From the IMG/VR virus record IMGVR_UViG_3300030329_001395, positions 1 to 29,561 of that record: 29,561 nt of DNA, one strand, 5' to 3'. Within the stretch, counting starts at the first letter, position 1; each line of letters begins with the position of its first letter. This stretch comes from a virus. The notes beneath the pieces were generated by a model that was not told the DNA's origin, did not search any database, and saw only the letters and a program-made list of their open reading frames with translations. Shown in pieces: positions 1 through 29,561 of the stretch. A program made the position numbers and the translations under genes.

Positions 1-36
1 TATGTGTATGCAACAGTACATGGAGACTTAGCATGA
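1..36 (+). CDS. 3' end of a truncated upstream gene
   Basis: Frame 1 is open from the first base and reads YVYATVHGDLA before a TGA. The stop overlaps the start of the next gene in an ATGA junction, the same junction used repeatedly in this late block, so this is probably the tail of a translationally coupled structural gene. Too little remains to identify the product. Confidence 0.6.
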   Translation, partial: YVYATVHGDLA

Positions 37-1130
37 GTAAAGCAGCAGAATTAGCAAAGATGGGTGAAGTCCTAACCAATAATCAGATTGGTGGGCGAAG
101 GAATATGCTTATTAATGGTGCTATGAATGTAGCACAAAGAGGAACATCTAGCACGGGATTAGGTGCAAGTGCAGGGTATTTTACATTAGATAGATGGAAA
201 ATGGATTTTAATGCTACAGCAGGTCGTTTAACAATGACACAAACTGCTGATGGTCCTAGTGGTTTTGCTAATTGTCTAAAATTAGATTGTACTACAGCAG
301 ATACTTCTATTGCAGCAGGTGAATACATTATGTTAGAGCAAAGACTTGAAGGACAAGATATTCAAGGTATCTGTAAAGGAACAGCAGATGCAAAACCTGT
401 AACTGTTAGTTTTTATGTAAAAGCTAATGGGTCTTTTACTTTTGGTCTTGAACTTTCTGATAACGATAATACTAGACAAATAACTAAACTTTTTTCCACA
501 ACTACAAGTTGGGTTAGACATGAAATTACTTTTCCTGCTGATACATCAGGAGAATTTGATGATGATAATGCTCGTAGTTTACTTGCTACTTTTTGGTTAC
601 ACGCAGGTTCAACATATTCAGGTGGTACATTAAATTCATCTGCTTGGGCAAGTAGAACTCATGCTAATCGTGCTGCAGGAGTTGGTAGCTTTTTTTCTAG
701 CACCGACAATGAATTTTATATTACAGGTGTTCAAATGGAAATTGGTTCTACTGCCACACCATTTGAGCATAGAAGTTATGGGGAAGAATTTAGATTGTGT
801 CAAAGATATTATCAAGTTGTACCTAAATATACTTTTTTTACAGGTGCTGTAGAAGTAGGTAGTGATAGCATGAGAGGTGGAGTTCCTCTATCTGCTCCAT
901 TAAGGGCATCTCCAACAATAGGAAATATTAATCTAACCAGACATGATGATGATGATAATACCTTTAGTAATAAAGCATATGCAGTATATGCTAATAGTGG
1001 CTCGTATGAAGTTGATGGCACAACAGGCTATTTGTCGGTTGCTTTTAGTAGCAATTTAAGTAGTGGAACTGACAATCATAATTGTACTGCTCTGTATGGA
1101 ACAGATGGCACACTAGATGCAGAATTATAG
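33..1130 (+). CDS. putative tail fibre / receptor-binding protein (365 aa)
   Basis: Likely a virion surface protein that contacts the host. The N-terminal part contains 'GGRRNMLINGAMNVAQRG' followed by 'YFTLDRWKM', and the middle contains 'FYITGVQMEIG' and 'TPFEHRSYGEE'. I recognise this arrangement from carbohydrate-binding-like fibre domains in many marine phages: an RN-x-L-x-NGA-M opening, a jelly-roll-like body, and a closing 'ITGVQ.E.G..ATPFE.R' strand. The C-terminal 90 or so residues are Ser/Asn/Gly-rich and may form a variable tip. The start overlaps the previous stop (ATGA). The family assignment is from memory of motifs; the receptor is unknown. Confidence 0.72.
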   Translation: MSKAAELAKMGEVLTNNQIGGRRNMLINGAMNVAQRGTSSTGLGASAGYFTLDRWKMDFNATAGRLTMTQTADGPSGFANCLKLDCTTADTSIAAGEYIMLEQRLEGQDIQGICKGTADAKPVTVSFYVKANGSFTFGLELSDNDNTRQITKLFSTTTSWVRHEITFPADTSGEFDDDNARSLLATFWLHAGSTYSGGTLNSSAWASRTHANRAAGVGSFFSSTDNEFYITGVQMEIGSTATPFEHRSYGEEFRLCQRYYQVVPKYTFFTGAVEVGSDSMRGGVPLSAPLRASPTIGNINLTRHDDDDNTFSNKAYAVYANSGSYEVDGTTGYLSVAFSSNLSSGTDNHNCTALYGTDGTLDAEL

Positions 1131-1140
1131 GAGTTAAAAT

Positions 1141-1320
1141 ATGCTTATAGAAAACACTGTTTGGATAAAAGACCCCATTGATAAAAAAACAAATATTGCT
1201 ATTAGTTGTACTATAAATGGTCAAAATGTAAGTGTTCCACTAGACTCTGCCAACACACACTATGATGAAATACTAAAACAAGTAGACGCAGGAACAATAA
1301 CCATAAAGGATGCAGATTAA
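1141..1320 (+). CDS. small phage protein, unknown function (59 aa)
   Basis: A 59-residue ORF begins with MLIENTVWIKDPIDKKTN and ends GTITIKDAD. An upstream AGGAG lies close to the ATG ('tatAGGAGttaaaatATG'). Its TAA overlaps the next ATG (TAATG). The acidic, beta-rich sequence has no membrane segment. Its place between two fibre-like genes suggests a small virion or fibre-associated protein, but I do not recognise the family. Confidence 0.72.
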   Translation: MLIENTVWIKDPIDKKTNIAISCTINGQNVSVPLDSANTHYDEILKQVDAGTITIKDAD

Positions 1321-1517
1321 TGTTTGGTGGTCATTTTGCATTTAGTGAAGTTGCATTTGGTGATGTAAAGATGTTTACCAGAGAGCATTGGAGGAGTATA
1401 ATACCTACAGGAGATGAAACATGGTCTTCTATATCTCCTTCTGGGGATGAAACATGGGCGGCAATTTCTCCATCTGGAGATGAAACATGGACTGATGTAG
1501 GTCCTAGAATTATATAA
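1320..1517 (+). CDS. small repeat protein with PSGDETW repeats (65 aa)
   Basis: The N-terminus, 'MFGGHFAFSEVAFGDV', resembles the opening of small hypothetical proteins beside tail-fibre genes in marine phages (F-x-F-S-E-x-x-F-x-D/A). The C-terminal half is three tandem 11-residue units built on P-[ST]-G-D-E-T-W. The start overlaps the previous stop (TAATG) and the stop lies 10 nt before the next fibre gene. The flanking genes suggest a fibre-associated structural role. No enzyme motif is visible. Confidence 0.68.
   Translation: MFGGHFAFSEVAFGDVKMFTREHWRSIIPTGDETWSSISPSGDETWAAISPSGDETWTDVGPRII
1404..1502 (+). repeat. three tandem 33-bp coding repeats
   Basis: Units at 1404-1436, 1437-1469 and 1470-1502 each encode an 11-residue block beginning P-(T/S)-G-D-E-T-W. 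Synonymous differences occur between the units (for example cct/cct/cca for Pro and gga/ggg/gga for Gly), while GDETW is unchanged. The repeat is therefore held at protein level and is not a very recent duplication. Confidence 0.9.
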
Positions 1518-1527
1518 GGATAGAAAT

Positions 1528-2445
1528 ATGGCAAGTACATATACAGCAAATGCAGGAATAGAAAAGATAGGTTCTGGAGAACAGTCGGGAACTTGGGGAA
1601 CAACGACCAATACCAACTTTGATATTATAGACAGAGCTATAAATGGTGTAGGTTCTATATCACTGTCTGGGACAACTCATACATTAACCACCACTGATGG
1701 AGCATTGTCCGATGGTGGTTATAAAGTGTTATCTTTTACAGGTGCTTTAGGTGCAAATAACACAGTAACTATATCGCCAAATGATCAAGACAAAGTTTAT
1801 TTTATTTATAATGGTACAACAGACTCTGGTAGTTCTGGTCCTTATTCTGTTATTTTAACGCAAGGTTCTGGAGGCAATGTAACTGTACCGAATGGTTCTT
1901 TTAAAATTGTATATGCCGATGGTGCTGGATCTGGTGCAAAAGTAACTGATGTAACAAGTGCTTTAGATGTGTCCGCTTTAAGACTTGGAGGCACAGCAAT
2001 TACATCAACTGCCGCAGAATTAAATATTATGGATGGTGGTACATCTGCTACATCAACAACAGTAGCTGATGCAGATAGAGTCGTGTATAACGATGCAGGG
2101 ACCATGAAACAAGTAGCCGTTACAGACATGAGCACATATTATAACGCTAATGCTTTTTCTGTCCCTTCTGCTATAACCAGTTCAAGTTCAACTTTAACGC
2201 CAAGTGCCGCTAAATCAATTTACCAAAGAGTAGACAGTTCAAGTAACAATGTTGCTTTAACTCTAGCTGTTGGAAGTTTAGCGGCAGGACAATATATTAT
2301 TGTGGATAAAACCTCCACAAGTAATACTTTAACTTTATCGTACCCATCTAATTCACAAGGAGTTTCTTTAGGTAGTTCGGTAGAATTTGCTTTTGCAATT
2401 TATAATGGAACTCATTTTTCATTTATAGAAACAGTTAAATCATAG
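1528..2445 (+). CDS. tail fibre-like protein (305 aa)
   Basis: The N-terminus 'MASTYTANAGIEKIGSGEQS' followed by 'GTWGTTTNTNFDIIDRAI' is a hallmark I recognise from tail-fibre-like proteins of many marine phages. It is thought to be the virion-attachment part. Around residues 155-170 is 'GGTAITSTAAELNIMDGG', a motif common in trimeric fibre shafts. The rest is Ser/Thr/Gly-rich with short beta-strand periodicity and no cysteines. It lies in a fibre gene cluster 8 nt before the next ORF. Likely outer virion location; ligand unknown. Confidence 0.8.
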   Translation: MASTYTANAGIEKIGSGEQSGTWGTTTNTNFDIIDRAINGVGSISLSGTTHTLTTTDGALSDGGYKVLSFTGALGANNTVTISPNDQDKVYFIYNGTTDSGSSGPYSVILTQGSGGNVTVPNGSFKIVYADGAGSGAKVTDVTSALDVSALRLGGTAITSTAAELNIMDGGTSATSTTVADADRVVYNDAGTMKQVAVTDMSTYYNANAFSVPSAITSSSSTLTPSAAKSIYQRVDSSSNNVALTLAVGSLAAGQYIIVDKTSTSNTLTLSYPSNSQGVSLGSSVEFAFAIYNGTHFSFIETVKS

Positions 2446-2453
2446 GTAGTTAG

Positions 2454-3620
2454 ATGATCCCTTTTTTAAGTAATGTAGGGTTTACAACAGTAAGTTCATC
2501 AGGAACTTTAAACGATAAAGCAGGTACATCTAAAAGCAAATTACCTGTGCAAGTTTTTAGATTAACTGACAATATTTCTGGTAACTTAACAATGAGTAAT
2601 GATAGTGCTCATAAAAAAATAATATTAGACACAAATGGCAATAACATTTTAAACTCTAGTGGATCTCCTATAACCAATAATTCAAGCACAGCTTTAGAAA
2701 TAATAGGAAGTGGTAATGTGCAATCTACTTTAAAAACTTTTACTGCAACTCAAGCATCTAATTCTTACACTGGCACAACTACACCAAGTAATAGTGACAG
2801 TTCTACAGTTATTGTTGATGACGATCATACTTATAATGCTACGGGTCAGTCTGTAACTTTTGCTAGTCTTTCTAGTAACCGACCTGTAGTTCCTTCTGGC
2901 ACTACGATTGTTGTTAGTGGCTCTAATGTAACAGCAGGTACAACTTTATCTACTTCTCAAACACAAACTGTTTTAGGAACAACTGGAAGTCCTAATATAA
3001 CTTCTGCTACAGTTACAATAGGTAGCAGTGTTTCAACTGTATCAAATCCATCAACCACAATATCTGCAAGTGGAACTACCCTTTTAGCATTAGCTTCATC
3101 AAACACAAATAACACTGGTAGTCAAGCAATTTATAATGGATGGGGTTATACTGGCACAGCTTTTAGTATGTATAATTATTATATGGAATATGATGAAAGT
3201 GAAGGATGGCGTGGCCCTTATGCTATTGGTCATTCTGATAATTATTTAATTGGTAGTGGTAGTGGTGGAGTGTTTGAGTCGGAAGGAGTGGGTGTAGGAG
3301 ATGTTTCTGGGGGTGTAACAAATGTCACAGCTTCTGGTGTTACTGTTGTTACAACAGGAAGAAGAATAAGATTTACAAATAATTTAGCGATTGCTGTTGC
3401 AATTACTGGAGATGACAATCCTTTTGGTTCTGTGTCTGTATCAGCAGGTGCGACCCAAACAGCAACAAGAGACTCAACTGATGGTTCTTTTGATATAGTA
3501 GGAACGATTAGTGGTACTAATGGAAGCAGTCAACCTTATGCTTTAGCTCCCGTCAATAGTGGTACAGGAAGTATTGTTACTTCGGGTTTAACAGGAACTT
3601 TATCAGCGAGTGCTTTATAA
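2454..3620 (+). CDS. putative fibre/structural protein, Ser/Thr-rich (388 aa)
   Basis: Opens 'MIPFLSNVGFTTVSSSG' and is dominated by Ser, Thr, Asn and Gly in alternating beta-type strands. One aromatic island around residues 228-250 ('IYNGWGYTGTAF', 'MYNYYMEYDE') could be a binding site. No enzymatic motif is visible. The stop overlaps the next ATG by one base (TAATG). Composition and position between a fibre protein and a nozzle-like protein support a distal tail or fibre role. The exact family is not recognised. Confidence 0.62.
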   Translation: MIPFLSNVGFTTVSSSGTLNDKAGTSKSKLPVQVFRLTDNISGNLTMSNDSAHKKIILDTNGNNILNSSGSPITNNSSTALEIIGSGNVQSTLKTFTATQASNSYTGTTTPSNSDSSTVIVDDDHTYNATGQSVTFASLSSNRPVVPSGTTIVVSGSNVTAGTTLSTSQTQTVLGTTGSPNITSATVTIGSSVSTVSNPSTTISASGTTLLALASSNTNNTGSQAIYNGWGYTGTAFSMYNYYMEYDESEGWRGPYAIGHSDNYLIGSGSGGVFESEGVGVGDVSGGVTNVTASGVTVVTTGRRIRFTNNLAIAVAITGDDNPFGSVSVSAGATQTATRDSTDGSFDIVGTISGTNGSSQPYALAPVNSGTGSIVTSGLTGTLSASAL

Positions 3621-5767
3621 TGCCAATGAAAACTTTAAAATTTAAGCCGGGAATAAACTCAGATGTCACATCATACAGTAATGAAGGTGGGTTTATTGAT
3701 GGCAACAAAATAAGATTTCGTTTTGGTTTTCCAGAAAAAATAGGCGGCTGGGTAAAACATAACGCTAATACTTATCAAGGCAAAGCAAGAAGATTGCATA
3801 ATTGGGTTGCTTTAGATGGTTCAGATTATTTAGGTATTGGAACGCATTTTAAATACTATATTGAAGAAGGTACAACTTTTAATGATATAACACCTGTTAG
3901 AGCTACAACAAGTTCTGGAGATGTTACTTTTTCTGCAACAAATGGTTCATCAACTGTAACTGTTACAGATTCGGCACATGGAGCAAACTTAAACGATTTT
4001 GTTACTTTTTCTGGTGCGGCAACTTTAGGTGGTTTAGTGACAGCAACAGTTTTAAATCAAGAATATCAAATACAAAGTCTTATAAGTTCTAATCAATACA
4101 CCATTACAGTTGGTGTTACAGCTAACAGTTCTGATACAGGTAATGGTGGAAGTAGTGTTGTAGGAACATACCAGTTAAATGTTGGTACAGACTCAACTAT
4201 TGGTGGTACTGGTTGGGGAGCAGGTCAATGGGGTGGCACAACAAGTGGTGCTTTAGCCACACAACTTAACGAAGCATTAGACGATAGTGAAACAGCTATT
4301 GATGTAGATAGTGCTACGGGTATTGTGGCAACAGACACTATTTTAATAGAAGAAGAATTAATTACAGTTGGCACATTATCATCTAACACATTAGGAACTG
4401 GTGGTGGCCCATCAACTAGGGGTGCAGATGGAACAACTGCTGCTACTCATTCAGATAACACCCTTGTTAGATTGGCAAAAGGTAATGCAGATTCAACCAA
4501 TGATTTTGTGGGTTGGGGACAAGCATCCTCCCTTACTGTATCTGGGGCTAAAATAAGAACATGGTCACATGATAATTTTGGAGAAGACATACTTATAAAT
4601 CCAAGAGATGGAGCAATTTATTATTGGGATAAAACAGACGGACTTTCTACAAGAGCCGTTGAGTTAAGTGCAACATCTTTATATTCTGGAGAAACAAGTG
4701 TACCAACTATTGCAAAACAAGTTTTAGTATCTGACCAAGATCGTCATGTCATTGCTTTTGGTTGTGATGGATTAGGTGCTAATTCTAGTGCTACTCAAGG
4801 TAACGGCACACAAGACCCTTTGTTAATTCGTTTTTCTCACCAAGAAAACCCAGTTGATTGGTTTCCTACTGCCACAAATACAGCAGGCGATTTAAGACTT
4901 GGTGGAGGATCAACTTTTGTTCAAGCCGTAGAAACCAAACAACAAATACTTGTTTTTACAGATAAAACAGTTCACGCCATGAAATTTATTGGACCGCCTT
5001 TTACTTTTGGTCTTCAAGAGCTTTCTAAAAATATCACTATAATGAGTCCAGCTTCTGCTATTGCTGTAGACGATGCAGTGTTTTGGATGGGCAGAGATTC
5101 TTTTTATGTGTATGCAGGACAGACTGCACCTTTACCTTGTACTGTTAAAGACAAGGTATTTTTAGATTTTAATTTTGAACAAAAAGATAAAGTTCATGTA
5201 GGATTAAACACTGAATTTAGTGAAATAATTTGGTTTTATCCAACAGCCAGTAGTACAGATATAGATGCTTATGTAGCTTATAACTATATGGAAAAAGTCT
5301 GGTATTATGGAACATTGGCTCGTGATGCCTGGTTAGATAGAGGAATAAGAGATTTACCACTGGCAACAGGTGGAACATATTTATATAACCACGAAACAGG
5401 GTACGATGACGATGGTTCTGCTATGACAGCTTACATTGAATCTGCTCCTATGGATATTGGTGATGGGGATAAATTTGTATCAATAAAACAATTAATTCCA
5501 GACATTACTTTTGATGGTTCAACCAGTGTTAACCCAGCCGTTTCTTTTACAGTAAAAGCAAAAAACTATTCTGGAGGCGATTATGACCAATCTGGTTCTG
5601 GCACGGCACAAAGATCAGCAACATCTCCAGTAGAACAATTTACAAATAAACTAGACTATAGAATAAGAGGTAGATCTTTTGCTATAAAAGTAGAGTCTAC
5701 TGATAAAGGAAGTAAATTTAAATTGGGTACACCAAGAGTGGATATGAGAGAGGATGGTAGAAGGTAA
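3620..5767 (+). CDS. tail nozzle / packaged-DNA-stabilisation-like structural protein (715 aa)
   Basis: The N-terminus, 'LKFKPGINSDVTSYSNEGGF' then 'DGNKIRFRFGFPEKIGGW', and later patches 'RFSHQENPVDWFPT', 'ETKQQILVFTDKTVHAMKFI', 'DDAVFWMGRDSFYVYAG' and 'YNYMEKVWYYGTL' fit the beta-propeller-rich tail protein found in short-tailed phages, broadly like P22 gp10-type stabilisation proteins. Two inserted modules are visible: a beta-sandwich-like segment near residues 98-175 ('VTVTDSAHGANLNDFVTFSG') and a segment near 228-285 ('ALDDSETAIDVDSATG'). It probably sits under the portal or connector. Its ends overlap both neighbours (TAATG). The role rests on remembered family similarity. Confidence 0.68.
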   Translation: MPMKTLKFKPGINSDVTSYSNEGGFIDGNKIRFRFGFPEKIGGWVKHNANTYQGKARRLHNWVALDGSDYLGIGTHFKYYIEEGTTFNDITPVRATTSSGDVTFSATNGSSTVTVTDSAHGANLNDFVTFSGAATLGGLVTATVLNQEYQIQSLISSNQYTITVGVTANSSDTGNGGSSVVGTYQLNVGTDSTIGGTGWGAGQWGGTTSGALATQLNEALDDSETAIDVDSATGIVATDTILIEEELITVGTLSSNTLGTGGGPSTRGADGTTAATHSDNTLVRLAKGNADSTNDFVGWGQASSLTVSGAKIRTWSHDNFGEDILINPRDGAIYYWDKTDGLSTRAVELSATSLYSGETSVPTIAKQVLVSDQDRHVIAFGCDGLGANSSATQGNGTQDPLLIRFSHQENPVDWFPTATNTAGDLRLGGGSTFVQAVETKQQILVFTDKTVHAMKFIGPPFTFGLQELSKNITIMSPASAIAVDDAVFWMGRDSFYVYAGQTAPLPCTVKDKVFLDFNFEQKDKVHVGLNTEFSEIIWFYPTASSTDIDAYVAYNYMEKVWYYGTLARDAWLDRGIRDLPLATGGTYLYNHETGYDDDGSAMTAYIESAPMDIGDGDKFVSIKQLIPDITFDGSTSVNPAVSFTVKAKNYSGGDYDQSGSGTAQRSATSPVEQFTNKLDYRIRGRSFAIKVESTDKGSKFKLGTPRVDMREDGRR

Positions 5768-6156
5768 TGTTAATTACAAGTATTCCTCAATATGTACAAG
5801 GCATAACAAATGCAAAAGTTGATTTAACTAACACAAATGATACAGTTTTATATACTGCACCGAGTGATGCAGATTTTAATGCGTCAATTGTTAATTCAAT
5901 ACTTGTGTCTAATGATTCTGGCAGTGCAGATACAATAACAGTAACACTTGTTTCTGGATCAGATACTTTTAGTCTTTTTAAATTAGAAGAGGTTGGTGCT
6001 TTAAGTTCTAAAGAATTATTGTTAAAAGATTTAATTTTACAAAGTGGTGAAATAATAAAAGTACAAGCAGCGACTGGAGCTAGACTTCATGTTGTTGCAA
6101 GTATACAAGAGATAACAAAACAAAGAATAACAACAAGTGCTTTAGCCAATATATAG
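5767..6156 (+). CDS. small virion-associated protein (129 aa)
   Basis: Soluble, beta-rich sequence with 'LYTAPSDADFNASIVNSILV' and an 'LKDLILQSGEIIKVQA' segment, a pattern of small marine-phage structural proteins with one Ig-like or decoration-like domain. The start overlaps the previous stop (TAATG). There is no signal peptide or membrane helix. The region 6157-6195 before the next gene is a 39-nt leader with no clear hairpin. The precise role is unknown. Confidence 0.62.
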   Translation: MLITSIPQYVQGITNAKVDLTNTNDTVLYTAPSDADFNASIVNSILVSNDSGSADTITVTLVSGSDTFSLFKLEEVGALSSKELLLKDLILQSGEIIKVQAATGARLHVVASIQEITKQRITTSALANI

Positions 6157-6195
6157 CATTGAACAAATGGCAAAAAATTGATAAAATGGTGAATC

Positions 6196-6939
6196 ATGGG
6201 AATATTTAAAAATATCACAAAAACATTAAAGAAAGCCGCACCAATTATAGGTGGGACAATTGGTTTCATGGTCGGTGGACCTGCTTATGCAGCCCTAGGT
6301 TCTGGTATTGGAAGTCTTGCTGCAGGTAGAAGCACAGAAGAAGCTTTAATGTCAGCGGCATTAGGTTTTGGTGTAGGTAGTCTTGGTCAATCAATGGGTT
6401 ATGGTCCAACGGCAGCTAAATTAACAAATGTTGCCGCACCAGTAAGTGGAGCAGCATATGGACCAGAGACTTTAATACCACAAATATCTAAAACAGCAGC
6501 TCCAACTTCATTTCTTGATAAAGCTATAGGGTTTGCTAAAACACCAACTGGTATTGCAACAATAGGTGGACTTGGAGCACTTGCTTTAGGTGGGTTAGAT
6601 GAAGAGGAAGAAAAAAAAGGTACAATGAGACCTTATCCAACGGGTAAATCAAGATTAGGTGTAGGTTTAATTGGGGATAAGAAATACAATTTAAATGACG
6701 ATGAAGAAAGAAAAGAATATTTTAAAGAAGTAAGAAAAAGACAAGGCATTGAAACATTAGCAGGTGGAGGCGAGGTCAACGGACTAGGGACTGGTACAAG
6801 TGATTCTGTGCCTGCAAGATTATCCGATGGTGAGTTCGTATTAACTGCTAAAGCTGTAAGAGGTGCAGGTGGTGGAGATAGGGACTTGGGTGCAGCGAGA
6901 ATGTATGATATGATGTCTGAATTAGAAAGGGTCGCATAA
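6196..6939 (+). CDS. putative internal virion protein with GTGTSDSVPARLSDGEF tail (247 aa)
   Basis: Residues 15-65 are a Gly/Ala-rich hydrophobic stretch ('AAPIIGGTIGFMVGGPAYAA') that could insert into a membrane. A second hydrophobic patch lies near 113-132, followed by 'DEEEEKKG'. The C-terminus carries 'GLGTGTSDSVPARLSDGEFV' and 'ARMYDMMSELERVA'. The SDS-[IV]-PA-x-LS-x-GEF motif is familiar from tape-measure and ejection proteins of unrelated phages. Together these suggest a capsid-internal protein delivered with the DNA. ATG at 6196 is the first good start; the stop overlaps the next gene (TAATG). Confidence 0.62.
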   Translation: MGIFKNITKTLKKAAPIIGGTIGFMVGGPAYAALGSGIGSLAAGRSTEEALMSAALGFGVGSLGQSMGYGPTAAKLTNVAAPVSGAAYGPETLIPQISKTAAPTSFLDKAIGFAKTPTGIATIGGLGALALGGLDEEEEKKGTMRPYPTGKSRLGVGLIGDKKYNLNDDEERKEYFKEVRKRQGIETLAGGGEVNGLGTGTSDSVPARLSDGEFVLTAKAVRGAGGGDRDLGAARMYDMMSELERVA

Positions 6940-7898
6940 TGGCTACAGCAACACAAGAACAAATGATAAGGTTAGCTCCCTTTCAAGAGCAATTTTTAGC
7001 CGACATATTTAAAAGTGCAGAAGGATTAACAGGCGAAGGTACACAAATGCCTTATTCTGCTCAACAGTTAGCAGATTTATCTGCTGCTCAACAGCAAGCT
7101 ATAACAGAAGCTACAAAAGGGGTAGGTTCTTACGCACCTTATTTGCAAAAAGGAGCAGAAGCTATTGGTCAAGGTATTGGTGCATTAGGAACGGCTCAAG
7201 AGTATACTGCGGGTGCAGGATACACGCCAACTGCTTTTAGGCAGTTTATGGATCCTTACATGGAAGATGTAATTAGAAGTCAAGAACGAGACATTGCTAG
7301 ACAAGGACAACAACAACAATTACAAGCACAAGCAAGTGCGGCAGGTGCAGGTGCATTTGGTGGATCAAGACAAGGTATAATGCAAAGTGAGATTGCAAGA
7401 AATGTGCAAGACCAACAGGCAAGAACGGGTGCAGCGTTAAGATCACAAGGATTTGCTCAAGCACAAGCAGCGGCTCAACAAGCAGCACAACAACAATTAA
7501 GACAAGCACAATTGACTGGTCAATTAGGACAAACAGTTGGTGCATTAGGAACACAAACAGCGGCACTTGGACAATTAGGACAACAGATGGGTGTTCAAGA
7601 TGTTAACACATTATTAGGTATTGGTAGCCTTCAACAAGGTCAAGCACAAAAAGGACTTGATATTGCAAGAGCAAATGAGTTAGCACAACAAGCATTACCA
7701 TATCAACAAGTTGGTTTTATGTCTGATATATTTAGAGGTGTCCCAGCGTTGCAACAAACATATTCTACAACCACAACTCCTAAACCAAGTGTGGGTTCAC
7801 AGATGCTTGGATTAGGAATCGCGGGTCTTGGAGCAGTAGGAGCAGCTGGTGGTTTTGGTAACTTTTTTGGTGGACCTAGACCTATGGGAAGAGCATAA
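6939..7898 (+). CDS. putative internal virion protein, Gln/Ala-rich coiled coil (319 aa)
   Basis: A strongly Gln/Ala-rich protein. Near residue 102 is 'RQFMDPYMEDVIRSQERDIA', then 'AGAFGGSRQGIMQSEIARNV', a paired motif I recognise from virion proteins of marine short-tailed phages. Residues about 120-255 are near-continuous helix, probably coiled coil. The C-terminal 40 residues turn Gly/Ala-rich and hydrophobic ('LGLGIAGLGAVGAAGGFG'), compatible with membrane contact. It is coupled at both ends (TAATG). Its position between two other ejection-type genes supports a DNA-injection role, inferred. Confidence 0.62.
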   Translation: MATATQEQMIRLAPFQEQFLADIFKSAEGLTGEGTQMPYSAQQLADLSAAQQQAITEATKGVGSYAPYLQKGAEAIGQGIGALGTAQEYTAGAGYTPTAFRQFMDPYMEDVIRSQERDIARQGQQQQLQAQASAAGAGAFGGSRQGIMQSEIARNVQDQQARTGAALRSQGFAQAQAAAQQAAQQQLRQAQLTGQLGQTVGALGTQTAALGQLGQQMGVQDVNTLLGIGSLQQGQAQKGLDIARANELAQQALPYQQVGFMSDIFRGVPALQQTYSTTTTPKPSVGSQMLGLGIAGLGAVGAAGGFGNFFGGPRPMGRA

Positions 7899-9685
7899 TG
7901 GATACATTAAATAGAAGAATGTTTCGTAAAAAAGGTGGTGGTGCTTCTGGTATCATGGCTTCTGGGCCAGAGTTAATTAAAAGATTTAACGGTGGTACTT
8001 TTAGTTTTGGTAATATGCCACCTGCCATAACAACACCTTTTTTAAGAAGTTCTGGTGTAGATGAAAAAGGTTTTGCTACAGGATCTTTACTAAATTACAC
8101 ACCTCCTGGTTTTAGTTCTACAACTAATATAAAAGATCGTACCGCTATGGGTAGCGAAAATCCTCCTCTACCAATAGATGGTGGTTTAGAAAAGTTAGTA
8201 CAAAAACAAAGAATTAAAGACAAAGAAAATAGACAGATAGATAGACCAGAAGAGTTTACTGGAGATACTTCTGGAACATATTCAATTAACCAGACAAGTC
8301 AAAACATATTAAATAAAGAAGAAAAACAACCAAAAGGTAAAAATCTTGGTGCAAGGCTTGATAAAAGTGATCCAATGCCAGGTGGTTTGTTTGATGAAAA
8401 TGTAACTGAAGCAGAAGCAGAAGCAGCTTTAAAACCATCAAGCACTGGAACAAGTGGTTTTGATCTTACTGGAACAAAAGAAGCAATATTAAAAGAACAA
8501 AAAGCAATACAAAATGCTTATCAATCATTTAATTTAGGTGATATAGACAAAGCAAACATTCTTGGTGACACCTATGAAAATCATGCTAAAAACTTTTTTA
8601 AAACTTTAAAGAAAAGACCAGAAGAGGTTACTTTTGAAGATGTGAAAGACAGTGCTTTTGACATGCTTGGGTATGACAAAGAAACTCGTAAAGAACAATT
8701 AACAGAGGATCAAGAAAGTTCTATTTGGTTAAATTTAATGAGAGCGGGACTTGCTATGGCGGCAGGTGAAAGCGACAATATGTTAACAAATGTAGCTAAA
8801 GGATTTTCAATTGGTCTTGAAGGTTATGGTAAAGACATGAGAAATCTTACAGATGATTACAGAGAAGATATAAACAAATACCAAACAACCATGTATCAAC
8901 TGTTAAAAGACAAAAAATCAGAAAACATTGCTATGAACGCATTAGATGTTCAAAGAAAAACAGCAGAGTTTAGTATTGTAAGTCAATTTCGTGGGGAACA
9001 AAGAGAAGACTTGTTGCAAAAGCTTAACAATGAAGTCACTATGAGAAAGTTAAAAATACAAACTTTAAGCACTCTTGCAAATTTTGATTTAGAAAAAATG
9101 AAGCTTGATAAATCCGATGCTCAATTTCAAAAAACAATGGAAATAAATTTAGCAAAAATAGCTACAATGTTACCAAAAGAAATTCAAGCTGCTCAAGCTG
9201 AAGGTTTAGTTGAAATAATAGATCAAAACAAACCATTGACTGCTGATAATTTAAGACTTACACAAAAAGGTATAGATGCTCAATTTAGTATAATATCAGC
9301 AATGAAAGATACAAGTAAAGCAAGAACAACTGACACAATGGAAAAAATTAAAATATCTGGATCAATGGGTGGATTTGGTATAAAAGCAGCGCCAGGTGTA
9401 GAACTTTCAGAAAGTCAAAAAAATCAACTTGGTAAAGTTATAGAAGATTTAAATAAATCAACTAGCACATATCAACAAGCAATAGATCAAACGACAGGTT
9501 CTCCTGGAGCAGCTCTTGGTGTTTTAGTAGATAAGTTTAAACCATTGTATAATACATCTAACGGTAAAATTGTTCTTGATTATAACGATTTACCTACTTA
9601 TATAAAAAATGCTATAGAGAATGGTGATGAAGATACTTTAAAAGAATACGCTAAAGTTCAGAACTTTATTATTAATAACCCGTAA
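7898..9685 (+). CDS. putative internal virion / ejection protein (595 aa)
   Basis: Begins 'MDTLNRRMFRKKGGG', a basic head typical of this late-gene position in marine phages. Residues 1-150 are Gly/Pro/Ser-rich and probably disordered. From about 275 there is a helical region with 'SSIWLNLMRAGLAMAAGESD' and 'NVAKGFSIGLEGYGKDM', then long amphipathic helices rich in Lys/Glu (about 305-430). No catalytic motif is seen. It begins on the previous stop (TAATG) and ends 14 nt before the giant virion gene. Likely one of a set of proteins ejected with DNA; inference from context. Confidence 0.56.
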   Translation: MDTLNRRMFRKKGGGASGIMASGPELIKRFNGGTFSFGNMPPAITTPFLRSSGVDEKGFATGSLLNYTPPGFSSTTNIKDRTAMGSENPPLPIDGGLEKLVQKQRIKDKENRQIDRPEEFTGDTSGTYSINQTSQNILNKEEKQPKGKNLGARLDKSDPMPGGLFDENVTEAEAEAALKPSSTGTSGFDLTGTKEAILKEQKAIQNAYQSFNLGDIDKANILGDTYENHAKNFFKTLKKRPEEVTFEDVKDSAFDMLGYDKETRKEQLTEDQESSIWLNLMRAGLAMAAGESDNMLTNVAKGFSIGLEGYGKDMRNLTDDYREDINKYQTTMYQLLKDKKSENIAMNALDVQRKTAEFSIVSQFRGEQREDLLQKLNNEVTMRKLKIQTLSTLANFDLEKMKLDKSDAQFQKTMEINLAKIATMLPKEIQAAQAEGLVEIIDQNKPLTADNLRLTQKGIDAQFSIISAMKDTSKARTTDTMEKIKISGSMGGFGIKAAPGVELSESQKNQLGKVIEDLNKSTSTYQQAIDQTTGSPGAALGVLVDKFKPLYNTSNGKIVLDYNDLPTYIKNAIENGDEDTLKEYAKVQNFIINNP

Positions 9686-9699
9686 AATAGGTTAATTAA

Positions 9700-12600
9700 A
9701 TGTTTACTTATAATGTTGACGGAAAAAACTACACCTACTCAAAAGAAATAGGTCAAGAAGAAGCTGAAAGAAGAGTAAGAGCTTTTAAAGAACGATTAGC
9801 CCAAACAACAAAAGAAGACACATACGAAGGATTCTTTACTGAAGCTGGTGAGGGTGTTCTTTCTGGACTATCTAAAATACCCGAAGGTATTATAACAACT
9901 GGAACTTTAATTTCTGATGCAATTACTGGTGGCAGAGCTACTGATGCAGTTGAAAAATGGTTTGATGATGTTAGAGAAGAATTAGGTATTGATCCAGAAG
10001 GAGCGGCAGGTAAAGTCACAGAAGCATTAGTTCAGTTTGGTATACCTGGTGTTTGGGCAGCATCTGCCATTACTAAAGTTGGTAAATTAGCAACGGGCAC
10101 TGGAACAAGTTTGATAAGTGGACCTGTTACAAGAGGAACCAGTAAACTTTTAGACAAGTTTGCTCCTAAAACTAAAAAATCTTTAGAAGCTTTTGAAAGA
10201 AGGAGAGAAATACTAGAAGGTCAACCAAGAATAGGAGCAAAAAATCCAGAAATAGGTCCTAAAAATGCTCGTATATTGGGAACAAGACTAGGAGATATAA
10301 ATAAAGGCAGAGATCCTTTTAGAAAATTTAGAGATAAAAAAACTGGTGAGATGGTTTTTAAAACACAAACCAGGCAACAAAAGTTAGGACGATATGCTAC
10401 AATGGCAACTGCCGCAGGTTTTGCAGATGCAATTGTTTCTACAGATGATACACAAACCATAGGTGATTTTTTTGATGCAGGCCCAACAAACACAGTTGAC
10501 GCAGTAGGTATGGATGGTCAAGAAAGAGCATTTGCAAAAATATTAAACAAATTAAAAGTTGGTGTTGAAGGTGGTGTTGCTACTGCTCTTCTTCCTCCAG
10601 CATTTGGTGCTTCATTAAATGTTTTAAACAGGACACTTGGAGCACGACCCGTTGAAGCATTGTCTACATTAAATAAAACGGCGGGTAAGTTTGCAGAAGC
10701 GGTGCTTCCAAAAGAAACAACAGTATTAGATTTAGCTAGTGGTATGACAGTGCCTTTAGCAAGAACAGCGGTTGGGGGAGTAAAAAAAGCGATTGCTAGA
10801 AGAGAACAAAATTTAAAACTAGAAGGTGAAGATGTTTCTACTTTACCAAAAATTGTTGGTAAGTTAGAAGCATTGTTTAGATACAGAGGATTTTTAGATC
10901 CAATTGTTGCAAGAGCAAGGTCTTTAATTAATCCAGAAGTAGAAGGCAATATTAAAATTGCTAAACAAAAAATGCAAAAGATTGATGATAAAATAAAAGA
11001 AGTTTTAAAAAATCCAAGATACACAGGACTTCCAGACCATAATAAGAAAAAATACATTGATAATTTTATGGATGTATTAGAAGGAGCAAGAAAAGGTCAA
11101 AATTTATCTAATTTATCTCCAAGACAAAGAAGAATAGCCGCAGATAAAGAAAATAAAATTATTGATTTACCAGATGAACTATATCAATTGTATTTAGATG
11201 CTGCCAATAATATTAAAGGACTAACAGATCAATTTTTAAAAAGTAAAGTTATACAAGATTTACCAGAAGATGCCGCTATTCAAGGTGGACTTACTAGAGC
11301 ACAATTTGAAAACCAAGTAGAAAGAATGATGAGAGAGGGTGGTTATTTAAGAAGATTGTATAGAGTTTTTAATGATAAAAATTATCAAATTGCTCCCGAA
11401 GCAAAAAATTCTATTATTCAAAAAATTATGAATAGAGAAGGCATAGATTATGGTCATATAAGAGGAATACTATCAGACACTCCCTATAAAATACTTGATG
11501 ACGAAATGGCAGAATTAGTGGCAGGAACAAGGTCTCTTACAAGAGACCAAGCCGAAGCTTATATAAATAAAGTTGTTAGTAATGCAAAACAAAAAGGTGG
11601 CAATAGAGGTCTTGGTCTTAATAGATTATTTCAGACAAGATTAGATATAAGTTTAATTAATAAAAGAAAAGTTGATAGTGAAGTTCAAAGATTAATTCTT
11701 GGTGAAATTAGAGATCCAAGAGAAGCTTTTATTTCAACAGTATCAGAATTATCTAATTTTGTTGCAACTGATAGATTTTTAAGTTTGTTTAAACAATCAG
11801 CAGATGCAAACATTGCTCAAGTAATAGCGAGAAATGCAGCACGACCCACGACTCTTGCTGGTAAAGAAGAAAAACAAGTTTTCTTTAAGATGGATGATGA
11901 AATTATTAATTGGATAAAAAGTAAACCTCAAGAATATAACATAAACCCAGACACTATTAGTAGAGTTTCTGAATTAGATTCAAAGCTTTTAGGTAAAGCA
12001 TTAGATGATTGGCAAGATGCTCATCCAAACCATGTTATTTTAGGTCGTTCTGCTGAAACTACTTTAGCAAAAGATGCTTATTCTCCTGGTGCTAATCAAA
12101 CAAGTAGTATTTATGGAACAATGTTTGGGTATGCCGTGCCAAGAGTTATGTTTAATAATTTAAGTAATTCGGTTTGGACTGATGCTGATACTATGCCAAC
12201 TTTACTTAGACAGGCATATGGCATGATGCAAACTTTAAAAGGTGCAACTCAGTACGCAAAAACAATTTTGTCTCCATTAACTCAAGTGCGAAATGTAACT
12301 TCTGCTTCTGGATTTGCTTTATCTAACGGTAATGTAGGTAAAGGAGCTAGTCTTGGCACTTCAATAAATCTTGTTCTTAGAGATGCTATTGACAAAGAAT
12401 TAAAAATGAAAGGCATGACTTTTTTAGATTTAAAAAGAGATGGTAAAACATTAGATTTTCTTGTAGATATGCAAAGACGAGGTGTTATTGGAAGTTCGGC
12501 CCAATTACGAGAAATACAAGATAACTTGAGAAAAGGTTTAGGCTACGAAGCAAAAGGTGATTATGTTCAAGCACAATTAAGAGGGGGAGAACAAAGATTA

Positions 12601-14535
12601 GGTAGATCAGATCCACAATTTAAAGCAGAAAAAAGAAGTAAGCTTGGGCAATTTTTTAGAAAACCTTTAGGTGTTGCAGAAGATTTATATAGAGGTGGTG
12701 ATGATATTTGGAAAATATATAATTATCTTTTTGAATTAAATAAATTTAGAAATGCTAGAAGAAAGATGCAGTCTTCCGAAATTAATTTGGCTAAAAAACA
12801 ACCTACCTTTAATAATTTAAGTAAAGATGAACAGTTAGCAGCAATTGCAAGAGCAACAAAAAAAGCTGATGAAGAATTTGGTAGATATATAGGAGCAAAA
12901 TCTGGTGCTACAGCAGAAGAATTAGATGAAGCATTTAAACAATTTACAGCAGATAATATTCGTAACCTTGTTCCAAACTACGAGCTTGTTCCAGATGTGA
13001 TTAAAGGATTAAGGGGTATGCCTCTTGGTAACTTTATTGCTTTTCCTGCAGAAATTTTAAGAACTGGCTTTAACACACTTGATGTTGCTATGAAAGAACT
13101 AGCAAGTGATAGTGCCGCTATACGAGAGATTGGCTCAAGACGATTAACAAGTTCTTTATTTACTTTTGGTGTATTAGGAGAGGGATTACAAAGGTTTGGT
13201 CAGATGATGACTGGTACATCTGATGACGAAGTTGATGCTATTAACAGATTATCTGCACCGTGGCAAAGAAATTCAATGTTAATACCAGTAGGTAAAGATG
13301 AAAAAGGCAACCCAGAAGTTATAGATTTTAGTTATACAAACCCTTGGGATATGTTGTCTAAACCATTTCACACTGTGCTTAGATCATTAAGAGAAGGAAA
13401 TAGATTAGATAAATCTGATTTTGCTAAAGTTAGAGGTGCTGCTTATGATTCTATAGGTGAATTTTTTAGTCCTTTCTTTGAAGTTTCTATGATTTATGAT
13501 TCGTTTCTTAATGTGTTACCTAAAGAAAGTGTATTAGGTTTAGGTGTTGGAAGAGGTGGAGTAACTCGTTCTGGTGCTAAAGTTTACAAAGAAGGTGATG
13601 GATTAGGACTTCAATTAGAGAAATCTTTAGTGCATATACTTGATACTTTAAAACCAAACATTCTTCCAATTAGAGTGCCAACTGGTGCTGATCTTGGAAT
13701 CGTAAGAGGTCAACCAGTTAAATCAGTTGAACTAGGCAGAACAGCAAGAGGTGTGTTCTTTCCAGAAGGTGGAGAGTTTTTAGGTTTTAATGTTAAAGCA
13801 GAAGAACCCACAACAGGTAGAGAATATAAAAGGTATGGGGAATTATTTAGAGCGTTTACTGGATTACAATCTCAAGTTATAGACAGAGAAAAAATAGCTG
13901 AATTTAAAGCACAAGAATTTAAAGCTTTACGATCTGAAGCAGCTACATTGTTTACAGATTCTTTAAGACTTGAAGACCCTAGTGAAGAACAAATACTAGA
14001 AGCTTATCTAAGAGCTGATGATGCAAGATTTAAAGCGTTTAAAGAAATGAAATTAAACTACGACAGTTTAAAAAAATTAGGTTTTAAAGATAATAAAATT
14101 ATAAAAATATTAAAACAAAAAGCAGGTCTTGGTAACAAAGAAATATTTTCATTAAAAGCAGATAAATATTTACCTTATCTTCCAAGTAAAAATAAATTAG
14201 CTGAAGCTAAAAGAAGAGGTGTAGATGTACCTTATTCATCTTTGATTAAATTATATAGAAATAGATTTGGTATAAGATTAACACCAGAACCAGAGAAAAA
14301 AGAAGAACCAAGAGAGGTAAAAGAATTTTTAAATTTAAGAAACCAAAATGTACCAGCTGAATTACCAAAACCAAGACCACAAAACTTGAGTCAACCAGAA
14401 ATTAATGTTACACAAAATAGAGTTAATACTGAGTTGTTAAGACCAAGTCCAGAGAATAGGCAAATTGCAGCTTTTCTTGGCGGTAACCCAGAAGAAGTTT
14501 TAAAAAATATGGAAATAGCTAGGAGAACAGCATGA
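9700..14535 (+). CDS. giant putative internal virion protein (1611 aa)
   Basis: The largest gene in the window. It opens 'MFTYNVDGKNYTYSKEIGQE', a small module also seen at the N-terminus of other phage proteins. Amphipathic or hydrophobic patches follow ('QFGIPGVWAASAITKVGK' near residue 112, 'GVATALLPPAFGASLNVL' near 291). The bulk is highly charged alpha-helix, and the C-terminal 120 residues are Pro-rich. I see no lytic transglycosylase catalytic motif, so peptidoglycan cleavage is not claimed. Size, order and helical content recall giant ejection proteins of T7-like and marine podoviruses. The stop overlaps the endolysin start (ATGA). Confidence 0.6.
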   Translation: MFTYNVDGKNYTYSKEIGQEEAERRVRAFKERLAQTTKEDTYEGFFTEAGEGVLSGLSKIPEGIITTGTLISDAITGGRATDAVEKWFDDVREELGIDPEGAAGKVTEALVQFGIPGVWAASAITKVGKLATGTGTSLISGPVTRGTSKLLDKFAPKTKKSLEAFERRREILEGQPRIGAKNPEIGPKNARILGTRLGDINKGRDPFRKFRDKKTGEMVFKTQTRQQKLGRYATMATAAGFADAIVSTDDTQTIGDFFDAGPTNTVDAVGMDGQERAFAKILNKLKVGVEGGVATALLPPAFGASLNVLNRTLGARPVEALSTLNKTAGKFAEAVLPKETTVLDLASGMTVPLARTAVGGVKKAIARREQNLKLEGEDVSTLPKIVGKLEALFRYRGFLDPIVARARSLINPEVEGNIKIAKQKMQKIDDKIKEVLKNPRYTGLPDHNKKKYIDNFMDVLEGARKGQNLSNLSPRQRRIAADKENKIIDLPDELYQLYLDAANNIKGLTDQFLKSKVIQDLPEDAAIQGGLTRAQFENQVERMMREGGYLRRLYRVFNDKNYQIAPEAKNSIIQKIMNREGIDYGHIRGILSDTPYKILDDEMAELVAGTRSLTRDQAEAYINKVVSNAKQKGGNRGLGLNRLFQTRLDISLINKRKVDSEVQRLILGEIRDPREAFISTVSELSNFVATDRFLSLFKQSADANIAQVIARNAARPTTLAGKEEKQVFFKMDDEIINWIKSKPQEYNINPDTISRVSELDSKLLGKALDDWQDAHPNHVILGRSAETTLAKDAYSPGANQTSSIYGTMFGYAVPRVMFNNLSNSVWTDADTMPTLLRQAYGMMQTLKGATQYAKTILSPLTQVRNVTSASGFALSNGNVGKGASLGTSINLVLRDAIDKELKMKGMTFLDLKRDGKTLDFLVDMQRRGVIGSSAQLREIQDNLRKGLGYEAKGDYVQAQLRGGEQRLGRSDPQFKAEKRSKLGQFFRKPLGVAEDLYRGGDDIWKIYNYLFELNKFRNARRKMQSSEINLAKKQPTFNNLSKDEQLAAIARATKKADEEFGRYIGAKSGATAEELDEAFKQFTADNIRNLVPNYELVPDVIKGLRGMPLGNFIAFPAEILRTGFNTLDVAMKELASDSAAIREIGSRRLTSSLFTFGVLGEGLQRFGQMMTGTSDDEVDAINRLSAPWQRNSMLIPVGKDEKGNPEVIDFSYTNPWDMLSKPFHTVLRSLREGNRLDKSDFAKVRGAAYDSIGEFFSPFFEVSMIYDSFLNVLPKESVLGLGVGRGGVTRSGAKVYKEGDGLGLQLEKSLVHILDTLKPNILPIRVPTGADLGIVRGQPVKSVELGRTARGVFFPEGGEFLGFNVKAEEPTTGREYKRYGELFRAFTGLQSQVIDREKIAEFKAQEFKALRSEAATLFTDSLRLEDPSEEQILEAYLRADDARFKAFKEMKLNYDSLKKLGFKDNKIIKILKQKAGLGNKEIFSLKADKYLPYLPSKNKLAEAKRRGVDVPYSSLIKLYRNRFGIRLTPEPEKKEEPREVKEFLNLRNQNVPAELPKPRPQNLSQPEINVTQNRVNTELLRPSPENRQIAAFLGGNPEEVLKNMEIARRTA

Positions 14536-14987
14536 ATCTATCAACCCATTTTAGTCTAACAGAGTTTATTAAATCACAAACAGCAGAAAGAAAAGGAATA
14601 GATAATACTCCTACTCAAGACCACATAGAAAGAATGAAAATTTTATGTGTGTCAGTTTTAGAACCTATTAGAACTGAATTTGATAAACCAATTATGATAA
14701 ATTCTGGGTATCGTAGTCCAGATTTGTGTGAAGCGATTGGATCAAAATCCACCAGTCAACATGCAAAGGGCGAAGCGGCAGACATAGAAATACCAGGTGT
14801 TGATAATGCAGAATTGGCTAAATATATTCAAGACAATTTAAATTTTGATCAGCTTATATTAGAATGTTATACTGGAGATCCAAGTTCTGGATGGGTTCAT
14901 GTATCTTATGTTGGTCTTCACGCTAACAGAAAAGATGTACTTACCTATGACAGAACAAATGGTTATAGAAAAGGATTGATTGTATGA
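14532..14987 (+). CDS. endolysin-like peptidase M15 (zinc D,D-/L,D-peptidase, 151 aa)
   Basis: Probably cuts peptidoglycan cross-links at lysis. The M15-type metal site is visible: 'INSGYRSPDLCEAIG' is the conserved S-G-[YF]-R-S strand, 'SQHAKGEAADIEI' supplies His77 and Asp84, and 'GWVHVSYV' supplies His123. The N-terminus 'HFSLTEFIKSQTAERKGIDN' is the usual lead-in of this family. There is no signal peptide, so access to the wall would need a holin or similar. Length is normal for a single-domain M15 enzyme. It is coupled to both neighbours by ATGA overlaps. Confidence 0.9.
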   Translation: MNLSTHFSLTEFIKSQTAERKGIDNTPTQDHIERMKILCVSVLEPIRTEFDKPIMINSGYRSPDLCEAIGSKSTSQHAKGEAADIEIPGVDNAELAKYIQDNLNFDQLILECYTGDPSSGWVHVSYVGLHANRKDVLTYDRTNGYRKGLIV

Positions 14988-15193
14988 AAGAAGGTCCATT
15001 AAAACAAGCAGTTGAAAAAGATCATGGCAATGAAGTTTTAATGCAACAATTTACAACTTTTAAATTAAAAGAAGGTATGCTTTTAAAAGAAACAGTTACA
15101 AGAAGATTTGATTTTTTTGGTGATTATCACGATGATTTTAGTTCAGAGCCAATTTTTCAAGTAAAAAAGATACCGAAAGAATACCTACATTAA
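14984..15193 (+). CDS. small hypothetical protein after endolysin (69 aa)
   Basis: Starts within the endolysin stop (ATGA). Sequence is mixed charged and beta-type with 'VTRRFDFFGDYHDDFSSEP'. No signal peptide, membrane helix or cysteines. Small proteins of this kind often follow the lysin gene in marine phages, but I cannot assign a function. Confidence 0.66.
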   Translation: MKEGPLKQAVEKDHGNEVLMQQFTTFKLKEGMLLKETVTRRFDFFGDYHDDFSSEPIFQVKKIPKEYLH

Positions 15194-15203
15194 GGAGGGA
15201 AAA

Positions 15204-15305
15204 ATGCCAGTAGTTAAAGGAAAAAAATATCCGTACACAAAAAAAGGAATAGCAATGGCTAAAGCTGCTGCTAAGAAAAAAAGGAAAAAATCTAAAAAAG
15301 CATGA
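15204..15305 (+). CDS. tiny Lys-rich conserved phage protein (33 aa)
   Basis: MPVVKGKKYPYTKKGIAM then an Ala/Lys-rich tail of 15 residues. A strong Shine-Dalgarno AGGAGG lies 7 nt before the ATG ('taAGGAGGgaaaaATG'). I recognise 'VxGKKxPYTxxG' followed by a poly-Ala/Lys tail as a recurrent tiny protein of marine phages. Its high positive charge suggests nucleic-acid or envelope binding, with function unknown. The stop overlaps the next start (ATGA). Confidence 0.8.
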   Translation: MPVVKGKKYPYTKKGIAMAKAAAKKKRKKSKKA

Positions 15306-15382
15306 GACCTGATCCATATAGTTTAATAATGTTTTTATTTTTTTCTTTATGGATAGCGTTTGTATTTTTTAATTTTGGATGA
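15302..15382 (+). CDS. 26-aa single-TM membrane peptide
   Basis: MRPDPYSLIM followed by an aromatic hydrophobic helix ('FLFFSLWIAFVFFNFG') that runs to the end. It is linked by ATGA junctions on both sides (15302 with the Lys-rich gene, 15379 with the next). Such junctions make a translated peptide plausible despite its size. The position after an endolysin invites a lysis or holin-accessory hypothesis, but it is shorter than usual holins. Confidence 0.6.
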   Translation: MRPDPYSLIMFLFFSLWIAFVFFNFG

Positions 15383-15723
15383 TAGAGTTTTTTATGGTTT
15401 TCTTTTTTTGGATTTTAATTGTTTTTATAAATACATACGCACATGCAGGTGAATGGAATGAAAAACCAGTAATGTGTGAACAAAAAGAAATAGCTTTAAA
15501 AGCAGTTAAAGACAAAGGTGAAATACCAATGTTTACTGGAGTGCAGAGCACCAAAGTTCGTGACAAAGAAGGTCTTTCTGTAGTTCCTGCTCATATACCA
15601 GTTCAATTATTTGTTAATTTAAAAACTAAAACATATACGATTATGGAGTATCATCCTAGTTATAACAGTGCTTGTGTTTTAAGCTTTGGGGATGATTGGA
15701 AAAGTATAGGATCAAAAAGTTAA
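15379..15723 (+). CDS. exported protein with signal peptide (114 aa)
   Basis: An N-terminal hydrophobic run of about 18 residues ends with 'TYAHAGEW', a good signal-peptidase I site (AHA|GE). The mature part contains 'FTGVQSTKVRDKEGLSVVPA' and two cysteines (about C33 and C99) that could form a disulfide bond in the periplasm. I recall similar exported proteins in the lysis region of marine phages. The location suggests a periplasmic role in lysis or superinfection control; not proven. The start overlaps the previous stop (ATGA); Met6 is an alternative start. Confidence 0.72.
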   Translation: MIEFFMVFFFWILIVFINTYAHAGEWNEKPVMCEQKEIALKAVKDKGEIPMFTGVQSTKVRDKEGLSVVPAHIPVQLFVNLKTKTYTIMEYHPSYNSACVLSFGDDWKSIGSKS

Positions 15724-15726
15724 TGA

Positions 15727-15909
15727 ATGATAGAGTTTCTTCTTATCTTTATGATAGATGATAAAATTGTAAATCAAACACAAAGATTTCAAAATATAAA
15801 TCGTTGTTTATATTTTGCAGAAAGATTAACCAATCAACCTAACATTCCAATGAAAGAAGGAAAAGTTGGGAAAATTCTTGCATATTGTAAGCCTGTGAAG
15901 AAAAATTAG
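15727..15909 (+). CDS. small conserved phage protein (60 aa)
   Basis: Begins MIEFLLIFMIDDKIVNQ, then 'FQNINRCLYFAERLTNQ' and 'KILAYCKPVKKN'. The pattern of a short hydrophobic opening, a 'CLYFAERL' helix and a final 'YCKPV' is one I recognise from marine-phage hypotheticals. Two cysteines may pair if it is exported. It starts 3 nt after the previous stop and is the last gene of the late block. Its first 8 residues resemble those of the preceding gene (MIEFF / MIEFL), hinting at duplication of the leader. Confidence 0.68.
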   Translation: MIEFLLIFMIDDKIVNQTQRFQNINRCLYFAERLTNQPNIPMKEGKVGKILAYCKPVKKN

Positions 15910-15922
15910 GCTCTCAGATCGC

Positions 15923-15954
15923 CACACAGAGGCAAAACAAAGTGCTCGTGTGTG
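15923..15954. terminator. weak hairpin between convergent blocks
   Basis: The only non-coding stretch between the + late block and the - replication block (15910-16003) holds CACACA (15923-15928) pairing with TGTGTG (15949-15954), extended by GAG/CTC (29-31 with 45-47) around a single bulged G. No U-tract follows on either strand, so it is at best a weak or Rho-assisted bidirectional terminator. Confidence 0.3.
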
Positions 15955-16003
15955 ATTATATCCTAAAAAGGTGTAATGCTTTCTATGTTTAAGAAATAAG
16001 CCT

Positions 16004-17914
16004 TTATCCAACTTCTCCCCAATTACTACCTAATTCGGCATCTACCTCAAAGGGTATCTTTAAATCTGGTACACAATTGCACATAATGTCTTTAATTTTT
16101 TCAACTTCCTTCTCATTTTTAATATTAAAACAAAGTTCATCATGCACTGTAAGTGTTGGACACAATCCTTCTTCATAACAATCTATCATTGCTTTCTTTG
16201 TTTGGTCTGCACTAGACCCTTGAATCAATCTATTCAATGCTTTGTATGTAAATGCTCTTCTAATTCTACCTTTAGAACCATATTCTTGAATTGCCTCTTT
16301 CATAGGTAATGCTTTATTGTATTGATAAGAAATTGGCTCATACATATTAAACCTACATTTACGGCCCAACCATGTTCTGATAACTCCAGTTTCAGATGCT
16401 CTTCTTGTCGCTCTGTCCGAAACAGATTTTAAAAAAGGAACTCTCTCATTATATTTTTCTAAAAGAGAAGTTGCTTCATCTACAGACAAGTCAAGTATGT
16501 TAGCTAATTTAGCTTTGCCCATTCCATACATCAATCCAAGATTTACTGTCTTCGCTTGTTTCCTAGGTATACCTGCAATGTCTGCTACCATTTGATGAAA
16601 ATCTGCATTACCTTCTTTATACATGGTTACTATGTCATCTATTTGTGGGTGTCTATCAACACCTGTCAAGGTAGCACAGTAATGAACTAACCATCTTGGT
16701 TCTTGTGAGGCATAATCAAAGGAACCCCATTTGTGGTGCTCCTCCGGGATAAACAAACCACGAATTAATTTTTTAATCTCAGGATCTCGTGCTGGGATCT
16801 GCTGCAAATTGGGGTTGCTTGAACTAAAACGACCTGTTACAGTACCACCACCATCAGAACGAAGAGGATGAAAATCACAATGTATACGACCTTTATAAGA
16901 ATGCTCAAGAATAGTATCAACAAAAGTTGTGTTCGCTTTATTTATCTCTCTAATCTTTATAATTTTTTTCGCAATAGGATGATGATGATTAGCGAGAAAT
17001 TGTTTTGTAAACGCGGGAGACCCAGACTTTTCTGTGCGAGAGTAAGAAAGTCCCACAGCGTCAAAGACTTTTGCTACAGATGTGGCGACCCAAGGTTCCA
17101 TCGCTACGCCAGTGTCCTTAGCTATTTCATCAAGTAAAGTTTTTTCTAATTTTGTTAAATCTTTTTTGACTCTTTGAGCTTTGTCTAAATCTACACGAAC
17201 ACCTTTTGTTTTCATGTCTAATAAAATAGGTGTAAGTTTTGTCTCTAAATTAAATATGCCAGTGCATTCTTCAGAAACAATTTTCTTTTCTAATTCGTTC
17301 CATAATCTTAAAGTTATTAAGGCATCTTGTTCTGCATACGCACCAACATAACGAGGTGGCAATCTCCACATGCCAGACTTTGGATCTACTCCAAATTCTT
17401 CTGCTGCACTTTTTAAAAGTTTTTCATCTTTGTATGTTTTTAAATGATCTCTAGCCAAAGAATTTAAATTATAATATCTTCTGTTTTCATCTAACAAAGG
17501 AGCAACAACCATGGTATCTCTTATTTTACCTTTAACTTCTATACCCTCTGCTCTAAGCCAACCTAAATCATATAAAGCATTATGAAAAACTACAGTTTTT
17601 GTTGTTTCCTTACAAATATCATCAAGCCATTTCATTACAACTTTTCTTGGCATATTACCTACAGTATGTGCTATAGGAAAATACCAAGCACTATCACCTG
17701 CAGCTACGGCAATTCCAATAATGTGTCCATCTTTTCTACACCACCCAGGCCCAAGCTTTGTAAGATTTTCATCTCTTGTCTCCAAGTCAATAGATATTGT
17801 ATCGTATTGTGATAAATCTGGTAATGTTTGAGGGGGAGTCCAATCCGAATCAGCATTTCCCCAAGAAATGTCTTTTATATCTTGTTCTAATAAATGGTAC
17901 TGGTCATTTTTCAT
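16004..17914 (-). CDS. polA: family A DNA polymerase with 3'-5' exonuclease (636 aa)
   Basis: The phage replicative polymerase. The exonuclease domain comes first: Exo I 'ISIDLETRDEN' (D43, E45), Exo II 'FHNALYDLGW' (N112, D116), Exo III 'YAEQDALITL' (Y193, D197). The polymerase domain follows: 'DGGGTVTGRFSSSNPNLQQI' thumb/palm entry, motif A 'SFDYASQEPRW' (D400), motif B 'RKQAKTVNLGLMYGMG' (R451, K455, Y463), motif C 'LTVHDELCF' (H591, D592). There is no 5' nuclease domain, as in T7-type and many marine-phage enzymes. The residue matching E. coli Phe762 is Leu459. The start overlaps the previous gene by 11 nt. It is last in the replication operon. Confidence 0.96.
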   Translation of the reverse strand: MKNDQYHLLEQDIKDISWGNADSDWTPPQTLPDLSQYDTISIDLETRDENLTKLGPGWCRKDGHIIGIAVAAGDSAWYFPIAHTVGNMPRKVVMKWLDDICKETTKTVVFHNALYDLGWLRAEGIEVKGKIRDTMVVAPLLDENRRYYNLNSLARDHLKTYKDEKLLKSAAEEFGVDPKSGMWRLPPRYVGAYAEQDALITLRLWNELEKKIVSEECTGIFNLETKLTPILLDMKTKGVRVDLDKAQRVKKDLTKLEKTLLDEIAKDTGVAMEPWVATSVAKVFDAVGLSYSRTEKSGSPAFTKQFLANHHHPIAKKIIKIREINKANTTFVDTILEHSYKGRIHCDFHPLRSDGGGTVTGRFSSSNPNLQQIPARDPEIKKLIRGLFIPEEHHKWGSFDYASQEPRWLVHYCATLTGVDRHPQIDDIVTMYKEGNADFHQMVADIAGIPRKQAKTVNLGLMYGMGKAKLANILDLSVDEATSLLEKYNERVPFLKSVSDRATRRASETGVIRTWLGRKCRFNMYEPISYQYNKALPMKEAIQEYGSKGRIRRAFTYKALNRLIQGSSADQTKKAMIDCYEEGLCPTLTVHDELCFNIKNEKEVEKIKDIMCNCVPDLKIPFEVDAELGSNWGEVG

Positions 17915-18182
17915 TTTTTTCCTTTTCTACAAATTCGCCACCAAGACCAGTATACCCCCCAATGTCAATCCAACTATCTGTCTTCTTTGGAGAAAAAATT
18001 AATCTGGCTATTTTTAAAAGAATTAAACACAAAACAACTTGAGGAACTGTAACCTTAACACTAAAAACCACAGACCATAAGTCAGCAATTCTTTTATGGT
18101 TTTCATACGCTGGACCATAATCTTCTGCTCTGTCTACATTAATAAGTTTTATTGCTTCTTTTAAAATATCTTCTCTGTTCAT
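17904..18182 (-). CDS. DUF6378-like phage protein (92 aa)
   Basis: 'ILKEAIKLINVDRAEDYGPA' then 'NHKRIADLWSVVF', 'VTVPQVVLCLILLKIARLI' and 'KTDSWIDIGGYTGLGGEF' match the layout I remember for DUF6378, a small all-helical phage family common beside replication or nucleotide genes. Function unknown; the order DR-x-x-x-YG ... HD-like ... K-x-DS-[WY]-x-D may form a charged pocket. An AGGGG Shine-Dalgarno precedes the ATG. It lies between the UvrD-like helicase and the polymerase, overlapping the latter, so it is co-translated with replication genes. Confidence 0.8.
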   Translation of the reverse strand: MNREDILKEAIKLINVDRAEDYGPAYENHKRIADLWSVVFSVKVTVPQVVLCLILLKIARLIFSPKKTDSWIDIGGYTGLGGEFVEKEKNEK

Positions 18183-18190
18183 GTTTTCCC

Positions 18191-19708
18191 CTATAATTCA
18201 AACCTATATTGTGCAGTAGATTCAATAAGATGCAAGGACTTTTTAGCACGAGTCATTCCTACATAGAATACTCGGTACTCTGAATCTTGATCCCAACTGT
18301 CTGCACATGCTTTTGTTGAGTCTAAAAGAAGAGCCACATTATCAGCTTCTCCACCTTTAGCTTTATGAATTGTAGAAACACGAACCCTAGGAGCAGCCGT
18401 CAGAATCTTCTCCCCCCTTCTCCTCACCGAAGTTATGTAAGCCACTTCCTGCTCCGATACTTTCAAAACATTCTGCCAAGGTGTTTCCGATGTCGCTTGT
18501 AAGTTGCATTTGTTTATAATGTCTTGAAGAGTATAGGTTTGATCTAACTCTAAAGTAGCCATAATCTTTCTGCCTGATTTTGTTATAATGTTTGGATCTA
18601 TTAATTTTGAAAAAGTTTTTAATTGTTCTGAAGTCAAAGTCTCTTTCTTGCATAGTTTAAGCCATACCTCTATTGCATTTAAAACATTTGGGGAAATAGA
18701 CCAACCAGTGCCCTCTCTCCAAAAAAGATGACCGTCCTCTTTTAATTTGAGACATACCTTGTTTACAATATAATTTGTTCTCGCAAGTATTAACCATTCG
18801 CCACTTGATAAGTCTACATCTAGTATATCCCTATACCATGTAATAAAACCTTTTTGTTTTAGGGGTTGCCATTTTTTATTTTCTCTGGTTCTAACTTTTT
18901 TTATAAGAAAATCTGCCATATCATGTACAACTTCTGGAACACGATAGGATTTTTTTAAAATCATTTTATCTTTACTTGCATTTAAAAACTGACCTACATC
19001 TACACCCATCCAAGAATATATTGCTTGATCATCATCACCCGCATAATAAATTTCTTTAGAGTTAGGAACTAAAACTTTTTTAACCATACTCCATTGTAAT
19101 GGTGCTAAATCTTGTGCTTCATCTACAATTAACAAATCAAACTCTGGACTTGTACCTTCTGCTATAAATTTTTCTATCATATCAACAAAATCATACTTAC
19201 CTTTTACTCTTTTATAATCAGAATAAGCCTTGTCTAAAACCTTTAATTGTTGCCAATGTAAATCGTAATCCCATCCTTTAACATATTGTTCTTCTGTTGT
19301 TATTTGTTTTACCCTAGCCATTTGAATAATAGCCATGTATTTATCACCACCTGCACCAACACTAAATAAAGGTCCTTCTTCTATATTTAATGTTTGAGAA
19401 GTTCTAAAATCTAACCCAACAAGTCTACCAAGTTCGTTATAATCAGATCCTTTAAAAACACTTTGTGAATTTAAACCCAACCACTGAAATGCAAGTGAAT
19501 GTAAAGTTCTAAAATAAACCATATCTTTTGTATCTAAACCCAACTCCACAGAAGCACGATCCCTTGCCTCTGTCGCTGCCTTTTTACTAAAAGAAAAGAA
19601 ACCAATTCTTTTAGGGTCTACCCCTTCAGATATTCTATTCTTAACTATATCTATAAGTTTTGTTGTTTTACCTGTTCCTGGTGGCCCAAATATAGTTGTC
19701 TCACTCAT
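18191..19708 (-). CDS. UvrD/Rep-like SF1 DNA helicase (505 aa)
   Basis: ATP-driven DNA unwinding, probably in replication or recombination. All SF1A motifs are visible (numbered from the ATG at 19708): Walker A 'FGPPGTGKTT' (7-16), Ia 'FFSFSKKAATEARDRA', II 'LIVDEAQDLAP' (DEAQD 196-200), III 'YAGDDDQAIYSW', IV 'KSYRVPEVVHD', V 'VSTIHKAKGGEADNV' (from 444), VI 'YVGMTRAKKSLHL'. It is shorter than cellular UvrD, with reduced 1B/2B regions, as in other phage forms. I prefer 19708 because it makes an ATGA junction with the HNH gene; an upstream start at 19735 is possible. Confidence 0.93.
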   Translation of the reverse strand: MSETTIFGPPGTGKTTKLIDIVKNRISEGVDPKRIGFFSFSKKAATEARDRASVELGLDTKDMVYFRTLHSLAFQWLGLNSQSVFKGSDYNELGRLVGLDFRTSQTLNIEEGPLFSVGAGGDKYMAIIQMARVKQITTEEQYVKGWDYDLHWQQLKVLDKAYSDYKRVKGKYDFVDMIEKFIAEGTSPEFDLLIVDEAQDLAPLQWSMVKKVLVPNSKEIYYAGDDDQAIYSWMGVDVGQFLNASKDKMILKKSYRVPEVVHDMADFLIKKVRTRENKKWQPLKQKGFITWYRDILDVDLSSGEWLILARTNYIVNKVCLKLKEDGHLFWREGTGWSISPNVLNAIEVWLKLCKKETLTSEQLKTFSKLIDPNIITKSGRKIMATLELDQTYTLQDIINKCNLQATSETPWQNVLKVSEQEVAYITSVRRRGEKILTAAPRVRVSTIHKAKGGEADNVALLLDSTKACADSWDQDSEYRVFYVGMTRAKKSLHLIESTAQYRFEL

Positions 19709-19965
19709 TTTTCCATCTCTAACTTTCCGTGACATGCTTTACAAACACATATACATTTTTCTATTTCTTTGTTTAATGTATCTAAATTTCTATCTTCACT
19801 AATTATGACTGCAACTGCTTTATATTTTGTACTAGGATCTACATGATGCCACTGCAAATGTATAGCCTCTTTGTCATATCCACACATTTCACAACCCCTA
19901 GACAATTTTATTTTGTCATTATATTCCCTTAAAATTCTACTTTTTTTTGCCCATCTACCTACCAT
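19705..19965 (-). CDS. HNH endonuclease (86 aa)
   Basis: A compact zinc-bearing HNH domain: first knuckle 'CEMCGY', catalytic region 'LQWHHVDPSTK' (the HH pair and D), second knuckle 'CVCKACHGKLE'. Such enzymes nick or cut DNA; phage versions act in packaging, recombination or homing. Here it is locked into the operon: its ATG overlaps the primase stop (TAATG) and its TGA overlaps the helicase ATG (ATGA). No intron or disrupted gene flanks it, so an operonic nuclease is more likely than a recent homing insertion. Confidence 0.88.
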   Translation of the reverse strand: MVGRWAKKSRILREYNDKIKLSRGCEMCGYDKEAIHLQWHHVDPSTKYKAVAVIISEDRNLDTLNKEIEKCICVCKACHGKLEMEK

Positions 19966-21503
19966 TAAAAAGGTATCTCCTCTTCCTTTATATCAACAGA
20001 TTTTACCTCTACCTCTGATCCAAACTCTGGTATCCACCAAACTCTCATGGCTTTCCATTTACCTTGTGATGTTTGAAAATTTTTTACAATAGAACTATCC
20101 CCTTTATTTATCTCTTTTATTCTCTCTTGTACTTGTGCTCTTGTATAACTATCAAATTTTCTACTTCTCAAAAAATCTATTAAACTCTCTAAACGAAAAT
20201 AAGTTTTACCTTCTTCAACATCTGTATATGGTTTACCTAATACAACCTCTTCAAAACTTTGTGCTTGAACTCTACCTGTGCAATACAACTCAAGCAAAGA
20301 CATAAACTGCCCTTTGTAAGTTAATTCCTCTGGAACATTTATTTCGTTACAATTTTCTAATAATGTGTTGACTTGCTCTTCCCACAAAGAATCTTTTAAT
20401 TTTGGTGGCATAAAGTTTAATTGCTCCATACATGCCCTTTGAAATAATCTTGGAGTTTGTAATTCTTCTGTTGTTAATTCTAATCGTCTGCCATCTATAT
20501 CTAAAAACCAAAGTCTTGGCTCTGATAATATTACTGAAAGTCCACTAATCGTAGGCATAGATGTTGTCCCTATACCATGTTTTAATCCTCTACATATACC
20601 TTGATTACAATGTGAAGGCATGGGTTCTTCTTTACAAAGATACTGATATTCTTTTTTCTCTAATGTAGATTGTATTGTAACAATCTCTGACGCTGGTAAA
20701 GGGGGATTAAAATGTTTTACATTTAATTCTTCTAATTTTGCTTTCCAATTATTAGGTACAGACTTTTGTAAGAACACTCCCAATTGAAATGCCGTTTTAT
20801 TCCTTTGACCCTCGTGCACTCCCATACTTAAAAGAGCACGAAGGCAAGGAACATATCCTGGAAATAAATTTACAGGTCCACCAATAGGTATTTGCATAAA
20901 ATCATTTGGGGAACATGTTTGAGTTTTTACTTCCTCAATGAATTGTTCAAGTGTAGCTTCAACGAATCCATCTTCTGTTTGAATGACCGCGTATCTGAGG
21001 GTTTGAGTATGATCAAAATAAGGAAGATTAATAAAATTACCAATGTCCCCACGCTCCACCAAAACTTGTTCTTGTTTTGGGAAAATCTCGCAACGACCAT
21101 GACCCAGTCCCGCAGCAACTTCTGCAGCCTTGTCTCTAAAATCACCTGCATTCATCCACTCCTTAAAAAAGAAAAATATATGTGCACCGCCACTTTTACT
21201 ACGGCACACGACACATGGAATCTTGAGTTCTTTCAATTTAACAACAAGAGCATTATGATCCAAGGGATATTGGTCTATGTCAAGAGCACCAAATCTACAC
21301 TTGTTCTCTTCATTTATAGGTATAGCACCGACACCTTTTTTGCCGTCTATATGCCCTTGCATTAATTCTAGTGTAAGTGGTTGTCTGACAATAAATGATT
21401 TGGCTTTCTGTTTGCCATTCATTCTTTGATTTGAAACTTCTGTCTGCCCATGAGCAGAACTAAAACCTTCAAATATTTTCAATAATTCTTCTGCTAAATT
21501 CAC
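19965..21503 (-). CDS. archaeo-eukaryotic-type primase (AEP, TOTE-like; 512 aa)
   Basis: Likely makes primers for phage replication. AEP motifs: 'CRFGALDIDQYP' (D75, D77), 'RSKSGGAHIFFFF' (S104, H108), and 'INLPYF' after 'CEIFPKQ'. A 'EGQRNKTAFQLGVFLQK' segment near 231-247 is PriCT-like, and a Cys/His cluster follows (C290, H298, C299, C304). There is no fused helicase. The C-terminus ends '...DIKEEEIPF', like the SSB interaction tip. The start codon is GTG at 21503, only 10 nt after a terminator U-tract. The layout resembles primases of TOTE-type systems as I recall them. Confidence 0.82.
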   Translation of the reverse strand: MNLAEELLKIFEGFSSAHGQTEVSNQRMNGKQKAKSFIVRQPLTLELMQGHIDGKKGVGAIPINEENKCRFGALDIDQYPLDHNALVVKLKELKIPCVVCRSKSGGAHIFFFFKEWMNAGDFRDKAAEVAAGLGHGRCEIFPKQEQVLVERGDIGNFINLPYFDHTQTLRYAVIQTEDGFVEATLEQFIEEVKTQTCSPNDFMQIPIGGPVNLFPGYVPCLRALLSMGVHEGQRNKTAFQLGVFLQKSVPNNWKAKLEELNVKHFNPPLPASEIVTIQSTLEKKEYQYLCKEEPMPSHCNQGICRGLKHGIGTTSMPTISGLSVILSEPRLWFLDIDGRRLELTTEELQTPRLFQRACMEQLNFMPPKLKDSLWEEQVNTLLENCNEINVPEELTYKGQFMSLLELYCTGRVQAQSFEEVVLGKPYTDVEEGKTYFRLESLIDFLRSRKFDSYTRAQVQERIKEINKGDSSIVKNFQTSQGKWKAMRVWWIPEFGSEVEVKSVDIKEEEIPF

Positions 21504-21513
21504 TCTTCACCCC

Positions 21514-21555
21514 AAAAAATAAGAGCCGTATAAATGGAGGAATTTTATACGGCTC
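21514..21555 (-). terminator. Rho-independent terminator after the SSB-like gene
   Basis: A perfect 12-bp stem (21523-21534 with 21544-21555, arms GAGCCGTATAAA and TTTATACGGCTC) with a 9-nt loop. On the - strand it is followed by TTATTTTTT (A-run at 21514-21519 on +). It sits 11 nt past the SSB-like stop and 10 nt before the primase GTG, so it probably sets the ratio of SSB-like protein to the primase-helicase-polymerase genes. Confidence 0.85.
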
Positions 21556-21566
21556 AACTTTAGTTA

Positions 21567-22349
21567 TTAAAACGGCACTTCATCGCCAGCTTTTTCTGCC
21601 ATTTCATCGGCAGAAGCAGCAGCCATTTTAATGTCCCCTTTTCTTACACTCTGATACATAGTACGAGCCTCTAGCATCATCTCTTCTATATCAGATGTAA
21701 TTTCAGTTATGCGATCTAACTTATAGTTATACCAAGTTCCTTGATCATTACTCTCGGAAACTGTACCCAATTTCCAAGCCGTGCCATAAATAGGCATTGG
21801 TTTACCACTTGGCAAACGAATACCGTTCTTTAATGTATTCCATCTTCTTGACACTTTCAACTGTGTTTTTTTCATGTCAAGAACTGCTGGAGCACTTTGA
21901 CCATCAGATCCTTTTGCAATAACCAAATGTTGATGAGTTCTTACTAACTCATTACCACTCGGTAACATTTCAATCGTCCCCTCACGAGTCGTTAAATTAA
22001 TGTCATTGTCTGTCGGAGACAATTCTTTAATGAAACCACCACCTGTTGAGCGAAGTGCAAATTCCAAAAATTTCTTTTCAAAATAGCACGGAACAATGAT
22101 TACTCCTTCATCGGCTTTGTAAATCTCTTGACTTACAGTATTAAAAATATCGCCTTGTTCAGCACCTTTAATGTATAAACTATCTTGTTTATTTAATTGT
22201 GGCGACAAAGCCTGCAATATCCTAACAAAAGGAATTTGCATATCATCAGTTGTAAAGTTTTCAAGACCTGCACCAGAGTCTGCTTCAAGCATTTTGTCAA
22301 GTTCTGATACCACAACTTCAGTGGTCTTTTTTTGTGCTACTTGGTTCAT
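21567..22349 (-). CDS. putative single-stranded DNA-binding-like protein (260 aa)
   Basis: A soluble protein with 'DDMQIPFVRILQALSPQLNK' near residue 36, 'GVIIVPCYFEKKFLEF' near 82 and a beta-rich body. This pattern is common to phage proteins encoded directly upstream of primase. The C-terminus is acidic and ends 'AGDEVPF', very like the E. coli SSB tip (DDDIPF) that recruits partner proteins. No canonical OB-fold signature was recognised, so ssDNA binding is inferred from tip and context. A strong SD (GGGAGG) precedes the start, which overlaps the previous stop (TAATG). A terminator follows it, as expected for an abundant protein. Confidence 0.62.
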   Translation of the reverse strand: MNQVAQKKTTEVVVSELDKMLEADSGAGLENFTTDDMQIPFVRILQALSPQLNKQDSLYIKGAEQGDIFNTVSQEIYKADEGVIIVPCYFEKKFLEFALRSTGGGFIKELSPTDNDINLTTREGTIEMLPSGNELVRTHQHLVIAKGSDGQSAPAVLDMKKTQLKVSRRWNTLKNGIRLPSGKPMPIYGTAWKLGTVSESNDQGTWYNYKLDRITEITSDIEEMMLEARTMYQSVRKGDIKMAAASADEMAEKAGDEVPF

Positions 22350-22918
22350 TATTGACCTCCCTTTATTTTTGCACGATTACCTTGGTATACCCCGAATAAA
22401 TCAAAATCAATATCTTTACCGTTTTCAATTCTATTCTTAACCCAAGTCTTTAAAGTCATTGGATGTACATGAGTTTTCTTCACTGGGTTTAAACCTTGCT
22501 TTGTAAGATCATCAACCACGGCTCCCGCGACATTGTCTTGTCCCATGTTAAAGCCAACCACGACTTCATTCTTAATAATATCGCCCTCACCACAAGTGCG
22601 AAGAAAAGAAAAAGCTTCATCTTTTCTTGCCTCTGGGATACGAGCAGATACATACTTATCAACAGTAACTTTGTTACCATCTACTGATAAACTTTCAACA
22701 CCAAGTTCTTGCATCAAGGAAGGTATATCTTCCTCGTCTACATTTCTCTTTCTGTGTTGAAGGTCTTTGAGATGTTGTTCGGCATCTTTAATTTGTTTGT
22801 CTAAATCAATTGATTGCCTAATTAATGATGATAAGTTTTTAGTCTTTTCTTCACCGACTTTAGCAAAAGCTTGAGGGTCAGCAGCCTCATTCTCAAAAAG
22901 TGAAAACACATCACTCAT
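22349..22918 (-). CDS. conserved phage coiled-coil protein (189 aa)
   Basis: Residues 30-62 form a coiled coil ('LDKQIKDAEQHLKDLQHRKR'), then 'EEDIPSLMQELGVESL', a beta segment, 'FLRTCGEGDIIKNEVVVGF' and 'VHPMTLKTWVKNRIENG'. I recognise this layout (coiled coil, 'IP.LM.E.G', 'G.GD.IK', 'VHP.TLK') from phage proteins next to SSB-like genes, where it may be a partner in replication; no biochemical function is known to me. SD AAGGAGAG precedes the ATG. Two 11-bp direct repeats lie just upstream. Confidence 0.72.
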   Translation of the reverse strand: MSDVFSLFENEAADPQAFAKVGEEKTKNLSSLIRQSIDLDKQIKDAEQHLKDLQHRKRNVDEEDIPSLMQELGVESLSVDGNKVTVDKYVSARIPEARKDEAFSFLRTCGEGDIIKNEVVVGFNMGQDNVAGAVVDDLTKQGLNPVKKTHVHPMTLKTWVKNRIENGKDIDFDLFGVYQGNRAKIKGGQ

Positions 22919-22933
22919 CTTTCTCTCCTTCTT

Positions 22934-22966
22934 CGTTAAAGTTTATGCTCTTCAGCGTTAAAGTTT
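22934..22966. repeat. two 11-bp direct repeats, possible operator
   Basis: CGTTAAAGTTT occurs at 22934-22944 and 22956-22966, exactly 22 bp apart (two helical turns), in the 49-nt gap between the RHH-like gene and the coiled-coil gene. Repeats on the same face of the helix immediately downstream of a candidate repressor gene suggest binding sites. A third partial copy (TCGTTAAttT) lies near 23154, before the RHH-like gene. Confidence 0.5.
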
Positions 22967-22967
22967 G

Positions 22968-23141
22968 TTAACTAGAAACTACTCTAATCTCTTGTTCCTT
23001 GTCAACGGTTTTTTCATGCTCTCTTTTAGTGAGATATGAAATCGTACCACCAACAGACCTATCGTTTCTGTCGGCTATTTCTTTTAGCATTGACCAAATG
23101 TTAATTGGCACTGCTACTGATTTCCATTTATTCGGATCCAT
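22968..23141 (-). CDS. ribbon-helix-helix-like small regulator (57 aa)
   Basis: From Met at 23141: 'DPNKWKSVAVPINIWSMLKE' then 'IADRNDRSVGGTISYLTKRE'. A beta-strand with V-x-V-P, followed by helix-turn-helix spacing and a 'RSVGGTISYL' second helix, fits the RHH (Arc/MetJ/CopG) fold. This start has SD AAAGGA 7 nt upstream; the longer frame from 23234 has a Phe/Arg-rich leader over a palindrome-rich region and is unlikely to be coding. It probably regulates the early operon, perhaps binding CCTAGG boxes upstream or the 11-bp repeats downstream. Confidence 0.68.
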   Translation of the reverse strand: MDPNKWKSVAVPINIWSMLKEIADRNDRSVGGTISYLTKREHEKTVDKEQEIRVVSS

Positions 23142-23169
23142 TAATTTTCCTTTCGTTAATTTGATGAAA

Positions 23170-23228
23170 GAGGTAGAACGGAGAAACCTAGGGAAATCAA
23201 AACAAAAAAACCTAGGAAGAACTACCTC
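23170..23228 (-). promoter_or_regulatory. symmetrical operator-like region upstream of the RHH-like gene
   Basis: Outer inverted repeat GAGGTAG (23170-23176) / CTACCTC (23222-23228) encloses two copies of the palindrome CCTAGG (23187-23192 and 23211-23216), which are 24 bp apart. The structure ends about 29 bp before the RHH-like start. RHH proteins typically bind tandem short palindromes as dimers of dimers, so this may be its autoregulatory site. Confidence 0.5.
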
Positions 23229-23267
23229 AATCACTCATCATAACAACACACAATTTACTTGAGTGTC

Positions 23268-23304
23268 ACTATAATCCCTATCACAATAATAACCATATTG
23301 TCAA
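23268..23304 (-). promoter_or_regulatory. candidate promoter upstream of the RHH-like gene
   Basis: On the - strand a consensus TTGACA (23304-23299) is followed downstream by TATAGT (23273-23268). Their spacing, 25 nt, is too long for one classical promoter, so either TTGACA pairs with a poor -10 or TATAGT with a poor -35 (ATGGTT). It lies in the only sizeable gap (23142-23312) of this part of the - block. Confidence 0.33.
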
Positions 23305-23312
23305 ATAAAATC

Positions 23313-23762
23313 TCAAGTTTTCTTTTTTTCTTTTGTTAATGCAATTCTTGTATGTTTTTGGCTTTCATACAACGATTGCTCCCAAGACATTTTTATATGT
23401 TCTTCTCTCCTAAAATCATTGATATGTATTTTTTTAGTTTTTTTATCTTGGAATTTTTCAACATTAAAAAATATAACTGACCTTTCTTTTATTGCACATA
23501 GAGCAATGATATCACATTCTGCTTTTGTGTATGGTCGTTTATCCCCACCTTGAACAACTTGAAAATTATATAAATCTTTATTCATATAAGTTGCCGTCTT
23601 AACTTCTATTCTTTGTGGCACAAGCAATGATCCATCTACACTTTTTGTTGCCACAATATCTGTACCATCTTGTTTGACTAAACCACAATCAACACCAAGC
23701 ATACATAGTTGTAGTGCCGTGCAGTATTCTCCTGCCATGCCTATCAATTTCTCAAGTCTCAT
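23313..23762 (-). CDS. PD-(D/E)XK-like nuclease (149 aa)
   Basis: 'LIGMAGEYCTALQLCMLGVD' (E12), 'KQDGTDIVATK' (D35) and 'QRIEVKTATYM' (E53-V-K55) give the E...D...E-x-K arrangement of the restriction-endonuclease fold, as in phage resolvase- or exonuclease-like proteins. The Lys-rich C-terminus may bind DNA. Start: ATG at 23762 overlaps the helicase stop (ATGA), preferred over 23774. Coupling to the SNF2-like helicase suggests the two work together on replication or recombination intermediates, or on host DNA. Confidence 0.72.
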   Translation of the reverse strand: MRLEKLIGMAGEYCTALQLCMLGVDCGLVKQDGTDIVATKSVDGSLLVPQRIEVKTATYMNKDLYNFQVVQGGDKRPYTKAECDIIALCAIKERSVIFFNVEKFQDKKTKKIHINDFRREEHIKMSWEQSLYESQKHTRIALTKEKKKT

Positions 23763-25201
23763 ATTTTTAACCATTCTAAAACCCTTTCTCCTAAAGTTAT
23801 ATTTGCTAGTTTATTTTTTGATAACAATGTTTTAACAATGTGAACATCAACTGTGTTTGGACACATCAAATCAACATACAATACTGGGTGATGTTGCCCT
23901 ACTCTATGAGCACGATCCTCGGATTGTTTCCTTGACTCTAAATTAAAATCGTTTGAATAATAAATTACATTTGTCGCTGCATGTAATGTGATACCCATAC
24001 CACCAGTTTGAGGATTGCTTACAAAAAATCTTACATCACTTTCTTTGTCTTGAAATTTTTTTATCGCATCTTGTCTATCTTCAACTGATGTATCCCCATA
24101 GTAATTTACTACAGTATTAGACCCATAAGTTGTTTTTAATTTTTCTGTTATAGATACTATGTCATGACGAAACCTAGACCATATAATTATTTTGCCTTCC
24201 ATTTCTTCAATAACTTCCATCAATACATTCATTCTATTGTTTTCAATTAATTTTGTTTCACCATCATCTGTCACTAAATAACCACACAATAGTTGTTGCA
24301 ATCGGAGTAATTGTGTCATGACTTCTGGAGCACTGACCATTTCTCCACTTTCCAAAAAAGCCACCGAAGTTTTTTTAATGCTATGATAATGTCTTTCTTG
24401 TTCCATTGTTAAATCAACTTGTCTCGTTGTATATATCTTTGGTGGTAAATCTAATGCCTCTTCTTTTGTTGTCCTATAAGAATAAGGATCTATTTTACTT
24501 TTCATCTCATCTAAATTTTTAAAACCAACGACTTGATTAAAACTATGATTACCCATTCTTCTATTCATTATAACAGCGTATCTGCCTTGAAAAGACCAAT
24601 AAGAATTGTGTCCTAATATGCTCGTGCTTAAAAATCCAAACTGTGAATATAAGTCAAGTGGCGATTTTGTAATTGGTGCTCCTGTTAATATTCTTTTATA
24701 CTTCGCACCCCCACCAAATTTAATTAAAGCTTTTGTTCTTTTCGCCTGGATATTTTTAATCGTGGTAGACTCGTCTATCGCCAAAAGAAACTCACTTCTA
24801 TGTGTTACCTTCTCTAAATATTGTAATACTTTCTTGGTCGCAAAAGCCTCAACATTGATTAGAATGATTCTAAACTGATGTCTCTCGGTCACCGAATCAC
24901 GGAGCTTTTCAGTTTCTTTTTTATTTAAGTTTGCTTTCCATACATATATTTCATGCTCTATATTTTCTCTCATGTGTATGGGTATTTCATTGTCTCGCCA
25001 ATTTAAATACACGCCCTTTGGTGCAACAATAATCGCAGAGTCAATATGTCTATTCTCATATAACCATGCCATATTATCTATTAATACTTTTGACTTACCA
25101 CACCCCATCTCCATAAAGTAAGCAAAATTTCTTTTATCAAAACTTTTTTCTAGTGCCTCTTCTTGATGTTTGTATGGTTTTGTCTTGTAAGTAAAATTCA
25201 T
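23759..25201 (-). CDS. SNF2-like SF2 helicase/ATPase (480 aa)
   Basis: DEAD-like ATPase core: 'KPYKHQEEALEKSF' Q-like entry, Walker A 'MEMGCGKSKVL' (33-37), motif Ia 'AIIVAPKGVYLNW', motif II 'LAIDESTTIKN' (DEST 143-146), motif III 'RILTGAPITKSPLDLYSQF'. Second RecA domain: 'KIIIWSRFRHDI', 'YYGDTSVEDRQDAI', motif V 'NPQTGGMGITLHAA', motif VI 'QSEDRAHRVGQ' (426-436). It is short, with no chromatin-type accessory domains, as in other phage SNF2 proteins. Possible roles are fork remodelling, replication helicase substitute or recombination. It precedes the nuclease (ATGA). Confidence 0.94.
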   Translation of the reverse strand: MNFTYKTKPYKHQEEALEKSFDKRNFAYFMEMGCGKSKVLIDNMAWLYENRHIDSAIIVAPKGVYLNWRDNEIPIHMRENIEHEIYVWKANLNKKETEKLRDSVTERHQFRIILINVEAFATKKVLQYLEKVTHRSEFLLAIDESTTIKNIQAKRTKALIKFGGGAKYKRILTGAPITKSPLDLYSQFGFLSTSILGHNSYWSFQGRYAVIMNRRMGNHSFNQVVGFKNLDEMKSKIDPYSYRTTKEEALDLPPKIYTTRQVDLTMEQERHYHSIKKTSVAFLESGEMVSAPEVMTQLLRLQQLLCGYLVTDDGETKLIENNRMNVLMEVIEEMEGKIIIWSRFRHDIVSITEKLKTTYGSNTVVNYYGDTSVEDRQDAIKKFQDKESDVRFFVSNPQTGGMGITLHAATNVIYYSNDFNLESRKQSEDRAHRVGQHHPVLYVDLMCPNTVDVHIVKTLLSKNKLANITLGERVLEWLKI

Positions 25202-25260
25202 ATTATCCCTTTTTTTATAGTTAAATCACATTTTTTCCCATAAGTCAAATAAAAAAAATA

Positions 25261-25650
25261 TTATTTATATGTGTCGTCTATCCAAGCTAATGTTGAACTA
25301 GAGGACATGGTTTGTCTATATTTGTCCCTATGCCTCGGCTCTCTTTCTGCAACCGCTCTTGGATCATCTTCAAACGATCCGTCTTGTATCTCCTGTTCTT
25401 CCTCTGGAGTGAGAAAAGGCCCCCAGTACCCTTGCCACGAGTCAAGCGAAGTCCTCTCTTTCCTAGTCCAACCCTCAAGTTTTGCTATCTTCTGGATCAT
25501 CTCCTTCGGTGTCCCAATCTGGAGTGAAATAGAATCTGAGTTCCTCCCCACTTTCCACATTCTCCTCGCTACTGCTATCGCTAGGTGAGGGTGATTTGGG
25601 AAACTTGATGATGTTATCTCTATCTTTAGAGTGTATGTCTTTTTCTTCAT
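25261..25650 (-). CDS. hypothetical protein, overlapping frame (129 aa)
   Basis: Starts at an ATGA junction with the 83-aa gene upstream. The N-terminal half overlaps out of frame with a 61-aa ORF. The C-terminal half is more protein-like: 'AKLEGWTRKERTSLDSWQGY' then 'WGPFLTPEEEQEIQDGSFED' and a final 'LAWIDDTYK'. It is the best explanation for 25261-25474. The SD is weak, so it could begin internally (for example Met32 or Met51) or arise by frameshift from the 61-aa frame. GC over 25321-25620 is about 49% by hand count, above the surroundings. No family recognised. Confidence 0.5.
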   Translation of the reverse strand: MKKKTYTLKIEITSSSFPNHPHLAIAVARRMWKVGRNSDSISLQIGTPKEMIQKIAKLEGWTRKERTSLDSWQGYWGPFLTPEEEQEIQDGSFEDDPRAVAEREPRHRDKYRQTMSSSSTLAWIDDTYK

Positions 25651-25660
25651 TCTTCTTCAT
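25475..25660 (-). CDS. small acidic protein with DNIIKFP motif (61 aa)
   Basis: 'KDRDNIIKFPKSPSPSDSSS' followed by an acidic, probably disordered tail '...FTPDWDTEGDDPEDSKT'. The DN[IV]IKFP opening matches that of the next gene upstream (DNVIKFPG), suggesting a shared short interaction motif or duplication. A good SD (GGGAG, 6-7 nt before ATG) supports this start. It overlaps the 129-aa frame by 176 nt. Function unknown. Confidence 0.58.
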   Translation of the reverse strand: MKKNEEKDIHSKDRDNIIKFPKSPSPSDSSSEENVESGEELRFYFTPDWDTEGDDPEDSKT

Positions 25661-25898
25661 CTATCTCTCCCTCTTCTAATTGAATATTTTGCATTAAACC
25701 CAACTTGGCACTTTCTAAATACCAAAGAACTTCGGCAGGGTCTTCAAAAGTTGTTATCATTTCAACCTTCCCCTGTTTAGTAACTCCCATTATAACTGCT
25801 TGTTCTAATCTTTTTTTTGCCGTGTCGCAAACTTGATGTAAAAGTAATTTTGTTTTTTTTACTTTTCCAGGAAATTTTATTACATTATCTGTCATCAT
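25647..25898 (-). CDS. small conserved phage protein (83 aa)
   Basis: Begins MMTDNVIKFPGKVKK, then a helix ('LLHQVCDTAKKRLEQAV'), a beta pair ('IMGVTKQGKVEMITTFED') and 'AEVLWYLESAKLGLM', ending in an acidic tail. The order 'V..G....G......T.....EVLW..E..K..L' is one I recognise in phage and prophage hypotheticals; function not known. Start at 25898 overlaps the previous stop (ATGATG); an upstream ATG at 25919 would overlap more. Confidence 0.7.
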   Translation of the reverse strand: MMTDNVIKFPGKVKKTKLLLHQVCDTAKKRLEQAVIMGVTKQGKVEMITTFEDPAEVLWYLESAKLGLMQNIQLEEGEIDEEE

Positions 25899-26074
25899 TT
25901 CTGTTGCCCTTGGCAACATTCTTCAACAACTGCTTTACAAATAACACATTGCGTGTGTCCATGAATCTCAATTGTTCGTAAAACTCCTTGGCATCTTGGA
26001 CATCTCGGAGAACAATGCTCTTTAATGTTTTCTTCATCTAATATCATCTGATCCCTTGGTAGTGTCTCGTTCAT
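25895..26074 (-). CDS. small zinc-ribbon-like protein (59 aa)
   Basis: 'NIKEHCSPRCPRCQGVLRTI' and 'HTQCVICKAVVEECCQG' contain two CxxC-type knuckles, consistent with one bound zinc. Small zinc ribbons in phages often bind nucleic acid or the host RNA polymerase; here that is only a possibility. Start 26074 has GAGGA 6 nt upstream; Met at 26047 (SD AAGGG) is an alternative. The frame overlaps the previous gene by 41 nt and ends in an ATGA junction. Confidence 0.66.
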   Translation of the reverse strand: MNETLPRDQMILDEENIKEHCSPRCPRCQGVLRTIEIHGHTQCVICKAVVEECCQGQQK

Positions 26075-26231
26075 CTTTTTCCTCATATACTGTTACTTGT
26101 CCATTATATTTCATTTCTCTGTATTTGGAAGCTAATAATCTACTTCTTTTTGCTAATTCAGTATCACCTGCAGCAGAATACTCAACTGACTTCTCTTCTA
26201 AATCTTTTATGATTCTATCTATTACCATCAT
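26034..26231 (-). CDS. small helical protein (65 aa)
   Basis: 'VIDRIIKDLEEKSVEYSAAG' and 'LAKRSRLLASKYREMKYNGQ' predict two amphipathic helices followed by an acidic tail. No cysteine or membrane segment. The start overlaps the previous stop (ATGATG; the second ATG is also usable). No family recognised; likely a small early protein. Confidence 0.58.
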   Translation of the reverse strand: MMVIDRIIKDLEEKSVEYSAAGDTELAKRSRLLASKYREMKYNGQVTVYEEKDERDTTKGSDDIR

Positions 26232-26431
26232 GTCTTCGTTCCTACTTCTTTACATTGCATGTGCATAGTGTGTGGATAATATATTCTTGGTCGGATTTGT
26301 ACCATCATCTCCCCAAGTCTTGCACCACATTCTTTTTCTGTTGCATATCCTTTTGGCTCAATAGTATCTTGTATCTCTATACACTTTGGTTGTGTGTATA
26401 AAGAGCATATAAGTATTAATGCTTTAAACAC
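26228..26431 (-). CDS. Cys-containing exported small protein (67 aa)
   Basis: GTG start directly after the previous stop (TAAGTG). The N-terminal 'FKALILICSLYTQPKC' is hydrophobic and could be a short signal or anchor. 'GYATEKECGARLGEMMVQIR' and 'MHMQCKEVGTKT' complete a four-Cys pattern I recognise from small phage and prophage proteins (hydrophobic start, C, 'F.T...C..R..EM', final C). Probably periplasmic with disulfides; function unknown. Confidence 0.62.
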   Translation of the reverse strand: MFKALILICSLYTQPKCIEIQDTIEPKGYATEKECGARLGEMMVQIRPRIYYPHTMHMQCKEVGTKT

Positions 26432-26611
26432 TTAACCTTCCAATACTTTTCTCCAACAAGTTACCAACTCCTCTGCATATATTTCGCCACCTTCTTTTTT
26501 ATTTAAGTCGTCAACTGTGTCAAATATAACCCGCTCTATTCGTTGAACTGCCTCGGTCCACGAAACATTGATTCTTCTATCAGAGTCTGGTTCTTCAATT
26601 CTTGTTTGCAT
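26432..26611 (-). CDS. small hypothetical protein, first gene of the - block (59 aa)
   Basis: MQTRIEEPDSDRRINVSWTE, then a helix with 'AVQRIERVIFDTVDDL' and a final 'IYAEELVTCWRKVLEG'. A perfect AAGGAGG lies 5 nt or less plus a short spacer before the ATG (cctcctt at 26614-26620), the strongest SD in the block. It is the promoter-proximal gene of the replication operon, so it is probably expressed early. The ending resembles that of the 43-aa gene at 27851 (YAE-[EQ]-L ... W). Function unknown. Confidence 0.7.
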   Translation of the reverse strand: MQTRIEEPDSDRRINVSWTEAVQRIERVIFDTVDDLNKKEGGEIYAEELVTCWRKVLEG

Positions 26612-26639
26612 GAAGACCTCCTTAAAAAGTTCTTAAATA

Positions 26640-26665
26640 TTCCCATAATTTGTTCTTTTTGTCAA
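26640..26665 (-). promoter_or_regulatory. candidate early promoter of the - block
   Basis: A perfect -35 hexamer TTGACA (26665-26660) is followed by AT-rich DNA; the -10 is unclear (GAATAT at 17 nt spacing, AATATT at 18). It lies about 50 bp upstream of the strong-SD first gene. The rest of the gap up to 26720 is A/T tracts, which can act as UP elements. Confidence 0.42.
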
Positions 26666-26720
26666 TTACATAGTGTTTCTGTCATAATTTTTTGTTTATA
26701 AATTTTTTTTTAAAAATAGG

Positions 26721-26803
26721 TGTATAAATGTATAAATGTATAAACTTGTATAAGTTATTGTTTTTATTACATTCTTACTATACACTTTCGTTACACTTAT
26801 ACA
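26721..26803. repeat. TGTATAAA tandem repeats in the divergent intergenic region
   Basis: Three perfect head-to-tail 8-mers TGTATAAA (26721-26728, 26729-26736, 26737-26744), a 2-nt step, then TGTATAAG (26747-26754), and its inverse CTTATACA at 26796-26803; CTATACA also occurs at 26778-26784. They lie in the 277-nt non-coding region (26612-26888) between the divergent replication operon and small terminase gene. They may be regulator sites or iterons of an origin. Confidence 0.6.
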
Positions 26804-26888
26804 CTTCATATTAATCATGGAGTGAGACCGCGAACATTTTTTTTCGTTTTAGATTGAAAAAGTATGGTAGAAACACTATTATAAGCCC

Positions 26889-27398
26889 ATGCCAAAAGAG
26901 AAATTTCTTACAAATAGACAAAAAGAGTTTGCTCGTTTCATTGTTGAAGGCACTTATTCTAACGCTGAATGTGCTAGAAAAGCTGGATATTCTGAAGGAC
27001 AAGCAGCCAAGACTGCATCTTTGCTCCTCAATGGTAAAGATTTTCCTCTGGTTGTTGAGCATATTAAAGACCTTCGTGAAGCTCGTGAGAAAAAATATGG
27101 TGTTACCTTGCTCGGTCAACTTAAAAGGTTTGCAGACCTTTCTAAAGGGGCCGAAGAAACTGGACAATTTTCTGCAGCCGTCAATGCAGAAAAGATTAGG
27201 TCTTCTCTTGGTGGTCTTGCTATTGATAAAAGAGAAACAAATGTTGTGCATCAACTAGATAAACTTTCTCGTGAAGAAATCATTGCTCGTCTCTCTGAAA
27301 TAAGAAAAGCATATCCCTCTGCGTTTGTTGAAGGTGAATATGAAGTTGTCGGAGAGAATAAGGGGAGAAAACAACTCTCCGACATGGGTATAAAATAG
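26889..27398 (+). CDS. terS: terminase small subunit (169 aa)
   Basis: Recognises phage DNA and starts packaging with the large subunit. 'LTNRQKEFARFIVEGTYSNA' and 'CARKAGYSEGQAAKTASLLL' form the N-terminal helix-turn-helix typical of Terminase_2-type small subunits. 'LREAREKKYGVTLLGQLKRF' and 'AAVNAEKIRSSLGGLAI' are the central oligomerisation helices, and a basic C-terminus ends '...KGRKQLSDMGIK'. Only a poor SD is seen before the ATG. It is a lone + gene between two - blocks; the large subunit is not adjacent, so it lies outside the window. Confidence 0.85.
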   Translation: MPKEKFLTNRQKEFARFIVEGTYSNAECARKAGYSEGQAAKTASLLLNGKDFPLVVEHIKDLREAREKKYGVTLLGQLKRFADLSKGAEETGQFSAAVNAEKIRSSLGGLAIDKRETNVVHQLDKLSREEIIARLSEIRKAYPSAFVEGEYEVVGENKGRKQLSDMGIK

Positions 27399-27415
27399 CA
27401 ATTCCCGAAATTGCT
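27397..27415 (+). terminator. hairpin after the small terminase gene
   Basis: Perfect 7-bp stem AGCAATT (27397-27403) / AATTGCT (27409-27415) with loop CCCGA begins inside the TAG stop codon. Only a short TTTT follows about 8 nt later, so it is a weak intrinsic terminator. A second perfect 9-bp inverted repeat, GTCGGAGAG (27348-27356) / CTCTCCGAC (27375-27383), lies just before it within the gene end. It is placed where convergent transcripts meet. Confidence 0.45.
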
Positions 27416-27453
27416 CTGTGCTTTTAAGAGTTAGCATGGATATTTTCTGCAAG

Positions 27454-27660
27454 TCAAGAACTGTTTTTTAGATTTTTTATATCTTCTTGAAATTCTTTAA
27501 TACTTTGATTAATCTCAAGCACTAAATCAAACCCCAAAAGGACTCCTCTTTGCTCTGCAAGGTCTAAATTATTTTTAAGATTTAAAAGTTCACAATGCTC
27601 TTCATAAGCGTTTCTTAACTTTTGAATATTTTTAAATGTTAAACTATGTGGCTTCGTCAT
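27454..27660 (-). CDS. small helical hypothetical protein (68 aa)
   Basis: Almost all helix: 'NIQKLRNAYEEHCELLNLKN', 'LAEQRGVLLGFDLVLEINQ' and a final 'KEFQEDIKNLKNSS'. One cysteine. The start overlaps the preceding gene by 17 nt. It may form a coiled-coil dimer. Last gene of the small - block that begins beyond the window end; function not recognised. Confidence 0.6.
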   Translation of the reverse strand: MTKPHSLTFKNIQKLRNAYEEHCELLNLKNNLDLAEQRGVLLGFDLVLEINQSIKEFQEDIKNLKNSS

Positions 27661-27850
27661 GTTCTTTTCTCCATTCTTCTATGGTGTTATAAGTCTGTCC
27701 ATCTCCTATAACACTATAATCTGCCCAACCCAAACATTCATTAACCCCATCTAAAAAAGCATTTAGTTCTTCTTCGGTGTTAAATTTATAATTTGTTATA
27801 TCTTCTTCTTGTTGCATCTCTCCCCATGCAATATCAATTGAATGTTTCAT
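27644..27850 (-). CDS. small acidic hypothetical protein (68 aa)
   Basis: 'NTEEELNAFLDGVNECLGWA' followed by 'DYSVIGDGQTYNTIEEWRKE'. Net negative, mixed alpha/beta, no membrane segment. The acidic helix 'EEELNAFLDGV' is a pattern of small phage proteins that may mimic DNA or bind host factors, but this is only a shape impression. It starts directly after the 43-aa gene stop and overlaps the next gene. Confidence 0.58.
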   Translation of the reverse strand: MKHSIDIAWGEMQQEEDITNYKFNTEEELNAFLDGVNECLGWADYSVIGDGQTYNTIEEWRKEHDEAT

Positions 27851-27982
27851 TTATTGATTCTCCCATTTGTTAATCCATTCAAGTAATTGTTCTGCATATA
27901 ATTTGCACTCTTCATCAATATATGATTTTGTATCTAATTCTAAATACTCTTTTATCTTTTCAATTATTTTTTTATCTTTCAT
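27851..27982 (-). CDS. tiny hypothetical protein (43 aa)
   Basis: MKDKKIIEKIKEYLELDTKS, then 'DEECKLYAEQLLEWINKWEN' and Q. The ATG overlaps the end of the 72-aa gene (AATGAAAGATAA) by 11 nt, and its TAA is immediately followed by the next ATG. Two amphipathic helices. The C-terminus shares 'YAE-x-L ... W' with the 59-aa protein at 26432. Function unknown. Confidence 0.62.
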   Translation of the reverse strand: MKDKKIIEKIKEYLELDTKSYIDEECKLYAEQLLEWINKWENQ

Positions 27983-28190
27983 TTTCAATCTCCTTTACTT
28001 TTATTTTAAAAATTTCTAGTGCCGTTCCATAATCATTAGTCGCATCAAATCCACTATCTGAACTAATTTCATAATTCCAATTTGGAATATCGTAATCATC
28101 AAAAGTTTGCACACTTAACTCTACAACATCTCCACATGGAGAATCATATCTCTTATAAATTTTATTTGGATTTGGCATTTTCATTTTCAA
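27972..28190 (-). CDS. small hypothetical protein (72 aa)
   Basis: 'KIYKRYDSPCGDVVELSVQT' then 'DDYDIPNWNYEISSDSGFDA' and a helical 'TALEIFKIKVKEIENER'. Mixed alpha/beta, acidic centre. Several Met codons (28190, 28184, 28178) could start it within the end of the methyltransferase gene. No family recognised. Confidence 0.56.
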   Translation of the reverse strand: MKMKMPNPNKIYKRYDSPCGDVVELSVQTFDDYDIPNWNYEISSDSGFDATNDYGTALEIFKIKVKEIENER

Positions 28191-29238
28191 TCTCCTTTTT
28201 TAAAGCTAATCCTAAATACATTGCATTTTGAGGACATATAGCATTTCCCAAACCTTTTAATCTGTTTGTTCTATCTTTGTCCAATTCTGTGGATACCCCA
28301 TTAGGAACTCCGTGAAGTTCACATTCAATTTCCCACCATGTTCGTTGTTCTTTAAGACTTCTCTTGGCAACGATTTGTCTCTGCTTTTCTTCCATGTTGG
28401 GTTGTAACTTGCATCTTTCCAGTCCCTCGCTAGAGGAGTTGGATAGTTCCATGCTTTCATTCTTGGTGGACGAAGAGTTACTCCGTTCATCATGGCTTGT
28501 GCTTGTTGTTCCGTCATTTCTCCGTTCTCCACTTTCTTTCGGAATATCATTGTCTGACCCTCTGACGCATGACCGAATCCCTTTGTCGTTGGTGTCGGAT
28601 ATAAACTCATTGTCTGTGGGTCTACTTGTTCCCTCAAGTTGCTTGGTCTCTTCCGTCCCTTTCTGTGTCCCTCTTGCATTTTCTTCGTTGCCTCTGCACT
28701 TCTTGGGGGAAGATGATCCATTGTGTTCGGAGTTGCATACAGTAAGGTCTTTGCAGACAATCCAGACTCGGTCTCGTTTGTGCCATGCTCCGACTGATGA
28801 AGACGGAAGTATAAATGTCCTCGTATGGTAGTTGATGCTTTCCATTTGAAACAAAACCTCGTCAAGTCCCAATGAGACATGCCCATAAACATTTTCGTAA
28901 ATACAATAAGTGGGTCTTGTTTGTTCAACAATTCTAAAGATGTACGGAAAGATGTGTCTTTCGTCCTCTGCACCTTTTCTTTTTTGAGAGGCGACAGAGA
29001 AGGGTTGGCATGGGTATCCACTTGTGAGGATATCAATTGGTTGTTGAATAAATCTTTTTGTGTCATTTGCAATCTCCTTGACATCATTATAAATTGGAAT
29101 ATTTGGAAAGTTCTTTGCTAACACTTTTTGACACCATTCATCAGTATCGCAAAATGCTATTGGTTTAGATAGGTTTGCCCATTCAAATCCTAGAGCAAAC
29201 CCACCAATACCACTACATAAGTCTAAATGATTAAGCAT
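28162..29238 (-). CDS. DNA (cytosine-5) methyltransferase (358 aa)
   Basis: Transfers methyl from SAM to cytosine C5, probably protecting phage DNA. Motif I 'LDLCSGIGGFALGFEW' (5-20), IV 'GYPCQPFSV' (C77 nucleophile), VI 'ENVYG' (115-119), VIII 'WHKRDRVWIV' (152-161), X 'RLKGLGNAICPQNA' (326-339), with 'WWEIECELHGVPNGV' before it. The variable region 167-300 is Ser/Asn/Thr/Glu-rich, nearly free of aromatics, and unlike a folded recognition domain. SD GAGGTG is 6 nt before ATG. It is unusual in that another conserved-looking ORF fills 28257-29066 in the +1 frame. Confidence 0.93.
   Translation of the reverse strand: MLNHLDLCSGIGGFALGFEWANLSKPIAFCDTDEWCQKVLAKNFPNIPIYNDVKEIANDTKRFIQQPIDILTSGYPCQPFSVASQKRKGAEDERHIFPYIFRIVEQTRPTYCIYENVYGHVSLGLDEVLFQMESINYHTRTFILPSSSVGAWHKRDRVWIVCKDLTVCNSEHNGSSSPKKCRGNEENARGTQKGTEETKQLEGTSRPTDNEFISDTNDKGIRSCVRGSDNDIPKESGERRNDGTTSTSHDERSNSSSTKNESMELSNSSSEGLERCKLQPNMEEKQRQIVAKRSLKEQRTWWEIECELHGVPNGVSTELDKDRTNRLKGLGNAICPQNAMYLGLALKKEIENENAKSK
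28257..29066 (-). CDS. overprinted phage protein inside the methyltransferase gene (269 aa)
   Basis: Open in the +1 frame of the methyltransferase. Met at 29066 has AAGGAG (29079-29074) 7 nt upstream, an ideal ribosome site within the host gene. The sequence contains 'CFKWKASTTIRGHLYFRLHQ', three Y-x-TP blocks ('YATPNTMDHLPPRSAEATKK', 'YPTPTTKG', 'YPTPLARDWKDASYNP'), and ends 'GGKLNVNFTEFLMGYPQNWT'. I recognise this (W/L-x-TPT...D repeats, then G-G-x-LNPxWVEWLMG[FY]Pxx[WY]T) from free-standing phage proteins often labelled methylase. Function unproven; perhaps a methyltransferase partner or target-recognition subunit. An upstream Met at 29087 exists without an SD. Confidence 0.72.
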   Translation of the reverse strand: MTQKDLFNNQLISSQVDTHANPSLSPLKKEKVQRTKDTSFRTSLELLNKQDPLIVFTKMFMGMSHWDLTRFCFKWKASTTIRGHLYFRLHQSEHGTNETESGLSAKTLLYATPNTMDHLPPRSAEATKKMQEGHRKGRKRPSNLREQVDPQTMSLYPTPTTKGFGHASEGQTMIFRKKVENGEMTEQQAQAMMNGVTLRPPRMKAWNYPTPLARDWKDASYNPTWKKSRDKSLPREVLKNNEHGGKLNVNFTEFLMGYPQNWTKIEQTD

Positions 29239-29422
29239 CTTTCACCTCTTCATCTATTTGGTCATTGTATAAGACTAAACCAAAATCATAACCTTGTTTA
29301 TAGAAATGATTTTTATTTGTTTCACTTCTAATGCCATACATCAAAGCATCATAAGTTCCATCTTTAAAAGACTTTAATATATTGTGAACAAGTTGTTCGT
29401 TCATTTTTTTTGCACTAATCAT
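29231..29422 (-). CDS. small hypothetical protein before methyltransferase (63 aa)
   Basis: 'NEQLVHNILKSFKDGTYDAL' and 'YGIRSETNKNHFYKQGYDFG' then 'LVLYNDQIDEEVKDA'. The ATG overlaps the previous stop (ATGA at 29419-29422); Met7 at 29404 is an alternative. The stop overlaps the methyltransferase start by 8 nt, so they are co-translated. The 'F..GYDFG..LY' ending is common in small phage proteins; function unknown. Confidence 0.65.
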   Translation of the reverse strand: MISAKKMNEQLVHNILKSFKDGTYDALMYGIRSETNKNHFYKQGYDFGLVLYNDQIDEEVKDA

Positions 29423-29561
29423 AACTCTGCCTCAAAATTACAATAACCTTTTTCGTGTAAGCATTCATGAATTTGTTTGCCAAGTTCATATCTTGCATAC
29501 CATTCCAATACATCTCTAACTTGCTTATCTGTTGAGACTTTACTGCCATCATTATTTTTTA
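29419..29561 (-). CDS. 3' end of a truncated gene at the window edge
   Basis: The - strand frame is open from the window end and reads ...NNDGSKVSTDKQVRDVLEWY then 'ARYELGKQIHECLHEKGYC' and NFEAEL before TGA, which overlaps the next ATG. Predicted helix 'VRDVLEWYARYELGKQIHEC'. The start lies outside the window; product not identifiable. Confidence 0.6.
   Translation of the reverse strand, partial: KNNDGSKVSTDKQVRDVLEWYARYELGKQIHECLHEKGYCNFEAEL

Follow-up and report, generated by a model that had tools for sequence, protein, structure and literature searches.

Two overlapping reading frames at a virus locus probably encode a two-chain C5-cytosine methyltransferase

Here, we describe a locus of a virus genome at which a C5-cytosine methyltransferase gene (product: MT) carries a second gene (product: P1) entirely within its own limits and in the +1 frame relative to it. 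We consider it likely, with a rough probability of 0.8, that MT and P1 are two chains of one C5-cytosine methyltransferase, and that P1 supplies the recognition region and motif IX. The features of the locus are listed in Table 1.

Table 1. Features of the MT/P1 locus. Positions refer to the window, i.e., the whole stretch of DNA that was analysed, a virus record of 29.6 kb with 35% GC.
Feature	Position	Strand	Remarks
MT, C5-cytosine methyltransferase catalytic chain	28162-29238	-	358 aa; motifs I-VIII and X, without motif IX
MT catalytic part, motifs I-VIII, aa 1-163	28750-29238	-	phmmer alignment to HhaI 12-179; substitution-rate profile
P1, nested +1-frame gene, proposed recognition/motif IX chain	28257-29066	-	269 aa; ATG at 29066, stop at 28257
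Shine-Dalgarno AAGGAG, in MT codons K-E	29074-29079	-	7 nt before the P1 ATG; conserved in relatives
P1 core, aa 45-103, co-encoded with MT motifs VI-VIII	28758-28934	-	both frames constrained
P1 Y-A-T-P block 1, aa 110-113	28728-28739	-	T-P invariant in 64 P1s
P1 Y-P-T-P block 2, aa 156-159	28590-28601	-	same comparison of 64 P1s
P1 Y-P-T-P block 3, aa 208-211	28434-28445	-	same comparison of 64 P1s
P1 motif IX-like end GGKLNVNFTEFLMGYPQNWT, aa 244-263	28278-28337	-	profile matches to motif IX
MT linker between motifs VIII and X	28279-28749	-	amino acids near-neutral (MT-changing 0.331 vs 0.424 synonymous in both frames); stops avoided
MT motif X GLGNAICPQ, frame 0, immediately past the P1 stop	28228-28254	-	position-3 variation is back there

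MT is readily recognised by family models (PF00145, E 1.4e-39; TIGR00675 dcm, E 1.7e-32), and its alignment with M.HhaI is limited to motifs I-VIII (residues 2-169). The original prediction, made from the sequence of this window, had reported an ORF of 269 aa in the +1 frame, led by a Shine-Dalgarno (SD) sequence, together with three Y-x-T-P blocks and a C-terminal GGKLN...LMGYPQNWT signature. All of these were found again at the expected places, the ORF being offset by 172 nt relative to MT. The open frame runs past the P1 ATG to 29087 (276 aa), and upstream (286 codons). When the synonymous codons of MT are shuffled, a +1 frame as long as P1 arises once in 1000 shuffles for the window, and an equally long one in 0-0.4% of the shuffles for 16 other loci. 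P1 matches PHROG 1008 (E 3.8e-19), as do all other P1s tested; the protein annotated in Paenibacillus phages as a second 'DNA cytosine methyltransferase' is a further match of this family. P1 matched nothing in Pfam or NCBIfam, PADLOC has no P1 family, and a search of PDB sequences with a P1 profile gave nothing meaningful. Elsewhere in the window, positions 16004-25201 hold replication genes, which encode a family A DNA polymerase, a UvrD-like helicase, an AEP-TOTE primase, an SNF2 helicase and a Pam3 gp34-like protein.

The internal start of P1 is conserved. An SD of at least 5 nt precedes a P1-frame start in 157 of 161 loci, and the MT codons which form it are strongly biased: lysine is encoded by AAG in 82 of 83 distinct loci vs 39% upstream (p 2.5e-27), glutamate by GAG in 69 of 83 (p 1.3e-7), and the asparagine that forms the P1 ATG is AAT in 44 of 44 cases and never AAC (p 1.6e-7), where all p values have to be read with the relatedness of the loci in mind, which makes them not independent.

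Constraint in both frames was compared over homologous loci, as had been proposed along with the original prediction, and the +1 ORF evolves like a gene on which purifying selection acts strongly. Among the IMG/VR relatives, MT codon position 3 is the most variable position outside the overlap, while inside it is MT position 1, which equals P1 position 3. In the L012 clade, for example, variation at MT position 3 amounts to 0.244 outside the overlap and 0.070 inside, and at MT position 1 to 0.058 outside and 0.189 inside. Third-position variation of MT is gone from about MT codon 102, where the constraint on P1 sets in, and returns past the P1 stop. For the stretch between MT motifs VIII and X, substitutions were sorted by their effect in both frames in the three best-populated clades. 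Here, substitutions that change P1 and are silent in MT occur at rates of 0.035-0.058, those that change MT and are silent in P1 at 0.331-0.407, and those silent in both at 0.295-0.424; since the compared pairs share ancestry, the counts are not independent events, but direction and size of the effect recur in separate clades. Relative to changes in MT, those in P1 are depleted about tenfold. The pattern recurs in a fourth, small clade, with lower rates (0.009, 0.157 and 0.168, in the same order of classes). The low rate of P1-changing substitutions in the linker and the similarity of the MT-changing rate to the rate silent in both mean that P1 is strongly constrained and that the MT linker residues are near-neutral.

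The picture differs along the overlap. Around MT motifs VI-VIII both proteins are constrained (SN 0.154, NS 0.117, SS 0.571). In the region of motif IV, the P1-changing rate is 0.337, compared with 0.389 outside the overlap, and the first ~40 residues of P1 are nearly unconstrained. The MT frame is free of stops in all 153 loci, which were selected with both frames readable, vs 0.4% of P1-synonymous shuffles. Purifying selection is thus found in both frames, as is expected of an overprinted pair. P1 is a real, selected protein, and the MT chain has no selected or conserved recognition region.

The nested pair is widespread, with hundreds of phage and bacterial loci at which P1 mostly goes unannotated or carries a wrong name. 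In about 170 viral loci selected through P1 or MT, P1 lies in the +1 frame of MT wherever both frames are readable, and in complete loci the overlap spans 200-500 codons; L005, L007 and L142 have a broken frame or were mis-picked. In L005 (1495-2423, marine phage KM23-C739), P1 is open, but a break near codon 80 divides the MT frame, which has been annotated as two genes; the break may be a frameshift or a sequencing error. When loci were picked by the MT N-terminus only, the P1 model matched the +1 frame in 138 of 156, a figure that, with a query built from our own subfamily, is no estimate of the share among all C5-methyltransferases. The other 18 comprise two with a match in other frames and 16 without a match, among which seven carry a classical in-frame motif IX and two are cut contigs. 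Genomes of Bacillota, Bacteroidota, Alphaproteobacteria, Actinomycetota, Desulfobacterota and Planctomycetota are found among the loci picked in this way, and phages of E. coli, Paenibacillus and Lacticaseibacillus have the nested arrangement as well. Another 80 viral loci, selected through P1, contain 80 MTs. P1 is nested in +1 in 79 of these, and the remaining case is a tandem duplication. L400 (133-1952) is a viral contig in which the nested pair is partially duplicated in tandem, with two MT frames and a +1 P1 of its own for each. In L213 and L328, indel variants place P1 or the remainder of MT in an unexpected frame, and these indels are possibly assembly errors.

The original prediction had assigned the signatures of P1 to free-standing phage proteins. 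This assignment did not hold: all homologues, in the first set (about 168 loci), in 80 of the 80 further ones and in annotated phages, overlap a methyltransferase, and no free-standing P1 homologue was found in viral contigs, in phages or in 148 genomes of the phylum of L200. Conserved pieces of P1 and MT do pair codon for codon as originally described, and they are co-encoded across loci. With respect to the MT frame itself, motifs I, IV, VI, VIII and X are present as predicted, but the 'GVPNGV' among the aligned pieces is an out-of-frame shadow of the P1 LMGYP, and motif IX is absent from MT.

Motif IX is instead recognisable at the end of P1. The consensus of this end, GGxLNPxWVEWLMGYPxGWT, matches the in-frame motif IX of actinobacterial methyltransferases in a profile comparison (E 3.8e-9); with motif IX of classical enzymes the match falls in the right place but is weak (E 0.001, probability 21). 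The ungapped L-x8-MGYP spacing of P1 equals that of HhaI RKLHPRECARVMGYP (HhaI 272-319). Among the methyltransferases picked by their N-terminus, a motif IX in the +1 frame and one in frame are mutually exclusive. Judged by sequence, the P1 C-terminus looks like MT's own motif IX moved to another frame, rather than like a de novo sequence; one chain may have been split into two frames, or an alternate frame may have been captured.

The division between the chains is not the same everywhere. In L218, L222 and L242 (Streptomyces, Actinomadura) and L190 (Gordonia phage), motif IX lies in frame 0 with motif X, and the +1 P1 is kept, with its core and L-P-T-P blocks and without motif IX. P1 is thus more than a displaced motif IX, and the division of labour varies. 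Mycobacterium phage Stasia (L182, 1514-2654) and Arthrobacter phage Renna12 (L183, 1352-2408) have split methyltransferases, in which the ORF of the N-terminal half stops after motif VIII and a +1-frame ORF bears P-T-P blocks, motif IX and motif X. In Stasia, a P1 homologue is in this way joined to motif X in a separate C-terminal methyltransferase ORF, which matches PHROG 1008 (E 2e-93) and PHROG 116 (E 6e-9). The smallest pair, L329, leaves about 45 MT residues between motifs VIII and X.

Further evidence comes from nine E. coli phages, whose catalytic part is nearly identical and in which whole W-P-T-P blocks of P1 have been inserted or exchanged. In the E. coli Kagunavirus group, the MTs agree to 98% over their first part despite such swaps and insertions. 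This is the behaviour expected of target-recognition modules. In the same group the linker rates fail to separate the frames, as the test is confounded by the block swaps, and a segment of the linker (FWSDADWLGCRDGKFRPVEPG...) shows conservation in the MT frame too in the E. coli phages. Taken together, the motif IX comparison, Stasia, L329 and the block swaps lead us to read MT as the catalytic chain and P1 as the chain for recognition and motif IX.

On this basis we propose the following mechanism. MT would form the large catalytic domain, with the AdoMet and catalytic motifs I-VIII, a long flexible linker and motif X. P1 would start at its own ribosome-binding site within MT and form the small domain. 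This consists of the conserved core, the variable W/Y-P-T-P modules, by which the DNA target is probably recognised, and motif IX, which would dock the small domain on the large one. Both chains would assemble to an active methylase that probably shields the phage DNA from host restriction. The small-domain fold of P1 is only proposed, because AlphaFold models of P1 alone are poor (pLDDT 57.9 for the P1 of the window with 55 sequences, 66.2 for the shortest P1, that of L329, with 102 sequences) and a Foldseek search of the PDB with the L329 model returned zero hits below E 1.

Other explanations have to be weighed. P1 might be an independent overprinted protein with a job of its own, e.g., in anti-restriction or host takeover, and unrelated to methylation. 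Its failure to match Pfam or NCBIfam would suit such a protein, as would its first 100 residues, which are unlike any part of a methyltransferase, and the relatives that keep P1 beside an MT-frame motif IX. We nevertheless regard this as unlikely, given that no P1 was found without an MT frame, that MT lacks motif IX where P1 has one, that the near-neutral linker would leave MT alone without a selected recognition domain, and that Stasia fuses P1 with motif X.

Less probable again is ribosomal frameshifting from MT, which would yield a fusion of MT motifs I-VIII with P1 and no separate P1. The fusion would account for the nearly unconstrained start of P1 and for the onset of constraint well inside MT, but its product would lack motif X, since this lies in frame 0 past the P1 stop, and the constraint on P1 already spans MT motifs VI-VIII, so that a shift there would delete MT motifs. 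The conservation of the P1 SD and start codon, with its strong synonymous bias, likewise argues for separate initiation. That MT is complete alone and P1 a conserved shadow ORF held open by codon bias is very improbable: Pfam and TIGRFAM do class MT as a full C5-methyltransferase, but the constraint is the opposite of what such a shadow would show, with P1 conserved and the MT linker drifting, and synonymous shuffles fail to keep P1 open.

Two chains of one methyltransferase, the reading we prefer, are of a kind already known from M.EcoHK31I; what is new is the breadth of its occurrence and the evidence for a recognition domain in the small chain. In M.EcoHK31I, the gene for the small chain is contained in that for the large chain and read in a different frame, a nesting to which that of P1 in MT corresponds, and M.EaeI is a two-polypeptide C5-methyltransferase of the same type. 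The large chain of M.EcoHK31I carries motifs I-VIII and X and the small polypeptide motif IX, with the recognition domain predicted in the large subunit (PMC3404938). When the chains are compared by description, MT and P1 share this distribution of motifs. They differ in that the linker is near-neutral, which argues against a large-chain recognition domain in this family, and the variable modules are in P1; moreover, the pair described here is phage-borne and very widespread. M.AquI is likewise one enzyme of two chains, the second with the recognition region and motif IX, but its small chain also holds motif X, and it is described with a break within the variable region instead of nested chains (PMC3404938). 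The recognition region and motif IX proposed for P1 resemble this second chain, whereas motif X here is in the MT frame past the P1 stop; the split methyltransferases of Stasia and Renna12 look like the M.AquI type. Compared with monomeric enzymes (M.HhaI, PF00145), MT has the familiar motifs I-VIII and X and the P1 end shows the motif IX spacing, but the MT chain lacks both motif IX and a selected recognition domain. A hidden HNH endonuclease, encoded out of frame, has been described in the ShiLan insertion of a phage methylase gene (PMC11855218). That gene belongs to a mobile homing insertion, whereas P1 shares its bases with conserved motifs of the methyltransferase. In literature searches we found no report of the nested pair in phages.

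On balance, we favour a broader view, in which a large subfamily of C5-methyltransferases of phages and bacteria, annotated as single proteins, would be nested two-chain enzymes, with an alternate-frame DNA-reading domain made of exchangeable W-P-T-P modules and a large-chain 'VGRVAxGVP' signature that is largely an out-of-frame motif IX shadow. If so, the description of most database relatives of MT, phage and bacterial, covers one half of the enzyme; activity assays with just the annotated chain would fail, and specificity would be attributed to the wrong one of the two chains. DNA phages would have a long, conserved overlap on the same strand that has been overlooked or labelled as a duplicate 'DNA methyltransferase', and the locus would offer a clean system for catalytic and recognition domains which evolve on the same bases.

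Gene callers choose one frame or both, and for this reason many P1s stand in the databases as proteins of their own, named 'DNA methyltransferase' or 'hypothetical'. PHROG 1008, named 'DNA methyltransferase' from annotation, corresponds to the nested chain and not to a catalytic methyltransferase. In E. coli phage SCS92 (L438, 895-1557), the annotation chose P1 over MT and named it 'methyltransferase', and in K1ind1 (L437) P1 is annotated as 'Mte8-like protein'.
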